Assembly (NCBI RefSeq): GCF_002959915.1
Contig: NZ_PPDE01000008.1
Span: forward strand, 310,001 to 374,000
DNA from: Veillonella atypica KON
Lineage (GTDB): Bacteria > Bacillota > Negativicutes > Veillonellales > Veillonellaceae
Length of the DNA: 64,000 bases
Direction of reading: 5' to 3'
The notes beneath the pieces were generated by a model. The model saw nothing but the letters and a program-made list of their open reading frames with translations. It searched no databases and had not been told where the DNA came from. The translations under genes and the position numbers were made by a program. This document shows, one piece after another, positions 1 to 64,000 of the stretch (its first letter is position 1; each line of letters starts with the position of its first letter).

Positions 1-1
1 C

Positions 2-568
2 ATATATAGTGGCTCTATTAATTATGATGAAGTGAGAACAGAGATTACAAAGCAAGTTTCTAAAATTATGGAATCTGGTGTAAATGTAACTCATATTGAT
101 GGACACCAACATATGCATGTATTACCTAGTATTCTACCTATAGTTTTAGAGCAAGCTATGCGATATAAAATTAAAGCTATACGGGTGCCAAATGAAAAAA
201 TAACATTTTTAAATGGCGTGCATAATCCTGTTCGTATTATGGGGAAATGTGGTTTGAGTACCGTGGCTGCTCAAGCATTGCCTAGCATTCGCGACAAGGG
301 GATTTACTTTACACAATACTTCTGGGGTATGATTAATGGTGGTGCTTTAGGAGAAACAGAATTATTATCGATTTTAAAACAAGTTAGCTCTCTATCTGGG
401 GCCCATGAAATTATGACGCATCCAGGCATTAGTGATGAAATTTTAAGAAATCAATATAATTGGGGTTATCATTGGCAAGATGAATTATCTGCTATGACAT
501 CCGAAAATGTACGTAGATATATTTCACAACATAATATAGAACTCATTAATTATGGGGATTTGTTATGA
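2..568 (+). CDS. ChbG/HpnK (YdjC-like) carbohydrate deacetylase, 5' end outside window
   Basis: This is the C-terminal 188 residues of a YdjC/ChbG-family deacetylase. The family removes acetyl groups from amino sugars using a bound metal. The reading frame is open from base 2, so the true start lies upstream; the GTG at 32 is internal. The family signature HIDGHQHMH is present, followed by the later conserved EIMTHPG. The stop overlaps the start of the next gene (ATGA), so the two are probably co-translated. The substrate cannot be told. The flippase-like neighbour suggests a role in envelope glycan or lipid-linked sugar synthesis, which is inference. Confidence 0.85.
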   Translation: MYSGSINYDEVRTEITKQVSKIMESGVNVTHIDGHQHMHVLPSILPIVLEQAMRYKIKAIRVPNEKITFLNGVHNPVRIMGKCGLSTVAAQALPSIRDKGIYFTQYFWGMINGGALGETELLSILKQVSSLSGAHEIMTHPGISDEILRNQYNWGYHWQDELSAMTSENVRRYISQHNIELINYGDLL

Positions 569-1551
569 GTAAGATGATGAGACGCGGCATATTTATGTTT
601 GTCCTACTTTTTGCCGTATCTTTAGGAATCATTTATTATACTATCGATTTAGAAGCCCTAAAAACAATAACAACTTTTAATGGTGAATCTTTGTTGCTTG
701 CCATTATTGCACTTGCTTTAGGGATGTATTTTGATGGATTAAGATTGCAGCGTCTTGTAAAAATTGGCGGTTATCATTTATCAATAAAAGCTGTACTTCG
801 GGTTATATTTAGCAACTATTTTATGGCTATGCTCACACCAGGTGCCAGTGGTGGAGCTGTGGCTCAAGTACTCGTATTAAGAAGCTATGATGTCCCGATA
901 AGTAAGGGAACTCCAATCGTATTGATACGTACGGTTTTTTCAATCATGTTTTTAGTCATCATGTTACCGATTGTGTTTTTATATGACTCCATAGAAATAC
1001 CATATATTTCAAGAGATATGTTATTACTATTTTCCTTCTTGGCCGTCATGGCCACCTTATTAGGAACATATCTTTTACAAACGGTATATATGAGGAAATT
1101 CGTATATAATCTAGCACAACGTTTTAAGGCACATAAGACCAAAGATTGGTTGGCGAAATTAGAAACACTAAATCAAGGGCTTGCATTATTGTATAAAAAA
1201 CCTACTCAATCCTTTATTGTATTTATCGAATCAGGATTAAGTTTATTATGCTTATACTGTATAGCACCGGCATTGATGTTTGCTTTTACTAATGATGTAC
1301 CAATTATTACGATATTAGATAGAATGATATTGTTGAATTTAATACTTTATTTTGCACCCACTCCAGGGGGAACAGGTATTGCTGAAGGATTATTCATTTT
1401 ACTTTTTGCACCATTCGTACCGAGTGGCACTGTAGGTATTATAGCTGTGGCGTGGCGTGTGATGGCAGAATATGTACCATTTTTTATAGGTATGTATGCA
1501 GTATTAACTTTATATGGACGTCAGTTTGTTGCTCAGGAAACATCTAATTAA
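565..1551 (+). CDS. Flippase-like integral membrane protein (YbhN/UPF0104, LPG-synthase TM family)
   Basis: This 328-residue protein has about eight hydrophobic segments. It contains the family's conserved glycine/proline stretches MLTPGASGGAVAQ (about residues 91-103) and APTPGGTGIAEG (about 265-276). It belongs to the lysylphosphatidylglycerol synthase transmembrane / UPF0104 group, but the C-terminal aminoacyl-transfer domain of MprF is absent, so it is not an MprF. Its start overlaps the stop of the upstream deacetylase by 4 nt, which suggests joint action on a lipid-linked sugar. The transported substrate is unknown. Confidence 0.8.
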   Translation: MSKMMRRGIFMFVLLFAVSLGIIYYTIDLEALKTITTFNGESLLLAIIALALGMYFDGLRLQRLVKIGGYHLSIKAVLRVIFSNYFMAMLTPGASGGAVAQVLVLRSYDVPISKGTPIVLIRTVFSIMFLVIMLPIVFLYDSIEIPYISRDMLLLFSFLAVMATLLGTYLLQTVYMRKFVYNLAQRFKAHKTKDWLAKLETLNQGLALLYKKPTQSFIVFIESGLSLLCLYCIAPALMFAFTNDVPIITILDRMILLNLILYFAPTPGGTGIAEGLFILLFAPFVPSGTVGIIAVAWRVMAEYVPFFIGMYAVLTLYGRQFVAQETSN

Positions 1552-1567
1552 TGTAAGGAGAATTAGT

Positions 1568-2017
1568 ATGACAAAACCGAAAAAGGACAAATTTTATTTA
1601 GTTCAAGAAGATATTTTACCAGAAGCGATTAAGAAAACGATTAAAGTAAAAGAGATTTTGAAACTAGGTGAAGTAAAAACCATAAATGAAGCTGTTGAGA
1701 AAATGGATTTAAGTCGATCTGCTTATTATAAATATAAAGATTATGTATTTCCATTTTTTGAGATTGCTCAAGGAAAAATTGTTAGCATTACCGTTTCAAT
1801 GTCCAATGAATCAGGTATGTTATCAAGTGTTTTAAAAGCAATAGCCGATAAAAACGGAAGTATCTTGACCATAAATCAAGATATTCCATTACAGGGTATT
1901 GCTAATAGTAGTATTTCTTTCGAAACCAAAAACTTGCAAGGTTCCTTAGAGGAATTATTACATGATATTCGCAATATGAAAGGAATTATTAAAGTAGAAA
2001 TTTTAGGTCAAGCATAA
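1568..2017 (+). CDS. ACT domain protein, UPF0735/PheB-like
   Basis: The protein has 149 residues. An N-terminal helix-turn-helix-like region (DLSRSAYYKYKDYVFPF) is followed by a C-terminal ACT domain, which binds amino acids. This is the layout of UPF0735/PheB proteins, which often precede homoserine dehydrogenase genes. The ATG at 1568 is preferred because TAAGGAG lies just upstream; an earlier in-frame start overlaps the preceding gene and lacks such a site. hom begins 42 nt downstream, so a threonine- or aspartate-family regulatory role is likely but not shown. Confidence 0.85.
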   Translation: MTKPKKDKFYLVQEDILPEAIKKTIKVKEILKLGEVKTINEAVEKMDLSRSAYYKYKDYVFPFFEIAQGKIVSITVSMSNESGMLSSVLKAIADKNGSILTINQDIPLQGIANSSISFETKNLQGSLEELLHDIRNMKGIIKVEILGQA

Positions 2018-2059
2018 TATAAATATTATATTGACCAGTCAGAAGAGAGTAGGACCATT

Positions 2060-3349
2060 ATGAAGACCGTTAAAATAGCCTTATTAGGATTTGGTACTGT
2101 TTCCCAAGGAACTTTTAATTTATTACAAGATAATGTCGATTTGATTACTAACAGAAGCGGTGTAACTATCGAGATTTCAAAAATATTTGTTCGCAGCCCA
2201 GATAAATACACAAATATTACACTACCAAGCACTGCACAATACGTGACTAACATTGATGATGTTCTTAATGATGAATCGATTGCTATTGTCGTTGAATTAA
2301 TGGGGGGCACAACATTTGCGAAAGATTGTGTTGAAGCAGCTTTAAAACATGGAAAAAGTGTTGTTACAGCCAATAAGGATTTATTAGCAGAAGCAGGCCC
2401 ATATTTATTTGACTTAGCGTATAAAAACCACGTAGATTTACGTTTTGAAGCCTCTGTATTAGGTGGCATTCCAATTATTAGAACATTATACGATTCCCTT
2501 GGCGGTAATCGCATTACTGAACTTGTTGGTATCATGAATGGTACTACAAACTTTATTTTATCTAAAATGACAGATGAAGGATTAAGCTACGGGGATGTAT
2601 TAAAAGAGGCTCAAGATTTAGGCTATGCAGAAGCTGATCCAACTGCCGATGTAGAAGGTTTAGATGCAGCTCGTAAACTTGCTATTTTAGCATCCATTAG
2701 CTTTAACCGTCGTATATTCTTCGAGGATGTAACTGTAGAAGGTATTACTAAAATTGATACAGAAGATATTTCCTTTGGTAAGGAATTCGGATACAATATT
2801 AAACTTATTGGCATTGCAAAAGAATCGTCAAAGGGTTTATCTCTCAATGTATACCCTGCTTTCGTACCATTAACACATCCACTTGCATCTGTACGCGGCT
2901 CGTACAATGCAATTTATATCAAGGGTAATGGCATTGATGATGCCATGTTCTATGGACGTGGCGCCGGTAGTTTACCAACAGGCAGCTCCGTTGTTAGCGA
3001 TATTATGGAAGTAGCTAAAAACGTAGCTTTTGAATCTACAGGACGTTTTAAACCATTCTACTTTGACCAAAAGAATATTTATTCCCCAGGTAAAATACAA
3101 TCCAGTTACTATATGCGGTTAGCTGTTGATAATAAAACTGGTGTTCTTGCAAAGATTGCTACAAAATTAGCAGAGCAAAAAATCTCTGTTCTTTCAATCG
3201 TTCAACGAAATAAAGATCCTGAAACAGCAGTACTTGCTATTGTGACTTCTAAATGTCCACATTCCTATATTTTAAATTTAATTGATTCTTTTAACAGCTT
3301 GCGATCTGTGAAAGATGTATGTAGTGTAATCAGAATTATGGAAGCGTAA
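2060..3349 (+). CDS. hom: Homoserine dehydrogenase
   Basis: This enzyme reduces aspartate semialdehyde to homoserine with NAD(P)H, the branch point toward threonine and methionine. The 429 residues contain an N-terminal Rossmann motif (GFGTVSQG, about residue 11), the catalytic-region motif TANKDLLA, the substrate-binding segment GIMNGTTNFIL, and a C-terminal ACT domain from about residue 350. The length fits the monofunctional ACT-containing form. thrB starts 4 nt after the stop. The aspartate semialdehyde supply (asd) is encoded 23 kb away in the same window. Confidence 0.97.
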   Translation: MKTVKIALLGFGTVSQGTFNLLQDNVDLITNRSGVTIEISKIFVRSPDKYTNITLPSTAQYVTNIDDVLNDESIAIVVELMGGTTFAKDCVEAALKHGKSVVTANKDLLAEAGPYLFDLAYKNHVDLRFEASVLGGIPIIRTLYDSLGGNRITELVGIMNGTTNFILSKMTDEGLSYGDVLKEAQDLGYAEADPTADVEGLDAARKLAILASISFNRRIFFEDVTVEGITKIDTEDISFGKEFGYNIKLIGIAKESSKGLSLNVYPAFVPLTHPLASVRGSYNAIYIKGNGIDDAMFYGRGAGSLPTGSSVVSDIMEVAKNVAFESTGRFKPFYFDQKNIYSPGKIQSSYYMRLAVDNKTGVLAKIATKLAEQKISVLSIVQRNKDPETAVLAIVTSKCPHSYILNLIDSFNSLRSVKDVCSVIRIMEA

Positions 3350-3353
3350 TATT

Positions 3354-4280
3354 ATGACAACAATTCGTGTACAAGTGCCTGCTACAAGTGCCAATTGCGG
3401 ACCAGGTTTTGATTGCCTTGGACTAGCATTAAATCTATATAATATTTTTGAATTTACACCTGATGCAAATGCTACATCTTTTAGCTATACATTTCATGGG
3501 TATGGCGCTGATTTATTAGAAAAAGAAGATCCTAAAAAAAATCTCATCGGAATAGCTATTGAACAAGTATTTGCTAAAGCACAAGAACCAATACAATATG
3601 GTCATATTACTTCGGAAACATTAATTCCGCCATCACGTGGCCTTGGTAGTAGTAGTACTGCTATTGTAGGTGGGCTTTTACTAGCAAATAATCTCGTAAA
3701 TAAACCACTTTCAAAAGAAGAGTTACTCATCATTGCCAATCGTATGGAAGGCCATCCAGATAATGTGGCACCAGCCATTTTTGGTAATCTTTGTTGTGCT
3801 ACAGGCCTAAAAGATAAAGTGTTGAATACAGTTATCCCTGTACCAGAGTCACTACATTTTGCCGTTGTTGTGCCAGAGGTATTGGTTTCCACAGAATATG
3901 CACGATCCGTATTGCCAAATCATGTGCCTTTTAAAGAGGCCGTTCAAAATGTGAGTCATGCATCGTTATTCGTAACTAGTTTAATTACGAACCAATTGGA
4001 TAATCTTGCAGTTGCACTGGAGGATAATCTCCATGTACCGTATCGGAAAACGTTGATTCCTCATTGTGATAAGGTATTCTCTGCAGCAAAAGCCGCAGGC
4101 GCTTATGGTGCAACTATCAGTGGATCTGGTTCTACCTTAATTGCATATACAGATAAAGCTCATGTACAAACAGTAGCTGAAGCAATGGGACAAATCTTTG
4201 AGTTCCATGGCATCGAAAACAAGGTATATGTGTTAGAGGCAGATACAATAGGGGCCACAACTATTCAAAATGTGGTATAA
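3354..4280 (+). CDS. thrB: Homoserine kinase
   Basis: ThrB phosphorylates homoserine with ATP, the penultimate step to threonine. The protein is a 308-residue GHMP kinase. The first motif is near the N terminus (VPATSANCGPGFDCLG), the ATP-binding glycine/serine loop is PPSRGLGSSSTA, and the C-terminal GHMP motif is GATISGSGST. It is 4 nt from hom and clearly in the same operon. Threonine synthase (thrC) is not in the window. Confidence 0.96.
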   Translation: MTTIRVQVPATSANCGPGFDCLGLALNLYNIFEFTPDANATSFSYTFHGYGADLLEKEDPKKNLIGIAIEQVFAKAQEPIQYGHITSETLIPPSRGLGSSSTAIVGGLLLANNLVNKPLSKEELLIIANRMEGHPDNVAPAIFGNLCCATGLKDKVLNTVIPVPESLHFAVVVPEVLVSTEYARSVLPNHVPFKEAVQNVSHASLFVTSLITNQLDNLAVALEDNLHVPYRKTLIPHCDKVFSAAKAAGAYGATISGSGSTLIAYTDKAHVQTVAEAMGQIFEFHGIENKVYVLEADTIGATTIQNVV

Positions 4281-4326
4281 TAAATCTAGTTAAGGCATAG
4301 TCCAAAAACTTATGTTGGAGGATTCT

Positions 4327-5187
4327 ATGAATAATTTTAAAACAACAATGTTACTAGCCACTTTAATAGTGATACTAGTATTATTAGGCGATGCTTTTGG
4401 CGGCGCTCGTGGAATGATGTTAATGTTCATCATATCTGCAGGCATGTCAATATCATCGTATTGGTATAGCGATAAGATTGTGTTAGCACAATACAATGCA
4501 CAACAAGTTACCGCTCAATCAAATCCTAAATTATATGGTATGGTTGAACAATTGGCTAAAAACGGTAAACTACCGATGCCAAAGGTATATATCATCCCTA
4601 CGGACGTACCAAATGCATTTGCAACTGGTCGTAATCCAGAACATGCTGCGGTAGCTGTAACAGCCGGAATTCAACGTTTATTAACAGATGATGAATTAGC
4701 TGGCGTTTTAGGTCATGAATTAACACATGTTAAAAATCGTGATACCCTAATCAGTACTATTGCTGCCATTATTGGAGGCGCTATATCTACTATTGCCCAT
4801 TTTGGTATGTTCTTTGGTGGCCGCTCTGCTGATCGCGATGATAATGTCAATCCACTTGCATTGATTGGTATGGTTATTTTGGCACCTTTAGCAGCTGCTA
4901 TTATCCAAATGAGTATTTCTCGTACCCGTGAATATTTAGCGGATGAGGGTGGGGCTATGTTAAGCAAAAATCCATTAGGACTTGCATCAGCATTGGCTAA
5001 AATTGAAGAATATTCTAAATATGGAACATTACCTAATGCCAATAATGCTACAGCGCATATGTTTATAATTAATCCTATGATGGGTATTGGTGCTAGTTTG
5101 TCGAATCTTTTTAGCACACATCCTAGTACTAAGGATCGTATTGCTAGATTGAAAAAACTATCTCTAAATCCACATTATAGATTTTAA
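4327..5187 (+). CDS. htpX: Membrane zinc metalloprotease HtpX
   Basis: HtpX is an inner-membrane M48 protease that degrades misfolded membrane proteins. The protein has 286 residues. Two N-terminal transmembrane segments precede the zinc motif HELTH, two more hydrophobic segments follow, and the downstream ligand region is SRTREYLADEGGA. ATG 4327 is chosen because TTGGAGG (4315-4321) is correctly spaced; the ATG at 4312 overlaps that site. It follows thrB by 46 nt but has no functional link to threonine synthesis. Confidence 0.95.
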   Translation: MNNFKTTMLLATLIVILVLLGDAFGGARGMMLMFIISAGMSISSYWYSDKIVLAQYNAQQVTAQSNPKLYGMVEQLAKNGKLPMPKVYIIPTDVPNAFATGRNPEHAAVAVTAGIQRLLTDDELAGVLGHELTHVKNRDTLISTIAAIIGGAISTIAHFGMFFGGRSADRDDNVNPLALIGMVILAPLAAAIIQMSISRTREYLADEGGAMLSKNPLGLASALAKIEEYSKYGTLPNANNATAHMFIINPMMGIGASLSNLFSTHPSTKDRIARLKKLSLNPHYRF

Positions 5188-5205
5188 TAAAAGGGAGGTT
5201 TAAAG

Positions 5206-5613
5206 ATGGAAGAAACTTTAGTTCTTATTAAACCAGATGGTGTAAAACGTCAAATCTGTGGTGAAATTCTTACACGTTATGAACGTAAAGGCTTAATCAT
5301 TAAAGCTATGAAATTACTTCAAACTCCAAAAGAATTAGCACAAGAACATTATGCAGAGCATAAGGACAAACCATTCTTTGGTGAATTGGTTGATTTTATC
5401 ACTTCTGGACCTGTACTAGCTTTTGTACTAGCTGGTAAAAATGCCGTTACTTCTGTACGTACTATCAATGGTGCAACTAATCCTGTAGATGCCACACCTG
5501 GTAGTATTCGCGGTGACTATGCCTTAACTATGGATTCTAATGTTGTACATGCATCTGATTCAGTTGATTCAGCAGCACGTGAAATTCATTTATGGTTCCC
5601 AGAATATAAATAA
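5206..5613 (+). CDS. ndk: Nucleoside diphosphate kinase
   Basis: Ndk transfers the terminal phosphate of NTPs to NDPs through a phosphohistidine. The 135 residues match the family length. The N-terminal [13 protein letters not shown], the nucleotide-contact segment [10 protein letters not shown] and the active-site histidine in NVVHASDS are all present. A strong AAGGGAGG site precedes the ATG. Confidence 0.98.
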
Positions 5614-5635
5614 CATCTAATTAGGAGGTACGGCC

Positions 5636-6151
5636 ATGAGTAGTAGTGTTTATACAAAAACAGGTGATCAAGGTACAACAGGTCTTTATACAGGTGAACG
5701 TGTAAAGAAATCTTCTCTTCGCGTTGAAGCCTATGGTACGATTGATGAGCTTCAAGCCTTCTTGGGATTAGCTCGAGCTTATGCAAAGAACGTAAGAGTA
5801 CAAGCTGAGTTACTCGATATAGAACGTTCCTTATGGACGTTAATGGCTGATATTGCTAGCTTGAATCAAGCACCACAAATAACAGATCAACAAGTAAAAC
5901 ATTTGGAAAAGGTTATCGACCGTTTTGATGCAAAATTAGAACCTCTTGCAGAATTTATTCTACCTGGTGAGAATAAATCTTCTGCCTACTTACATGTATC
6001 TAGAACAGTTGCTCGTCGTGCAGAACGTGATTTATGGCGTGTATTAGACGCTGGTGAAAGCGTACATGAATCTAATTTGCGATACTTAAATCGACTATCT
6101 GATTTATGCTTCATATTAAGTCGTGTAGAAGAAGAAATCGGAGAAGAATAA
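5636..6151 (+). CDS. Cob(I)alamin adenosyltransferase, PduO type
   Basis: This enzyme adenosylates cobalamin or cobinamide to give adenosylcobalamin. The 171 residues show the PduO-type N-terminal motif YTKTGDQGTTGLYTGERV, the segment VEAYGTIDELQAFLG and the C-terminal RTVARRAERDLW, an all-alpha ATP:corrinoid adenosyltransferase. It precedes the cobalamin assembly cluster, separated from it by one convergent small gene and a bidirectional terminator. Adenosylation is needed before the CobQ/CobU steps encoded downstream. Confidence 0.95.
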   Translation: MSSSVYTKTGDQGTTGLYTGERVKKSSLRVEAYGTIDELQAFLGLARAYAKNVRVQAELLDIERSLWTLMADIASLNQAPQITDQQVKHLEKVIDRFDAKLEPLAEFILPGENKSSAYLHVSRTVARRAERDLWRVLDAGESVHESNLRYLNRLSDLCFILSRVEEEIGEE

Positions 6152-6153
6152 AC

Positions 6154-6186
6154 AAAAAAAGCTATGTCTTCACATAGCTTTTTTCT
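6154..6186. terminator. Bidirectional terminator between adenosyltransferase and 112-aa gene
   Basis: An A-tract, a stem (GCTATG/CATAGC extended by A/T pairs) with a short TCTTCA loop, and a T-tract follow the adenosyltransferase stop. The symmetry lets it serve the convergent gene that ends at 6190 too. Confidence 0.85.
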
Positions 6187-6189
6187 TTA

Positions 6190-6528
6190 TTAAGATTGTG
6201 TAATTTCTTGATTCAATACATCATGTGGACTTGGATAGAAAAAGAAGATATGAGGAATTTGATATCTAAATTTTTCACGCAATAAATCTGCTAATGTTGT
6301 CTCAAAATTTATAATTTTAGATGCATCAAAAGAAAAATCCTCTACTAATACAAACATTTGTGGTTCCACAATAGGTGCATTAGGAGGTAATTCAGAAGGG
6401 TCTAGCGGTACATTTACAACTACACGACATGTACCAATATATCCACCTTGACCATCTTCAATAGCTACACGATAGGTATTTTCCCAAAGGGTAGACATCA
6501 TTTTTAATTTCATATTCATAATTTCCAT
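6190..6528 (-). CDS. Uncharacterised 112-residue protein
   Basis: I do not recognise this family. The start is supported by AAAGGAGA six bases before the ATG. The protein is soluble, with no signal peptide. A beta-rich first half (TYRVAIEDGQGGYIGTCRVVV) is followed by a proline-rich turn and a helical C-terminal part (TTLADLLREKFRYQIP). It interrupts two + strand cobalamin genes on the opposite strand and is bounded by a bidirectional terminator, so it forms its own transcription unit. No function can be assigned. Confidence 0.7.
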   Translation of the reverse strand: MEIMNMKLKMMSTLWENTYRVAIEDGQGGYIGTCRVVVNVPLDPSELPPNAPIVEPQMFVLVEDFSFDASKIINFETTLADLLREKFRYQIPHIFFFYPSPHDVLNQEITQS

Positions 6529-6592
6529 AGTGTATCTCCTTTTGTTATACTAATAATGATACAGAAATTATATATACTTGTATAGGTGGTTT

Positions 6593-7171
6593 ATGAAATC
6601 TACAATTATTCTATGCTCCGGAGGAGCTCGTAGTGGAAAAAGTGAATTTGCAGAACAATTAGCCTTATCCTTAAAAGGACGAAAGGCATATGTTGCTACA
6701 GGGCAAGCTTTTGATGATGAAATGAAAGATCGTATTAAAAAGCATCAAATGCGCCGTGGTAAAGAGTGGATTACTTTTGAAATTCCACTACACTTACACA
6801 AAAATTGGGAACAAATTAAGAATGTAAGTGATGTTATCTTGATTGATTGTCTTACAATGTTTACATCAAATCACGTCTTCGCTCATGGGGATATCAATAC
6901 GCAGGAAGATTCTAATCGTATTGAATCTATTATTTTAGAAGAGCTGCGACTATTATTACAGGAAATTAATAACAGTAATGATAAAACTGTTATTTTTGTG
7001 ACCAATGAAATTGGATTAGGTATTGTACCGGAGAATAAATTGGCAAGATATTTCCGCGATATAACTGGTCGTGTAAATCGAGAGGTTGCTAGTGCTGCCA
7101 ATAAAATGTATTTAACGATTAGTGGGGTAACCATAGAATTAAAATCTCAGGAGGTTCATATAAATGGCTAA
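6593..7171 (+). CDS. cobU: Adenosylcobinamide kinase / adenosylcobinamide-phosphate guanylyltransferase
   Basis: CobU phosphorylates adenosylcobinamide and then transfers GMP to it, activating the lower axial arm for ribazole attachment. The 192 residues carry the Walker A motif GGARSGKS near the N terminus and the later conserved VTNEIGLGIVPEN. ATG 6593 is preferred over the in-frame TTG at 6578 because ATAGGTGG lies just upstream. It is the first gene of the cob cluster and overlaps cobQ by 8 nt. Confidence 0.96.
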   Translation: MKSTIILCSGGARSGKSEFAEQLALSLKGRKAYVATGQAFDDEMKDRIKKHQMRRGKEWITFEIPLHLHKNWEQIKNVSDVILIDCLTMFTSNHVFAHGDINTQEDSNRIESIILEELRLLLQEINNSNDKTVIFVTNEIGLGIVPENKLARYFRDITGRVNREVASAANKMYLTISGVTIELKSQEVHING

Positions 7172-8690
7172 AAAAATCATGTTCCAAGGAACGAGCTCTA
7201 ATGTAGGCAAAAGTATTTTATGTACTGCATTATGCCGCATTCTTTATCGAATGGGCTATAAAACTGTGCCATTTAAAGCACAAAATATGGCTTTAAACTC
7301 CTATGTAACCAAATGGGGTGATGAAATAGGCCGTGCTCAAGTAGCCCAAGCTGAAGCAGCTGGTATTGATCCTATTGTACAAATGAACCCTGTATTGCTT
7401 AAACCTACAGGAAATCAGTCATCTCAAGTCGTATTAATGGGTAAACCCGTTGGTGTGTATAGTGCTAAAGAATATCATACCCATTACTCCTTAACAGCTC
7501 TTGATAAGGTCAAAGAATCTCTTGCCTTTCTCGATGAAAATTTTGAAATGATTGTTATCGAAGGGGCTGGTAGTCCTGCTGAGGTTAATTTAAAAGCTAA
7601 TGATATCGTAAACATGCGTATTGCTAAAATGACACAAGCGCCTGTATTTCTCATTGCCGATATAGATAGAGGTGGTGCTATTGCTTCTATTGTGGGCACA
7701 TTAGAATTACTCGAACCAGAAGAACGCGATTTAATAAAGGGAATCGTAATTAATAAATTCCGTGGCGATATTAAGTTATTAGAACCAGCATTGACTTTCA
7801 TCGAAGAAAAAACAGGTAAAAAAGTAGTTGGTGTTATTCCTGCCATAGAAAACCTTGATATTGATGAAGAAGATTCTGTAGCTTTGGAAAATAAAAAGAA
7901 TGTAGGTTCTAAAGACATTCAAATTGCTGTAATCCAAACACCTAAAATCTCTAATTTTACAGACTTTGATGCATTGAACTATGAACCAGATGTATCCGTT
8001 CGTTTTGTCGGTTCTGGAGATGTTATTGGTACACCTGATTTGATTATTTTACCAGGTTCTAAAAATACATTGGCTGACTTAACATATTTAAAAAACTCCG
8101 GCTTAGCTAATGAGATTAAAAAGCTCGCGGAAAAAGGAACTCCTGTAATCGGTATTTGCGGTGGTAACCAAATGCTTGGTACTGCTATATATGATCCGCA
8201 TCACATGGAAGGGGATATTGAGGAGAGTGAAGGTCTCGGTTTAGTTAACTCTACTACAACCATGAAGGATCAAAAAACGACACATCAAGTCACATTTGAT
8301 GTTGAGAATTTACATTTCCTTAACGGTACATTTTCTGGTAGTGAACTCGTAGGCTATGAAATTCATATGGGGGATACAACACCAAATGATGATACTGTAA
8401 AACGTTGTTTTACCATTACTAAACGTAGTGAAATTCCTATAACGGTCGTAGATGGCTTTATCGATGGTCGTCATCAAGTTATGGGTACCTACATTCATGG
8501 TGTCTTTGATAATGATGAATTCCGTCGTTTTATTATAAATCAATTGCGTTTACGTAAAGGATTAGATGAAACGCCTGTTGTTTTCCATTATTTCGAACAT
8601 AAAAACAATGCATATAATCGTTTAGCAGACATTGTAGAAGAACATTTGGATATGGATTACATTATGACTCTATTAAAGGATAATGGGTGA
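7164..8690 (+). CDS. cobQ: Adenosylcobyric acid synthase (glutamine-hydrolysing)
   Basis: CobQ amidates four side chains of adenosylcobyrinic a,c-diamide with glutamine and ATP. The 508 residues comprise an N-terminal dethiobiotin-synthetase-like ATPase domain (QGTSSNVGKS) and a C-terminal class I glutaminase domain with the nucleophile in GICGGNQMLG (about residue 332) and the histidine in YIHGVFDN. An AGGAGG site inside the end of cobU supports the start. The earlier corrin-ring enzymes are not in the window. Confidence 0.97.
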   Translation: MAKKIMFQGTSSNVGKSILCTALCRILYRMGYKTVPFKAQNMALNSYVTKWGDEIGRAQVAQAEAAGIDPIVQMNPVLLKPTGNQSSQVVLMGKPVGVYSAKEYHTHYSLTALDKVKESLAFLDENFEMIVIEGAGSPAEVNLKANDIVNMRIAKMTQAPVFLIADIDRGGAIASIVGTLELLEPEERDLIKGIVINKFRGDIKLLEPALTFIEEKTGKKVVGVIPAIENLDIDEEDSVALENKKNVGSKDIQIAVIQTPKISNFTDFDALNYEPDVSVRFVGSGDVIGTPDLIILPGSKNTLADLTYLKNSGLANEIKKLAEKGTPVIGICGGNQMLGTAIYDPHHMEGDIEESEGLGLVNSTTTMKDQKTTHQVTFDVENLHFLNGTFSGSELVGYEIHMGDTTPNDDTVKRCFTITKRSEIPITVVDGFIDGRHQVMGTYIHGVFDNDEFRRFIINQLRLRKGLDETPVVFHYFEHKNNAYNRLADIVEEHLDMDYIMTLLKDNG

Positions 8691-9688
8691 TATTAATGGA
8701 TTTAAACATTCTCTTAGAGTGGTTTAAACACTACAACTATGTGTGTATTCCAATTTTGGCATTTATTATTGATACGATTATTGGGGATCCCAATAGTAAG
8801 TTTCATCCTGTTGCCCTAATTGGTCGTGTCATATCATTTTATGAGGCTGTATTTTATAAAGATACAGATAATGATACAAAAAAACTTTGGTATGGTGGTA
8901 TTGCAGTTGGATTTATATTGTTAACCATTTATATCATAGCCTCATTGATTCTATGGATTGGTAGTCTCATTAATGAATGGGTAGAATATTTTATTCAAGT
9001 TCTCATCGTGTACATTACAATCTCACCTCGTTCATTAGGTGCGGCTGGATTTGAAGTTAATAGATTGCTTAAACAAGGTCGTATCGATGATGCAAGACAT
9101 CGCGTTTCATGGATTGTAGGGCGCGATACAGAAGACCTTGATGAAAGTGAAATCACTCGGGCCACAGTAGAAACGATAGCAGAAAATACTATTGATGGCA
9201 TAATTTCACCACTATTTTTCTTTATACTAGGTGGTCCTATAGGAGCTATATTATATCGCACAGCTAATACTATGGATTCCATGTTGGGATATAAGAACCA
9301 AAAATATATGTTCTTTGGCCGTGTAGCTGCGCGTTTAGATGATATATTAAATTGGATTCCAGCACGACTAACATTCCTATTATTAGTTATTTCTGCCTTT
9401 ATATTACGATTTGATGGCAAATCCGCATTTCGTATTGGTCTTCGCGATGCCTATAAACATCCTAGCCCTAATGGTGGCTATGCAGAAGCGCCTGTAGCAG
9501 GGGCATTGCACATTCGCCTAGGCGGCTATAACCAGTACTTTAAAAAGATGACATTTCGTGAATATATGGGTGATGCATTAGAAACACTAAATCGACTACA
9601 TATTACTCGATGTATATATATGATGTATTTGTCAACAATACTTATGATAATCATCACCACCATAGTCGCTTATCAATTTATGGAGTAA
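8687..9688 (+). CDS. cbiB: Adenosylcobinamide-phosphate synthase (CbiB/CobD)
   Basis: CbiB is a membrane enzyme that joins aminopropanol (or its phosphate) to adenosylcobyric acid. The 333-residue protein has several transmembrane segments and the family motifs IDTIIGDPNSKFHPVALIG, VGRDTEDLDESEI and HPSPNGGYAEAPVAGAL. The GTG at 8687 overlaps the cobQ stop by 4 nt and has AAAGGA at good spacing; the ATG at 8696 is possible but too far from that site. The aminopropanol phosphate it uses comes from the PduX- and CobD-like enzymes encoded below. Confidence 0.95.
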   Translation: MILMDLNILLEWFKHYNYVCIPILAFIIDTIIGDPNSKFHPVALIGRVISFYEAVFYKDTDNDTKKLWYGGIAVGFILLTIYIIASLILWIGSLINEWVEYFIQVLIVYITISPRSLGAAGFEVNRLLKQGRIDDARHRVSWIVGRDTEDLDESEITRATVETIAENTIDGIISPLFFFILGGPIGAILYRTANTMDSMLGYKNQKYMFFGRVAARLDDILNWIPARLTFLLLVISAFILRFDGKSAFRIGLRDAYKHPSPNGGYAEAPVAGALHIRLGGYNQYFKKMTFREYMGDALETLNRLHITRCIYMMYLSTILMIIITTIVAYQFME

Positions 9689-9695
9689 TACATAG

Positions 9696-10583
9696 ATGAC
9701 ACCTTTCTTTATAGCTTTACAATTTCTAACTAGACTAAAAATAGTAAATCAAACAGAATGGTCCATGGAAGATTTTGGTAAGTCTGTTGCTACATTTCCT
9801 TTTGTAGGATTGATCATCGGTATATTTTTAACCCTAATTTATTTTATATTCTCTCAATTTTTGTCACCTATGCCTTTAATGCTTATTATCGTTATCAGTG
9901 AATTTTTGTTCACCGGTGGCTTACATGCTGATGGATTAATGGATACAAGTGATGGACTTTTTTCTGGCCGTGAAAGAGAGAAAAAACTAGAAATAATGAA
10001 GGATAGCCGTGTTGGTTCCTTTGGGGTTGTAGCTTTTGTATTTATCACATTGTTAAAATGGCAACTGTTAACTGCAATTCCTATACCTGAATTTATACCT
10101 ATTATACTTGTAATGATGCCTCTCATGAGTAGATACACATTGATTTTAAGTATTCGCTCTTATCCATATGCTCGAAAATCGGGTATGGGGCAGGCCTTTG
10201 CAGTATATGCACCAAAACATGTCATTACATGGAGCACGATTTCTACTTTCTGTATGCCTATTATTATTTGTTTACTTTTATCATTACTATATGCAATCGC
10301 TTTAGGTATAACAAGTATGCTTTCGATTCCATTTATACCATATAGTATAGCTCTCTTTGGTTTAGCATATGCTTTGGTTGGATTAATGGAAATTAATATT
10401 TTCTCAATGATCGTGAGCTATATCATTAATCGTATTATCAATCACTATATTGTTAAACAACTTGGTGGAACTACTGGTGATACATATGGCTTCGTTGTTG
10501 AAGTAACAGAGGTCTTGTTGATATTAGTATATATAATTACGTTGACATTATTATCTTCTGTTGTGAAAGCTCCTATTCTTTAA
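9696..10583 (+). CDS. cobS: Adenosylcobinamide-GDP ribazoletransferase (cobalamin synthase)
   Basis: CobS is an integral membrane enzyme that joins adenosylcobinamide-GDP with alpha-ribazole (phosphate), the last condensation in cobalamin synthesis. The 295 residues include several transmembrane helices, the conserved acidic segment GGLHADGLMDTSDGLF, and LGGTTGDTYGFVVEVTE near the C terminus. It lies 7 nt after cbiB. A CobT-type phosphoribosyltransferase is not present here. Confidence 0.95.
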   Translation: MTPFFIALQFLTRLKIVNQTEWSMEDFGKSVATFPFVGLIIGIFLTLIYFIFSQFLSPMPLMLIIVISEFLFTGGLHADGLMDTSDGLFSGREREKKLEIMKDSRVGSFGVVAFVFITLLKWQLLTAIPIPEFIPIILVMMPLMSRYTLILSIRSYPYARKSGMGQAFAVYAPKHVITWSTISTFCMPIIICLLLSLLYAIALGITSMLSIPFIPYSIALFGLAYALVGLMEINIFSMIVSYIINRIINHYIVKQLGGTTGDTYGFVVEVTEVLLILVYIITLTLLSSVVKAPIL

Positions 10584-10628
10584 TTATTTAATTATACATA
10601 GATTGTTTTATTGTGTAAGGAGGATTTA

Positions 10629-11507
10629 GTGACTTATTATGTTCGTGCGCCAGGCACTTGTGGGGAATTTATCCAAGGGGCCATTGATGGACAATCATTT
10701 CTTGTGACATGTCCAATCAACCGCTATTCCTATGCACTGAGCCAGGTAACACATCCATTGCCACACTATTATTGCTCCTTACAACCTAAGTCTAGTCAAG
10801 CTCGCAACTTAGTAAAGGATATTTTACATATTCCCAGCTGTGACAATACTGCTATCTATATAAGATCAGATATTCTTCAAGGAAAAGGAATGGCATCTAG
10901 CTCTGCGGATATAGCAGTAGCCGCAATGGCCACTGCTTTATCATGTAATAGAGCATTAACACCAAAAGAGCTAGAAACCATCTGTTTATCAGTAGAGCCG
11001 ACGGATGCTGCTTTTTATCCTGGTATTACACAATTTGATTATATAAATGGGTCCATCTGTAATTTTTTAGGAACGTGTCCGCCTTTAAAAATACTAATTT
11101 TTGATGAAGGTGGTACTATTGATACCATCTCTTTTAATCAGCAAAAAGATTTATTCCATAAAATACAGGAGAAAGAGCCTATCATTAGAGAATCACTAGA
11201 GCTCTTCAAAAAAGGTCTAGAAACACATGATATTACGTTGATAGGACAGGCCGCTACATTGAGTGCCTTTGCTAATCAACGTATTTTATATAAACCAAAT
11301 TTATATGAATTTCATGACATTGGTAATGCTTTTCATAGCGTTGGTACAATCATTGCTCACAGTGGTACAATAATGGGTCTATTATTTCCAAGTGATTATA
11401 CGGCTATCGATGAATGTAAGCGATACATCGAAAAAAAATTACCTACCTTACAATATATTGATATTGTGGAAACAACAAATGAAGGACTAACATATATAAA
11501 ACGATAA
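10629..11507 (+). CDS. pduX: GHMP kinase, PduX-like L-threonine kinase
   Basis: PduX phosphorylates L-threonine to the phosphothreonine used for the cobalamin aminopropanol arm. The 292-residue GHMP kinase begins VTYYVRAPGTCGEFIQG and carries the ATP-loop motif KGMASSSADIAVAAMA. The GTG start at 10629 has a near-perfect TAAGGAGG five bases upstream; the earlier in-frame start lacks one. The substrate is assigned from position: the next gene is the phosphothreonine decarboxylase. The general family is secure and the exact specificity is inferred. Confidence 0.85.
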   Translation: MTYYVRAPGTCGEFIQGAIDGQSFLVTCPINRYSYALSQVTHPLPHYYCSLQPKSSQARNLVKDILHIPSCDNTAIYIRSDILQGKGMASSSADIAVAAMATALSCNRALTPKELETICLSVEPTDAAFYPGITQFDYINGSICNFLGTCPPLKILIFDEGGTIDTISFNQQKDLFHKIQEKEPIIRESLELFKKGLETHDITLIGQAATLSAFANQRILYKPNLYEFHDIGNAFHSVGTIIAHSGTIMGLLFPSDYTAIDECKRYIEKKLPTLQYIDIVETTNEGLTYIKR

Positions 11508-11520
11508 AGGAGGATCTCCT

Positions 11521-12651
11521 ATGCCAGATACACATGGCGGAAATATCTTTAAATTTTCTCATGACCACAAAATAAATCTATCTGAAGTAACTGATTTTAG
11601 TGCCAATATTAATCTATTAGGACCTAGTCCAAAAGGTTTAGAAGCACTAAACGAACGATTGCGATATATATCTCATTATCCAGATGTTACAAATGATGAT
11701 GTTATGAATACTATTGCCGATGTATATGGTATAGAAAAAGATTCTATACTTCTTGGTAACGGAGCTGCAGAGCTCCTCTATGCAGTTGGACGATTATCTG
11801 GATTTACAGGGGCTTTTGTTCCTGCGCCTGGCTTCTCTGAATACCAAGCCTCTATGGATGCTGCGAACATACCGGTAAGGGAAATTTTTTATCGGCAGCG
11901 ACAAAATGATGATGGCACCCCATATTTTGAAGTACCTTATTTAGCATTACAAACATTTGCTGCTGAATTAAAAGGTCAAGATGGACGCATTATCGTATTT
12001 TTAGGTAACCCTAATAATCCAGATGGAACATTGTTGGATAAACAATCAATCAAAGTATTAGCACAAATGTTAAAAGATGCTAATAGCTTACTTGTTATCG
12101 ATGAATCGTTCATTGATTTTATTGGTAATGAATCGTTACGAGACAATAGCCACTCTATGCGCGAGCTCATTAATCAATATGACAATGTAATTATCGTACA
12201 TTCTTTTACAAAATTTTATGCTGTACCAGGACTTCGTATTGGTGCAGTGTTTGCCAATCCAACATTAATACAAGAATTGCGTCAATATATTCCTGCATGG
12301 TCTGTAAATACATTGGCACAAGCTTATACTGAATCCGCACTAACCGATACTAAGTATATTAACGATAGTAAGATGGTATTGGCTAATGAAGCAAAGTATA
12401 TGTATGAATCATTATCTGCTATTAAAGATTTAGTAGTCTATAAGCCATCTGCAAATTATATCTTAATGGAAATTAATGATCCTGATATTTCAGTTACAGA
12501 TGTACAAACTAGATTAGAAAAACATAATCTATTAATTCGTAGCTGTGCTAATTATAAAGGGTTAGGTCCAAAATGGATGCGGATTGCTATAAAAGATCAT
12601 GCACACAACGTGGAACTTATTCATTTATTAAGTACCATATTTGAGAAATAG
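11521..12651 (+). CDS. cobD: Threonine-phosphate decarboxylase (PLP-dependent)
   Basis: CobD decarboxylates L-threonine O-3-phosphate to (R)-1-amino-2-propanol O-2-phosphate. The 376 residues are a class I/II PLP fold close to histidinol-phosphate aminotransferase. The PLP lysine lies in VHSFTKFYAVPGLRIG, and the N-terminal THGGNIFKF plus SANINLLGPSP are typical of CobD/CobC. A histidinol-phosphate aminotransferase is the main alternative by sequence, but the cobalamin context decides. The ribosome-binding site is AAAGGAGG. Confidence 0.9.
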   Translation: MPDTHGGNIFKFSHDHKINLSEVTDFSANINLLGPSPKGLEALNERLRYISHYPDVTNDDVMNTIADVYGIEKDSILLGNGAAELLYAVGRLSGFTGAFVPAPGFSEYQASMDAANIPVREIFYRQRQNDDGTPYFEVPYLALQTFAAELKGQDGRIIVFLGNPNNPDGTLLDKQSIKVLAQMLKDANSLLVIDESFIDFIGNESLRDNSHSMRELINQYDNVIIVHSFTKFYAVPGLRIGAVFANPTLIQELRQYIPAWSVNTLAQAYTESALTDTKYINDSKMVLANEAKYMYESLSAIKDLVVYKPSANYILMEINDPDISVTDVQTRLEKHNLLIRSCANYKGLGPKWMRIAIKDHAHNVELIHLLSTIFEK

Positions 12652-12660
12652 GAACACAAC

Positions 12661-13299
12661 ATGAAAACATTATATATTATTAGACATGGCGAAACAGAAT
12701 GGAATAAGATAGGTCGCTATCAAGGCATAACCGATGTTCCTTTGAATGACAATGGAATAGCACAGGCAAAAGCTTGCGCTCATGCATTGAAGAATGTACA
12801 TTTTGATCGTATTTTATCAAGTGACCTATCTAGAGCCCTCGTAACAGCAGAAACGATTCGTGGTAATCGAAATATCGATATTACAGTAGATTCTCGGTTG
12901 CGAGAGATTGATTTTGGTGACTGGGAAAAATTATTGTTCTCAGAAATCGAAGAACGATGGCCAGGCCTTATTGATCAAATGTATCGACAACCTGATATTG
13001 TCAAGCTGCCAAATGGAGAAAGCTTTCAAGAAGTACAAAATCGTGCATGGAATGGCCTTTCAGAATTTATAAGCCAAAATGATGATGACGAAACAATTTT
13101 AATAACTTGTCATGGTGGGACGATTCGTACACTTTTATGTAAAATGCTTGATATTCCCATTGGTCACTGTTGGAATTTCAGCCAAGGTAATACAGCAATT
13201 AATCGCATATTTTACAATGGTATGGGACCATCTGACCATAATATTTTAAACTTATTAAATGATACTGCTCACGTAGATAATTTAAGAGGGCATGTATAA
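12661..13299 (+). CDS. cobC: Histidine phosphatase family protein, probable alpha-ribazole phosphatase
   Basis: The 212 residues carry the phosphoglycerate-mutase-type motif YIIRHGETEWN at the N terminus and the second catalytic histidine in ITCHGGTIRTL. In cobalamin clusters this branch is the CobC phosphatase, which dephosphorylates alpha-ribazole 5'-phosphate or adenosylcobalamin 5'-phosphate. It is last in the cob run, 9 nt after cobD. The family is certain; the substrate rests on context. Confidence 0.85.
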   Translation: MKTLYIIRHGETEWNKIGRYQGITDVPLNDNGIAQAKACAHALKNVHFDRILSSDLSRALVTAETIRGNRNIDITVDSRLREIDFGDWEKLLFSEIEERWPGLIDQMYRQPDIVKLPNGESFQEVQNRAWNGLSEFISQNDDDETILITCHGGTIRTLLCKMLDIPIGHCWNFSQGNTAINRIFYNGMGPSDHNILNLLNDTAHVDNLRGHV

Positions 13300-13334
13300 T
13301 TGATTCTTTCAAATGCTATGAAAGAGGAATTAAG

Positions 13335-14033
13335 ATGCGATTAGATAAACTATTAGCCAATAAAGCCTTTGGTAGTCGCAAAGAGGTTCACCAAATTATA
13401 AGGGATGGACGTGTTACTGTAAATGGTGCTGTTATCTTAAAAAAAGACCAATCTATACATATAGATGATGATATCATTGCAGTTGATGGCGTACAAATAT
13501 CAACAAAACAACAGTATTATATTAAATTTCATAAACCTGCTGGATATATTACGGCTGTAGAAGATCCTACGCATCCTGTAGTGATGGATTTATTACCACC
13601 TGAGTTTAAGAAAATGGGTGTATTTCCTGTGGGACGCCTAGATAAAGATACAGAAGGTCTATTATTACTCACAAACGATGGTATTTGGGCGCATTCTATC
13701 ATTAATGGACACAAACATGTACCGAAGGTATACTATGTGGAATTTAATGGTAAACTCACAAAAGATGGTCTTGAACGTATAGAAACAGGAATAGTATTAG
13801 GGGATGGAACCCAATGTAAACCGGCTAATATAGACGTTCTTTCTGAACAGTCTCTACATATAACCATTGAAGAAGGCAAGTACCATCAAGTTAAACGTAT
13901 GATTGGGGCCGCTGGAGGCGAAGTTACTTATTTAAAAAGATTGTCCATAGGTCATATTACATTAAATGGCATTGAGGCTATTAATACATATTCAGAAATA
14001 GATGACCAAGATGTAGTAGACTTTAAAAAATAG
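13335..14033 (+). CDS. RsuA/RluB-family rRNA pseudouridine synthase
   Basis: This enzyme isomerises a specific uridine of rRNA to pseudouridine. The 232 residues have an N-terminal S4 RNA-binding domain (about residues 1-55) and the catalytic motif GRLDKDTEGLLLLTNDG with its essential aspartate. The C-terminal KYHQVKRMIGAAGG is also typical. The length suits RsuA (16S) rather than the larger RluB forms, but the target site cannot be fixed by sequence alone. Confidence 0.92.
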   Translation: MRLDKLLANKAFGSRKEVHQIIRDGRVTVNGAVILKKDQSIHIDDDIIAVDGVQISTKQQYYIKFHKPAGYITAVEDPTHPVVMDLLPPEFKKMGVFPVGRLDKDTEGLLLLTNDGIWAHSIINGHKHVPKVYYVEFNGKLTKDGLERIETGIVLGDGTQCKPANIDVLSEQSLHITIEEGKYHQVKRMIGAAGGEVTYLKRLSIGHITLNGIEAINTYSEIDDQDVVDFKK

Positions 14034-14103
14034 CATGAAAATCTATTCAATATAGGCATTTTATGGTATTATAAGGTGTACTTTATAGACTAGGAGCATG
14101 ATT

Positions 14104-15177
14104 ATGAACGGATTAAATCAGCTACAAAAGTATATTAAAGAACAAGAATTAACTGGTGTCGTTTTAATTGACCCTATAAATTTACATTATTTTGCTGGTT
14201 TTACAGGTACCACAGGATTTGCTATTGTCACACAAGATAAAGCTTTCATGATTACCGATTTTAGATATACAGAGCAAGCTACAAAACAATGTGAAGGCTA
14301 TGAGGTTATTCAATATGAAACATCAGTTATGGATACTCTTGTAGATATTTTTAATGACAATCACATCCACGATGGTCTCTTTGGTATCGAAGGAAAATAT
14401 ATGCCTGTTGATACATATGAAACCTTATGTGATACTTTAGATGAACGCTTTAATTTTACATCTATCAATTTTGCAAAATTACGTGCTGTAAAACGAGAAG
14501 ATGAATTAGAATTAATGCGTAAAGCTGCTAAAATTGGAGACGATGCATTTGCAGCATTATTACCGCAATTAAAGGTGGGTATGACGGAGAATGACGCGCG
14601 TATCATACTCGAATCAGAAATGTTAAAACGAGGTTCAGAGGAACCTTCTTTTGCAACAATTGTAGCATCCGGTAATCGCTCTAGTATGCCTCATGGTGTG
14701 GCTAGTGATAAGATTATAGATGCCGGTGATTTTATCACCTTTGATTTTGGCGCCGTGTATAAAGGGTTTCATTCAGATATGACTCGAACTGTCGTTATGG
14801 GCCCCGCATCAGAGCAACAAAAGAATTTGTATAGTATAGTTTTAGAAGCTCAAAAACGAGGTGTTGCAGCAGTTCGTGCAGGAATTACAGGCAAAGAACT
14901 TGACGCAGTATGTCGTGACTATATACGAGAACGAGGATATACCAAGGAGTTTAATCATGGTACGGGACATGGTGTGGGTCTAGAAATCCACGAAGAACCA
15001 GTAGCCAATGCAAAGTCCGATACGGTATTTTCCGAAAATATGATCATTACGGTAGAACCAGGTATTTATCTTTCTGGTGAAATCGGATTGAGAATAGAGG
15101 ATAGTGTTATTGTTAAAGCTGATGGCTGTGAATTATTAACACATAGTCCAAAAGAGTTAATCGAAATAGGTATTTAG
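14104..15177 (+). CDS. M24 family Xaa-Pro aminopeptidase
   Basis: This cytosolic metallopeptidase cleaves X-Pro peptides. Its 357 residues have an N-terminal creatinase-like domain and a C-terminal pita-bread domain. The metal ligands are visible in FDFGAVYKGFHSDMTR, HGTGHGVGLEIHEEP, VEPGIYL and RIEDSV. ATG 14104 is chosen because AGGAG at 14092-14096 is 7 nt upstream; it is only 1 nt from the ATG at 14098. efp follows closely, a very common arrangement in Firmicutes. Confidence 0.94.
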   Translation: MNGLNQLQKYIKEQELTGVVLIDPINLHYFAGFTGTTGFAIVTQDKAFMITDFRYTEQATKQCEGYEVIQYETSVMDTLVDIFNDNHIHDGLFGIEGKYMPVDTYETLCDTLDERFNFTSINFAKLRAVKREDELELMRKAAKIGDDAFAALLPQLKVGMTENDARIILESEMLKRGSEEPSFATIVASGNRSSMPHGVASDKIIDAGDFITFDFGAVYKGFHSDMTRTVVMGPASEQQKNLYSIVLEAQKRGVAAVRAGITGKELDAVCRDYIRERGYTKEFNHGTGHGVGLEIHEEPVANAKSDTVFSENMIITVEPGIYLSGEIGLRIEDSVIVKADGCELLTHSPKELIEIGI

Positions 15178-15192
15178 AAGGAGAAGAGTTAG

Positions 15193-15750
15193 ATGATTTC
15201 CAGTAATGATTTCCGCCCAGGTGTAACCGTTGAGATCGACGGTAATGTATGGCAAGTAGTTGATTTCCAACACGTTAAACCAGGTAAAGGTGCTGCATTC
15301 GTGCGTACAAAAATGAAAAACTTGCAAACTGGTTCCGTAGTAGAACGTACTTTCAACGCTGGTGAAAAAGTGCCAAAAGCACATGTTGACCGTCGTCGTA
15401 TGCAATACTTATACGAAGCTGATGGCGCATACACATTCATGGACAACGAAACATATGATCAAGTGGAATTGAATGTTGAACAACTAGGTGATGCTAAAAA
15501 CTTCCTTCTTGAAAACATGGAAGTATCCATCATGTTCTTCCAAGGTATTGTAATCGGTATTGACTTACCTGTAGCTGTAGAACTTCGCGTAGTTGAAACT
15601 GATCCTGGTATCCGTGGCGATACTGCAACAGGTGGTAATAAACCAGCTGTATTGGAAACAGGCTACACTGTAAAAGTACCTCTCTTTATCGAAGTAGATG
15701 ATGTACTTCGTATTGATACTCGTACTGGTCAATACATCGAACGTGCCTAA
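15193..15750 (+). CDS. efp: Elongation factor P
   Basis: EF-P relieves ribosome stalling at proline runs. The 185 residues show the three-domain layout: an N-terminal KOW-like domain with the modifiable lysine in the loop [13 protein letters not shown], then two OB domains ending in [20 protein letters not shown] lysine at the loop tip is compatible with a Bacillus- or E. coli-type modification; no modifying enzyme is visible here. AAGGAG precedes the start. Confidence 0.98.
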
Positions 15751-15821
15751 AACTATTTCATTGATATAGTGGGCCAGATCTTTTAAATGTAATATAGTCC
15801 CCCATATATCTTTGTTAAGCT

Positions 15822-15868
15822 GAGCACTTGTCGTCTATGTCATTATATAGGGACAGGTGCTCTTTTTT
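15822..15868 (+). terminator. Terminator or attenuator downstream of efp
   Basis: An 11-bp stem (GAGCACTTGTC with GACAGGTGCTC, one G-T pair) and a 19-nt loop are followed by six T. It ends the efp unit. It lies just 13 nt before the Asp23 gene, so it could also attenuate read-through into that operon. Confidence 0.85.
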
Positions 15869-15881
15869 GAAAGAGGCCTAT

Positions 15882-16271
15882 ATGACTAAGAAAAATACTG
15901 AGTTAGAAACTGGTAAAATTAAAATCGCAGACAATGTATATGCTACTATTATTAGTATGACCGCATTGGATACTAAAGGAATCCATCATATGAGTTCTAC
16001 CTTTAATGATGGGGTTAATACCTTTTTTGGACGTAAAAATGCCCATGAAGGTGTAAAGATTTCCTTTAACGATGACGGAGCAATTTCAGTTACATTATAT
16101 GTAAGTATCTCCTATGGGTATCGCATACCTGATATTGCACTGCGCTTACAAGAGCGGATTAAAACTGCACTCGTCAATTACACTGAAATAGAAGTTGAAA
16201 CAATTGACATCGTAGTCCAAGATATTATTTTTGATGATTTTACACCTGAACCAATTCAGCGTAATGAATAA
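15882..16271 (+). CDS. Asp23/Gls24 family envelope stress protein (first copy)
   Basis: The 129 residues form an Asp23 domain (IADNVYATIISMTALDTKGIHHM through LYVSISYGYRIPDIALRLQERI). Related proteins are often encoded next to nusB in Firmicutes, and Asp23 itself associates with the membrane envelope. ATG 15882 is preferred because AAGAGG precedes it at 5 nt; the upstream in-frame start would lie inside the terminator hairpin. A second, diverged copy follows 11 nt later. The molecular function is not known. Confidence 0.85.
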   Translation: MTKKNTELETGKIKIADNVYATIISMTALDTKGIHHMSSTFNDGVNTFFGRKNAHEGVKISFNDDGAISVTLYVSISYGYRIPDIALRLQERIKTALVNYTEIEVETIDIVVQDIIFDDFTPEPIQRNE

Positions 16272-16282
16272 TAGGAGGGCCT

Positions 16283-16654
16283 ATGAGTCAAGATGATAAA
16301 TTAAACTATGGCTTAGATACAGCAACAGTAGATATTGCAGATTCCGTCATCATTGATGTTGCTATTAAGCCCTTAAGTACAATTCCTGGTATTCATTCTT
16401 TAAGTCCACGCTTATATGATGAAATTGTTGATGGTATAACGAACGCTTTTGGACAAAAAAATTTACCAGGCATTAATGTAAAGCATAGAAAAGGCTTTAT
16501 CGAAATTAATGTGTATATCCGTTGTCTATACGGATACAATGTAATAGATATAGCAAAACAATTGCAGTCTGAAATTAAACAAACACTAAAGAATACGCTT
16601 GACCTTGATCACGTAAAGGTTGATGTACATATTGAAGGAATTATCAAAGAATAA
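16283..16654 (+). CDS. Asp23/Gls24 family envelope stress protein (second copy)
   Basis: The 123 residues have the same architecture as the preceding gene: VDIADSVIIDVAIKPLSTIPGI at the start, then NVYIRCLYGYNVIDIAKQLQSEI. The two share pattern but not close identity, so this is an old tandem duplication. It has a good AGGAGG site and lies directly before nusB. Confidence 0.85.
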   Translation: MSQDDKLNYGLDTATVDIADSVIIDVAIKPLSTIPGIHSLSPRLYDEIVDGITNAFGQKNLPGINVKHRKGFIEINVYIRCLYGYNVIDIAKQLQSEIKQTLKNTLDLDHVKVDVHIEGIIKE

Positions 16655-16663
16655 GGAGACAAT

Positions 16664-17068
16664 ATGTCTAAAAAAAGAAATAGACGTGAAGCACGTCAAT
16701 ATGCATTCCAAGTTCTATACGCTAATGAATTTCATACCTCTAATGATGATGTGATTTTCCCAGACGGAGAAATCTCGTTGTCTATGGATATTGCTTATGC
16801 AAACCAAATAATAGATGGTGTGTTATCTCATCTTGAAGAAATCGACACAATACTTGAACCATATTGCACAAAACGGAAATTTGTACTTATGGATAAAGTA
16901 GACCGCGCCATTTTACGTCTTGCGATTTGGGAGCTCAACTACAATAGTGAAGATGTATCTCCATCTATTGTTATCAATGAGGCTGTACAATTAGCAAAAT
17001 CCTTTGGTTCTGATGCATCCTATAAATTAATCAATGCGATTCTAGATGCTTATAATAAGAGTAAATAA
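16664..17068 (+). CDS. nusB: Transcription antitermination factor NusB
   Basis: NusB binds boxA RNA with S10 during rRNA antitermination. The 134-residue all-helical protein begins with the arginine-rich RNREARQYAFQVLYANEF and has the conserved MDKVDRAILRLAIWEL and PSIVINEAVQLAKSFGSDASYKLINAILD. Its stop overlaps the next ATG by one base. Confidence 0.97.
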   Translation: MSKKRNRREARQYAFQVLYANEFHTSNDDVIFPDGEISLSMDIAYANQIIDGVLSHLEEIDTILEPYCTKRKFVLMDKVDRAILRLAIWELNYNSEDVSPSIVINEAVQLAKSFGSDASYKLINAILDAYNKSK

Positions 17069-18006
17069 TGAAACGATATTTTCTAGGAATTGACACAAGC
17101 TGTTATACGACGAGCTGTGCCATTATTGATGATGAACTAAATATAGTAGGAGAAGCTCGAAAAATATTAGATGTAAAGCCAGGAATGAAGGGACTTCAAC
17201 AATCTAATATGGTGTTTCAACATACAAAAGTATTGCCTCGTCTTATCGAAGAATTACCTCAAGTTCCATTGTCGGGTATTGGTGTTAGTGCTTTTCCTAG
17301 ACGCTCTGATGATTCTTATATGCCGGCCTTTCTTGTTGGTCATGGTTTTGCTAGATCACTAAGTCATATGATGCAAGTACCAATGTATGAATTTGCTCAT
17401 CAAGAAAATCATATTTTAGCAGCCCTAAGAGAAATTGGACATGTCCCTACGCTTCCATTCTATAGCTTACATCTTTCTGGTGGTACTACAGAACTCGTTT
17501 TAACAAAATATAAAGGTAAGGGGATTTTTGAAAGCTCTATTATCGGTGGTTCTAAGGATCTACAAGGCGGACAATTTGTCGATCGTGTAGGTGTTGCATT
17601 AGGTATTCAATTTCCTTGTGGCAAAGAATTAGAACTACTTGCTTCACAAACAGATACGTATGATCCGCTACCTTCCTCTGTTAAAGAAGGATGGATTAGC
17701 TTTGCTGGTCCTTGTAGTGCTGCACTACGTAATATTGAAAAAGGGGCGTCACCTGCATCTATGAGTAAAGCACTATTTAGTTGCATAGGAAATTCTCTGG
17801 AAAAATTATTAATCTATCATCTCAAACATACACCAGTATCAACATTAATTGCCGTTGGTGGTGTAATGAGTAATTCTATACTACGCAATCGTCTAAATGG
17901 TTTTTGTCATAAGAATAACGTAACTGTTCATTTTGCAAATCCTAAATTCTCTGTCGACAATGCTACGGGAAATGCTTATGGGGCATTTTTAGCAACACAA
18001 AAGTAG
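17068..18006 (+). CDS. Kae1/TsaD-like paralog
   Basis: The 312-residue protein has the ASKHA-type sugar kinase/Kae1 fold. It has GIDTSCYTTSCAIID at the N terminus, an HxxxH metal motif (HQENH), LHLSGGTTELVL and a late IAVGGVMSNSILRNRL. It is shorter and more diverged than genuine TsaD, which modifies tRNA A37. Paralogs of this kind occur between nusB and xseA in Clostridia-like genomes. It may be a nonessential TsaD relative; its substrate is unknown. Confidence 0.75.
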   Translation: MKRYFLGIDTSCYTTSCAIIDDELNIVGEARKILDVKPGMKGLQQSNMVFQHTKVLPRLIEELPQVPLSGIGVSAFPRRSDDSYMPAFLVGHGFARSLSHMMQVPMYEFAHQENHILAALREIGHVPTLPFYSLHLSGGTTELVLTKYKGKGIFESSIIGGSKDLQGGQFVDRVGVALGIQFPCGKELELLASQTDTYDPLPSSVKEGWISFAGPCSAALRNIEKGASPASMSKALFSCIGNSLEKLLIYHLKHTPVSTLIAVGGVMSNSILRNRLNGFCHKNNVTVHFANPKFSVDNATGNAYGAFLATQK

Positions 18007-18013
18007 GTATATC

Positions 18014-19237
18014 GTGAATGTATTGAGTATTACCCAATTAAATAACTTAATAAAACGAACAATAGATAGAGAGTATCTCCTAAAAAATGTCTATGTTAGT
18101 GGTACGATAACAAATACTAAGCGTCATAGTAGTGGTCATGTGTATTTTTCCTTAAAGGATGAGGAATCATCTATAGATGTAACGATGTGGTCTAGTACGG
18201 TTCAAAGTAAAGGACTCGCTAATGCATTCCAAAATGGATTATTAGTAACAATCAAGGCATCCGTTAATTTCTATAACAAAATGGGCCGTTTAAATCTTAT
18301 CGCATCGGATATACAGGTTGGTTCTAAAAGCCCATTACAGCTTGAATTCGATGCGCTGCAAAGAGAATTATCCGCATTGGGCTATTTTGATGATGCTCAT
18401 AAACAACCAATACCAGTTCTATCAAGTTGTATCGGTATTGTCACATCCTCTACAGGTGCTGTTTTACACGATATATTACATATTAGTGAACATAGAAATC
18501 CGCTTATGCAATTTAAATTATTCTCTGTACCAGTTCAGGGAACAACAGCGGGTCCAATCATAGCTAAAGGAATTGAAGCTGCAGATAAAGATCCAGATGT
18601 TGATGTCATTATCGTCGGTCGCGGCGGCGGTTCAATGGAGGATTTATGGTGCTTTAATGATAGAGTTGTTATCGAAGCTATTTACAATGCATCTACACCT
18701 ATTATTTCTGCAGTAGGTCATGAAACAGATTATACATTAGCTGATTACGCTGCTGATATGCGTGGTGCTACACCTAGTCATGCCGCAGAAATTGCAGTGC
18801 TTCCGTTGACTACACTACAACAGCATTTACAACAAAAACTTGATTATTTACAGTATGTAATGGATCAAACATTACAGCAAAAACGTATTGAATTAAGTAC
18901 AATTTTTAATCGTCGCCTCGGGTTTCCTGCATTACAATTACTGCATAAACAAAATTCCCTCTTACAATCCTATAAGGAGAAATTACAAACTTTAGCGTCA
19001 CAACGATGGCAACATGAAAAGCATAAACTTTCACTTATAACACAGGAATTATCACTACAAAATCCAATCCATTTAATGGTGAAAGGCTATTCCAAAATAG
19101 AAAAAGAGGGTCATACCATAAGTTCAATTCAAAATATGGCCAAAGGAGATGTATTTAAAATTACATTGCGTGATGGTTCTATAAAAGCAGTTGTAGAGGA
19201 GGTATTACAGGATGGCAACATCACTGAAAAGTTATGA
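18014..19237 (+). CDS. xseA: Exodeoxyribonuclease VII large subunit
   Basis: XseA is the catalytic subunit of exonuclease VII, which degrades single-stranded DNA from both ends. The 407 residues include an N-terminal OB fold (VYVSGTITNTKRHSSGHVYF), the catalytic domain with VIIVGRGGGSMEDLWCFND and AVGHETDYTLADYAADMRG, and a C-terminal coiled coil. The start is GTG. The C terminus overlaps xseB by 26 nt. Confidence 0.97.
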   Translation: MNVLSITQLNNLIKRTIDREYLLKNVYVSGTITNTKRHSSGHVYFSLKDEESSIDVTMWSSTVQSKGLANAFQNGLLVTIKASVNFYNKMGRLNLIASDIQVGSKSPLQLEFDALQRELSALGYFDDAHKQPIPVLSSCIGIVTSSTGAVLHDILHISEHRNPLMQFKLFSVPVQGTTAGPIIAKGIEAADKDPDVDVIIVGRGGGSMEDLWCFNDRVVIEAIYNASTPIISAVGHETDYTLADYAADMRGATPSHAAEIAVLPLTTLQQHLQQKLDYLQYVMDQTLQQKRIELSTIFNRRLGFPALQLLHKQNSLLQSYKEKLQTLASQRWQHEKHKLSLITQELSLQNPIHLMVKGYSKIEKEGHTISSIQNMAKGDVFKITLRDGSIKAVVEEVLQDGNITEKL

Positions 19238-19418
19238 AAAAAAATATAAAGCTCTTGAAGATATCGTTCGTCAACTCGACGATGGTGAATTATCTATGTC
19301 AGAGCTGTTAAATCAATATAAAAAAGGCTTAACCTTAGTTAAGGAATGTGCAGATATGCTGGATTCTGTAGAAGGTGAAATTCAACAGATTATCGAAGAG
19401 GTACGCATCGGAGAGTAA
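19212..19418 (+). CDS. xseB: Exodeoxyribonuclease VII small subunit
   Basis: The 68 residues match the small helical subunit family: SYEKKYKALEDIVRQLDDGE followed by LSMSELLNQYKKGLTL. It overlaps xseA, as usual, which implies translational coupling for the many-to-one subunit ratio. Confidence 0.95.
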   Translation: MATSLKSYEKKYKALEDIVRQLDDGELSMSELLNQYKKGLTLVKECADMLDSVEGEIQQIIEEVRIGE

Positions 19419-19424
19419 TAAGCT

Positions 19425-20303
19425 ATGTTAAAGACATATTTAGAAACTAGCAAACAATCGATTGAACACTGGTTAAGTGCCGTATTAAATTCCCCTATAC
19501 CAGAATATAAACGTTTATATGAATCTATGAACTATAGTTTATTACAAGGGGGAAAACGAATTCGTCCTATCTTAACCAAAGCTGTTTTAGATGCAATGAA
19601 GGTTGATGCATCATTATATAAAGAGTTCCTATGTGCATTGGAATGTATTCATACATACTCACTGATTCATGATGATTTACCAGCTATGGATAATGATGAT
19701 TATCGCCGAGGTAATTTAACCAACCATAAGGTATATGGAGACGGTATGGCCATTCTTGCAGGTGATGGTTTATTGACCTATGCATTTCAACTTTGTAGTG
19801 AAAATACAACCGCATCAGCTGAGCAAAAAATCAAAGCTATCCAATGTTTAGCGACCGCAGCTGGTCCTGAAGGCATGGTTGGCGGACAAGCTTTTGATTT
19901 ACTATCCGAAGGAAAACATATCCCTCTTGAGGAATTAAAAGTTTTACATAGTGGAAAAACAGGTGCTTTATTTAATGCGGCCATTGAGTTAGGGCTCATC
20001 TTATCTAATGCTGACCAAGCAAAATATGCCGCCTATATGACATATGCCAATTGTCTTGGTTTGCTATTCCAGATTACAGATGATATTCTTGATGTAACGG
20101 GAACCATTGAAGAGTTAGGCAAAACACCTGGTAGTGATATACGACAAGATAAATCCACTTATGTTTCATTGTTAGGGCTTGATGAGGCACGTAATGAAGC
20201 ACATGTAGTCGCACAAAAGGCACATGCTGCTTTAGCAACAATAGAAGATGATACACATATACTAAGTGCTATTATTGATTATTTATTGGATCGTACAAAT
20301 TAA
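19425..20303 (+). CDS. ispA: Farnesyl (polyprenyl) diphosphate synthase
   Basis: IspA condenses isopentenyl diphosphate with allylic diphosphates, giving farnesyl diphosphate for undecaprenyl and quinone chains. The 292 residues contain both aspartate-rich motifs (IHDDLPAMDNDDYRRG and FQITDDILDVTG) and the GGKRIRPIL entry motif. Its position after xseAB is the standard Gram-positive order. Chain length is inferred from family and context. Confidence 0.94.
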   Translation: MLKTYLETSKQSIEHWLSAVLNSPIPEYKRLYESMNYSLLQGGKRIRPILTKAVLDAMKVDASLYKEFLCALECIHTYSLIHDDLPAMDNDDYRRGNLTNHKVYGDGMAILAGDGLLTYAFQLCSENTTASAEQKIKAIQCLATAAGPEGMVGGQAFDLLSEGKHIPLEELKVLHSGKTGALFNAAIELGLILSNADQAKYAAYMTYANCLGLLFQITDDILDVTGTIEELGKTPGSDIRQDKSTYVSLLGLDEARNEAHVVAQKAHAALATIEDDTHILSAIIDYLLDRTN

Positions 20304-20323
20304 ACATTAGAGGATAAAGTTAT

Positions 20324-20809
20324 ATGTACCATATTTTAGAGGAAATTTGTCATAATTATATAGCGCAAGCCGCATTTTGGGGCTGGTTTTCAGCACAAGC
20401 CATTAAATTCTTATGGCAACTTGTCCGTTATCGTACATTGCGTTTTGAACGTTTAGTAGGTTCCGGAGGATTTCCTAGTTCACATACATCCTTTGTAATT
20501 TCTACTACTGCCGCTTTGTACTTTAAAAATAATGGTATTACTGATATATTTGTGGTAGCATTAGTATTTTCTATTGTAGTCATGTATGATGCGTCTGGTG
20601 TACGTCGTCAAGCTGGTCGACAAGCACAAATATTGAACCAAATTGTGGAGTATTTTAGTAAACGAAATATTCCTGTTATTTTAAAAGACCGAGAAATTGC
20701 ATTAAAAGAATTACTAGGTCATACGCCAGTTGAAGTATTTGGTGGTTTAGTATTAGGTATTCTAATAGCTTATATTCAATATTTCTATGTGTATAATGGT
20801 GTCATATGA
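20324..20809 (+). CDS. Divergent PAP2 family membrane protein (YuiD-like)
   Basis: The 161-residue membrane protein belongs to the divergent PAP2 group (DUF212). It has GGFPSSHTSFV (the counterpart of the PSGH motif), MYDASGVRRQAGRQAQILN and a late GHTPVEVFGGLVLG. It lies between ispA and tlyA, so a lipid phosphate or isoprenoid phosphate substrate is plausible but unproven. The stop overlaps the tlyA start by 4 nt. Confidence 0.88.
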   Translation: MYHILEEICHNYIAQAAFWGWFSAQAIKFLWQLVRYRTLRFERLVGSGGFPSSHTSFVISTTAALYFKNNGITDIFVVALVFSIVVMYDASGVRRQAGRQAQILNQIVEYFSKRNIPVILKDREIALKELLGHTPVEVFGGLVLGILIAYIQYFYVYNGVI

Positions 20810-21609
20810 GTAATAAAGAACGTTTAGATATTCTCCTTGTTAACCGAGGTTTATTTGAAAGTCGCGAAAAAGCAAAAGCCGCTATTATGGCTGGTCAAAT
20901 CTTTATGGATACAACACGAATCGATAAGGCTGGTACAAAGGTTCCTGTAGATGCAAATCTCACAGTGAAAGGTAATACCTTACCATATGTAAGTCGTGGA
21001 GGCTTAAAATTAGAAAAAGCTATTCAAATATATCCCATTGATTTAACCGATGCAGTCATGATTGATATTGGAGCTAGCACGGGTGGATTTACAGATTGTG
21101 CATTGCAAAATGGTGCATCCAAGGTGTTTGCAATAGATGTAGGATATAACCAACTAGCTTGGAAACTTCGCCAAGATGAACGCGTAATCAATATGGAGAA
21201 GCAAAATATACGTGCGGTTACTGCAGAACAATTGGGTGAACTTGTAGATTTCATATCTATTGATGTAGCTTTTATATCTCTCGATAAGGTATTACCTGTA
21301 GCTACTACACTATTAAAAGATACAGGTTCATTAGTAGCTCTCATCAAGCCTCAGTTTGAAGCCGGTAAAGAAAAGGTCGGAAAGGGAGGTATTGTTCGAG
21401 AGAGAGCAGTACATGAAGAGGTACTTTCACGTATATTACAGGTTGCTTACGATTGCAAATTATATTTACACGGATTAACCTTCTCACCAATTAAAGGGAC
21501 GGAAGGAAATATTGAGTTTTTAGGATATTTTACTAAATCTGAAGAAGGTGCATTATCTATAACTGATGAATTAATTACAGCAGTTGTAGATGAGGCTCAC
21601 ATGCTATAG
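20806..21609 (+). CDS. tlyA: TlyA-family rRNA 2'-O-methyltransferase
   Basis: The 267 residues combine an N-terminal S4 RNA-binding domain (RLDILLVNRGLFESREKAKAAIMAG) with an FtsJ-like methyltransferase domain. The SAM motif is DIGASTGGFTDCALQNGA and a later motif is LIKPQFEAGKEKVGKGGIV. TlyA methylates 16S and/or 23S rRNA riboses. In Gram-positives it commonly precedes nadK and recN, as it does here with one or two genes between. Confidence 0.94.
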   Translation: MSNKERLDILLVNRGLFESREKAKAAIMAGQIFMDTTRIDKAGTKVPVDANLTVKGNTLPYVSRGGLKLEKAIQIYPIDLTDAVMIDIGASTGGFTDCALQNGASKVFAIDVGYNQLAWKLRQDERVINMEKQNIRAVTAEQLGELVDFISIDVAFISLDKVLPVATTLLKDTGSLVALIKPQFEAGKEKVGKGGIVRERAVHEEVLSRILQVAYDCKLYLHGLTFSPIKGTEGNIEFLGYFTKSEEGALSITDELITAVVDEAHML

Positions 21610-21620
21610 GAGATAGATAT

Positions 21621-22505
21621 ATGCGTATTGGTTTTTTTCCTAATATGGGTAAAAGTACAATCATGGCCGTTCTTAAAATGGCAGCTCATATCTGTAGAGA
21701 AGAGCAAATAGAAGTATATTTACCAGATGATCTTGAAAGACCTGATACTTACAAGGTATTACAAATACCAAAGGAAAATGTACTTCCTAGACCAGAGATT
21801 TTTAAACATATTGATGTAGCATTTAGTTTTGGTGGTGATGGCACCATTATCCATTTAGCACGTCAAATTTTCTCTTATAATATACCTGTATGTGGTATTA
21901 ACTTAGGAGAACTTGGTTTCTTAAATCAAATTGAAGTCCATCAATTACAAAGTCATATTAAACGCATTGCTCAAGGTGACTATACAATTGAAAAACGAGG
22001 CCATCTTCATGCCTATATAGATAGGGAAGACGGAACAAGAGAAGACTTAGTCCCAATTATTAATGAAGTCGTTATTACACGTTCTGAACCAGCTAAAATG
22101 GCGCGTATCAATTTAGCTGTAAATGGACAACATACGCAGATGTATCCTTCTGATGGACTGATTATTTCATCAGCTACAGGGTCTACAGGATATAATTTAT
22201 CCGCTGGTGGTCCTATTATGAAGCCAGATAATCGATCTATTATTATAACCCCAGTTGCGCCACATTTAATTCAAGGTATCTCTATGGTCTTAGAAGAACA
22301 TGATACCATTCAAATTACAATGCCTGATCGTGAACCTCAACTGCATATATGCATAGATGGTACATTTGACTATTCATTTACTAACAAAGAAGCTTTACAT
22401 ATTTCATCGAATCCTGTGTATTGTTTATTTGTTCGATTTAAAGATCAATGCTTCTTTGGCACATTATTTAAAAAATTAGCATCTCGTAGGGATGAGTTAT
22501 TATAA
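21621..22505 (+). CDS. nadK: NAD kinase
   Basis: This enzyme phosphorylates NAD to NADP. The 294 residues show the GGDGT motif (FSFGGDGTIIHLAR), the NE motif in IINEVVITR, and the substrate segment SSATGSTGYNLSAGGPI. It lies 11 nt from tlyA in the usual tlyA-nadK-argR-recN order, here with an extra methyltransferase gene inserted. Confidence 0.97.
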   Translation: MRIGFFPNMGKSTIMAVLKMAAHICREEQIEVYLPDDLERPDTYKVLQIPKENVLPRPEIFKHIDVAFSFGGDGTIIHLARQIFSYNIPVCGINLGELGFLNQIEVHQLQSHIKRIAQGDYTIEKRGHLHAYIDREDGTREDLVPIINEVVITRSEPAKMARINLAVNGQHTQMYPSDGLIISSATGSTGYNLSAGGPIMKPDNRSIIITPVAPHLIQGISMVLEEHDTIQITMPDREPQLHICIDGTFDYSFTNKEALHISSNPVYCLFVRFKDQCFFGTLFKKLASRRDELL

Positions 22506-22520
22506 GGAGTGTGAACGCAT

Positions 22521-23096
22521 ATGATTAATATCAACAATGCAGTTCAATTTCAACATCTTATTTGGGATCGCATTATGAAATCTGCCTCTGTTGTAGTGGA
22601 TGCAACATGTGGCAATGGCCACGATTTACTGTATTTAGCAGAACGAGCTCAATCTGAGTGTCATTTATATGGCATAGACATTCAAGAACAGGCTGTCAGT
22701 GCTAGCAGGGAATTACTAGCATCCAAGAAATTGCAGTCAAATGTAACAATTACATTTTTACACAATTCTCACGACATTGCACTTCATCAAGAAATCAAAG
22801 AAAATACCATTGATTTAATTATATTTAATTTAGGGTATTTACCCGGTGGAGATCATAGCATCATAACACGCCCTCATAATACGATTGAAGCTCTAAACAA
22901 TGCATTTCCTAAACTCGCTAAGGATGGAATCATTACTATCGTAGCATATCCTGGCACACCTGAGGGTATGGAAGAGAAAGAAGCATTGCATAAGTATATC
23001 TCACAGTTAGATCAAGCAAAGTATAATGTATGCCATTGGCATCCTATAAATCAAGCTAACAATCCACCTGAATTATATTTAATTCAAAAACGATAA
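22521..23096 (+). CDS. Class I SAM methyltransferase, YtqB/MnmM-like
   Basis: The 191 residues carry a SAM-binding motif VVDATCGNGHDLLYLAE, then FNLGYLPGGDHSIIT and a late IVAYPGTPEGMEEKEAL. This is the pfam06962 rRNA-methylase-like family that includes B. subtilis YtqB/MnmM, which methylates a wobble-uridine derivative of tRNA. Assignment to MnmM function is by family resemblance only. It is the last gene before a terminator and the argR promoter. Confidence 0.85.
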   Translation: MININNAVQFQHLIWDRIMKSASVVVDATCGNGHDLLYLAERAQSECHLYGIDIQEQAVSASRELLASKKLQSNVTITFLHNSHDIALHQEIKENTIDLIIFNLGYLPGGDHSIITRPHNTIEALNNAFPKLAKDGIITIVAYPGTPEGMEEKEALHKYISQLDQAKYNVCHWHPINQANNPPELYLIQKR

Positions 23097-23167
23097 TTTC
23101 CATAACAGCTATCTTATACTTATAGTAAATAATCTATACTTTTACTATACTAAAAATGCATAATACG

Positions 23168-23200
23168 AAATAAAAGACCCATTAAAGGGCCTTTTATTTA
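23168..23200 (+). terminator. Terminator ending the tlyA-nadK-methyltransferase run
   Basis: A hairpin forms between AAATAAAAGACCC and GGGCCTTTTATTT with one mismatch and a 6-nt loop. It has an A/T-rich stem and a T-rich trailing arm. Confidence 0.75.
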
Positions 23201-23334
23201 TGCAACACACCTGTAAAAATCGTTAATCATAAATTCGCTATAAATAGATGAACCATATATTATGTGTGTTTATAAGAGGTGAAAACTCCATAAATTAACT
23301 AATTATTAATTATTAGTACAATATGCATAACACG

Positions 23335-23385
23335 TATGGTATATACGGAATATACCATATATTAATTTTGAATATATGGTATAAT
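23335..23385 (+). promoter_or_regulatory. argR promoter with three alternating TATGGTATA half-sites
   Basis: An extended -10 (TGGTATAAT, hexamer 23380-23385) lies 55 nt before the argR start. Three copies of a TATGGTATA half-site surround it: forward at 23335-23344, reverse at 23350-23359 and forward at 23373-23383. Together they form a 9-bp inverted repeat with a 5-nt gap and an 11-bp inverted repeat with an 11-nt gap. They are placed to act as an operator over the -35 and -10. They do not match the classical ARG box well, so the binding protein is uncertain. The rest of the 344-nt gap is AT-rich, with only the terminator noted above. Confidence 0.65.
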
Positions 23386-23440
23386 AATGTAAGAAAGATA
23401 CTATTCTCTTTTATGTGCAAGTTTAAAAAGGGAGCAAAAA

Positions 23441-23896
23441 ATGAAACGCTATCGCTATAACAAAATTAAGGAAATTGTTCAGTCTAAGGAGATTGAAACA
23501 CAAGAGGAGTTAGCAGCGGCTTTATTACAAGAAGGCATAGAAGTAACACAGGCTACTGTCTCTCGTGACATCAAAGAATTAATGTTAATTAAAATACCAA
23601 CTGGCGATGGACATTATCGATACGCATTATCTCCAGAAGAAAATGTAGTATTATCACGTAGTCGTATTAACCGTTTATTCCAAGATTCCTTGATCAAGGT
23701 TGATCATAGCTTAAATCAGGTCGTGCTACATACGATTCCTGGCTCTGCTCAATCTGTAGCATTTTCTATTGATCATGCAAAATGGTCTGAATTAATTGGT
23801 ACACTCGCAGGAGATGATACAATTTTACTTATCGCGCGCTCCGAAGCTGAGGTACCTGCAATTCTTTCTAGAATTCAAGATTTAATGAAGGATTAG
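23441..23896 (+). CDS. argR: Arginine repressor
   Basis: ArgR is an arginine-dependent hexameric transcription regulator. The 151 residues have an N-terminal winged-helix domain (RYNKIKEIVQSKEIETQEEL, then GIEVTQATVSRDIKELMLIK) and a C-terminal oligomerisation and arginine-binding domain (VVLHTIPGSAQSVAFSID, GTLAGDDTILLIAR). The ribosome-binding site is AAAGGGAGC. It stands directly before recN, the conserved Gram-positive order. Confidence 0.96.
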   Translation: MKRYRYNKIKEIVQSKEIETQEELAAALLQEGIEVTQATVSRDIKELMLIKIPTGDGHYRYALSPEENVVLSRSRINRLFQDSLIKVDHSLNQVVLHTIPGSAQSVAFSIDHAKWSELIGTLAGDDTILLIARSEAEVPAILSRIQDLMKD

Positions 23897-23903
23897 TAAT
23901 TAT

Positions 23904-25568
23904 ATGTTGACGCAAATGAGCATTCGAAATTTTGCGTTGATTGAGCAAATGAATATTTCATTTAAAGATGGCATAACTATCTTTACCGGCGAAACTGGGG
24001 CAGGTAAATCCATATTAATGGATGCTTTCAGTATTCTATTAGGAGAACGCGCTAGCAGCGAGTTTATTCGTCATGGTAAAGATAGTTTTGTTATAGATGG
24101 CATATTCGATATTGCCAATCACCAAAGTTTATTAGATTTATTACAATCAAAAAATATATTGGTAGAGGATAATCAACTAATTCTATCTAGGTCCTTTAAT
24201 ACATCTGGTAAATCTATTATATTGGCTAATGATCAACCCATTCCTCTAAAGGCGCTTAAAGAGATTGGTCTATTATTAGCCGATATTCATGGTCAATACA
24301 GTAATCAAAAATTATTAAATCCTGATTCACATCATGAGTATTTAGATGGTTATAACCAGGCTGGTAGTAAGGCTTATAAAGAATATAAAGCAGCCTATAA
24401 AGAATATAAAGAAGCCAAGCAAGCGCTAGATAATTTATCTGAGCACATGTCTGAACGAGCCCGTGAACTTGATATGCTTCGTTTTCAAATCGATGAAATA
24501 GAAGAGGCTGGATTACAAATAGGCGAGGATGAAGCTATTGCTGAAGAACTGAAACGTTTAGATAGCTTCGATCATATCGATAAGGTACTTGGTTCATGTT
24601 ATGATGCTTTTTATGGAGGCAGGCATCCATTATTAGATACAGTTAATGCTATCAAGGTAGAAGTAAATGATCTTGTAAAATATGATGATGAGGTTAAAGA
24701 AATCTCTGAACTCGTTAATTCCGCATACTTTCAATTAGAAGAGGCTGCTCAATCTCTTGATCGATACCGAGATTCTATTAGTTATGACGAAGAACGCTAT
24801 GCATACTGCCAAGATAGAGACTCTGTAATCTATGGTCTTAAAAAGAAGTACGGCGAAACAGTCCAAGATATATTAAATTATGAGGAAAAGGCGCAACAAC
24901 GCTTAGAGGAATTAGAATCCGAAGTTTGTGAACAAGGCGCTTTAGAACAACAATTAGGGGAAAAAGAAAAGGTTGCAAAAACAGCTTTAGCAGCATTAAT
25001 TTCTATACGTCGTGAAAATGCAGATGTAATTGCTAAACAACTACGAGCTGAAATTGTTGATTTAGGTATGGAAAAAGGGGATATTCGTTTTTTCATAGAT
25101 GAAAGTGAAGAACTTTTACCATTAGGCGCTAAATCAATTGAATTATTATTTACCGCTAATAAAGGCGAACAGTTGCTACCATTACATAAAGTTGCATCTG
25201 GTGGTGAATTGGCTCGCATTGCACTGGCACTAAAATCCGTATTCCGTACAGATAATCACAAAACACTTGTATTCGATGAAATCGATGTCGGTATAAGTGG
25301 AGATATAGCATTGAAGGTAGCTGAAAAAATCTTAGCTCTTTCCAAGACAAATCAAGTATTCTGTATTACTCATTTACCACAAACGGCAAGTATTGCAAAA
25401 CAGCATTATCACTTATCTAAGCAAGAACAAGAAGGCCGCACTATTTCTACATTATCTGAATTGAGCGAAAAAGAACGGCTTTCACAAATCGCATCCATGA
25501 TGTCCGGCAAGGGAATGTCTCATACAGCACTTGCTGCTGCACAAGAACTTATTGACCATTTTCATTGA
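23904..25568 (+). CDS. recN: DNA repair protein RecN
   Basis: RecN is an SMC-like ATPase that acts on double-strand breaks. The 554 residues show the N-terminal Walker A FTGETGAGKS, long coiled coils (about 155-370), the signature KVASGGELARIALALK and Walker B TLVFDEIDVGISG. The length is typical. Its stop codon lies inside the -35 element of the next promoter. I saw no LexA-type box immediately upstream, and it appears to be co-transcribed with argR. Confidence 0.97.
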   Translation: MLTQMSIRNFALIEQMNISFKDGITIFTGETGAGKSILMDAFSILLGERASSEFIRHGKDSFVIDGIFDIANHQSLLDLLQSKNILVEDNQLILSRSFNTSGKSIILANDQPIPLKALKEIGLLLADIHGQYSNQKLLNPDSHHEYLDGYNQAGSKAYKEYKAAYKEYKEAKQALDNLSEHMSERARELDMLRFQIDEIEEAGLQIGEDEAIAEELKRLDSFDHIDKVLGSCYDAFYGGRHPLLDTVNAIKVEVNDLVKYDDEVKEISELVNSAYFQLEEAAQSLDRYRDSISYDEERYAYCQDRDSVIYGLKKKYGETVQDILNYEEKAQQRLEELESEVCEQGALEQQLGEKEKVAKTALAALISIRRENADVIAKQLRAEIVDLGMEKGDIRFFIDESEELLPLGAKSIELLFTANKGEQLLPLHKVASGGELARIALALKSVFRTDNHKTLVFDEIDVGISGDIALKVAEKILALSKTNQVFCITHLPQTASIAKQHYHLSKQEQEGRTISTLSELSEKERLSQIASMMSGKGMSHTALAAAQELIDHFH

Positions 25569-25593
25569 CTAAATACGCATAATTACTTATACT
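25565..25593 (+). promoter_or_regulatory. Promoter of the lysine-riboswitch dap operon
   Basis: TTGACT (25565-25570) and TATACT (25588-25593) are separated by 17 bp, close to the sigma-70/A consensus. The -35 element overlaps the recN stop codon. The transcript would begin just before the riboswitch. Confidence 0.8.
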
Positions 25594-25613
25594 TATTATA
25601 TTAATTCAATAAT

Positions 25614-25780
25614 AAGGTAGAGGCGCGGGTATAAATAGTCATCATGAGGAGCCGGCAAACAATGATTCATGATAAAAGGTGTACTTGCCGAAGTGGGATG
25701 ACAGCCAAATCATCGTGCTGGTTGTCTATTTAAGAGGTAGACGACTGTCACCAATATTACATTGGTGGAGTGCTATCATA
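25614..25780 (+). promoter_or_regulatory. Lysine riboswitch (L-box)
   Basis: The conserved lysine-aptamer elements appear in order: GGTAGAGGCGCG, ATAGTC, GAGGAGCCGGCAAA, TGCCGAAG, GCTGG, and the closing CTGTCACC...GGTGGAGTGCTATC. The P1 strands GGTAG (25616-25620) and CTATC (25773-25777) pair. It precedes the lysine-pathway gene dapB and is followed by an intrinsic terminator, so lysine binding should stop transcription of dapB-asd-dapA. Confidence 0.95.
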
Positions 25781-25822
25781 ATTCTTGTTTAATGAACGAT
25801 GTATCATATATCGTATATATTA

Positions 25823-25851
25823 AGCCAGTGGATGCCTCCACTGGCTTTTTT
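25823..25851 (+). terminator. Riboswitch-controlled terminator before dapB
   Basis: A 10-bp perfect stem (AGCCAGTGGA with TCCACTGGCT) and a 4-nt loop run into a T-tract. The T-tract touches the dapB ribosome-binding site GGAGG. This is the expression platform of the lysine riboswitch. Confidence 0.92.
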
Positions 25852-25861
25852 GGAGGTAAAT

Positions 25862-26659
25862 ATGATTAGAGTAATGGTAAACGGTGCAGGCGGCAAAATG
25901 GGTCGCGAAGTCGTAAAAGCAGTACATGCAGATTCTGAATTGACAATGATTGGTGGCATCGATCCATCTAAAGCAGGTCAAGATGTGGGCACTGTAGCAG
26001 GAATTGAACCATTACATATCACAATGGCTGAAACTATTGACGAAGTATTGAGCGATAATAAACCTGACGTTATCGTTGATTTCACAAATCCTGCTGTTAT
26101 TTTCGAAAATGCCAAAAAAATTCTTAGTGCTGGCGTGCATATTGTAATAGGCACAACAGGCCTAACTGAAGAACAACGCAACGAATTGAATGAAATCGGT
26201 TTAAAACATAATGCCAATTGTTTGGTAGCACCTAATTTCTCATTGGGCGCTGTTATGATGATGAAAGTGGCTGCTGAATTAGCGCCATATTTCCCTGATG
26301 TAGAAATTATCGAATTACATCACAACCATAAATATGATGCTCCATCTGGTACATCTATTTTGACGGCTAAATTAATCAATGATGCAAAAGAGGCTGCAAA
26401 TGTGACAGGTTCTGAAGATTTAACACGTGAAAGTTTGCCAGGTGCACGTGGTGCAAAAGTAGACAATGTTACTATCCATAGCGTTCGTCTTCCTGGTTAT
26501 GTAGCACATCAACAAGTATTATTTGGCGGCTATGATGAAACATTAACAATTCGTCATGATAGCTTAAGCCGTTTATCCTTCATGCCTGGTGTCGTTCTAG
26601 CATGTAAGAAAATTGCCTCTAAACCAGGCTTAACATATGGCTTAGAACATTATTTATAA
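25862..26659 (+). CDS. dapB: 4-hydroxy-tetrahydrodipicolinate reductase
   Basis: DapB reduces the DapA product with NAD(P)H on the way to diaminopimelate and lysine. The 265 residues show the N-terminal VNGAGGKMGREVVKA, the motif VIGTTGLTEEQ, and the substrate region ELHHNHKYDAPSGTS. ATG 25862 is chosen because GGAGG is 5 nt upstream; the longer in-frame version would be translated from inside the terminator. Confidence 0.97.
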   Translation: MIRVMVNGAGGKMGREVVKAVHADSELTMIGGIDPSKAGQDVGTVAGIEPLHITMAETIDEVLSDNKPDVIVDFTNPAVIFENAKKILSAGVHIVIGTTGLTEEQRNELNEIGLKHNANCLVAPNFSLGAVMMMKVAAELAPYFPDVEIIELHHNHKYDAPSGTSILTAKLINDAKEAANVTGSEDLTRESLPGARGAKVDNVTIHSVRLPGYVAHQQVLFGGYDETLTIRHDSLSRLSFMPGVVLACKKIASKPGLTYGLEHYL

Positions 26660-26695
26660 TACTGAACAACAATTGATTAATTGAGGAGATACACA

Positions 26696-27727
26696 ATGAA
26701 AAAACCTAATCTTGCAATTCTTGGTGCTACTGGTGCAGTAGGGGCAGAATTCATTACACTTATTGAAGAGCGTAATTTTCCTTATGAAAATTTAAAACTA
26801 TTGGCTTCTGCTCGTTCTGCTGGTACTGAACTTACAGTTAATGGGAAAACCTATGTGGTTGAAGAAGCAAAACCTGAATCCTTTGATGGTATTGATATTG
26901 CATTATTTGCAGGTGGCTCTATTTCTAAAACATTAGCTCCAGAAGCTGCTAAACGCGGTGCTATTGTTATTGATAACTCCAGTGCATTCCGTATGGATCC
27001 AGAGGTGCCACTCGTTGTACCTGAAGTTAACCCTGAAGATATTTTGAAACATAAGGGTATCATTGCTAATCCAAACTGTTCTACAATCATCATGAGCCTT
27101 GGCTTAAAACCATTGCATGATATTTCTCCAATTAAACGCATTGTAGTATCTACATACCAAGCTGTATCTGGTGCTGGTAAAGAAGGTATTGAAGAACTTC
27201 AAAACCAAGTAAAAGAATATGTTGAAGGCAAGGAAATGACTGCTAACTTGTTGCCAACAGGTTCTGCACCAAAACACTTCCCAATTGCGTTCAATTTGTT
27301 ACCACAAATTGATGTATTCTTAGAAAACGATTATACTAAAGAAGAGATGAAGATGGTAAATGAAACACACAAAATTCTTCATGATGACACCATTCAAGTA
27401 GTGCCAACAACTGTTCGTGTTCCAGTATATCGCTCTCATTCTGAATCCGTATTAGTAGAAACAGAAGAACCAGTATCTGTAGAAGCATTCCGCAAGGCTT
27501 GTGCTGCATTTCCAGGATTACAAGTAAAAGATAATCCAGCAGAACAAGAATATCCTATGCCACTATATACATCTAATCAAAATGACTGTGAAATCGGTCG
27601 TATCCGTAAAGATTTATACAATGATAAAGGCATGAATTTCTGGATCGTAGGTGACCAAATTCGCAAGGGTGCTGCACTAAATGCATTGCAAATCGCAGAA
27701 TACTTGGTAGAAAAGGAAGCATTTTAA
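26696..27727 (+). CDS. asd: Aspartate-semialdehyde dehydrogenase
   Basis: Asd reduces aspartyl phosphate to aspartate semialdehyde, the common precursor for lysine (DapA), threonine and methionine (Hom). The 343 residues have the Rossmann motif LGATGAVGAEF, the catalytic cysteine in IANPNCSTI and STYQAVSGAG. ATG 26696 has GAGGAG correctly spaced. Its place under the lysine riboswitch means lysine also limits the supply to hom. Confidence 0.97.
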   Translation: MKKPNLAILGATGAVGAEFITLIEERNFPYENLKLLASARSAGTELTVNGKTYVVEEAKPESFDGIDIALFAGGSISKTLAPEAAKRGAIVIDNSSAFRMDPEVPLVVPEVNPEDILKHKGIIANPNCSTIIMSLGLKPLHDISPIKRIVVSTYQAVSGAGKEGIEELQNQVKEYVEGKEMTANLLPTGSAPKHFPIAFNLLPQIDVFLENDYTKEEMKMVNETHKILHDDTIQVVPTTVRVPVYRSHSESVLVETEEPVSVEAFRKACAAFPGLQVKDNPAEQEYPMPLYTSNQNDCEIGRIRKDLYNDKGMNFWIVGDQIRKGAALNALQIAEYLVEKEAF

Positions 27728-27750
27728 TATCTATCAAGGGGGAGAAACAT

Positions 27751-28638
27751 ATGAAAACCTTTGGTCGTGTATTAACGGCTATGATTACATCATTTAACGA
27801 AGATGGATCAGTCAACATTGAAAATTCAGTTGCCATTGCAGAGCATCTATTAAATCATGGTTCTGATGGCTTAGTTGTTTGTGGTACCACAGGTGAAAAT
27901 CCTACTATATCCCGTGAAAGCAAGACTGCTTTATTTAAAGCGATTGCCAAAGCATGTGGAGATAAGGGTACTATTATAGCTAATGTAGGTTCCAATGATA
28001 CAAAGGGCTCTGTAGACTTTGTTAAAGAAGTATCTGCGATTCCTGGTATTGATGGATTGTTAGTTGTTGTACCGTATTACAATAAGCCTAATCAACAAGG
28101 TCAATATTTGCATTTTAAATCTATTGCAGAGGCTACAACATTACCAATCATGGTATACAATGTACCTGGTCGCGTAGGAACTGGAATATTTCCAGCTACA
28201 CTAGCACGCCTCCATAAGGAATATCCACATATTTGTGCCATCAAAGAGGCTAGTGGTAATTTGATGATTGCTTCTGAAATTAAACGTTTAATGCCTGGTG
28301 AAGATTTCATGGTATACAGCGGAGATGATGGTCTTACATTGCCTATTCTTTCCGTTGGTGGAACAGGCGTTATTTCTGTAGTATCTCATGTGGCCGGTCA
28401 AGATATGAACGATATGATTGCTGCTTTTGAAGAGGGCAAGAATCAAAAAGCAACACAATTACATCAAAAATTAGCTGAAATTATTAAGGCTATGTTTATT
28501 ACAACAAATCCAATTCCAGTTAAATATGCAGCTCGAAAATTAGGTTTACCAGCAGGTATATTCAACTTACCTATGTGTGAACCTTCTCAAGAAGAAGCTG
28601 CATACATTGATAAGGCATTAGCTGAATATTTACAATAA
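27751..28638 (+). CDS. dapA: 4-hydroxy-tetrahydrodipicolinate synthase
   Basis: DapA condenses pyruvate with aspartate semialdehyde. The 295-residue TIM-barrel lyase carries VCGTTGENPTIS, the YNVPGRVGTGI segment and the Schiff-base lysine in CAIKEASGN. It is the last gene of the riboswitch operon and is followed by a terminator. It has a strong GGGGGAG ribosome-binding site. Confidence 0.97.
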   Translation: MKTFGRVLTAMITSFNEDGSVNIENSVAIAEHLLNHGSDGLVVCGTTGENPTISRESKTALFKAIAKACGDKGTIIANVGSNDTKGSVDFVKEVSAIPGIDGLLVVVPYYNKPNQQGQYLHFKSIAEATTLPIMVYNVPGRVGTGIFPATLARLHKEYPHICAIKEASGNLMIASEIKRLMPGEDFMVYSGDDGLTLPILSVGGTGVISVVSHVAGQDMNDMIAAFEEGKNQKATQLHQKLAEIIKAMFITTNPIPVKYAARKLGLPAGIFNLPMCEPSQEEAAYIDKALAEYLQ

Positions 28639-28652
28639 AATATTACGATACT

Positions 28653-28690
28653 AAAAACCAGTAGCTACGATTTGTAACTACTGGTTTTAT
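28653..28690 (+). terminator. Terminator of the dapB-asd-dapA operon
   Basis: An 11-bp stem (AAAACCAGTAG with CTACTGGTTTT) and a 13-nt loop are followed by a T-rich run. Confidence 0.9.
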
Positions 28691-28763
28691 TTTATAAGAA
28701 ATACATTATAAACATTATTTTATATGCCTATAAATATATTTTTTTCTTATAAAGATTGTATTA

Positions 28764-28772
28764 TGATATAAT
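28764..28772 (+). promoter_or_regulatory. Probable panD promoter (extended -10)
   Basis: TGATATAAT is an extended -10 with no convincing -35, about 120 nt before the panD start. The long leader between them holds no recognised riboswitch. Confidence 0.55.
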
Positions 28773-28893
28773 CTCACATGGAGATAGTATTTTTAACTAT
28801 ACTCTAGTCTACTGTTAATTCATGATAAACAAAATGATTGTGATATTTCGAATCGACCATAAGGCGATTACATTAAAACACAAGGAGTTTAAC

Positions 28894-29286
28894 ATGGAAC
28901 TAACAATGTTAAAAGGTAAAATTCACAGAGCTACTGTGACACAAGCAGAACTTGATTATGTCGGGAGCATTACAATTGATACGGACCTTTTGAATGCATC
29001 TGGAATTCGAGAATATGAACAAGTTCAAATTGTAAACATTAATAATGGAGCACGTTTTAGCACATATACGATTGCTGGCGAAGCAGGCAGTGGTGTTATA
29101 TGCTTAAATGGCGCTGCAGCAAGACATGTGCAAGTACATGATAAAGTAATTATCATGTGTTATGCTCAACTAAATGAAAAAGAAGTAGAGAGCCATAAGC
29201 CTCTTGTTGTATTTGTAGATGAAAATAATAAGATAAGTCATATAAAAAACTATGAAAAACATGGTTTATTAGTTGATCAAGACTAA
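28894..29286 (+). CDS. panD: Aspartate 1-decarboxylase
   Basis: PanD makes beta-alanine from aspartate for pantothenate. It is a pyruvoyl enzyme that cleaves itself before a serine; here the site is YVGSITID (about residue 25). The 130 residues match the family, with [18 protein letters not shown] in the core. The start follows AAGGAG. panC lies 77 nt downstream. Confidence 0.96.
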
Positions 29287-29363
29287 CCGTTTTTGATCGA
29301 ATTACAGTAGACTGTATAGGACTATCTTCGTATTTACAATTTATAAGTACCGGAGGCATTATT

Positions 29364-30206
29364 ATGGAAATTATAACTACAATCGAAAATATACGCAGCA
29401 TAGTAAACCATTGGAAAGATAAAGGCTATTCTATTGGTTTTGTACCAACAATGGGATATTTACATGATGGTCATGCCGCATTGATAGATCAAGCTAGAAA
29501 GGATAATGATAAGGTCATTGTATCTATATTTGTTAATCCAACTCAGTTTGGTGAAAACGAAGACCTAAATTCTTATCCACGTGATATTAATAGAGATAAA
29601 TCCCTTTGTGAAGCCCATAAGGCGGATATTATATTTTCTCCAACGTCAGATGAAATGTATCATGATAGAAAAGCATTTGTAAATATTGTTGAGTTATCTG
29701 ATACATTGTGTGGTATTAGTAGACCTATTCATTTCAAAGGTGTTTGTACGGTTGTAACGAAGCTATTTAATATTATTCAACCTACCAATGCCTACTTTGG
29801 TGAAAAAGATGCACAACAACTAGCCATTATTCGTAAAATGGTTTATGATCTAAATTTTCCGGTCAATATAATTGGAGTGCCAATCGTTCGTGAATCGGAT
29901 GGTCTAGCAAAATCTTCTCGAAATACATATTTATCTAAGGAAGAACGAAAAGCGGCTACCATATTATATAAAGCTATTCAAATGGGAAAACAAACCATTA
30001 AACATGGTGCTTCTGCTGATAGTATCATTAATACTATGACAGAAATTATTAATACTGAGCCCTTAGCCAAGATAGATTATGTTTCAGTTGTTGATGCTAA
30101 TACAATGCAACCAGTTCATGAGATTACATCTCCAGTATTAGTCGCTATGGCTGTATATATTGGATCTACGCGACTTATCGATAACTTTTCCTTCGATGCA
30201 AATTAG
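29364..30206 (+). CDS. panC: Pantothenate synthetase
   Basis: PanC joins pantoate and beta-alanine with ATP. The 280 residues contain the nucleotidyltransferase HxGH counterpart (TMGYLHDGHAALI), VSIFVNPTQFGENEDL, AYFGEKDAQQL and SSRNTYLS. The start follows a CCGGAGG site. panB and panE are not nearby. Confidence 0.97.
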   Translation: MEIITTIENIRSIVNHWKDKGYSIGFVPTMGYLHDGHAALIDQARKDNDKVIVSIFVNPTQFGENEDLNSYPRDINRDKSLCEAHKADIIFSPTSDEMYHDRKAFVNIVELSDTLCGISRPIHFKGVCTVVTKLFNIIQPTNAYFGEKDAQQLAIIRKMVYDLNFPVNIIGVPIVRESDGLAKSSRNTYLSKEERKAATILYKAIQMGKQTIKHGASADSIINTMTEIINTEPLAKIDYVSVVDANTMQPVHEITSPVLVAMAVYIGSTRLIDNFSFDAN

Positions 30207-30218
30207 AAGGGAGAAACT

Positions 30219-31154
30219 ATGAACTATTTACAAACACTGACTCAGTTAATTTCTAAATACTTAATGGTTCTAATCATCGGTTTTTCATGTATGGCCTATA
30301 TAGTTCCTTCATATTTTACATGGGCTGTTGCTTATACACCATTTTTACTTGGTATCGCTATGTTCGGTATGGGCCTTACAATTAAGTTTGAAAACCTATG
30401 TAATATTTTTAGGCATCCAAAAGATATTTGTATTGGAGTGCTTGCACAATACACAATCATGCCTTTATTAGCATGGGGAATTTGCCATATATTTACCTTA
30501 CCACCAGATATTGCAATAGGCGTTATATTAGTTGGTTGCTGTCCTGGTGGCACGGCTAGTAACGTTATAACCTACATCGCTAAAGGTGATGTACCACTAT
30601 CAGTAGGAATGACAATTACATCGACATTAATAGCACCCATTGTAACACCATTATTAATCTTATATATTGGTGGTGCTTGGGTAGATGTTGCATTGCTACC
30701 AATGATGATTACAATGGTGAAAGTCATTATTATACCAATCTTATTAGGTGGTGTCATTCAATATGTTTGTAAATCACACATTAATACACTTACCAGTATA
30801 AGTCCTATATTTTCAATGATTGCTATTATATTATTAATAGCAGCTATTATTGCAGTTAATAGGGATAAACTATTGGTTTCTGGCTTATTAACTCTTATTA
30901 TTGTTGGTATACATAATGTATTAGGATTACTATTAGGGTTAATTGTAGGAAAAACTCTTAAATTAAAATACGATAAAACTACTGCATTAGCAATAGAAGT
31001 AGGTATGCAAAATAGTGGGTTAGCCGTAACGCTAGCAGCAACTAATTTTGCTTTAAACCCTCTCGCAACTCTAGTAGGAGCTATTTTTAGTGTATGGCAT
31101 AATATATCTGGTGCAATTTTCGCTAGTATACGTAGAAATAAAATCTCAATATAA
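30219..31154 (+). CDS. BASS-family transporter, candidate PanS-type pantothenate precursor carrier
   Basis: The 311 residues have about nine to ten transmembrane segments and bile acid:sodium symporter (BASS) family motifs, including GCCPGGTASNVITYIAKGDV and the late EVGMQNSGLAVTLA. PanS, a BASS member, carries ketopantoate in enterobacteria. The gene is 12 nt after panC, so a link to pantothenate precursor uptake is a reasonable inference. Other organic anions remain possible. Confidence 0.8.
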   Translation: MNYLQTLTQLISKYLMVLIIGFSCMAYIVPSYFTWAVAYTPFLLGIAMFGMGLTIKFENLCNIFRHPKDICIGVLAQYTIMPLLAWGICHIFTLPPDIAIGVILVGCCPGGTASNVITYIAKGDVPLSVGMTITSTLIAPIVTPLLILYIGGAWVDVALLPMMITMVKVIIIPILLGGVIQYVCKSHINTLTSISPIFSMIAIILLIAAIIAVNRDKLLVSGLLTLIIVGIHNVLGLLLGLIVGKTLKLKYDKTTALAIEVGMQNSGLAVTLAATNFALNPLATLVGAIFSVWHNISGAIFASIRRNKISI

Positions 31155-31194
31155 CAAAAAGACGGCAACATATGTTGCCGTCTTTTTGTTATAT
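31149..31194. terminator. Perfect bidirectional terminator containing both convergent stop codons
   Basis: A 46-nt perfect palindrome centred between 31171 and 31172 holds a GC core (GACGGCAACA and its complement) with flanking A and T runs. The transporter's TAA (31152-31154) and the lexA stop (complement of 31189-31191) lie at mirror positions within the arms. Confidence 0.95.
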
Positions 31195-31866
31195 TCTATC
31201 ACGTACTAATCCAATGACAAGTCCTTCAATATGACAATCATCAACAATAATAGGATCAAAATTATCATTTTCAGGCTGTAAACGAATATGACCATTTTCC
31301 TTATAGAAACGTTTTACAGTCGCTTCATCATCAATACGAGCTACCACAATATCGCCATTATTGGCTGTATTTTGATGACGTACAATTAACATATCGCCTT
31401 CATACATACCAATATTCATCATCGATTCCCCTTGAACACGAAGCATAAAGCAATCAGAATCACCTGTAAGCTGAACAGGTAAGGTCAATGTAGCCTCTAA
31501 ATTTTCAACAGCTGTAATTGGTGTGCCTGCTTGTACTGTACCGATAAGAGGAACTTGTTTTAATCCTGCACCAAGGAATTCAAAATTATCAGAGCTAGTA
31601 GTTTCATTGTTCTCTTTAGATACAGAAACCTTCGGTTTTCCTTCATCTAAAATCGTAATAGCACGGTTTTTATTAGGATCGCGTTTAATATACCCAAATT
31701 TTTCTAATGTATTTAAATGTGATTGAACAGTGGACGTAGAACTAAGACCTACATAAGCACAAATTTCACGAACAGTAGGGCAACGATATTCATTATGTAA
31801 AGAATCTCGAATAAACTCTAATATACGACGTTGTTTTGTATTAATATCAGTAGCTGGGCGTCTCAC
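31189..31866 (-). CDS. lexA: SOS repressor LexA
   Basis: LexA represses DNA-damage genes until RecA stimulates its self-cleavage. The protein is 225 residues from the chosen GTG. An N-terminal winged helix (RRILEFIRDS, then VREICAYVGLSSTSTVQSHL) is followed by the cleavage site VQ-AG (about A113-G114) and the Ser/Lys dyad in GESMMN (about S148) and ATVKRF (about K185). An ATG four codons upstream exists, but the GGAGGT within it spaces correctly to the GTG. It is divergent from a LysM gene with LexA-type boxes between them. Confidence 0.95.
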   Translation of the reverse strand: MRRPATDINTKQRRILEFIRDSLHNEYRCPTVREICAYVGLSSTSTVQSHLNTLEKFGYIKRDPNKNRAITILDEGKPKVSVSKENNETTSSDNFEFLGAGLKQVPLIGTVQAGTPITAVENLEATLTLPVQLTGDSDCFMLRVQGESMMNIGMYEGDMLIVRHQNTANNGDIVVARIDDEATVKRFYKENGHIRLQPENDNFDPIIVDDCHIEGLVIGLVRDRI

Positions 31867-31938
31867 AGGAACCTCCATATATGTACTAAAAATGGGATAT
31901 GTAAAAGTGTATACTATAATTATTTTCTTTATATCCCT

Positions 31939-31967
31939 ATTATATAGATATTTTTATACTTTTGCAA
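31939..31967 (-). promoter_or_regulatory. lexA promoter
   Basis: On the minus strand TTGCAA (31962-31967) and TATAAT (31939-31944) are 17 bp apart. The first LexA-type box overlaps the -35, consistent with autoregulation. Confidence 0.8.
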
Positions 31968-31978
31968 ACATTTGTTCT
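31965..31978 (-). promoter_or_regulatory. LexA-type SOS box A
   Basis: Read on the minus strand the site is AGAACAAATGTTTG, which fits the Gram-positive LexA pattern CGAACRNRYGTTYC apart from its ends. It covers the lexA -35. Confidence 0.75.
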
Positions 31979-31986
31979 TAAAATAC

Positions 31987-32016
31987 TTGACCGAACATCC
32001 GTTTGTGTGCTATTAT
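31987..32016 (+). promoter_or_regulatory. Promoter of the YneA-like LysM gene
   Basis: TTGACC (31987-31992) and TATTAT (32011-32016) are separated by 18 bp, with an extended -10 TGC. Box B sits in the spacer. Confidence 0.8.
31992..32005 (+). promoter_or_regulatory. LexA-type SOS box B
   Basis: CGAACATCCGTTTG lies between the -35 and -10 of the LysM gene promoter. It fits the Gram-positive LexA pattern with one end mismatch. Confidence 0.8.
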
Positions 32017-32027
32017 CTTATTGTAAA

Positions 32028-32041
32028 CAAACAAACGTTCT
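32028..32041 (-). promoter_or_regulatory. LexA-type SOS box C
   Basis: Read on the minus strand the site is AGAACGTTTGTTTG. It lies just downstream of the LysM gene -10 and would block the start region. Confidence 0.65.
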
Positions 32042-32079
32042 AAATTTTATGTTCGATATAAAAAAAGAGGTAATGTATT

Positions 32080-32382
32080 ATGAGACACATTATGATTATG
32101 CTTGCTATCTGTTTTGCAATGGTTATCGGTTATCAACAAACAACTCCTGCTATGGAATCACATAGTGTTCAAGAGATTACTGTAAAATCTGGAGATACCT
32201 TATGGGATATTGCATCACGTTCAACTGCATCTAATGTGGATGTTCGTGAGGTAGTACATACAGTAAAGGAATTAAATAATATTTCAGATTCTGGTAATTT
32301 AACACCAGGGACCAAAATAAAGGTGCCTGTATATAAAACTGATAGTCCAACAAGAGCTATGGACTATATGGCTCAAAATTAA
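32080..32382 (+). CDS. YneA-like SOS cell-division inhibitor with LysM domain
   Basis: The 100 residues comprise an N-terminal membrane anchor or signal (MLAICFAMVIGY) and one LysM domain (VKSGDTLWDIASR through LTPGTKIKVPVY). Gene position (divergent from lexA), size, topology and overlapping LexA-type boxes all match B. subtilis YneA, which delays division after DNA damage. Sequence similarity outside LysM is not evident, so the functional call rests on context. The start follows AAGAGGT. Confidence 0.85.
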   Translation: MRHIMIMLAICFAMVIGYQQTTPAMESHSVQEITVKSGDTLWDIASRSTASNVDVREVVHTVKELNNISDSGNLTPGTKIKVPVYKTDSPTRAMDYMAQN

Positions 32383-32390
32383 ATATATAT

Positions 32391-32446
32391 GAAATGGCTA
32401 GTATAGATGTTCTTCAATGAGAAAACCATCTATACTAGCCATTTTC
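32391..32446. terminator. Bidirectional terminator between LysM gene and recombinase
   Basis: A long stem (AATGGCTAGTATAGATG with CATCTATACTAGCCATT) and a 17-nt loop separate two convergent genes; T-rich stretches lie on both sides. Confidence 0.85.
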
Positions 32447-32457
32447 ATTATATAATA

Positions 32458-33468
32458 TTATTTTAATCGTTTTTCAAAAATTGTTGAGATAGGATTATCG
32501 ACGAATTTATTTGCCTCATTAATATAACGGCGTACCATATTTACGCTATGATGACGTGTTTGACGCATGATATTACGTTCCTCGACGCCATAAGCGGCTG
32601 CAGTCGTAGCAAAGCCATGCCTTAAACTATGAGCACCATACATGGCAGGATCGAGTCCGATAAGTGATATATATTTTTTTACGATTTCTGCAATGGACTT
32701 ATCAGAAATTGCCGTTTTTCGTAATGACATTGATTTAGTAAAGCCCCGAAATACAGGTCCAGATGTAATGCCACTGGCAGTTAACCATTTTTTTAAAGCT
32801 CGTACGGCATCCAATGGAGAACCTTGTAGACTTGGAATCGCTACAATGGCACCTTGACCTTCTTGGTCAGCTTTAGATGAAGAAACAAATATCTCAAGGC
32901 CTTGTGGAGAAAACTTTAAGTTCTCTACAGTTAAGGCTGCAATTTCACTGCGTCTAAAAGCACCCATAAATCCAATGAGTAAAATTGCTTTATCTCGTAA
33001 TTTCTGTATCTTTGGAATATCACTACCATCGATACACTCTAAAATATCTTCAATATCCTCTAGCAAGATAGGTGTCTTTCCTTGTTGAAAGGTTCCTTTT
33101 AGACGACGTATCCCTCGCAAAGCTTGTTTTACAAGAGGAGACATACATGGATTTTCTCTAGAACCAGAAGCATTGTAGTTTTCTGATATGGCACTAATGC
33201 GACGAGCAATCGTATTAGCCTTTGCATAATCTGCTAAGTCATTAATATAATTGACAATTGTTTCTGGTGTTGCTGGAAAATAGGATACCTTTTGGTAATT
33301 ACACCAATCAACGAAGTCATCCCAATCTGACTCATAGGCATTTACTGTATTTTCAGCCTTTGAAAGTAAAATGCTTTGTTTTGCTTTCATCGATAATTTT
33401 GTACTATTCATTAACGCATCATTATGACGCAAATAGAAATGTTTTTTCTCTTCTTTAGACTGTGACAT
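32458..33468 (-). CDS. Tyrosine recombinase/integrase
   Basis: The 336 residues have an N-terminal SAM-like core-binding domain and a C-terminal catalytic domain. The Arg motif is GAFRRSEIAALT, the beta-hairpin lysine is in SSKADQEG, and later motifs are HSLRHGFAT, RHHSVNMVRRYI. All active-site residues are visible, so it should be active. ATG 33468 follows AAAGGA. No phage genes, attachment repeats or transposon ends surround it. It could be a chromosome-dimer resolvase, an inversion enzyme or an integrase relic. Confidence 0.85.
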   Translation of the reverse strand: MSQSKEEKKHFYLRHNDALMNSTKLSMKAKQSILLSKAENTVNAYESDWDDFVDWCNYQKVSYFPATPETIVNYINDLADYAKANTIARRISAISENYNASGSRENPCMSPLVKQALRGIRRLKGTFQQGKTPILLEDIEDILECIDGSDIPKIQKLRDKAILLIGFMGAFRRSEIAALTVENLKFSPQGLEIFVSSSKADQEGQGAIVAIPSLQGSPLDAVRALKKWLTASGITSGPVFRGFTKSMSLRKTAISDKSIAEIVKKYISLIGLDPAMYGAHSLRHGFATTAAAYGVEERNIMRQTRHHSVNMVRRYINEANKFVDNPISTIFEKRLK

Positions 33469-33498
33469 ATATATTCCTTTTACTAACACTATGCTATT

Positions 33499-33534
33499 AT
33501 TGTATCACATAGAAACATGGAATTATGCTATAAT
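33499..33534. promoter_or_regulatory. Divergent extended -10 promoters for recombinase and VanW gene
   Basis: On the plus strand TGCTATAAT (hexamer 33529-33534) faces the VanW gene. On the minus strand TGATACAAT (hexamer 33499-33504) faces the recombinase. Neither has a strong -35. Confidence 0.5.
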
Positions 33535-33580
33535 TAGATGATTTTGAACCAAATTTCTCGAATTTTATTTGAAAGATATA

Positions 33581-34939
33581 ATGATGAACTTAAAACAATT
33601 ATTATGTAGTGTATTAATCGGTTCTTGTCTATTTACTAGTGGTTGCAGCTTAATTCCTATGGATGGCACAATTACATATGGTCTATATTATGAGGATCAA
33701 GATATCTCAGGATATTCTAGAGATGCTGTTAGCTCCTTAATTCATACAGAGGCTAGTAATAATAAAACAATTACGATAACAATACCAAATCAAGGTACGC
33801 GACAAGTAAAAGTAAAAGATTTAGGAATTACGCTTGATACAGATAGCACTGAATCTAATATTTTTACCTACGGTTATGAAGATGATTTAAAAACGCTCAT
33901 CATGCATAGGATTACTGCTTTTATCTATAAAGTACATATCAATCCTGTATATAAACTTGATGAAGTAACAGCAAAAGCATATTTTACAGAATTAGCAAAA
34001 CAAATCGATGTATCAGGTCATGATGCGTTATTAACGGTTGAAAACGGTCAAGTCAAGATGACACCTTCAAAAGAAGGAAAACGCGTTGATATTGATGAGA
34101 CAATTAAACAATTAAAAGCTCAACTAGAAGAAAATGATTTTAACAATACTTCTATAGAATTTACATCTAAAGATACAGTTCGTGTTACAAACGATGATGT
34201 AAAACCATTAACAGCTGTTCTAGGTAGTTATACTACAAATTTTGATGCGTCTAACACCAATAGAACTCATAATATTGAGCTAGCATCAACCAAAATTAGC
34301 GGTACACTAATCAAACCTGGCGAGGTCTTTTCCTTTAATGATGTTGTCGGTGAACGTACGGCGGAAGCTGGCTATGACGATGCACCGGTTATTATTGATG
34401 GAAAATTAGTACCGGGTATTGGTGGCGGTATTTGCCAAGTTAGCTCTACATTATTTAACACTGCATTACTATCTGGTATGAACATCATTGAGCGGACACC
34501 TCATTTTGAACCTGTTAGCTATATTCCTGCAGGACGTGATGCAACCGTTGCATACGGATATTTGGACTTTCAATTTAAAAACCCATATGCTCATAATATC
34601 TATGTATTAAGTGTTATGAATAACGGACAACTAACAATATATATCATAGGTGTACCAGAAGATGTACCGAAGTCTGTTTCCATCAGTGTTGGCGACCGTA
34701 CGGATATTCCAAATCAAACGATTACCAAAATAGATCCTTCTGCCAAAGAGGATAGTACGGAAGAAGGTCATATTGGATTTAGAATTAATACATATCGTAC
34801 AATAACATATGGTAATTGGGTCACTACAACAGATGTATTTGAGTCTACATATGATCCAGTAGATACGATTATTACTAAGAAACCTGCAGCACCAGAACCT
34901 GCAAAAAAAGACTCACCAAAGAGTAAAACCAAAAGATAA
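33581..34939 (+). CDS. VanW-family lipoprotein
   Basis: The 452 residues start with a lipoprotein signal ending in the lipobox FTSGCS. Peptidoglycan-binding-4-like repeats (about 40-200) follow, then the VanW domain with KISGTLIKPGEVFSFNDVVG and GGGICQVSSTLFNTAL, and a C-terminal G5-like/charged tail (PAAPEPAKKDSPKSKTK). VanW-domain proteins are secreted and linked to the cell wall; the biochemical role is not established. ATG 33581 is preferred because it begins the signal peptide cleanly. Confidence 0.88.
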   Translation: MMNLKQLLCSVLIGSCLFTSGCSLIPMDGTITYGLYYEDQDISGYSRDAVSSLIHTEASNNKTITITIPNQGTRQVKVKDLGITLDTDSTESNIFTYGYEDDLKTLIMHRITAFIYKVHINPVYKLDEVTAKAYFTELAKQIDVSGHDALLTVENGQVKMTPSKEGKRVDIDETIKQLKAQLEENDFNNTSIEFTSKDTVRVTNDDVKPLTAVLGSYTTNFDASNTNRTHNIELASTKISGTLIKPGEVFSFNDVVGERTAEAGYDDAPVIIDGKLVPGIGGGICQVSSTLFNTALLSGMNIIERTPHFEPVSYIPAGRDATVAYGYLDFQFKNPYAHNIYVLSVMNNGQLTIYIIGVPEDVPKSVSISVGDRTDIPNQTITKIDPSAKEDSTEEGHIGFRINTYRTITYGNWVTTTDVFESTYDPVDTIITKKPAAPEPAKKDSPKSKTKR

Positions 34940-34960
34940 ATATTAACATTCTATTAAATA

Positions 34961-35004
34961 TGGCCTAATCTATTGACCGAATGCATAGATTAGGCTATTA
35001 TTTT
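34961..35004 (+). terminator. Terminator after the VanW gene
   Basis: A 10-bp stem (GCCTAATCTA with TAGATTAGGC) and a 13-nt loop are followed by TATTATTTT. Confidence 0.85.
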
Positions 35005-35096
35005 AACTTGTAGTAAGGTGTTTATACCTGAAAACGCTAAAATTACACATTTTATTCTCAATAATTATCAATTAAAATCATAAGTTGAGGTTCACT

Positions 35097-35711
35097 ATGG
35101 ATACAATTTTACAATTTGACCATACAGTCATATTTTATATACAACAACATTTTATTAGTTCTTATTTAACACCAATCATGTACTGGTTATCAAAAATAAC
35201 TAGTGCAGGTGCTTTATGGATCTTAATTTCTATTATATTAATGATTCAAAAGAAATATCGCGTTATTGGCCTTGGAATGTTCATTTCCTTAGTCTTAGTA
35301 TTCATCATAGGCGACCAAGGGTTAAAACCTCATGTAGCGCGTTTAAGACCATTTGTAGATTTCCCTGAAGTACCATTGGTAGCACCGCCACCAGCAGCAA
35401 CGACATATTCATTTCCATCAGGACATAGTTTTGGATCATTTGCGGCTGCAACAGCATTATACTTAGGATTAAGTAATATATGTCCAACAAAGAGATTCTG
35501 GGGCGTTATAGCATTGATTGGTGCCTGTGTAGTAGCATTTGCACGAGTATACTTATTTGTACATTATCCAACAGATGTATTAACTGGATTAGTATTAGGT
35601 ATTATCGTAGGTTGCATTGCATGGAAAATCGCAAAAGCCTTATGGTCTTGGTGGACTGGTCGTAAAAACGAAGTAGAATACGAACCATATACATTTAAAC
35701 GTAAAAACTAA
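35097..35711 (+). CDS. PAP2-family membrane phosphatase
   Basis: The 204-residue membrane protein has the three phosphatase motifs: KPHVARLRP, FPSGHSFGS and the histidine/aspartate pair in RVYLFVHYPTDV. Such enzymes dephosphorylate lipid phosphates, often undecaprenyl diphosphate (PgpB/BcrC type). ATG 35097 is chosen over the TTG at 35085, because GTTGAGG is 6 nt upstream of the ATG. The exact lipid substrate is unknown. Confidence 0.88.
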   Translation: MDTILQFDHTVIFYIQQHFISSYLTPIMYWLSKITSAGALWILISIILMIQKKYRVIGLGMFISLVLVFIIGDQGLKPHVARLRPFVDFPEVPLVAPPPAATTYSFPSGHSFGSFAAATALYLGLSNICPTKRFWGVIALIGACVVAFARVYLFVHYPTDVLTGLVLGIIVGCIAWKIAKALWSWWTGRKNEVEYEPYTFKRKN

Positions 35712-35728
35712 TAACCTTGAAAATATTG

Positions 35729-35755
35729 ATTGGGCCTAGCTTAGGCCCAATTTTT
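35729..35755 (+). terminator. Terminator of the PAP2 gene
   Basis: A 10-bp perfect stem (ATTGGGCCTA with TAGGCCCAAT) and a 3-nt loop run into a T-tract. Confidence 0.9.
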
Positions 35756-35763
35756 ATGCCTTA

Positions 35764-35800
35764 AATTACTTCCGATAAATTATCGTTATCGGAAGTAATT
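35764..35800. repeat. Perfect 15-bp inverted repeat without a T-run
   Basis: The arms AATTACTTCCGATAA and TTATCGGAAGTAATT are fully complementary, with a 7-nt loop. The repeat lies between two ordinary terminators and has no T-tract on either strand, so it is not a standard terminator. Confidence 0.8.
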
Positions 35801-35810
35801 ACAAAAAAAG

Positions 35811-35853
35811 AAAAACTAGCCTATATTTCTATAAGCTAGTTTATTTTTTTACA
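35811..35853 (-). terminator. Terminator of the WG-repeat gene
   Basis: The stem pairs AAACTAGC with GCTAGTTT. Read on the minus strand it is followed by TTTTTCTTTTTTT, just after the WG-repeat stop. Confidence 0.8.
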
Positions 35854-35858
35854 ATAAA

Positions 35859-37163
35859 TTAATCATCATGTTCCGATAAGTATTTCATATAGTTATTAAA
35901 TTTAGGCTCATCAATAGTAACTTTATTAAACTCAGGACTAACTAAAATTTTACCATACATATTCATAAGACCATATGTATTACCAGATTTAACTACATAT
36001 AAATTATCATAATAAGCCGTGATATCATCAATTGTTTCTGGCAATGTTAATATTATATGACCATCATTAGAATCAATTATATATTTTTTATTTTCTAATG
36101 TGGCTACAGTAAATTTATCAATCATATAAATTGGTTTTGATGTGTCAATCGTATCATAAGCCTTATCAACTAATATTCCACTTTCTGCATTAAAAATATA
36201 AGATTTTTCAGCTGTTTTTAACACAAAGCTACGATCACTTAATCTTTTACAGGAATCATATTTAAATGGTATGACTACTTGGTCTACAACATTTATAATA
36301 CCATATTTATTATGTTTATCCGCTGCAATAAAATACTTAAAATCATCTCCTAAAGGTTCTATATAATTGTATTTAGGAGCAATTAATACATTATCATTCG
36401 ATAATCTAATACCATATAAAGTTTTCCCTTTTTTATCAACAATGGAAAATGGTATGAATTGAGTAGACGGTTGTCGACTATATCTAATTCCATTATAACC
36501 ATTTCCTTCTCCATCTCCAGTACCAGCACCATCCATGAGTTCATAATTATATTTATTTATATTATGAATCGCAGTATCCTCATCTATTTCTATACCATCA
36601 TTAGTTACATATTTGACATATCCGTCTGCTGTCTCTATTTTTAATAGTACAACCGCTCCAGATCCATTATAATATTTATTTACATTTTCCCATGTACTTG
36701 TAATAGGATTATCTATAACTAATGAACCTGTACTTATATTATAAAGATACCAAAACTCACCCTTTTTACCGTATATTAAATTATCCGAACAATAATTATA
36801 AGCACTAACAACATCATTTATAGCATATGTACCATCAGACTTTACTAACTTAAATCCACCCTTTGTCAAAGCCTTTGCATACTCATAAGAAAACTCGTAA
36901 TCATATCCTGCCGGTAAATAAACCATCGTATTTAAATTTATATAGCGTTTTTGACTATTATCATAAAATGAAGCGTACACATACCTCTCTCCAAAGTCAA
37001 TAATATAATTTACATGTAAATCTTTATAAGGACCTAAAATCCACTTACCTGTTTCATCAACAATTGTATTTCCTGATGGCGATTCTAACGTAATATAGTT
37101 TTTAGCTTCAGCCGTATTGCCTAGTGCAAGAAGTATTGCTAAAGCAATAAAAATTCTCCTCAT
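35859..37163 (-). CDS. Secreted WG-repeat protein
   Basis: The 434 residues begin with a signal peptide (RRIFIALAILLALGNTAEAKN, cleavage likely after AEA). Several degenerate WG (KWG) beta-repeats follow, most clear in KYGIINVVDQVVIPFKYD and YGLMNMYGKILVSPEFNKV. It has many tyrosines and no catalytic motif. It is probably exported to the periplasm or cell surface. WG-repeat proteins have no agreed function. It forms a single-gene unit. Confidence 0.8.
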   Translation of the reverse strand: MRRIFIALAILLALGNTAEAKNYITLESPSGNTIVDETGKWILGPYKDLHVNYIIDFGERYVYASFYDNSQKRYINLNTMVYLPAGYDYEFSYEYAKALTKGGFKLVKSDGTYAINDVVSAYNYCSDNLIYGKKGEFWYLYNISTGSLVIDNPITSTWENVNKYYNGSGAVVLLKIETADGYVKYVTNDGIEIDEDTAIHNINKYNYELMDGAGTGDGEGNGYNGIRYSRQPSTQFIPFSIVDKKGKTLYGIRLSNDNVLIAPKYNYIEPLGDDFKYFIAADKHNKYGIINVVDQVVIPFKYDSCKRLSDRSFVLKTAEKSYIFNAESGILVDKAYDTIDTSKPIYMIDKFTVATLENKKYIIDSNDGHIILTLPETIDDITAYYDNLYVVKSGNTYGLMNMYGKILVSPEFNKVTIDEPKFNNYMKYLSEHDD

Positions 37164-37315
37164 AAAATATACCCTCTTTCATATAACACAATAATAATTA
37201 TTATTATTTTATCATAATTTTTATTTTCTATATTGAAATTTATCGAATATAGTTGTAAAATAGTCATATAAACTATGTATATTTCTCATATTAACTCTCA
37301 AGGGAGGATTACTAT

Positions 37316-37465
37316 ATGTGCTGGTGTGACATCGTAAGTAAAGCTAAAATTGGCAGTTTAAAAAACCTTGGTAATGGAATGGAACATTCCTTACGTTTTC
37401 TCGCTGAAATCGTTGTAGGTCTCAGTTGTTTACGTGTAGTTATTAACTGGATTTTTGGCATCTAA
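37316..37465 (+). CDS. Small 49-residue protein with N-terminal CWC and hydrophobic C terminus
   Basis: The ORF runs from ATG 37316 to TAA 37463-37465. A strong GGGAGG lies 8 nt upstream and a clear hairpin terminator lies downstream, so it has the make-up of a real single-gene unit. The protein starts MCWCDIVSKAKIG and ends with a hydrophobic helix (RFLAEIVVGLSCLRVVINWI) that could sit in a membrane. I recognise no family. A small membrane protein or a type I toxin-like peptide are possibilities only. Confidence 0.7.
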   Translation: MCWCDIVSKAKIGSLKNLGNGMEHSLRFLAEIVVGLSCLRVVINWIFGI

Positions 37466-37490
37466 TAATCAAATAAAAAATTAATACATT

Positions 37491-37527
37491 AAAGGCGCCT
37501 AGCATTGCTAAGCGCCTTATTTTTCTA
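37491..37527 (+). terminator. Terminator after the 49-residue ORF
   Basis: AAGGCGC and GCGCCTT enclose an inner TAGC/GCTA stem with a 5-nt centre. TTATTTTT follows the stem. Confidence 0.85.
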
Positions 37528-37555
37528 TCCATAGATCTATATACTATTTTTATTA

Positions 37556-38299
37556 CTACTCATTAGAGCTACAGCTAATGAATTCAATAATGATTTGGCA
37601 TATATCACCGGCTTCGTCAAAAGCCCAATATACAGGATATAAACCATCACCAAAGCCAGATTGTATCATTGGTACATACAAATCGGTGTTTGGAATTTTA
37701 AAGTTAATCCAATCGCCACCAGGTCGTTGAAATTTAGGATAAGCGATAGCATTTAATTTAAATAGCTCGTCAAAGTAATCATCATAAATATTGCCATTAG
37801 GATGTTGTTCATACCAATGACGATCAAATTCTCTATACGCAGTTACAGTTGCTTCATCAACAATGGTGGCCAATCCTGCATCTACAGGAAAACCAATATA
37901 ACTTTCATCATCTTCTAACTCGCTTAAATCCTCATGACCTTTAAGGGCTAACTCATATTGTACAGGTTTTGTATTCTTAAATAAAACTCTTGTTAATACA
38001 TAACGATAATAATCTGTATCTAGTTCAGCTACTTTAGTTTCTATTGGATATGTTCCTGGATCTACGGTACGTATATATGTCTTATTATCAACAGCAGCTA
38101 AATGTGTTAATGGATCACACGCAAAAATACGACCTGTTGGTAAAGTTATATATCCCATCGGCAATGTATATAGTTTTTTACCAAATAGTTCATCAGCTTC
38201 GAATATGGCATGATAATCAACAGGCGCTTTTAACTTTCCCTCACCGCCGAGATGATTAAATGTGTCTATCCATTCTTTTGATATATCCTGTGTATTCAT
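37556..38299 (-). CDS. DUF4241 domain protein
   Basis: The 247 residues match the DUF4241 pattern: GRIFACDPLTHL, VDPGTYPIETKVAELD, then a C-terminal PMIQSGFGDGLYPVYWAFDEAG. It is soluble and has no signal peptide. Proteins of this family often occur among immunity or accessory genes, but the function is unknown. It is 11 nt downstream of the HAD phosphatase gene and is likely co-transcribed with it. Confidence 0.75.
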   Translation of the reverse strand: MNTQDISKEWIDTFNHLGGEGKLKAPVDYHAIFEADELFGKKLYTLPMGYITLPTGRIFACDPLTHLAAVDNKTYIRTVDPGTYPIETKVAELDTDYYRYVLTRVLFKNTKPVQYELALKGHEDLSELEDDESYIGFPVDAGLATIVDEATVTAYREFDRHWYEQHPNGNIYDDYFDELFKLNAIAYPKFQRPGGDWINFKIPNTDLYVPMIQSGFGDGLYPVYWAFDEAGDICQIIIEFISCSSNE

Positions 38300-38310
38300 T
38301 ATTGAAACTC

Positions 38311-39225
38311 CTATCTATGTGATTCTGCTTCATGCTTATTACGTACATATTGTTGTTCTAATGCTTCATAAGCCGCTGTTTTCTGAATGATTTGTTTAAC
38401 CACAGTGTCTAAATCAGAACCATCTGTATAATCAGCCGATGCGTAATAACGAATGCGATGATGTTGCATCATTTTATAAACCTTATCCTTATTCTTGCTA
38501 TCTGGATCATATACACCGATTGAATGCCCTCCATTGACATTGACAAGGCTCATGCAAGGGATATCTGTATCACTATCACCTATATAAATCATGTTGCGGA
38601 ACGGTACACGTTGTTCTTCAGGACGGATATAATCGTTTACACCGGGATCATTTATATCTAATACACCTTTTTGTATGCGGAATAAGAACTGGGTTTTATT
38701 CGTATAATTGATGGCTTGTGCAGGCCAGACGGCTACTCCTTTGTCGTCGAACATGAATGCACTGGCATAGATTTTGGTGAAAGCCCCATTTTTTGCCATT
38801 TCAGTGCCTTCAATCATCTCTTTTAAGCCAGAAGATATGATGTAATGTTCAATGCGTACACCGTGTTCTAAACCATATTCACGAATACGTTCAAACCAAG
38901 TGCGAACACCTTCATATAGTTCCACTTGATTCCCATATTCCATAAGCTTTTCTCGAGTTACATAAAAACGGCCCACTGCTTCTTGAATCATCTTGTACAT
39001 ATAAGCCAAGTTATTGTCCATATCATTTTTCTTAGCCAGTTGATTAGATTCTTGCCAGAACTGTTTGATTTGCTCTTCATCATAGCCAACAGATTGGATA
39101 AAGCCTTGTGCCTGCATATCATCAGGTGTTAAGGTCTTATCAAAATCATAACACATAGCAAGCACTGGCATAGATGATTCTAGTGATTGTAATGAATCTT
39201 TACTTTCATTCTTATAGGTGATCAT
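38311..39225 (-). CDS. HAD-superfamily phosphatase
   Basis: The 304 residues carry HAD motif I (CYDFDKTLTPDD, catalytic aspartate near residue 28), a cap region with YKMIQEAVGRFY, motif II in IISSGLKEMI and motif IV in MIYIGDSDTDIPCMSLV. It resembles phosphoserine-phosphatase-like HADs, but the substrate is not predictable. AGGAGGTGG precedes the start. Confidence 0.85.
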   Translation of the reverse strand: MITYKNESKDSLQSLESSMPVLAMCYDFDKTLTPDDMQAQGFIQSVGYDEEQIKQFWQESNQLAKKNDMDNNLAYMYKMIQEAVGRFYVTREKLMEYGNQVELYEGVRTWFERIREYGLEHGVRIEHYIISSGLKEMIEGTEMAKNGAFTKIYASAFMFDDKGVAVWPAQAINYTNKTQFLFRIQKGVLDINDPGVNDYIRPEEQRVPFRNMIYIGDSDTDIPCMSLVNVNGGHSIGVYDPDSKNKDKVYKMMQHHRIRYYASADYTDGSDLDTVVKQIIQKTAAYEALEQQYVRNKHEAESHR

Positions 39226-39364
39226 ACTCCACCTCCTTGTAATAAAACAATAAACAAAAATAGTCTTTACACTCTCTTATATTCTTGAGGTGACCCAACC
39301 CCTTTTGTCTATATTTTACACGATACGTCAACGCTATAGGCGTAAAAGCAGGTTATAATTCTCC

Positions 39365-40303
39365 TTAAAATAAAGAATCTTGTGTGTAATTTGTATCTAC
39401 AATCCAGCTTTTTTCCGCACTCTCTTTAATAATTGCTGTTTTTGAAAGTGTACCTATAAGCAAGCTAGAGTTCGGATCATGTAATAAGCGATTTTGATTA
39501 ACTGCAGCCTGATTACTATTAGCATAACAATAGCGACAAAAATGGCTACAAGTATCATAGGCACCTATATCACCATGTAAATAACAATGACACTCTGGTC
39601 TAGCTGGTGTACGTTTCGGTGCTTTTAATTTTACGTTCCAAGCACGTTCATAACAGTCTAGTGTAAGACAGCCCTCCGTATTAACACCTAATTCTTTGAA
39701 AACCTCCCCTTCTCCACAGGTTTTAAGTATCATATGATGAGAATGCGCTATAGATACTAATTCTTTTATGATCTTCTTTTGAATATCTAAACTCGGTCTA
39801 TAACCTTCAGGAAAATTATGAGCTACCTTATCAAATATATCTATGAAACTGACAACTACGGTATCTGTATATCCTTCTAAAGACTTAGCCATTTTATAAA
39901 AGCTTTCAAAATGAAAATCAACTGTATAGTTGTTGGTTAAAATAATAGGATCATAACGCCACACCATGGACTGAGGATTACGTTTTGTTGATATGTGTTT
40001 AAATCCGTCTATTACTAAATCCACTTGTGGTACATTAGTCTCTATATCTGCTCCATATGGAGTTATAGTCATATGCCAATACTGTCTATAATCATTTATT
40101 TCATGTAAGAGCGGAATAAAAGGCAACGGATTCTTTGTACAAAACGCAATACCATCTACAACCTCATGATTGATAGGATATCGTGTTATCTGTATCGGAT
40201 TATAGGGATTACGTACATCTACAAATCCTTGGCGGACACGATTAATTAACCATTGCCCATAAAAGGCAGGAATATCCGTACGCTGTCCCGTCTGTAAAAT
40301 CAT
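39365..40303 (-). CDS. DUF1848 family protein
   Basis: The 312 residues match DUF1848: an N-terminal FYGQWLINRVRQGFVDVRNP, the segment MVWRYDPIILT, and a C-terminal cysteine cluster (CHCYLHGDIGAYDTCSHFCRYCYAN). The CxxxCxxC resembles a radical-SAM or other Fe-S ligand set, as in spore-photoproduct-lyase-like proteins, though the classical barrel order is not clear. The function is unknown. It stands alone, divergent from a methyltransferase. Confidence 0.8.
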   Translation of the reverse strand: MILQTGQRTDIPAFYGQWLINRVRQGFVDVRNPYNPIQITRYPINHEVVDGIAFCTKNPLPFIPLLHEINDYRQYWHMTITPYGADIETNVPQVDLVIDGFKHISTKRNPQSMVWRYDPIILTNNYTVDFHFESFYKMAKSLEGYTDTVVVSFIDIFDKVAHNFPEGYRPSLDIQKKIIKELVSIAHSHHMILKTCGEGEVFKELGVNTEGCLTLDCYERAWNVKLKAPKRTPARPECHCYLHGDIGAYDTCSHFCRYCYANSNQAAVNQNRLLHDPNSSLLIGTLSKTAIIKESAEKSWIVDTNYTQDSLF

Positions 40304-40450
40304 TATCCTGTCCTTTCATAAAACAAAAATATAGATGTATTATATCATACTCAATATTAATAATTTATGGAGTAAGTGTGATATTTATAGTATGGTACAT
40401 TCTCATTTTATGGTACTATTAAGTGTATTAAAAATGAGGAGAACTAAAAA

Positions 40451-41200
40451 ATGAATGATATATTTGAAAAAAATCATCCTATGAAGGATGATAAAAAGTT
40501 TATTACCTCTTATTGGAGTGACCGAGCTCGTGATTTTGGCGCTTTACGAGCTAAAGAATTAGAAAGCCCTAAACTTAAGCTTTGGCGTGATGAGTTAATG
40601 AGTCATATTTTTGATTCTGACCGGTCTTTACGTATTTTAGATATTGGTTGTGGTGCAGGTTTTTTCAGTATTATTCTCTCTGAATTGGATCATACAGTAC
40701 ATGGTATTGACATCACACCTAATATGATTGAAGAGGCAAAGCAATTAGCCCAATCCTTAGATTCTAATGCTATCTTCTCTGTTATGGATGCTGAAAATTT
40801 AAGTTTTGATACGAATACATTTGATATCGTTGTAGCTCGTAATGTAACATGGAATTTACCACATCCAGATAAAGCCTATGCTGAATGGTTGCGTGTCATC
40901 CGTCCTGGCGGATTAATTCTAAACTATGATGCGGAACATGCACGCAATCATCATAATTTACCACAATCTGTACATCATGCACATGAACATGTGAGTAATG
41001 AACTAAAGGAACGTTGTCATACCATTTATCATATGCTCGATATTTCTTCCTTTACACGTCCACAATGGGACATAGAATTGCTCACTAAGATGGGGGCTAG
41101 TTCTGTATCTATTGATTCAACTGTAGGACCTCGCATCTATGCAGAAGAGGATGAATTTTATATCCCAGTGCCTATGTTTTTGGTGAAAGCTATTAAATAA
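40451..41200 (+). CDS. Class I SAM-dependent methyltransferase
   Basis: The 249 residues have the SAM-binding motif LRILDIGCGAGFFSIILSEL (about 62-81), the acidic loop HGIDITPNMIEEAK, NTFDIVVARNVTWNLPHPDKA and VIRPGGLILNYDAEH. This is a UbiE/BioC-type small-molecule methyltransferase. Its substrate is not predictable. It is followed by a terminator and ends this accessory block. Confidence 0.85.
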   Translation: MNDIFEKNHPMKDDKKFITSYWSDRARDFGALRAKELESPKLKLWRDELMSHIFDSDRSLRILDIGCGAGFFSIILSELDHTVHGIDITPNMIEEAKQLAQSLDSNAIFSVMDAENLSFDTNTFDIVVARNVTWNLPHPDKAYAEWLRVIRPGGLILNYDAEHARNHHNLPQSVHHAHEHVSNELKERCHTIYHMLDISSFTRPQWDIELLTKMGASSVSIDSTVGPRIYAEEDEFYIPVPMFLVKAIK

Positions 41201-41211
41201 CGCTAGACAAC

Positions 41212-41252
41212 ACAAAACCCACTCATGATATAGTTCATAGAGTGGGTTTTTA
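41212..41252 (+). terminator. Terminator after the methyltransferase
   Basis: An 11-bp stem (AAAACCCACTC with GAGTGGGTTTT) and a 15-nt loop are followed by more T. Confidence 0.9.
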
Positions 41253-41705
41253 CTATTTATACTTACAAAGTATAAACCAATCAACAACTTTACAGGATTA
41301 ATCAAAAGGTTGGATAGTGTCGGTAAGTATCGGTATTTGAATTATAATGCGAAAAGTATTAAACGCACAAAATTTGAATTTAATCAGAAAATGATTAGAT
41401 TCATCCATTATCCTAATAAGTTTATAATACTACTATATCCATAAGAGCCACATCATATTTTAAATAGACTTCTTTCATATTGCATATAAAGACCTAGTGA
41501 TAAAAAATATAAGTAATACTCCTTCCTCTGCATAAGATAAGCCCATGATAAAAATAATCCTTAAGTATTGAGCCGTAAATTATTTCTAGTCATACTACTA
41601 TTCTCTACATACACAAGGAATATCATGATTATACAAAATTTATAAAAAATTATTGTAGTATCACTTTCAATAAGACGCTTATGAAAAATAATATCAAAAT
41701 TTTTC
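41253..41705. other. AT-rich intergenic stretch with no identified gene
   Basis: Over 450 bases are strongly AT-rich and without a credible ORF. The only ORF is 66 codons on the minus strand with no good ribosome-binding site. I see no tRNA, transposon ends or long repeats. It borders the restriction-modification locus and may mark its acquired boundary. Confidence 0.5.
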
Positions 41706-41733
41706 TTGACAGCATTCATAATATAAGTAGAAT
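41706..41733 (+). promoter_or_regulatory. Promoter of the 134-residue B3-like gene
   Basis: A perfect TTGACA (41706-41711) and TAGAAT (41728-41733) are 16 bp apart, about 48 nt before the start codon. Confidence 0.75.
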
Positions 41734-41780
41734 TAATTATATATACATTCTTTATATTCAATAATTATAATGGAGGATTT

Positions 41781-42185
41781 ATGGCAACAGCTGGCGACTC
41801 TTATGAAGTAGAATTAAAAGAAGCTCATTTAAATTGGGGAACATATCGTCATACTAATACACGTGATTTAAGACCTGGAGAAGGATATATTCCAATTCCG
41901 GCTCATATTGCTAGACAATTAAATATATATAATAATCATAATTCAGGTTATGGACATAATTTATTTAATGTATCTTCAAGTGATCAATTCATTCAAAATG
42001 AATCATTAAAAGCACAAGGCGGAACAGATCGAACAAGCATCTATGCAAAACAATTCTCTATTGAAAATAATCTCTCAAGAATAGGTGAATGGTATGCACA
42101 TACAAACGCTAATATAGGTGATAGAGTTAGAGTTGAATGGTTATCCGAGACAGACATATTAATAACATTAATACGTCAACAATAA
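41781..42185 (+). CDS. Stand-alone B3-like DNA-binding protein of the restriction locus (putative)
   Basis: The 134-residue soluble protein contains LNWG (17-20), EGYIPIP (34-40) and SRIGEWYAHT (99-108). The convergent restriction enzyme's C-terminal DNA-binding region has similar elements in the same order: SGLNAWN, EVYIPIPREFH and ALGQWL. This suggests a single B3-like/NgoFVII-C-type DNA-recognition domain without a nuclease. It has its own strong promoter and a TGGAGG site. It could be a regulator of the system, a specificity accessory or a remnant. The assignment is inference from motif order. Confidence 0.6.
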   Translation: MATAGDSYEVELKEAHLNWGTYRHTNTRDLRPGEGYIPIPAHIARQLNIYNNHNSGYGHNLFNVSSSDQFIQNESLKAQGGTDRTSIYAKQFSIENNLSRIGEWYAHTNANIGDRVRVEWLSETDILITLIRQQ

Positions 42186-42210
42186 ATATAATTTATTCTA
42201 TTTTAACTGT

Positions 42211-42250
42211 AAAGGTCCTATTAAATTAATATAATAGGACCTTTATTTTT
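42211..42250. terminator. Bidirectional terminator between B3-like gene and restriction enzyme gene
   Basis: A 13-bp stem (AAAGGTCCTATTA with TAATAGGACCTTT) and an 8-nt loop lie between two convergent stops, with a T-run on the plus strand. Confidence 0.85.
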
Positions 42251-43626
42251 TATTCGTCAATATAATCGACATTTATATCATTCATAAAATTTTCAAATGA
42301 ATTATATGGTGCTACATCAATATAAATTCTTCTATAATCATCTTTTTTATGCCATAGTCGTACAGAGTCAATTCCTTTTTTAGCTAACCATTCACGAGTA
42401 ACTGGGATTCTTTCATCTAATCCCAACACATCCACTAATAGCCATTGCCCCAATGCAGATTGACCAAATAATTTACCGGTGTTAGGATCTATTTCATCTA
42501 AACTACCAGATTGTAATCCTTTATGTTGATCCTGTGTAACAAGTGCTGGAATTTCACGACCATTAGGCAATACTAAAGTAAATCTAATTTCAGGTTTAAA
42601 TTTCTTTACACCATTATATTCACTTTGCATTTTTTCAAATTCAAATATATTTTTTACAAAAAAATCTGGATATTTATTATGAAATTCACGAGGAATAGGA
42701 ATATATACTTCATTCAATGGTCGTGGAGTAGGATTAAGAGGATTTTTAGGTGCTGCATTCCATGCATTTAATCCTGACTTTTGTTCGACTTCTTTACTCC
42801 TAAAAGAATATAATGGTAAAAAACATTCTACTATATTATCACTTGCATCTTTATCTAGAGGAAAGGCTATAGTATCATTACCAGAACTCATAAATGCCTT
42901 AGAAAGAATCTTGCGACCCATTTCAGATGACGAAGGGCCTAAACTTTCATAAGCTTTAACTAAAAATGTAAATGGGTCCTCCATTATTTCTACTGTGATT
43001 TTATCTAAAATTGTAGAATCCCTACTATCACCAAAATATTGCCAAATTTGGGAGTCTCCAAATGTAAATTTATAGTTCTTAATTCCATCAGTCCATGTAA
43101 TAGAACTATCCGTTCTATTTATATTTGTAATTTTATTTAATTCAATTAATGGATATGTACATTCCTGTATTACTAATGCTCCAGCATCCCGTGTAATATA
43201 GTGATAAATATTAGAATTCTCATCTAAACCTAAACGGTTATAATCACTTTTCATTCTTTTATTTTTTATCGATGATATAACATAAACCATTTCATATGGA
43301 TTATGTTCATGTAACATAATATCATCCTTGTAACGTTTCAACTGCATTACTTTTTGATACGAAGGAGTACTATTCATCCAAGTCTTAAGGCCAATTCCAA
43401 TTCTTTCAGATCCAAATACTGAAAGAATATCATGAGGTGTATTACCAATATCTACGTTTTCAGAACTAAATACTCTAGCATATATAGTTTCTTGAAATTT
43501 AGAATCTAAATAAGGAATAGGCTCACCATGCTTTTGTCTAAACAAATTAGATAACGAGCCATATACTTGTAAAAACTTTTTATATTCATCTTGCTGTTCT
43601 TTTGTATATTTCTCCCAAACAGACAT
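42250..43626 (-). CDS. Type II restriction endonuclease, NgoFVII-like C-terminal domain (putative)
   Basis: The 458-residue protein is encoded 15 nt after a cytosine-5 methyltransferase. Its C-terminal part (from about residue 284) matches the B3-like DNA-binding end of NgoFVII/BfiI-type enzymes: SGLNAWN, NEVYIPIPREFH, LVTQDQHKGLQSGS, ALGQWLL and GIDSVRLWHK. The N-terminal part has no HKD motif. D66 followed by GIGLK (77-81) could be a PD-(D/E)xK-type centre. The recognition sequence is unknown. The pair is probably a type II system. Confidence 0.75.
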   Translation of the reverse strand: MSVWEKYTKEQQDEYKKFLQVYGSLSNLFRQKHGEPIPYLDSKFQETIYARVFSSENVDIGNTPHDILSVFGSERIGIGLKTWMNSTPSYQKVMQLKRYKDDIMLHEHNPYEMVYVISSIKNKRMKSDYNRLGLDENSNIYHYITRDAGALVIQECTYPLIELNKITNINRTDSSITWTDGIKNYKFTFGDSQIWQYFGDSRDSTILDKITVEIMEDPFTFLVKAYESLGPSSSEMGRKILSKAFMSSGNDTIAFPLDKDASDNIVECFLPLYSFRSKEVEQKSGLNAWNAAPKNPLNPTPRPLNEVYIPIPREFHNKYPDFFVKNIFEFEKMQSEYNGVKKFKPEIRFTLVLPNGREIPALVTQDQHKGLQSGSLDEIDPNTGKLFGQSALGQWLLVDVLGLDERIPVTREWLAKKGIDSVRLWHKKDDYRRIYIDVAPYNSFENFMNDINVDYIDE

Positions 43627-43641
43627 AGATACATCTCCTCT

Positions 43642-44877
43642 TTAATCATTTTCTATTATAGAGTAAAAAGTCCCATTTTTATTTTTTAATACAAATTGCA
43701 GATATTCTTCATTAGTAAAAACTTCTATAGGCGTAGAATCATTTTTTTGATTATTTACCTCAACAATTTTTTCTAATTCATTTCTATCTTTTGATGTTGC
43801 ATAAACATATGATTCACCATCATAACGTCCATTCATATTAGTATATGTTAAAACATATGGTAAATTTAGATTAATTGCATTGCTCTCATTATTACTATTA
43901 TCTAGAGCAATAGATATATTTAAAGCTATTCTCTTAACAAGTGGAACTACAACACTATTTCCTGCTTGCTTATACAATTGCCCCTTTGCAATATTATCAG
44001 GAAGCTTATAATCTAAAGGATAGCCTTGAGCATTAAAAGTTTCTTTAGGTGTCAACTTTCTAATTCTTTTATCTTTAGTTAGAATTAGGGGTACATTATG
44101 TCCACCAGTCCCCATATTAGCCGTCAAAGTAGGTACAACACCAGTCTTATTTTCTCGAACATACTGGCGTCGCCATTGATATATAGTTTCGGAGCTTTTT
44201 ATTGCTGATTTTAACTCATCATAAAATTTATTTTTATCTTCTGTGTAATAGTAATATTCATCCATTTTACCATTAAAATCAATTATATCGGATAATGATG
44301 TAGTTAAAGGAATTTCATCTGGAAATATGAACGCATCATAAGCAGATTTCTCTAGAAATCCAACAATATATATTCTTTCTCGATTTTGTGGAATATTCCC
44401 ATAATCTTTCCCATTAAGAACCTTCCATTTTATATAATATCCATTTAGTGTTAGTGCCTCTTTTATTACTTTAAATGTTTTCCCATGATTATGAGAAACC
44501 ATATTTTTAACATTTTCTATAAATACAGCTTTAGGCTTTTTTTCTTTAATAATTCTTAAAAGTTCAAAAAATAAATCACCACGGTCATCTTCAAAACCTT
44601 TACGATAACCAGCTATACTAAATGCTTGACAAGGAAACCCACCAACAATAACATCTATTTTTTCCGTTTTAATATCAGAAGAACTTACTATATGAATATC
44701 TCTATTATCCAATTGAATATCTGGAAAATTTAGCTTATATGTTATATTAGCATTTTTATCAAACTCATTGGCATACACCACTCTGAACTTGTTAGTTTGC
44801 TCGAAACCTAACTCAATTCCGCCTACACCACTAAAAAATGCTGCAATAGTATATTTGGAACTTACAGATCTAGACAT
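43642..44877 (-). CDS. DNA cytosine-5 methyltransferase
   Basis: The 411 residues show the m5C motifs in order: FFSGVGGIELGF (I, about 14-25), GGFPCQAFS (IV, catalytic C83), ENVKN (VI, 121-125), QNRERIYIVGF (VIII), then a target-recognition region and the C-terminal QAGNSVVVPLVKRIA (X). It protects host DNA from the adjacent restriction enzyme. It starts 20 nt after the mtaD stop with TAGGAGG and no terminator between, so it may be co-transcribed with the SAH-recycling genes. Confidence 0.95.
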   Translation of the reverse strand: MSRSVSSKYTIAAFFSGVGGIELGFEQTNKFRVVYANEFDKNANITYKLNFPDIQLDNRDIHIVSSSDIKTEKIDVIVGGFPCQAFSIAGYRKGFEDDRGDLFFELLRIIKEKKPKAVFIENVKNMVSHNHGKTFKVIKEALTLNGYYIKWKVLNGKDYGNIPQNRERIYIVGFLEKSAYDAFIFPDEIPLTTSLSDIIDFNGKMDEYYYYTEDKNKFYDELKSAIKSSETIYQWRRQYVRENKTGVVPTLTANMGTGGHNVPLILTKDKRIRKLTPKETFNAQGYPLDYKLPDNIAKGQLYKQAGNSVVVPLVKRIALNISIALDNSNNESNAINLNLPYVLTYTNMNGRYDGESYVYATSKDRNELEKIVEVNNQKNDSTPIEVFTNEEYLQFVLKNKNGTFYSIIEND

Positions 44878-44897
44878 GTATCCTCCTATTGTATTAT

Positions 44898-46181
44898 TTA
44901 ATTTTTAAAGAATATTTGAGCTTTACCGATTTCGCTACGCAATTTTTCTTCATCGATAGTCAATAGTTCTTTATTTTTCATAAGAACCTTACCGGCTACA
45001 ATCACTGTATTTGCATCAGAGCTATTAGCTGAGTATACAAGTGCTGCTACATCATTATATCGAGGCATCCAATGCATACCAGATACATCATATAATACGA
45101 TATCGGCACGTTGACCTACTGCAATTTTACCGAGGTCTTTGTAACCAAGAGCTTTGGCCCCTTCTACAGTCCCAATATTCCAAGCCGCTTGTGCCGGAAT
45201 AGCTTTAGGATCATAGAGACGAGCTTTATGTAATGTTGCTGCTAGTCGTACCTCTTCAAGCATATCAGCATTATTGTTAGATGCAGAACCATCTGTACCA
45301 AGACCTACAGTAATGCCTTTTTCTATCATTTCAGGAATAGGCGCAATACCGCTAGCCAATTTCAAGTTAGATTGTGGATTATGAGCTACAGCTACATTAT
45401 TTTCAGCCATAATAGCCATATCTTCTTCTGTTACATGTACGCAGTGAGCTGCCAATGTAGTATTCCAGAACAAACCTAAATCATGCATATGAGCGATTGG
45501 TGTCTTACCAGTCGCTTTTATAACATTTTCCACTTCCCCTTTTGTCTCGGATAAGTGCATATGAATGCCACAATTTAGTTCATGAGATAAAGCAATAACC
45601 TTTTCCATATACGCATCTGGACAAGTATATGGCGCATGTGGTCCTAATAGGACCTTGATGCGGTCATTATCATAACCATGATAAGTGCGGAACAAATCTG
45701 CATTTTCCACAAGCGCTTGATCAGCTGTAGGAGAAACACCGGCAAGACCACGGGACAATACAGCTCGAATACCGGTTTCTTTCACAACATCAGCTGTTGT
45801 ATTCATAAAGAAATACATATCGCTAAATGTAGTCGTACCAGAACGTAGCATCTCTGCAATACCTAGTTGTGTACCCCATTTAACCAGATCGTCATTCAAT
45901 TTGGCTTCCGTTGGCCAAATCGCTGTTTCAAGCCAATCCATAAGTTCTAAATCATCAGCATAGTTACGGAATAATCCCATCGTTATATGTGTATGTGTAT
46001 TGACGAGACCTGGAGCGGCCAATTGACCTTTACCGTCTAGTGTTTCCTTTGATTGTGCAGATTTTGCTTCTTCTCCTGTTAAGATAGCAGTAATATAACC
46101 ATTTTCGATTGCAATAGCATGATTTTTTAATGTTCCATTGTCGGTAAGAACATCTACATTGGTAATTAATAAATCTGACAT
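44898..46181 (-). CDS. mtaD: 5-methylthioadenosine/S-adenosylhomocysteine deaminase
   Basis: MtaD deaminates MTA and SAH to the inosine forms. The 427-residue amidohydrolase has the metal motif GLVNTHTHITMGL, the histidine regions LLGPHAPYTCPD and IHMHLSETKGE, and GLGTDGSASNNNADML. The order and length fit the MtaD/DadD family. It follows ahcY in the same operon. Alternative amidohydrolase substrates are possible, but the context strongly favours this one. Confidence 0.9.
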   Translation of the reverse strand: MSDLLITNVDVLTDNGTLKNHAIAIENGYITAILTGEEAKSAQSKETLDGKGQLAAPGLVNTHTHITMGLFRNYADDLELMDWLETAIWPTEAKLNDDLVKWGTQLGIAEMLRSGTTTFSDMYFFMNTTADVVKETGIRAVLSRGLAGVSPTADQALVENADLFRTYHGYDNDRIKVLLGPHAPYTCPDAYMEKVIALSHELNCGIHMHLSETKGEVENVIKATGKTPIAHMHDLGLFWNTTLAAHCVHVTEEDMAIMAENNVAVAHNPQSNLKLASGIAPIPEMIEKGITVGLGTDGSASNNNADMLEEVRLAATLHKARLYDPKAIPAQAAWNIGTVEGAKALGYKDLGKIAVGQRADIVLYDVSGMHWMPRYNDVAALVYSANSSDANTVIVAGKVLMKNKELLTIDEEKLRSEIGKAQIFFKN

Positions 46182-46202
46182 AATGCCTCCTTGTATAGGT
46201 AC

Positions 46203-46226
46203 AACAGAGTCTATATAGACTCTGTT
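46203..46226. repeat. 24-nt perfect palindrome between ahcY and mtaD
   Basis: The two 12-base halves (AACAGAGTCTAT and ATAGACTCTGTT) are fully complementary with no loop. No T-run follows on the minus strand. It may act as an mRNA processing or stability hairpin, or as a protein-binding site. Confidence 0.75.
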
Positions 46227-46253
46227 AATTAGATGTTCAAGTTAAAGATTATA

Positions 46254-47498
46254 TTAGTTTACCTTTGTTAAGTAATCGATTTGGTCTTGTGTTAACGCAT
46301 CTAAATCGTAACCCATGGAGTGTAATTTAATTTTTGCTACTTCTTCATCAAGTTCACGAGGCAATACATACACTTTTGGCTCCATGTTTTTACCATTGTT
46401 TAATACATGTTCAGCAGCCAATGCTTGCATAGCAAAGGACAAGTCCATAATTTCAGCAGGATGACCATCGCCTGCTGCTAAGTTTACAAGACGACCTTCA
46501 GCCAATACATAGAGTTTACGGCCATCAGCCATTGTATAGCCTTCAATATTTTGACGAACACGTTCATGGCTAACTGCAACTTGTTCTAAATCATGAACAT
46601 TAACTTCGCAATCAAAATGACCAGCGTTACAAAGAACAGCTTTATCCTTCATAACTTCATAATGTTCTTTTACGATAACATCTTTACAACCTGTTACCGT
46701 ACAGAAGATATCACCGATTTTAGCAGCTTCTATCATAGGCAATACAGTAAAACCATCAAATACTGCTTCAATAGCTTTAATAGGATCAACTTCTGTAACG
46801 AATACGTGAGCGCCCAAACCTTTAGCACGCATTGCAACGCCTTTACCACACCAGCCATAACCAGCAACTACAACGTTTTTGCCTGCTACTGTAAGGTTGG
46901 TAGTGCGCATGATACCATCCCATACAGATTGGCCTGTACCATAGCGATTATCAAATAAGTATTTACAGTTAGAATCATTAACAGCAATCATAGGGAATGT
47001 TAATTGTTTAGCATGTTCCAATGCATACAAACGATGAACACCTGTTGTAGTTTCTTCACTGCCACCTAACAAACGTTCTTTAGCATCAGTACGTGTTGTA
47101 TGTAATAGATTAACAAGATCACCACCGTCATCGATGATAATATGAGGTTTATGATCCAACGCTTTGTTGAGGAACATAAAATATTCTTCATCAGTACAGT
47201 CGTACCAAGCATATACAGTAAGACCCATGTCAACAAGTCCTGCAGCTACATCATCTTGTGTAGAAAGAGGGTTTGAACCTGTAACGATGACATCAGCACC
47301 ACCGCGCTTTAACACAGTTGCAAGGTATGCAGTTTTAGCTTCCAAGTGAACGGAAACAACAATTGTTTGGCCTTTGAAAGTTTGTTCTTTTTCAAAACGA
47401 TCGCCTAATGTATTTAGAGTAGGCATAAAATTAGAAACCCAATCGATTTTTTTACGGCCTTCAGCAGCGAGATTGATATCTTTAATTAATGATTGCAT
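46254..47498 (-). CDS. ahcY: Adenosylhomocysteinase
   Basis: AhcY hydrolyses SAH to homocysteine and adenosine, using bound NAD. The 414 residues have [20 protein letters not shown] (the NAD site), [11 protein letters not shown], and [12 protein letters not shown]. It is of the shorter type without the insertion found in many proteobacterial forms. ATG 47498 is preferred because GAAGGGGT lies just upstream. It recycles the product of all methyltransferases, including the one encoded downstream. Confidence 0.96.
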
Positions 47499-47589
47499 AT
47501 GTACCCCTTCATTCTTCAATTAATAATATACAGGTTATGAAAAGAACTTACGTTAACATGATAAGTTTTATATACATCCGTAATGACAT

Positions 47590-48648
47590 CTACTTATTGA
47601 CAACAACGGATTGTAAGCGAGCAATAGACTCTTGATAGTTTGGTGTTAAAACACCTTCTTCAGTAATAATAGCTGTTACTAGTTCATGAGGTGTTACATC
47701 AAAAGCAGGGTTTAATACATGAATACCCGTAGGCGCAGATGGCACACCTTGGAATGTCAACACTTCATCATCAGCGCGCATTTCAATGGGGATATCCTTA
47801 CCATCTTTGAGTGTAAAATCAAATGTACTATATGGAGCAGCTACATAAAATGGAATATTATGGAATTTTGCAAGCACTGCTAATCCATAAGTACCAATTT
47901 TATTAGCTACATCACCTTCCGTTGTGATGCGATCGGCACCGACTATAATGGCATCAATTAAACCTTGTTGCATTGCATAGGCCGCCATATTGTCTGTCTC
48001 TAATGTAACAGGAATACCATCTTCATGGAGTTCAAAAGCCGTTAAACGGGCACCTTGCAACAACGGACGTGTTTCATCGGCGTACACCATTTCCAATTGT
48101 CCCTGTTCATGTAGTTTACGAATCACACCAAGTGCAGTGCCAAGGCCACCTGTCGCTAAAGCACCAGCATTACAATGCGTTAGGATTCGTAAATTTTGTT
48201 TTCCTTTAAATAAAGTAGCCCCATTAATAGCCATGCGTGTGTTAAGTTGTACATCCTCTTCATGGATAACAATGGCTTCATGCGTGATGCGGTCTATAAT
48301 TTCATGCATAGACGCAAACGGACCGGCTTTCACAATCGCTATAATACGATTAACAGCCCAAGCTAAATTAATCGCCGTCGGTCGAGTTTCCTTTAATTCT
48401 TCACTCCACTCATAAAAGGTTGATAGCTGTTCAGAAAAGGGAACAGCTAAACGATTCGCCTCCACAGCCGCTAAAATAAGGCCATACCCTGCAGCGACAC
48501 CAATAGCAGGAGCTCCACGGACACGAAGCATCTTTATAGCCTCCGCCACTTGTCGCCAATCGGTACACTGTAAATATTCCACATGAGTTGGTAATTTTGT
48601 TTGATCTAATAAAATGAGCGTACCATCACGCCATTCAATATTGTTCAT
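47590..48648 (-). CDS. mtnA: S-methyl-5-thioribose-1-phosphate isomerase
   Basis: MtnA converts methylthioribose-1-phosphate to methylthioribulose-1-phosphate. The 352 residues (eIF2B-like fold) show RGAPAIGVAAGYGL, the catalytic cysteine in THCNAGALATGG and the aspartate in VGADRITTEGDVANKIG. ATG 48648 follows GGAGGG. mtnB, mtnC and mtnD are not nearby, so the fate of its product is unclear. Confidence 0.95.
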   Translation of the reverse strand: MNNIEWRDGTLILLDQTKLPTHVEYLQCTDWRQVAEAIKMLRVRGAPAIGVAAGYGLILAAVEANRLAVPFSEQLSTFYEWSEELKETRPTAINLAWAVNRIIAIVKAGPFASMHEIIDRITHEAIVIHEEDVQLNTRMAINGATLFKGKQNLRILTHCNAGALATGGLGTALGVIRKLHEQGQLEMVYADETRPLLQGARLTAFELHEDGIPVTLETDNMAAYAMQQGLIDAIIVGADRITTEGDVANKIGTYGLAVLAKFHNIPFYVAAPYSTFDFTLKDGKDIPIEMRADDEVLTFQGVPSAPTGIHVLNPAFDVTPHELVTAIITEEGVLTPNYQESIARLQSVVVNK

Positions 48649-48691
48649 GAGAACTCCCTCCACATTGTCATATCAAAATGGATACGAACTC

Positions 48692-49486
48692 TTATAATTT
48701 AAAACCACCATACTCAGCCATGCGATGATGAGCTGCATAATCTGCGTTCATATCAATCACCTCAATTGTACCTAAAATAAGAGCTTTCAATTGAGATGCC
48801 ATTTCGCCCATCATTTCAACTACTTCACTGTGAGTAAGAGCATTTTCAGAAATACCAGCTGCATAGTTCGTAATCATAGAAATTGTTGTGTACGCCATTT
48901 CCGCTTCGTTTGCTAGATTAACCTCTGGTACATTTGTCATACCTACTGTATCGCCACCAAGCATGTGAAACATCTTAATCTCAGCAGGTGTTTCAAAACG
49001 TGGACCTTCTGTACATACATAGGTACCGCCATTATGAATAGACAATTTTTGTTCTTTACCTACAGATTCAATGATTTGACGAAGCTCAGGACAATATGGA
49101 TTTGTCACATCTAAATGTGCTACCGGACGCTCGCCACCTTCATAGAATGTAGTGACGCGATTTTTTGTAAAATCAAGAAATTGATCTGTTAAAACAAAGT
49201 GACCAGGTTCAAAATTCTTATTCAAAGAACCTACAGCAGTCGTAGAAATAATAAATTTAACGCCTAGCTTTTTTAGGCCCCAAATATTGGCACGATAATT
49301 AATTTTATGTGGAGGAATCGTATGGTCTTTACCATGACGAGCTACAAAAATCACAGTTTTACCTTTATATGTTCCTTGAACATAATCAATCTCTCCATAA
49401 GGAGTCATCAAGGATTCTTCATGAATATTTTCAAATATAGACGGATCATAAACACCTGTTCCGCCAATTACACCGATTGCACTCAT
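48692..49486 (-). CDS. mtnP: S-methyl-5'-thioadenosine phosphorylase
   Basis: MtnP splits MTA into adenine and methylthioribose-1-phosphate, the MtnA substrate. The 264 residues carry GVIGGTGVYD, ARHGKDHTIPPHKINYRANIW (the phosphate and sugar loop), YVCTEGPRFETPAEIKM and GDTVGMTNVPEV. It is the first gene of the mtnP-mtnA-ahcY-mtaD run. A purine nucleoside phosphorylase is the main alternative and is less likely given mtnA. Confidence 0.93.
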   Translation of the reverse strand: MSAIGVIGGTGVYDPSIFENIHEESLMTPYGEIDYVQGTYKGKTVIFVARHGKDHTIPPHKINYRANIWGLKKLGVKFIISTTAVGSLNKNFEPGHFVLTDQFLDFTKNRVTTFYEGGERPVAHLDVTNPYCPELRQIIESVGKEQKLSIHNGGTYVCTEGPRFETPAEIKMFHMLGGDTVGMTNVPEVNLANEAEMAYTTISMITNYAAGISENALTHSEVVEMMGEMASQLKALILGTIEVIDMNADYAAHHRMAEYGGFKL

Positions 49487-49562
49487 AGTTGCCTCCTATT
49501 AAAAATACTCTATTTTTATATTTTCGCACATAATGATAAAACAATCTATAGAAAAAGTTCTA

Positions 49563-50441
49563 TTATTGAATTGGTCCCTTAAGTGTAAACATATCTTCTA
49601 GTTCTTTTCTAGAGAAATGATACTTTTCATTACAGTAATGACAAACTAGCTCTGTTATTTCGTCTTCTAAAAGGGATTTCTTATCATCTTCACGCAATGT
49701 CATAAGAACGCCAGCGAATCGATCACGACTACAACGACATTTAAAAGATACTGGTTCGTTATAGACTTCATTAACAGTAAGGCCGTCTAGCACTTTCTCA
49801 ACAAGGCCTTTGCCATCAGGATGTTCTTTTAAATATTCTGTAACAGGTCCTAATTCATTGATATTCTTTTCTACCATAGCCAATGCAGCATCAGTAGCAT
49901 CAGGTAAAGCTTGTACGATAAAACCACCAGCTACAATGGTATGATAATCTGGGTCTACGAGAACGCCTAAGCTAATCGTAGATGGCACCTGTTCAGATGT
50001 ATAAAGGTAATACGCCAAGTCCTCTGCTACTTCACCGCTTTGAATAGGGCTAGTAGATGTATAATCTTGAGCCAATTTAGTGAATCTTGTAACTTGTACT
50101 TCTCCATGGTGGCCGACTGCAGCACCCACATCGAGTTTTCCAGCACGTTTTAATGGCACATCCACATGTGGCTCATCTACATAACCGCGAACAGTATTAT
50201 CAGAAAATGCATCGACATGTACAACACCGAGTGGGCCATCACCTTTAATGCGAAGACTTACATTCTCGTGATTTTTAAAATCACCCGCCAGTAATAGAGC
50301 ACCCGTCATGGCACGTCCTAGAGCAGCTGTTGCGACTGGCCATAAATCATGACGTACGCGCGCGGTCTCTACCGTATCCGTTGTAACGGCTATTGACATA
50401 CGAACCCCTTCACGGGTAGTAAAACGTTTTATATAATCCAT
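49563..50441 (-). CDS. hslO: Redox-regulated chaperone Hsp33
   Basis: Hsp33 is a zinc-switched holdase activated by oxidation. The 292 residues contain the N-terminal substrate domain (LGRAMTGALLLAGDFKNHENVSL), GGFIVQALPDA, and the C-terminal zinc cysteines FKCRCSRDRF and CHYCNEKYHF. It forms its own unit upstream of mtnP. A LexA-type box lies next to its predicted promoter. Confidence 0.96.
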   Translation of the reverse strand: MDYIKRFTTREGVRMSIAVTTDTVETARVRHDLWPVATAALGRAMTGALLLAGDFKNHENVSLRIKGDGPLGVVHVDAFSDNTVRGYVDEPHVDVPLKRAGKLDVGAAVGHHGEVQVTRFTKLAQDYTSTSPIQSGEVAEDLAYYLYTSEQVPSTISLGVLVDPDYHTIVAGGFIVQALPDATDAALAMVEKNINELGPVTEYLKEHPDGKGLVEKVLDGLTVNEVYNEPVSFKCRCSRDRFAGVLMTLREDDKKSLLEDEITELVCHYCNEKYHFSRKELEDMFTLKGPIQ

Positions 50442-50507
50442 TCAATCATTCCTTATATATAATCAAATTATTATGTATTACACTCTTTAGTGCCTATATA
50501 GTATAGC

Positions 50508-50536
50508 ATGATATATTTATATTTTCCATTATGCAA
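50508..50536 (-). promoter_or_regulatory. Probable hslO promoter
   Basis: On the minus strand TTGCAT (50531-50536) and TATCAT (50508-50513) are 17 bp apart. An overlapping extended -10 TGCTATACT (50500-50508) is an alternative. Confidence 0.5.
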
Positions 50537-50549
50537 GAACATATGTTTG
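50536..50549 (+). promoter_or_regulatory. Candidate LexA-type box upstream of hslO
   Basis: AGAACATATGTTTG matches box A of the lexA promoter at 13 of 14 positions and abuts the predicted hslO -35. A weaker copy, AGAACATATTTTCG, lies at 50572-50585. Confidence 0.45.
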
Positions 50550-50590
50550 CTTAAGTATCTTTTCTAGTAAAAGAACATATTTTCGATATA

Positions 50591-50625
50591 AAAAACACTC
50601 AGTATCATATGATACCGAGTGTTTT
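50591..50625 (-). terminator. Terminator of the rib operon
   Basis: A long inverted repeat (AAAACACTC and GAGTGTTTT enclosing GTATCAT/ATGATAC) follows ribH. The minus strand ends in a T-run. Confidence 0.88.
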
Positions 50626-50636
50626 CAAAGGTTAAT

Positions 50637-51098
50637 TTAGATTTGATCGATAAGATTAACCATTTCAATAGCCCCCATAGCGCAATCGTAACCTTTATTA
50701 CCCGCTTTTGTACCAGCACGTTCGATAGCTTGTTCAATATTTTCAGTTGTTACTACACCGAACATAACAGGGATACCGGTTTCTAAAGAAACGTGAGCAA
50801 TACCTTTTGCCACTTCATTACAAACATAGTCATAATGTGTAGTAGCACCACGAATAACTGCACCTACACAAATAACAGCATCATAACGACCAGATAAAGC
50901 TGCTTTTTTTGCAATCAAAGGAATTTCATAAGCACCAGGAACCCAAATGACTGTAATATCTTCTTGTTTAACATCATGACGCAATAAACAATCTTCTGCG
51001 CCACCAATTAATTTAGATGTAATGAACTCATTAAAACGAGAACCGATAATAGCAAATTTTTTACCAGTACCAACCAAATTACCTTCTTGAACCATCAT
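50637..51098 (-). CDS. ribH: 6,7-dimethyl-8-ribityllumazine synthase
   Basis: RibH condenses the RibD product with the RibB product. The 153 residues show the family motifs ARF-like [41 protein letters not shown] and the histidine-bearing [23 protein letters not shown] is 7 nt before the start. It is the last gene in the operon. Confidence 0.97.
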
Positions 51099-51151
51099 GT
51101 TATAGCCTCCTATGAATGATTAGTTTACATATCTAAGTTAGTAGAGAAAAA

Positions 51152-52354
51152 TTAGTCCTCTAACATATGACCCATTTTTTCTTCTTTTGTTTTTAAATAG
51201 CCTGCATTAAATTTGTTGGCAGGAATAATGAGAGGTACACGTTTGTGTACATCAACGCCCCAATGTTCTAATCCATGGCGCTTTTCAGGGTTATTCGTCA
51301 ATAAACGGATACTCTTAATACCTAAGAATCGAATAATTTGAGCTGCTAATGAATATTCGCGCATATCTGCAGGGAAACCTAATTGTTCATTCGCTTCTAC
51401 TGTATCAAGGCCTTGTTCTTGTAATGCATAGGCTTTAATTTTATTGGTTAAGCCAATACCACGACCTTCTTGACGCATATACACGACAACGCCTTTGCCC
51501 TCTTTTTCGATGGACCGTAATGCATTTTCTAATTGTTCACCACAATCGCAACGTTTAGAACCAAATACATCCCCTGTTAAACATTCGGAGTGAATACGTA
51601 CAAGTACATCTTCACAATCTTGTACATCGCCCTTAACGATTGCAAGATGCTCTTTATGATCTAAATCATTTTTAAATACGAAGATATTGAAATCGCCAAA
51701 TTTTGTTGGTAATTTGGAACAAGCGCCTAATCCGATCATATCTTCATGTTGTTTGCGGTATTCGATGAGTTCTGCTACGGACGCAATTTTCAAATCATGT
51801 TCCTTAGCAAATTCGATTAGATCCGGTAAACGTGCCATATCGCCATCATCTTTAGTGATTTCACAGATAACAGCAGCCTCTTGTAAACCGGCAAGACGAC
51901 AAAGGTCAACAGATGCTTCAGTATGACCTTGACGTACGAGAACGCCACCTTCTTTATATACCAATGGGAATACGTGTCCAGGTCTACGGAAATCAGCAGG
52001 TTTTGCAGTTGTATCTAATAATTTTTGAATCGTATAGGCCCGTTCTGCTGGGGATACACCTGTTGTAGTATCTACATGGTCTACGGTAACAGTAAACGCT
52101 GTTTCATGGTTATCCGTATTCTTCGTAACCATTACAGGAATGCCGAGACGTTCTAAAGCTTCTCGTCTCATTGGAGTGCACACGATACCACGTGCATATT
52201 TAACAAAGAAATTAATGTTTTCTTGAGTAGCAAACTCGGCAGCGATAATTAAATCCCCTTCATTTTCGCGACTTTCATCATCAACGATAATAACAGGTTT
52301 ACCAACTTTCATATCTTGAAGAACTTCTTCAATTGTATTCAATGTATAATTCAT
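51152..52354 (-). CDS. ribBA: Bifunctional 3,4-DHBP synthase / GTP cyclohydrolase II
   Basis: The protein makes both riboflavin precursors, from ribulose-5-phosphate and from GTP. The N-terminal half (to about residue 205) has DDESRENEGDLIIAAE and RPGHVFPLVYKEGGVLVRQG. The C-terminal half has SECLTGDVFGSKRCDCGEQL with the zinc cysteines and MRQEGRGIGL. The total of 400 residues is the usual fusion length. Confidence 0.97.
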   Translation of the reverse strand: MNYTLNTIEEVLQDMKVGKPVIIVDDESRENEGDLIIAAEFATQENINFFVKYARGIVCTPMRREALERLGIPVMVTKNTDNHETAFTVTVDHVDTTTGVSPAERAYTIQKLLDTTAKPADFRRPGHVFPLVYKEGGVLVRQGHTEASVDLCRLAGLQEAAVICEITKDDGDMARLPDLIEFAKEHDLKIASVAELIEYRKQHEDMIGLGACSKLPTKFGDFNIFVFKNDLDHKEHLAIVKGDVQDCEDVLVRIHSECLTGDVFGSKRCDCGEQLENALRSIEKEGKGVVVYMRQEGRGIGLTNKIKAYALQEQGLDTVEANEQLGFPADMREYSLAAQIIRFLGIKSIRLLTNNPEKRHGLEHWGVDVHKRVPLIIPANKFNAGYLKTKEEKMGHMLED

Positions 52355-52371
52355 GGAGACAACTCCTCCTT

Positions 52372-53028
52372 TTACATAAATCCGTTCTCTACTAATAGAG
52401 ATTCCATGGATTTTTGAGACTTACTTGTATGTGTAGGCGCATCTAATGTCATAAAATGACGAATATAACGGCCTGTAATATCTGTTTCTAAATTTACCTC
52501 TGTACCAATCGACGCATGTCCGAGCACAGTTTCGCTTAATGTATGTGGAATGATAGATACGGAAAAGGTCGATTCAGTTCTCTCCATAATCGTTAAGCTA
52601 ATGCCATCGATTGTAATAGATCCTTTATAAATGACGTAATCCATAATCGATTTTGGAGCAGAAATAGTGAAAACAATGGCATTATCTGTTCGTTTCATAT
52701 TGACGATGCGACCTGTACCATCTACATGACCAGCTACAATATGACCTCCAAACCTTCCATTAGCAGCCATAGCGCGTTCGAGATTAACGGGTTGATTTAC
52801 CTTTAAATTGGTAAATGTCGTCATACTTATTGACTCTGGCATAACATCTGCTGTAAATTGGTGATTTCCAATAGATGTGGCAGTTAAACAAACGCCATTA
52901 ACCGCTACTGAATCGCCAATTTTTAAATCGTCAAAAATCGTATTGCCACCGATTGTCAATAATAAGGATTGGGCACCCTTTTTAACGTTTACTATTTTGC
53001 CAACTTCTTCAACGATGCCTGTAAACAT
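52372..53028 (-). CDS. ribE: Riboflavin synthase (alpha subunit)
   Basis: The enzyme dismutates two lumazine molecules into riboflavin. The 218 residues have two similar lumazine-binding halves: MFTGIVEEVGKI, GDSVAVNGVCLTAT, then GGHIVAGHVDGTG and ITIDGISLTIM. It overlaps the end of ribD by 20 nt. Confidence 0.96.
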   Translation of the reverse strand: MFTGIVEEVGKIVNVKKGAQSLLLTIGGNTIFDDLKIGDSVAVNGVCLTATSIGNHQFTADVMPESISMTTFTNLKVNQPVNLERAMAANGRFGGHIVAGHVDGTGRIVNMKRTDNAIVFTISAPKSIMDYVIYKGSITIDGISLTIMERTESTFSVSIIPHTLSETVLGHASIGTEVNLETDITGRYIRHFMTLDAPTHTSKSQKSMESLLVENGFM

Positions 53029-54229
53029 AGGAGCCCTCCCTTCCTAAACGATAGGATTCAATACGAATATTATTATCTAGTATTCGCGAACTAGCAAATT
53101 CGAGTGTAGGCGCCTCATGTAATGTAGCAAAACCGGTACCACCTACAGCAGCTGTACTATTCGCTCCTCCTATGACAAGATTGCCTATATAGGTAACAAT
53201 TTTATCAAAGGCCAACGATTCAACAAAGGAACTGATAATGGTGGAACCACCTTCAACAAGCACTGATGTGTATTCTTGTTCCCCAAGATGTTCCAAACAC
53301 GCTTGAATATCTATCTTCTTAATATCTATAGCTACATCGGTGGTACGACCTTGACGCACCGATTTTGTTGGGAGTTCTTCTACAATCGCTCCAACATTAG
53401 CCAAAGCAATTCTACGCTGCTCTGGACAACCTTTCGCTACATAAATGATAACCTTACGATTTGGTATCGTAAATACCTTTGCATCCGTTGGCGTACGCCC
53501 CTGACTATCCAGAATAATAATATCTGGCTGATGCACCTCTAATGTATTATCTATGGAGACATCGTGTCTGTCGATAAGTGCTTCATATAATTCATCTCTA
53601 GTGAGCCTACAATTAAGCAATGGATCATCAGCCAAGATGGTACCAATACCAACAAGCATCGCATCATGAGACGCTCGCAATATATGTCCGTCCTTACGGG
53701 AACTTTCATTCGTAATCCATTGAGATTGACCTGTGAAAGTAGCAATTTTACCATCTAGGGACATAGCACTTTTTATGGTTACAAACGGTTTATGTGTTTG
53801 AATAAATGTAAAGAAATGTTCATTCAACTGAATACATTCATCCACACATACATCTGTAGTTACCTCTATACCTGCCTCAGTAAGAATTTGAATGCCCTTA
53901 CCAGCCACTAGTGGATTTGGATCGGTACTACCAATCACAACGCGAGCAATACCAGATTCAACGACACGCTTTGCACATGGCGGGGTCTTACCATAATGAG
54001 CACAAGGCTCAAGAGTTACATATAAGGTAGCCCCCCTAGCATTGTCTCCCGCCGCATCTAACGCATGCACTTCCGCATGGGCCTCACCAGCCTTATGGTG
54101 ATACCCTTCGCCAACTATTGTATTATTTTTTACTACGACGGCACCAACCAAAGGATTGGGCGATGTATGTCCAGTTGCCATTTTCGCTAGAGAAATGGCA
54201 CGCTTCATATATAATTCGTCGTTCATCAT
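53009..54229 (-). CDS. ribD: Bifunctional pyrimidine deaminase/reductase
   Basis: RibD deaminates and then reduces the GTP-derived pyrimidine. The N-terminal deaminase has the zinc motif HAEVHAL with PCAHYGKTPPCAKRV. The C-terminal reductase domain (from about residue 150) has KSAMSLDGKIAT, VEGGSTIISSFVE. The 406 residues are slightly long for the family. It is the first gene after the FMN riboswitch. Confidence 0.96.
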   Translation of the reverse strand: MMNDELYMKRAISLAKMATGHTSPNPLVGAVVVKNNTIVGEGYHHKAGEAHAEVHALDAAGDNARGATLYVTLEPCAHYGKTPPCAKRVVESGIARVVIGSTDPNPLVAGKGIQILTEAGIEVTTDVCVDECIQLNEHFFTFIQTHKPFVTIKSAMSLDGKIATFTGQSQWITNESSRKDGHILRASHDAMLVGIGTILADDPLLNCRLTRDELYEALIDRHDVSIDNTLEVHQPDIIILDSQGRTPTDAKVFTIPNRKVIIYVAKGCPEQRRIALANVGAIVEELPTKSVRQGRTTDVAIDIKKIDIQACLEHLGEQEYTSVLVEGGSTIISSFVESLAFDKIVTYIGNLVIGGANSTAAVGGTGFATLHEAPTLEFASSRILDNNIRIESYRLGREGSYVYRHR

Positions 54230-54240
54230 AATACCTCAAT

Positions 54241-54266
54241 AAAAAAAGGACTATATACATAGTCCT
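54241..54266 (-). terminator. FMN-riboswitch terminator before ribD
   Basis: Read on the minus strand the stem AAGGACTAT/ATAGTCCTT has a 4-nt loop and runs into seven T. It lies between the aptamer and ribD, so it is the expression platform. Confidence 0.88.
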
Positions 54267-54309
54267 TGGGTCATCATATATACACATACAAAATATATGT
54301 GCTATTGTC

Positions 54310-54416
54310 TTTTCTCATCCAGACTCTACTGTCGGTATCGGAATTGCACCGATTCATGCCATATAGCTCGCGGACTATAACCGCCGGTAAGGAATTTCAC
54401 CTATCCCCAAAGACTT
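54310..54416 (-). promoter_or_regulatory. FMN riboswitch (RFN element)
   Basis: On the minus strand the conserved RFN elements appear in order: GGGGATAGGTGAAATTCC, ACCGGCGGTTATAGTCCGCG, CGGTGCAATTCCGATACCG, ACAGTAGAGTCTGGATG. It lies upstream of the riboflavin operon and is followed by a terminator, so FMN binding should stop rib transcription. Confidence 0.96.
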
Positions 54417-54437
54417 ATCATATTCATTTATATGTTT

Positions 54438-54466
54438 ATAGTACCACTTTTATGATACTTTCGCAA
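54438..54466 (-). promoter_or_regulatory. rib operon promoter
   Basis: On the minus strand TTGCGA (54461-54466) and TACTAT (54438-54443) are 17 bp apart, about 20 nt before the riboswitch. Confidence 0.65.
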
Positions 54467-54665
54467 GATTATACATTTGTATATGAGAAAACTTATTAAT
54501 ATCCATCTCAATTATATAGCACTTTTAGAAATTGAACTAATTTTGTGATGTATACAATCCATTGTGATAAAAGTCACATAATATGCAATCATAAGGTACT
54601 ACTATTTATAGTATACAATGAATTATTTTTTTAAATAACATTAATTATCATATAGAGGTGATAAT

Positions 54666-56411
54666 ATGGCAAAAAAACGTATATCAGATGTACTCATAGA
54701 GGTATTAGCTAACGCAGGTATTGAAAGAATTTATGGTATTACTGGGGATAGTTTAAACTCGGTAAACGATAGTTTACGTCGTAATGGGAAAATTCAATTT
54801 GAACATGTGCGCCACGAAGAATCTGCAGCCTTCGCTGCTGGTGCAGAGGCTCTATTAACAGGTAAATTAACCGTATGTGCTGGTAGCTCTGGCCCTGGTA
54901 ATCTCCATTTGATCAATGGTCTATTTGATTGTCATCGCAATCGTGTACCAGTGCTCGCTATTGCCTCTCATATTCCACAATCCGAAGTCGGTCTCAACTA
55001 TTTCCAAGAAACACATCCAGAAAATTTATTTAAAGAGTGCTCTTGTTTCTGTGAACTCGTTTCTAATCCAAAGCAAATGCCTGAAATCCTATTCCGCGCC
55101 ATGAATGCCGCAGTTGGTAATCGCGATGTAGCCGTAATCGTTCTACCTGGTGATGTGGCCGTTATGGAAATAGAAATTGATGAATTACCTACATGGCATG
55201 CGCCTAAATTGCCACGCGTAATTCCTCAATCAGAGGATATTCTTGAAATGGTCCAACATATAAACAATGGCAAACGCATTACACTTTTCTGTGGTGCTGG
55301 TTGTGCCGGTGCTCATGACGAAGTGGTTGAACTTGCTACTAAATTACAAGCCCCTGTTGTACATGCTTTCAGAGGCAAAGAATGGGTTGAGTGGGATAAT
55401 CCTTATGATGTGGGAATGACAGGTTTGCTTGGTTATACATCCGGTTACCGTGCTATTGAGCAATGCGATACACTAATCATGCTAGGTACCGATTTCCCTT
55501 ATCGTCCATTCTATCCTGAAAATGCTAAGGTAATTCAAGTAGACATTAATCCATCCGCTCTTGGTGCACGCGTTCCATTAACACAAGGTATCATTGGTTC
55601 TGTAAAAGATACCTTACACGAACTACTTCCTCATCTTACACAACGCGATGATACAGAATTCATCGATACCGTTCGTAAAGCATACACTAAATTCCGCAAT
55701 GATTTGGACAGCTATGCTGTTGCAGAACAAGATGGTGTAGCAATTCACCCTCAATATTTCGTAAATCGTCTCAATAAATTGGCTGCTGATGATGCCATCT
55801 TTACATTTGATGTGGGCACCCCTGTTATCTGGACTGCACGCCATATTAAAACGAATGGCAAACGTCGTATCATTGGCTCCTACAACCACGGTTCCATGGC
55901 CAATGCAATGATGCACGCAATAGGCGCTCAAAATGCATGTCCAAATCGCCAAGTTATCTCCCTTTCTGGAGACGGCGGTTTCACAATGATGATGGGCGAA
56001 ATGTTGTCATTAAAACAATTAAATCTTCCTGTGAAAGTATTCGTATTTAACAATGAAGAACTTAGCTTTATCGCCATGGAAATGAAAGCATCTGGTTACC
56101 TAGATTATGCTACAGACTTTGTAAATCCTGACTTTGGTAAACTTGCCGAGGCAGCTGGCATCAAAGGTATTAGCATTACCAACTCTAGCGAAGTAGATGA
56201 AAAAATCAAGGAAGCCTTGAACTATAATGAAGGTCCTGTTATTATCAATGTCCGTGTTGATAAACAAGAACTTGCTATGCCTCCAAAAATTGCATATCAA
56301 CAAGCAAAAGGCTTTAGTAAATACTTGATCAACGCCATCCTTGATGGACGTGGTACAGAACTTAAAGAAATGGCTAAAACTAACTGGATGAAATATAAAT
56401 CCTTATACTAA
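54666..56411 (+). CDS. poxB: Quinone-type pyruvate oxidase (PoxB family)
   Basis: The enzyme decarboxylates pyruvate to acetate using thiamine diphosphate and FAD, passing electrons to quinone in E. coli. The 581 residues include the PYR domain (FEHVRHEESAAFAAGAEA), the FAD domain, and the ThDP motif SLSGDGGFTMMMGEM through FNNEELS. The C-terminal helix QAKGFSKYLINAILDGRGTEL resembles the membrane-binding peptide of E. coli PoxB. A hydrogen-peroxide-forming oxidase is less likely given that tail. It forms a single-gene unit with a GAGGTG site. Confidence 0.88.
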   Translation: MAKKRISDVLIEVLANAGIERIYGITGDSLNSVNDSLRRNGKIQFEHVRHEESAAFAAGAEALLTGKLTVCAGSSGPGNLHLINGLFDCHRNRVPVLAIASHIPQSEVGLNYFQETHPENLFKECSCFCELVSNPKQMPEILFRAMNAAVGNRDVAVIVLPGDVAVMEIEIDELPTWHAPKLPRVIPQSEDILEMVQHINNGKRITLFCGAGCAGAHDEVVELATKLQAPVVHAFRGKEWVEWDNPYDVGMTGLLGYTSGYRAIEQCDTLIMLGTDFPYRPFYPENAKVIQVDINPSALGARVPLTQGIIGSVKDTLHELLPHLTQRDDTEFIDTVRKAYTKFRNDLDSYAVAEQDGVAIHPQYFVNRLNKLAADDAIFTFDVGTPVIWTARHIKTNGKRRIIGSYNHGSMANAMMHAIGAQNACPNRQVISLSGDGGFTMMMGEMLSLKQLNLPVKVFVFNNEELSFIAMEMKASGYLDYATDFVNPDFGKLAEAAGIKGISITNSSEVDEKIKEALNYNEGPVIINVRVDKQELAMPPKIAYQQAKGFSKYLINAILDGRGTELKEMAKTNWMKYKSLY

Positions 56412-56445
56412 AATCTGCCAAAATAATTAAACTGCAAAACTTTCA

Positions 56446-56478
56446 AAAAAAAGGTGTCATCAAAGGATGACACCTTTT
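56446..56478. terminator. Bidirectional terminator between poxB and polC
   Basis: A 13-bp stem (AAAAGGTGTCATC with GATGACACCTTTT) and a 4-nt loop separate two convergent genes. Confidence 0.9.
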
Positions 56479-56485
56479 AAATTTA

Positions 56486-59400
56486 TTAGCCAAACAGCGA
56501 CATTTGTTCGTCTTCTGGCAAATCTCCACAGCATTTAAGTTCTTTCATTGTTTCAATGATGGTAGCAGATACCTTACAACGACGTTGCAAGTCTTTTAAC
56601 GATGTAAACGGTTTTGTTTCCCGTTCTTCTACAATTGCATCGGCAACGGTTTCACCAAGTGAATCGATAGCTAAGAATGGTGGTAATAGTGCGCCGTCCT
56701 TAATGCTAAATCGGCGAGCACCGGAATGTTGAATATCTACGTTGATAAATCGATACCCCCGTTGATACATTTCCATGGATACCTCCAAGGCGGACATCAA
56801 ATCCTTTTCCTTAGGACTGGCACCACGGTCGAGCGCTTTGATACGATTAAATTCTTTCAATTGTGTATTCAAATCACCTGTCATGATCCGTAAATCAAAG
56901 GCTTTTGCACGAATGGAGAAATAGGCAGCATAAAATGCTAACGGATGGTATACCTTAAACCACGCAATACGGAATGCCATCATAACGTAAGCAACGGCAT
57001 GGGCACGAGGGAATAGATAGGAAATCTTTTTACAAGACTCAATAAACCATTCAGGAATATTATTTTCTCGCATTTCTTTTTCAAACTCCGTAGTCGCTTG
57101 GCCTTGTTTATTTCTCTTTTCAATGCCCTTCCCTTTACGAACATTTTCCATGACGAAGAAACTGTTTTTCTTATTCATGCCACGATGAATCAAAAAGTTC
57201 ATTACGTCATCACGAGTAGAAATAGCTTCATTCAATTTACAAGTACCATTTTTAATGAGTTCCTGTGCATTATCGAGCCATACATTCGTACCGTGGGAGA
57301 AACCAGAAATACGAACAAGGTCAGAGAAGGTTTGCGGCCGTGAATCTTCTAGCATGCCCCGTACAAATTTCGTACCACATTCCGGTACGGCAAGGCTCGC
57401 TACTTGGTCCCCTTGCAATTGTTCAGGCGTCAATCCGATACCCTCTGTTGATGAGAATAGGCTTAGCGTTCTCGGATCATCAAAAGGAATCGTCTTCGCA
57501 TCAATACCGGTCAAATCCTCCAGCATACGAATAATCGTCGGATCATCATGGCCCAGAATATCGAGTTTTGTCATACGCCCTTCAATAGAGTGATAATCAA
57601 AGTGAGTCGTTAATACGCCACTCTCTTTTTTATTGGCCGGATGCTGAATCGGCGTAAAATGGTGCACATCCATATCACGAGGACATACCATGATGCCACC
57701 CGGATGTTGGCCTGTTGTATTTTTTACATTTGTAAAACCTTTTGCGAGGTGCTCAAGGAATCCACTGCGAGCCTGAATATTTCTTAGCTCTGCATATTTC
57801 TTTACATACCCAAATGCAGTCTTATCTGCAATGGTACCTATCGTACCAGCCTTAAATACATTGTCACGACCGAACAATTCTTCTGTGTACTTATGAGCCT
57901 TCGCTTGGTAGTCACCAGAGAAATTCAAATCGATATCTGGAACCTTATCGCCTTCGAAACCAAGGAAGATAGCAAACGGAATGTCATGGCCATTCGTTTG
58001 TAATGGATGACCGCAATTAGGACAGTCACGACGCGGTAAATCGAATCCACCGGCGTATTCACCATTTTCATAAAATTCCGACCACTTACATTCAGGGCAA
58101 ATATAATGCGGTGGCAATGGATTAACCTCTGTAATCTCCGACATGGTCGCTGCAAAGGACGAACCTACAGAACCACGAGAACCTACGAGATAGCCATCAT
58201 CTAGCGATTTTTTTACCAGCTTATGAGCGATATAGTAAAGCACGCCATAACCATTGCTGATGATACAGTCGAGCTCATAATCTAGGCGTTCTTGTACAAC
58301 ACGAGGCAATGGATCACCATAAATCTTCTTCGCATTTACATAACACATTTCTGTGAAAGCTTCATCGGCCCCTTCGATTTTAGGTGAATATGTGCCATCT
58401 GGCACTGGTTTAATGTCTTCAATACTATCGTTGATGGCTCGTGTATTCGCAACAACAACCTCATAGGCCTTTTCTTCACTCAAATATGGGAATGAAGCTA
58501 ACATTTCATCAGTAGTACGCAAATGTAAATCCGGTTGTTCATCCGCATCAGGGAACCCACAAGCGGTTAACATAATCTCACGATATATCTTTTCTTCTGG
58601 CGTTAAATAATGAACGTCACAGGTAGCACATACGCGTTTATTGAGGGCTTCGCCCAATTCAATAACCGTCTTATTCATATCGATCAGAGCTTGTTCATCT
58701 GGCACGATACCCTTGCGAATTAAGAATGTATTATTGGTATGTGGTTGAATTTCAAGGTAATCATAGAATGAAGCAATCGTTAATAGCTCTTCTTTGGAGG
58801 AACCTTTAACAATAGCCTGCATCAATTCACCTGCTTCACAGGCAGACCCTATAAGAATACCTTCACGATGCTCTTCAATGATAGAACGAGGCAAACGAGG
58901 TCTCCGTTTATAGTATTCCAAATGGGATATAGAAATCATTTTATACAGATTACGTAAGCCCACCATGTTTTGAGCTAACAAAATAATATGATATCGAGGC
59001 GCTTCATCTTTTCGTTTTACAACGTCTAAGGATAATTCCTTTTCTAAATCCGCATCATCAACGAGATATCCTTCAACGCCATAAATAACCTTAACACCAA
59101 GTTCTTTACCAAGTGCTTGTGCTTCAGGAAAGGCTTGTACAACACCATGGTCCGTAATAGCGACCGCAGGATGGCCCCATTTTTTAACAGTTTTAAATAA
59201 ATCCTTAATCGATACGAGTGCATCTTTATCACTCATCTTAGTATGGAGATGAAGCTCAACACGAGAATCTGGTCTGTCTTCTGTCCGTTCATTTGTATTG
59301 TCTTCTTCGATAGCTTCGATACTACGTATAGATAAAATATAGTCCTTATCAAATCGATCATCAAAGTTGACACTACCTTGAACACGCACCTTTTGCAATT

Positions 59401-60211
59401 TCTTTAATTGCTTTAATAAGGCATCCCCTTCTTCTGGACTATTCGTAAACTTGATAAACTTCATACTGTTCGTATCATCTACGATACTGCCATTTACGAT
59501 ACTTTTACCAGTCCTAGTATCGCGTTTATCAAGGCCAACGAACACACCTTCAAAAATAACACTTGGTGTTTCTACAGTGCCCATGATACTGGAGGTCATG
59601 CCCTCAATGCGTGGACCTAAAATCATACCCTCATCAGTTGGTGCATCCTTAGGCGCGCGTTGTGGATATTTCTTACCACCTTTGTGTTGATGTCCATTAT
59701 TAACTGAAGATGTAGTTGACGAGCTACTAGATACAGATGGATTTCTTGTAGTTACAGATTCATACGATGTGGGGTCTGGATTAAAATAGTCCAATTCCAC
59801 TGCATCCATAAATGGCACAAACTCATCTGCATAATCAATTTCATCATCGTTATTGCCAGCAAAGGACTTTCCTCTCTCTGGCATGTTTTCTTCTTCTAAT
59901 TTTTGTCGATACGCTTCAACGTCTTCAATAAATTCACCTACACCACAACCACCGGCATAGTAGTACGGTGCAAATTCTTCATCATCGTCATCTACCTTCC
60001 ATGCAAAGCAGCAAGATGTAGTTGCATTGGTAGGAATTGTATCAAAGGAAATATTTTTTTCTTTGTACCAAGCAGCTAATCGTTCTTGTAATGACACTAA
60101 TGTTTTAAACGCTGAATCTGCTGCTTGTATGGTTACCTGTTTATCATCACAATTCACATAGAAAGCAGGTTTACTATTCTGTTTTGGTACTACTCGATAA
60201 CGTACTTTCAT
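56486..60211 (-). CDS. polC: DNA polymerase III PolC-type alpha subunit lacking the exonuclease insert
   Basis: PolC is the replicative DNA polymerase. The 1241 residues include an N-terminal domain, a serine/lysine-rich linker (about 150-195), an OB fold (about 215-300), a PHP domain (318-545), and the polymerase domain. The polymerase domain has PDIDLNFSG (catalytic D759, D761), KLDILGHDD (D884) and a zinc knuckle (C705, C708, C730, C733). The usual DnaQ exonuclease inserted in PHP (typical DVETTG motif) is absent; a linker of about 20 residues lies there. PHP metal residues are kept. The length is about 195 short of typical PolC. Confidence 0.95.
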   Translation of the reverse strand: MKVRYRVVPKQNSKPAFYVNCDDKQVTIQAADSAFKTLVSLQERLAAWYKEKNISFDTIPTNATTSCCFAWKVDDDDEEFAPYYYAGGCGVGEFIEDVEAYRQKLEEENMPERGKSFAGNNDDEIDYADEFVPFMDAVELDYFNPDPTSYESVTTRNPSVSSSSSTTSSVNNGHQHKGGKKYPQRAPKDAPTDEGMILGPRIEGMTSSIMGTVETPSVIFEGVFVGLDKRDTRTGKSIVNGSIVDDTNSMKFIKFTNSPEEGDALLKQLKKLQKVRVQGSVNFDDRFDKDYILSIRSIEAIEEDNTNERTEDRPDSRVELHLHTKMSDKDALVSIKDLFKTVKKWGHPAVAITDHGVVQAFPEAQALGKELGVKVIYGVEGYLVDDADLEKELSLDVVKRKDEAPRYHIILLAQNMVGLRNLYKMISISHLEYYKRRPRLPRSIIEEHREGILIGSACEAGELMQAIVKGSSKEELLTIASFYDYLEIQPHTNNTFLIRKGIVPDEQALIDMNKTVIELGEALNKRVCATCDVHYLTPEEKIYREIMLTACGFPDADEQPDLHLRTTDEMLASFPYLSEEKAYEVVVANTRAINDSIEDIKPVPDGTYSPKIEGADEAFTEMCYVNAKKIYGDPLPRVVQERLDYELDCIISNGYGVLYYIAHKLVKKSLDDGYLVGSRGSVGSSFAATMSEITEVNPLPPHYICPECKWSEFYENGEYAGGFDLPRRDCPNCGHPLQTNGHDIPFAIFLGFEGDKVPDIDLNFSGDYQAKAHKYTEELFGRDNVFKAGTIGTIADKTAFGYVKKYAELRNIQARSGFLEHLAKGFTNVKNTTGQHPGGIMVCPRDMDVHHFTPIQHPANKKESGVLTTHFDYHSIEGRMTKLDILGHDDPTIIRMLEDLTGIDAKTIPFDDPRTLSLFSSTEGIGLTPEQLQGDQVASLAVPECGTKFVRGMLEDSRPQTFSDLVRISGFSHGTNVWLDNAQELIKNGTCKLNEAISTRDDVMNFLIHRGMNKKNSFFVMENVRKGKGIEKRNKQGQATTEFEKEMRENNIPEWFIESCKKISYLFPRAHAVAYVMMAFRIAWFKVYHPLAFYAAYFSIRAKAFDLRIMTGDLNTQLKEFNRIKALDRGASPKEKDLMSALEVSMEMYQRGYRFINVDIQHSGARRFSIKDGALLPPFLAIDSLGETVADAIVEERETKPFTSLKDLQRRCKVSATIIETMKELKCCGDLPEDEQMSLFG

Positions 60212-60213
60212 TT

Positions 60214-61194
60214 TTATCCCTTATACCCACAATAGGTCAAACATAAATCCCTAAATCGCCACATATCCCCTTTGCTTGTGCGACTATCTAATATAACCTC
60301 ATATAATCCTTTTAAGAGTGCTTTTAAAGCCTTTATAGAAATACGAGAACTTGCTTCATAGGCCAGTTTTATAGGGTACGGCTTATAAGAGGCCCCATTT
60401 TCTTTACAAAAATTTTCTACCTGTTTAGCTGTCATACCTGCAGCACGACATTCGCTTACCAATAATTGGAGCCGCAACTGTCCTTCGATATAGCCCATAG
60501 CATGGTCGATTTCTTTATAGCTAAACATAAACGGAAATAATTCTAACAAGGTATTCACATCTTGTTTTAATAAAGCTTCTTTAAAGGTAAAGATATTTTT
60601 AGCTCCATAATTACTGCTATGTTCCATTAAAAAGGATTTATCTATTTTCTTATGATTACCTAATAACAGAAAATATCGATCAAACTCGGTACGCATAAAC
60701 GCAACCGGCACATCTTGCCATAACTCCAATAGATGAGATAGATAATCGTGCCCATCAGACGTTAGCGTATATCCATTAGAGGTGCAATACTGACGAATCC
60801 ACATCAATAAATCGTCACCCTCTAATCGCTTACATTCCTTATTAGGAATAGATTCTAATATCTTTTTATTTTGTTTTAATCGTTTATCCACCATATCGTG
60901 ATAGATAATAAGTACTGGATTATCACCGGTATAATTCATCAGTAACTCGGCCAGTGCATCCCATTCTTGACTCTCTTTTTGGCCTGCTTTTTTCAAGATA
61001 GGTAGATTGATAAGACAAAATACCTTAGCATCGCCAAATAAAGAATCCTCCATCAATTGTTCTGATATTTTAGAAGGACCTGCTTCATCATGCAATACGC
61101 GCACATCTAGATTTTTATGAGATAAGAAAAACTTTTGTTTCTCTTCTTCTATGAGTTGTGGTTCATTACCATAAATTAGGTATACTTGATGCAT
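60214..61194 (-). CDS. holA: DNA polymerase III delta subunit
   Basis: HolA opens the sliding clamp in the clamp loader. The 326 residues start MHQVYLIYGNEPQLIEEEK, with the usual FCLINLPILKK and a C-terminal GYIEGQLRLQLLVSECRAAGMT segment typical of HolA. ATG 61194 is preferred because AAAGGAGG lies 7 nt upstream; the longer version overlaps comEC and lacks such a site. It lies between comEC and polC on the same strand, 2 nt from polC. Confidence 0.9.
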   Translation of the reverse strand: MHQVYLIYGNEPQLIEEEKQKFFLSHKNLDVRVLHDEAGPSKISEQLMEDSLFGDAKVFCLINLPILKKAGQKESQEWDALAELLMNYTGDNPVLIIYHDMVDKRLKQNKKILESIPNKECKRLEGDDLLMWIRQYCTSNGYTLTSDGHDYLSHLLELWQDVPVAFMRTEFDRYFLLLGNHKKIDKSFLMEHSSNYGAKNIFTFKEALLKQDVNTLLELFPFMFSYKEIDHAMGYIEGQLRLQLLVSECRAAGMTAKQVENFCKENGASYKPYPIKLAYEASSRISIKALKALLKGLYEVILDSRTSKGDMWRFRDLCLTYCGYKG

Positions 61195-61208
61195 CGCCAG
61201 TCCTCCTT

Positions 61209-63401
61209 TCATAATCGATAGTCCGGAATATATTGATAGCCCCATAAATGAACATGTTCTGCATCGGGATCAATGTCTCGCATCGCTCCTCGAGGCATGC
61301 TAACAAGTACAGGACGATTCGTATGTAATGCTACAATTTGATTCACCATATACGACTGAGAGGTAATCAAAATAGTGTTCCTCATATCATTTAATTGTAG
61401 TTTTTTTTCACCATTTTGTCTATTATAGACCATCACAGACGTTAAATCATTTTTGTATAAAACAGTATTTTTGCCCGTCGATTGAAATCGTTGAACATGA
61501 GCATTTTTTAATGGAATACCAAAACTTTGGAGTCCATTTCTTACGCGAATTTCACTAGCTTTCATAGGAATAGCATCAGGTGTATCAATATATACCATAG
61601 CTATTTTTTCATAAGGCTTAACAATGAGGAATGCATTTGACTGTTTCATAGGTATAATATGCAAAATCGTTTCATTCCTATATAAGATGCCACTATAAGC
61701 TATAGCAATTATGCCAATTCCCATAAGTACAATTCCTTTTGTGAAAGTTCTAAATTTAAGCTTTAATGAGACTAGGTTAATATATAGTAATCCCACACAT
61801 CCATAGTATAACACCCCTAATGTGGCAGAAATGGTACCTATCCACCATAGACATATAGAACTGTTAGCGAGATGCGCATTTACATATAAACAGATAGTTA
61901 ATATCCAGTCGATTACGTTCCAAACCATACCTATTGGTATAAGTAAGGATATTATGGTACAACCAAATAACATAACAATAGCTATATCAAGTAAAGGTGT
62001 AATAATAATAGCTGCAAAAAGACTTGCTAAACTCAAATAGTGAAAGTAATAGAGCTGGAACGGTATCAATAAAAGTTGTGCACTGATGCAGAGTACTAGT
62101 GGAGCTTTCACAATCGGTGGCAATACTGTGATCCATCGATATAATGGCATGCCAAATAATAAGAGCCCATAGGTAGCTCCAAAGGATAGTTGAAAGCTCA
62201 CGTCTAATATAAGTAACGGATCATATAGTAAAAATAGTATAGCCGTCACTGCTAATCCTTGCTTCGCCGTATACATACGGCCCTTTACATAGGCTAAAGC
62301 AAGCCAAATCCCCATTATGGTGGAACGCACAACAGGTGCACTGAAACCAACTACTATACAATAAAAGATAGATAGTATAATACCACCCATCATAGCATAA
62401 CGTTTCCTGATACGACATACTCTGCATAGGCCATATACGATAGAAAATAACAGTGCAATATGGGAACCCGATATAGATAAAATATGAATGATACCAGTGT
62501 AGCCAAATTGACGTAGCACATCTTGACCTAATTCTCCATAATGGCCTCCTAGAACTAATGAAATTCCAAGCCATTTGGTTGTATCTGATAGATATTGCTC
62601 CATCAATTCTTCAACAGCACTACGCATCGAATCAATTATGTGAAGACACCGTTGATAATAACCGATATAAGAATCTATCTTATACTGTTTTAGAGCATGT
62701 AAATCCACCACCTTATAGGTACCATCAAACATGGCACCCATATCTTCATTACGAATTGCCTTATTTCGCTTATCAATAGTGCCTCTCTCTTCTGTCAAAT
62801 AGAGAGATCTAGGCGTACCATGAACGATAATCGAATCCCCCATATGAAGATGTGTAGAATTTTCTTGTATTGTTACTCTAATATGCCCATCGGCCTTAAT
62901 ATGCACGCCTTTTGCCGTATCCTTGTGTGGCACTAACCCTAACAATATAGCACTAAATGATCTATATTCTTTCCCATCAATCACTTTTAAATCTACCGGA
63001 GAATCAATGAGTAGTGCATATTCGCCTTCTTGTGATAAAAAGAATTTAGTGTGCCCTACATACTGATTAATTTGATGGTTTACATGTAAAAATGATATGC
63101 CACCTAATGCACATGAGACGATGCAGGTTACAACTATATATTTAATTGACAAAGACGATTGTAACCTATAGCGAACCACAGCTTTACCCAATGTATATAG
63201 TAGATAGCCAGCAGCACCAAACATACAATACCAACTCGTATCGAGCAATACATAATGCGAGCTATAGGCACATAAAATGCCTAGTATGATACCACTTAGA
63301 ATATAATGGGCTATCTCCGAATAGGTGATTAGCATATTCAGTGTCAAATAAATAGGTAAATTAGACTGTAATTTTATCGCGTATCTTCTTAAATAATCCA
63401 T
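61209..63401 (-). CDS. comEC: ComEC/Rec2 DNA uptake channel, no visible nuclease domain
   Basis: ComEC carries single-stranded DNA across the inner membrane in transformation. The protein is about 730 residues. It has a soluble N-terminal OB-like domain between transmembrane segments, then the competence domain with TGIIHILSISGSHIALLFS and GFSAPVVRSTIMGIW. The C-terminal roughly 170 residues lack the HxHxDH metallo-beta-lactamase motif. ATG 63401 follows AAAGGT. It overlaps comEA by 41 nt. Confidence 0.9.
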   Translation of the reverse strand: MDYLRRYAIKLQSNLPIYLTLNMLITYSEIAHYILSGIILGILCAYSSHYVLLDTSWYCMFGAAGYLLYTLGKAVVRYRLQSSLSIKYIVVTCIVSCALGGISFLHVNHQINQYVGHTKFFLSQEGEYALLIDSPVDLKVIDGKEYRSFSAILLGLVPHKDTAKGVHIKADGHIRVTIQENSTHLHMGDSIIVHGTPRSLYLTEERGTIDKRNKAIRNEDMGAMFDGTYKVVDLHALKQYKIDSYIGYYQRCLHIIDSMRSAVEELMEQYLSDTTKWLGISLVLGGHYGELGQDVLRQFGYTGIIHILSISGSHIALLFSIVYGLCRVCRIRKRYAMMGGIILSIFYCIVVGFSAPVVRSTIMGIWLALAYVKGRMYTAKQGLAVTAILFLLYDPLLILDVSFQLSFGATYGLLLFGMPLYRWITVLPPIVKAPLVLCISAQLLLIPFQLYYFHYLSLASLFAAIIITPLLDIAIVMLFGCTIISLLIPIGMVWNVIDWILTICLYVNAHLANSSICLWWIGTISATLGVLYYGCVGLLYINLVSLKLKFRTFTKGIVLMGIGIIAIAYSGILYRNETILHIIPMKQSNAFLIVKPYEKIAMVYIDTPDAIPMKASEIRVRNGLQSFGIPLKNAHVQRFQSTGKNTVLYKNDLTSVMVYNRQNGEKKLQLNDMRNTILITSQSYMVNQIVALHTNRPVLVSMPRGAMRDIDPDAEHVHLWGYQYIPDYRL

Positions 63402-63990
63402 CGCCGATACCTTTGACATGCTTGATATCCTCTATAGATGTAAAAGCGCCCTTACTTTGACGATACTCTTCAATCCGTTGTGCCATGGTTGGCCCAATTC
63501 CAGGCAGTGAATCGAGTTCCTTAACGGTAGCCGTGTTAATATTAATCTTTTGATTTCGTAGTAATGATTCAGGATTCCCGTGAAAGTTAAATTTGATGTG
63601 AATATGTTGTCCGCCTGTCACTGTCTCTGCTAAATTGATGGACTCTATATCTCCATATGGTAGTGCACCTCCAGCCCCCTTTATAACATCGCCAATTGTC
63701 GTGCTAGATGCCACCTTATAAAGTCCTGGTGATTGAATAGCGCCCGTCACATACACAATAGCATCTGTACCTTCAGTATGTTGTTCAGGTTGAACTACCC
63801 CATTATTAGCATGAATAGAATTACTTTCATGATGATTAATGCTATTCATGTCTGAAGTATTAGCCGCTAATACGGACGAATCTGGCATTGTGGTGCTTCC
63901 TTCTGTTATAATAGGCCATAGGAAATAAATTCCTACTAAAATACACAGGATTATTACAATCCACTTATGTGACACAATCATTTGTTTCAT
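63361..63990 (-). CDS. comEA: Competence protein ComEA
   Basis: ComEA is a membrane-anchored receptor for double-stranded DNA. The 209 residues have an N-terminal transmembrane anchor (WIVIILCILVGIYFLWPII), a flexible linker, an SLBB domain (IVYVTGAIQSPGLYKV, then IKGAGGALPYGDIESINLAE), and a C-terminal helix-hairpin-helix pair (NINTATVKELDSLPGIGP, then FTSIEDIKHVKGIGDGLFKK). It is the first gene of a comEA-comEC-holA-polC run. Confidence 0.94.
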   Translation of the reverse strand: MKQMIVSHKWIVIILCILVGIYFLWPIITEGSTTMPDSSVLAANTSDMNSINHHESNSIHANNGVVQPEQHTEGTDAIVYVTGAIQSPGLYKVASSTTIGDVIKGAGGALPYGDIESINLAETVTGGQHIHIKFNFHGNPESLLRNQKININTATVKELDSLPGIGPTMAQRIEEYRQSKGAFTSIEDIKHVKGIGDGLFKKIRDKITV

Positions 63991-64000
63991 ATGGTCACCT

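Follow-up and report, generated by a model that had tools for sequence, protein, structure and literature searches.

Which activity proofreads the DNA made by a PolC that lacks its customary exonuclease? The question is raised by a locus of Veillonella atypica KON, which was analysed within a stretch of 64,000 nucleotides (hereafter the window). PolC fidelity is usually attributed to an inserted DnaQ domain. The polC gene of the window (56486..60211, minus strand) specifies a PolC-type DNA polymerase III of 1241 amino acids without this insert, as judged from Pfam and NCBIfam profiles and from Veillonella records. The protein scores 1462.8 bits against NF001688 (cut-off 873) and 1347.3 bits against TIGR01405 (cut-off 1043.45), and Pfam recognizes in it a PHP domain (residues 319-490), DNA_pol3_alpha, the finger domain and HHH_6. 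No RNase_T/DnaQ domain was found by Pfam up to E = 1, so that the absence of this exonuclease from the protein, claimed in an earlier note on this DNA, was confirmed.

The comparison was extended to an alignment of 121 PolC sequences, namely 45 from the Negativicutes, 36 other exonuclease-less proteins and 40 which carry the exonuclease. From the Pfam match and the ligand columns of this alignment the PHP domain is taken to begin at residue 319 and to close with the last of its metal ligands at residue 534 (58610..59257, minus strand). All nine metal ligands (H321, H323, D354, H355, E380, H408, C458, D532 and H534) align exactly where the note had placed them. The spacing between E380 and H408 is 28 residues versus 211–218 in 40/40 of the aligned exonuclease-bearing proteins, which indicates that approximately 185 residues are missing (180–200 had been estimated) and that the PHP domain is, as proposed, uninterrupted. 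Where other PolCs have the exonuclease of ca. 185 residues there is a short loop, residues 386-405 (58997..59056, minus strand), which falls within the interval 58990-59065 given previously for the junction. The Geobacillus PolC chain in PDB 3f2b, which is free of the exonuclease, aligns with the window protein over one continuous stretch; that structure is described as lacking the DnaQ exonuclease (figure legend in PMC3919608). An AlphaFold2 model of the Veillonella protein is of moderate quality (mean pLDDT 74.7, pTM 0.48) and was used only for the low-confidence loop (pLDDT <50 at residues 394-403) and for the best fold match, which is again 3f2b (TM-score 0.51).

The absence of the exonuclease is real and no artefact. 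Since the whole protein (residues 1-1241) is found in seven named Veillonella records at 81–99% identity, the nearest being V. tobetsuensis at 99%, the frameshift or assembly gap that might have explained the junction is ruled out. The window contains no N, and the G+C content of the junction (0.39) is similar to that of polC (0.41). The notion that an assembly or sequencing error removed the exonuclease is also at odds with 300 genomes of the class, in which the best match reaches 1327.1 bits against at least 1493 bits in the 86 listed exonuclease-spanning rows of a phylum search; nothing was found in its support, and we consider it refuted.

The architecture itself is not new. Exonuclease-less PolCs were reported from Clostridia and Negativicutes by Timinskas 2013 (PMC3919608), which answers the earlier question of whether it had been described for this lineage. 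Like the window protein, those PolCs have no Exo insertion in the PHP domain, occur in genomes with both PolC and DnaE1, and keep the PHP metal site. They made up 6% of the PolCs in that survey and 16% of its PolC + DnaE1 set (PMC3919608). In contrast to the 6%, all Negativicutes sampled here look to be fixed for the exonuclease-less state, and it accounts for 64 of the best 150 of 217 rows from the phylum.

The class was surveyed with the PolC profile TIGR01405 in 300 Negativicutes genomes. Matches were obtained in 299/300 at E <= 0.001 with a profile which also reaches DnaE (it matches in E. coli), and 282/300 score above the PolC cut-off. The top score among the matches listed is the 1327.1 bits given above. 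When 299 genomes were drawn from the phylum, 217 possessed a PolC at E <= 1e-100; in the best 150 of these 217 rows, 86 span the exonuclease part, all listed ones scoring at least 1493 bits, and 64 start behind it, one of the latter (G373) being cut by a contig end. A check of the sequences themselves, 40 exonuclease-bearing and 36 exonuclease-less, agreed with the scoring in every case. The comparison with related Negativicutes that the earlier note had proposed gave the same picture, the exonuclease being found in 0/45 of the PolCs checked in sequence, the window's included. Thus, among the matches listed, none of the sampled Negativicutes appears to have an intact exonuclease-bearing PolC, fragmented copies being beyond judging. 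No prior description of this class-wide fixation, of DnaQ-free members or of the tailed Veillonellaceae DnaQ discussed below was found in a limited literature search.

In a quick PolC tree the 17 rows from the Negativicutes come together with support. Whether the exonuclease was gained or lost just once in the phylum was also considered. The unrooted tree of 93 rows needs seven changes, two of them forced by well-supported branches; forcing the 40 exonuclease-bearing rows into a single clade gives a tree that is not rejected (p-AU 0.083). Several losses in the phylum are suggested, gain and loss being inseparable because the tree is unrooted. One exonuclease-less protein of the same phylum (L141) has an E-to-H spacing of 85 and, at the exonuclease site, an Ala- and acid-rich insert in which no DnaQ motif was found.

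If the exonuclease is gone, what is left in the protein is the PHP domain. Its ligand signature in the window PolC, HHDHEHCDH, agrees with HHDHEH[C/H]DH, the published definition of an active PHP site (PMC12926913). The same signature is intact in 79/80 fully readable exonuclease-less PolCs of the alignment, that is, in 44/44 from the Negativicutes (one more is incomplete) and in 35/36 from elsewhere. The sole fully readable exception, L132 from a genome of the same phylum (G357), has E for D at the third position. Among the exonuclease-bearing proteins 33/40 have the signature as well and the other seven have N at the eighth ligand. A takeover of proofreading by the PHP domain is therefore not provable by conservation alone, and the idea that a switch between D and N at the eighth ligand tracks exonuclease loss was abandoned, since 33/40 of the exonuclease-bearing PolCs keep D.

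The PolCs of Bacillus, Geobacillus and Staphylococcus (3f2b, 9qpc) are homologous to the window protein in their PHP, polymerase and HhH parts; unlike it they carry the DnaQ exonuclease and have N rather than D at the eighth PHP ligand. Gka PolC, in which one ligand is changed, has no exonuclease activity (PMC5636811), and it has N at the position of D532. Mycobacterium tuberculosis DnaE1 (5lew, 7pu7) shares with the window PolC the nine-ligand PHP site and a long loop in the same place. It differs in being of the DnaE type with another domain order, and the two show 18–19% identity in the fold search. In the M. tuberculosis enzyme the exonuclease is demonstrated, and this PHP activity is used for proofreading (PMC5636811). 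The metal-coordinating PHP residues of Sporomusa ovata PolC have been noted and a role in proofreading suggested (PMC4632017).

The loop that accompanies the PHP site merits separate consideration. The DnaQ domain of PolC sits inserted in a loop beside this site, and the active enzymes of M. tuberculosis and Taq have longer PHP loops, 29 residues in the former (PMC5636811). The loop of the window protein is intermediate in length, with an E-to-H spacing of 28, and the spacing is 30 in two other Veillonella rows (L157, L158). A count by hand gives 23 for Taq, 34 for M. tuberculosis and 22 for the Veillonella DnaE1. The spacing is 13–15 in 42 other Negativicutes rows, including one (L159) of the window's own family. 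The short loop in most Negativicutes rows argues somewhat against an M. tuberculosis-like mechanism in these.

The statement of the earlier note that there is no DnaQ-type proofreading exonuclease is right for the protein and fails for the genome, in which three DnaQ-family proteins are encoded outside the window: an 861-aa UvrD helicase with a DnaQ domain, a stand-alone exonuclease of 209 aa and a KapD-like protein of 327 aa. The catalytic D, E, D, H and D are invariant across eight aligned DnaQ-family sequences. In the 209-aa protein the DEDDh residues are D8, E10, D93, H146 and D151, invariant in 25 aligned members, and its AlphaFold2 model (mean pLDDT 94.8) resembles the structures of ExoX, DinG, the PolC exonuclease and epsilon. 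The protein ends in EQMSFF, a clamp-type motif; the QMSFF-type tail is one which we take to be a sliding-clamp-binding motif. A Q-x-x-F-F tail follows a variable linker in 28/28 homologs from f1, the family of the window and presumably the Veillonellaceae, as Q(M/L)SFF in 22 and QD(T/A)FF in six. No clamp-type tail was present in two homologs from family f2, and among 40 members fetched from other families nine (L180, L181, L182, L184, L194 and L196–L199) have an LF-type tail and 31 have none. The 209-aa family has matches in 193/300 class genomes at E <= 1e-10, a proportion which rules it out as a class-wide replacement for the missing domain. No paper on dnaQ and proofreading in Veillonella, or on DnaQ in the Negativicutes, was found in a limited literature search.

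The DnaQ domain of the UvrD-type helicase (861 aa; G000:C5, L001:19-2604) lies within the UvrD_C region. At E <= 1e-15, 108/300 Negativicutes genomes match its exonuclease part (loci L067–L086 among them); the strong ones are mostly from families f1, f2 and f14, and the weakest are shorter proteins without a helicase. A literature search gave no title that describes a UvrD-DnaQ fusion. That the domain lost from PolC was relocated to another protein finds no support in a quick tree of 123 rows without a root. There the UvrD-borne exonucleases form one group, the stand-alone ones another bar one odd row, and those of PolC a third with one extra change, in a tree where long branches meet and one group may yet be nested in another.

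Some members of the class may have no DnaQ protein at all. PF00929 matches 271/300 genomes, and 216 of the 227 with a completeness of 90% or more and a contamination of 5% or less. Sixteen of the 29 negative genomes were searched again with a profile built from eight DnaQ sequences, and 15/16 were still negative at E <= 0.01, nine of these 15 being within the same limits of completeness and contamination; the absence rests on 16/29 candidates, a loose first pass and assemblies many of which are fragmented. The one genome which matched (G022) had been missed by the looser PF00929 pass, and it was also found in the search with the 209-aa DnaQ. Of the other genomes included, the window's own (G000), G409 and G339 matched, and G332, from another class and with an exonuclease-less PolC, did not.

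DnaE1 was recovered in 10/11 of the twice-negative genomes searched, with HHDHEHCDH in 10/10. PolC was readable in nine of these genomes. The PHP motifs are present, the text pattern for the E motif having missed two, and no exonuclease motif was found in any of the nine; two further PolC loci are fragments. In these DnaQ-negative genomes the PHP sites would be the remaining known candidates for proofreading, unless a distant exonuclease is hidden there (the DEDDy exonuclease of Pol I lay outside the search). The Veillonella genome, too, has a DnaE1, whose nine ligands read identically.

These data bear on the earlier proposal that proofreading is done either by the PHP domain itself or by a separate protein. 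The first is better supported, because the exact active signature is kept and because 15 genomes were twice negative for DnaQ; the second is plausible in Veillonella, given a DnaQ with a clamp-type tail. The reading we favour, and hold to be on balance probable, is that the PHP domain of PolC, together with that of DnaE1, is the primary proofreader and that the tailed DnaQ is a co-proofreader, in a manner comparable to that in mycobacteria. The PHP domain of PolC would hold a trinuclear zinc site, which would remove mispaired 3' ends during synthesis by PolC as in the DnaE1 enzymes of mycobacteria and Thermus, and the genome's DnaE1, which shares the signature, would proofread likewise. The 209-aa DnaQ of the Veillonellaceae would be tethered to the sliding clamp through its C-terminal QMSFF. 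The mycobacterial DnaQ reportedly binds the clamp. The tethered Veillonella protein would act in trans as a second proofreader, as has been reported for the stand-alone mycobacterial DnaQ, which synergises with the PHP proofreader (Deng et al. 2024, via PMC12926913). The likeness proposed is one of role; the mycobacterial DnaQ partners DnaE1, and the partner proposed for the Veillonella DnaQ is PolC. The wider version, in which the PolC of Negativicutes generally proofreads through a zinc PHP site, some cells being free of DnaQ, and in which the Veillonellaceae (perhaps, separately, a few others) added a clamp-tailed DnaQ, is put forward more tentatively, at somewhat less than even probability. 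If true, this would be the PolC counterpart of the mycobacterial arrangement of PHP and DnaQ. A class with a seemingly fixed exonuclease-less PolC, and with some members apparently free of DnaQ, is a natural test of PHP proofreading in PolC; it would also inform how common human commensals set their error rates, and the repeated swaps between zinc-dependent proofreading by PHP and magnesium-dependent proofreading by DnaQ.

Two other explanations deserve attention. The lost function might be supplied mainly in trans by a DnaQ-family protein, whether the 209-aa exonuclease, the UvrD-DnaQ fusion or the KapD-like protein, the PHP domain being structural only. The three such proteins in the genome, their invariant catalytic residues in the alignment of eight and the clamp-type tail in 28/28 genomes of the window's family all speak for this, but with 15/16 of the re-tested genomes negative for DnaQ it cannot serve the whole class. 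It also leaves the intact PHP ligands to be explained, which contrast with those of E. coli Pol III alpha, where 5/9 are altered (PMC5636811), and the unrooted tree sets the stand-alone and UvrD-borne exonucleases apart from those of PolC, although its long branches leave room for a moved domain. We regard this explanation as unlikely. Quite improbable, in our view, is that DnaE1 carries out bulk replication, with PolC an accessory enzyme in no need of proofreading of its own. The possibility was raised for PolC + DnaE1 genomes in general (PMC3919608), and the genome does encode a DnaE1 whose PHP signature is of the active form. Against it, PolC is above the cut-off in 282/300 class genomes, its PHP ligands are not decaying, the protein ends in a clamp-type motif and, in Veillonella, its gene lies directly behind holA.

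That neighbour, which encodes the delta (clamp-loader) subunit of DNA polymerase III (60214..61245, minus strand; TIGR01128, E 4.9e-37), is separated from polC by two bases and forms the end of a comEA-comEC-holA series on the minus strand (60214-63990). It was found upstream of polC in 9/9 other Veillonella loci examined and beside polC in none of 27 loci from other genera, many of which have too little upstream DNA.

The motif at the end of PolC is QMSLF (residues 1236-1240; 56492..56506, minus strand), which is presumably its clamp motif and is here called putative from the translation. Among the window ORFs of at least 150 amino acids 2/62 end in a motif of this type, PolC and one unrelated protein, and as stand-alone evidence such a tail was set aside as too weak. 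A clamp-binding motif of PolC is mentioned in PMC3919608. The unrelated protein, of 312 amino acids (39365-40303), has no NCBIfam match at E <= 1e-5 and ends in QDSLF, a clamp-binding-like tail which probably arose by chance.
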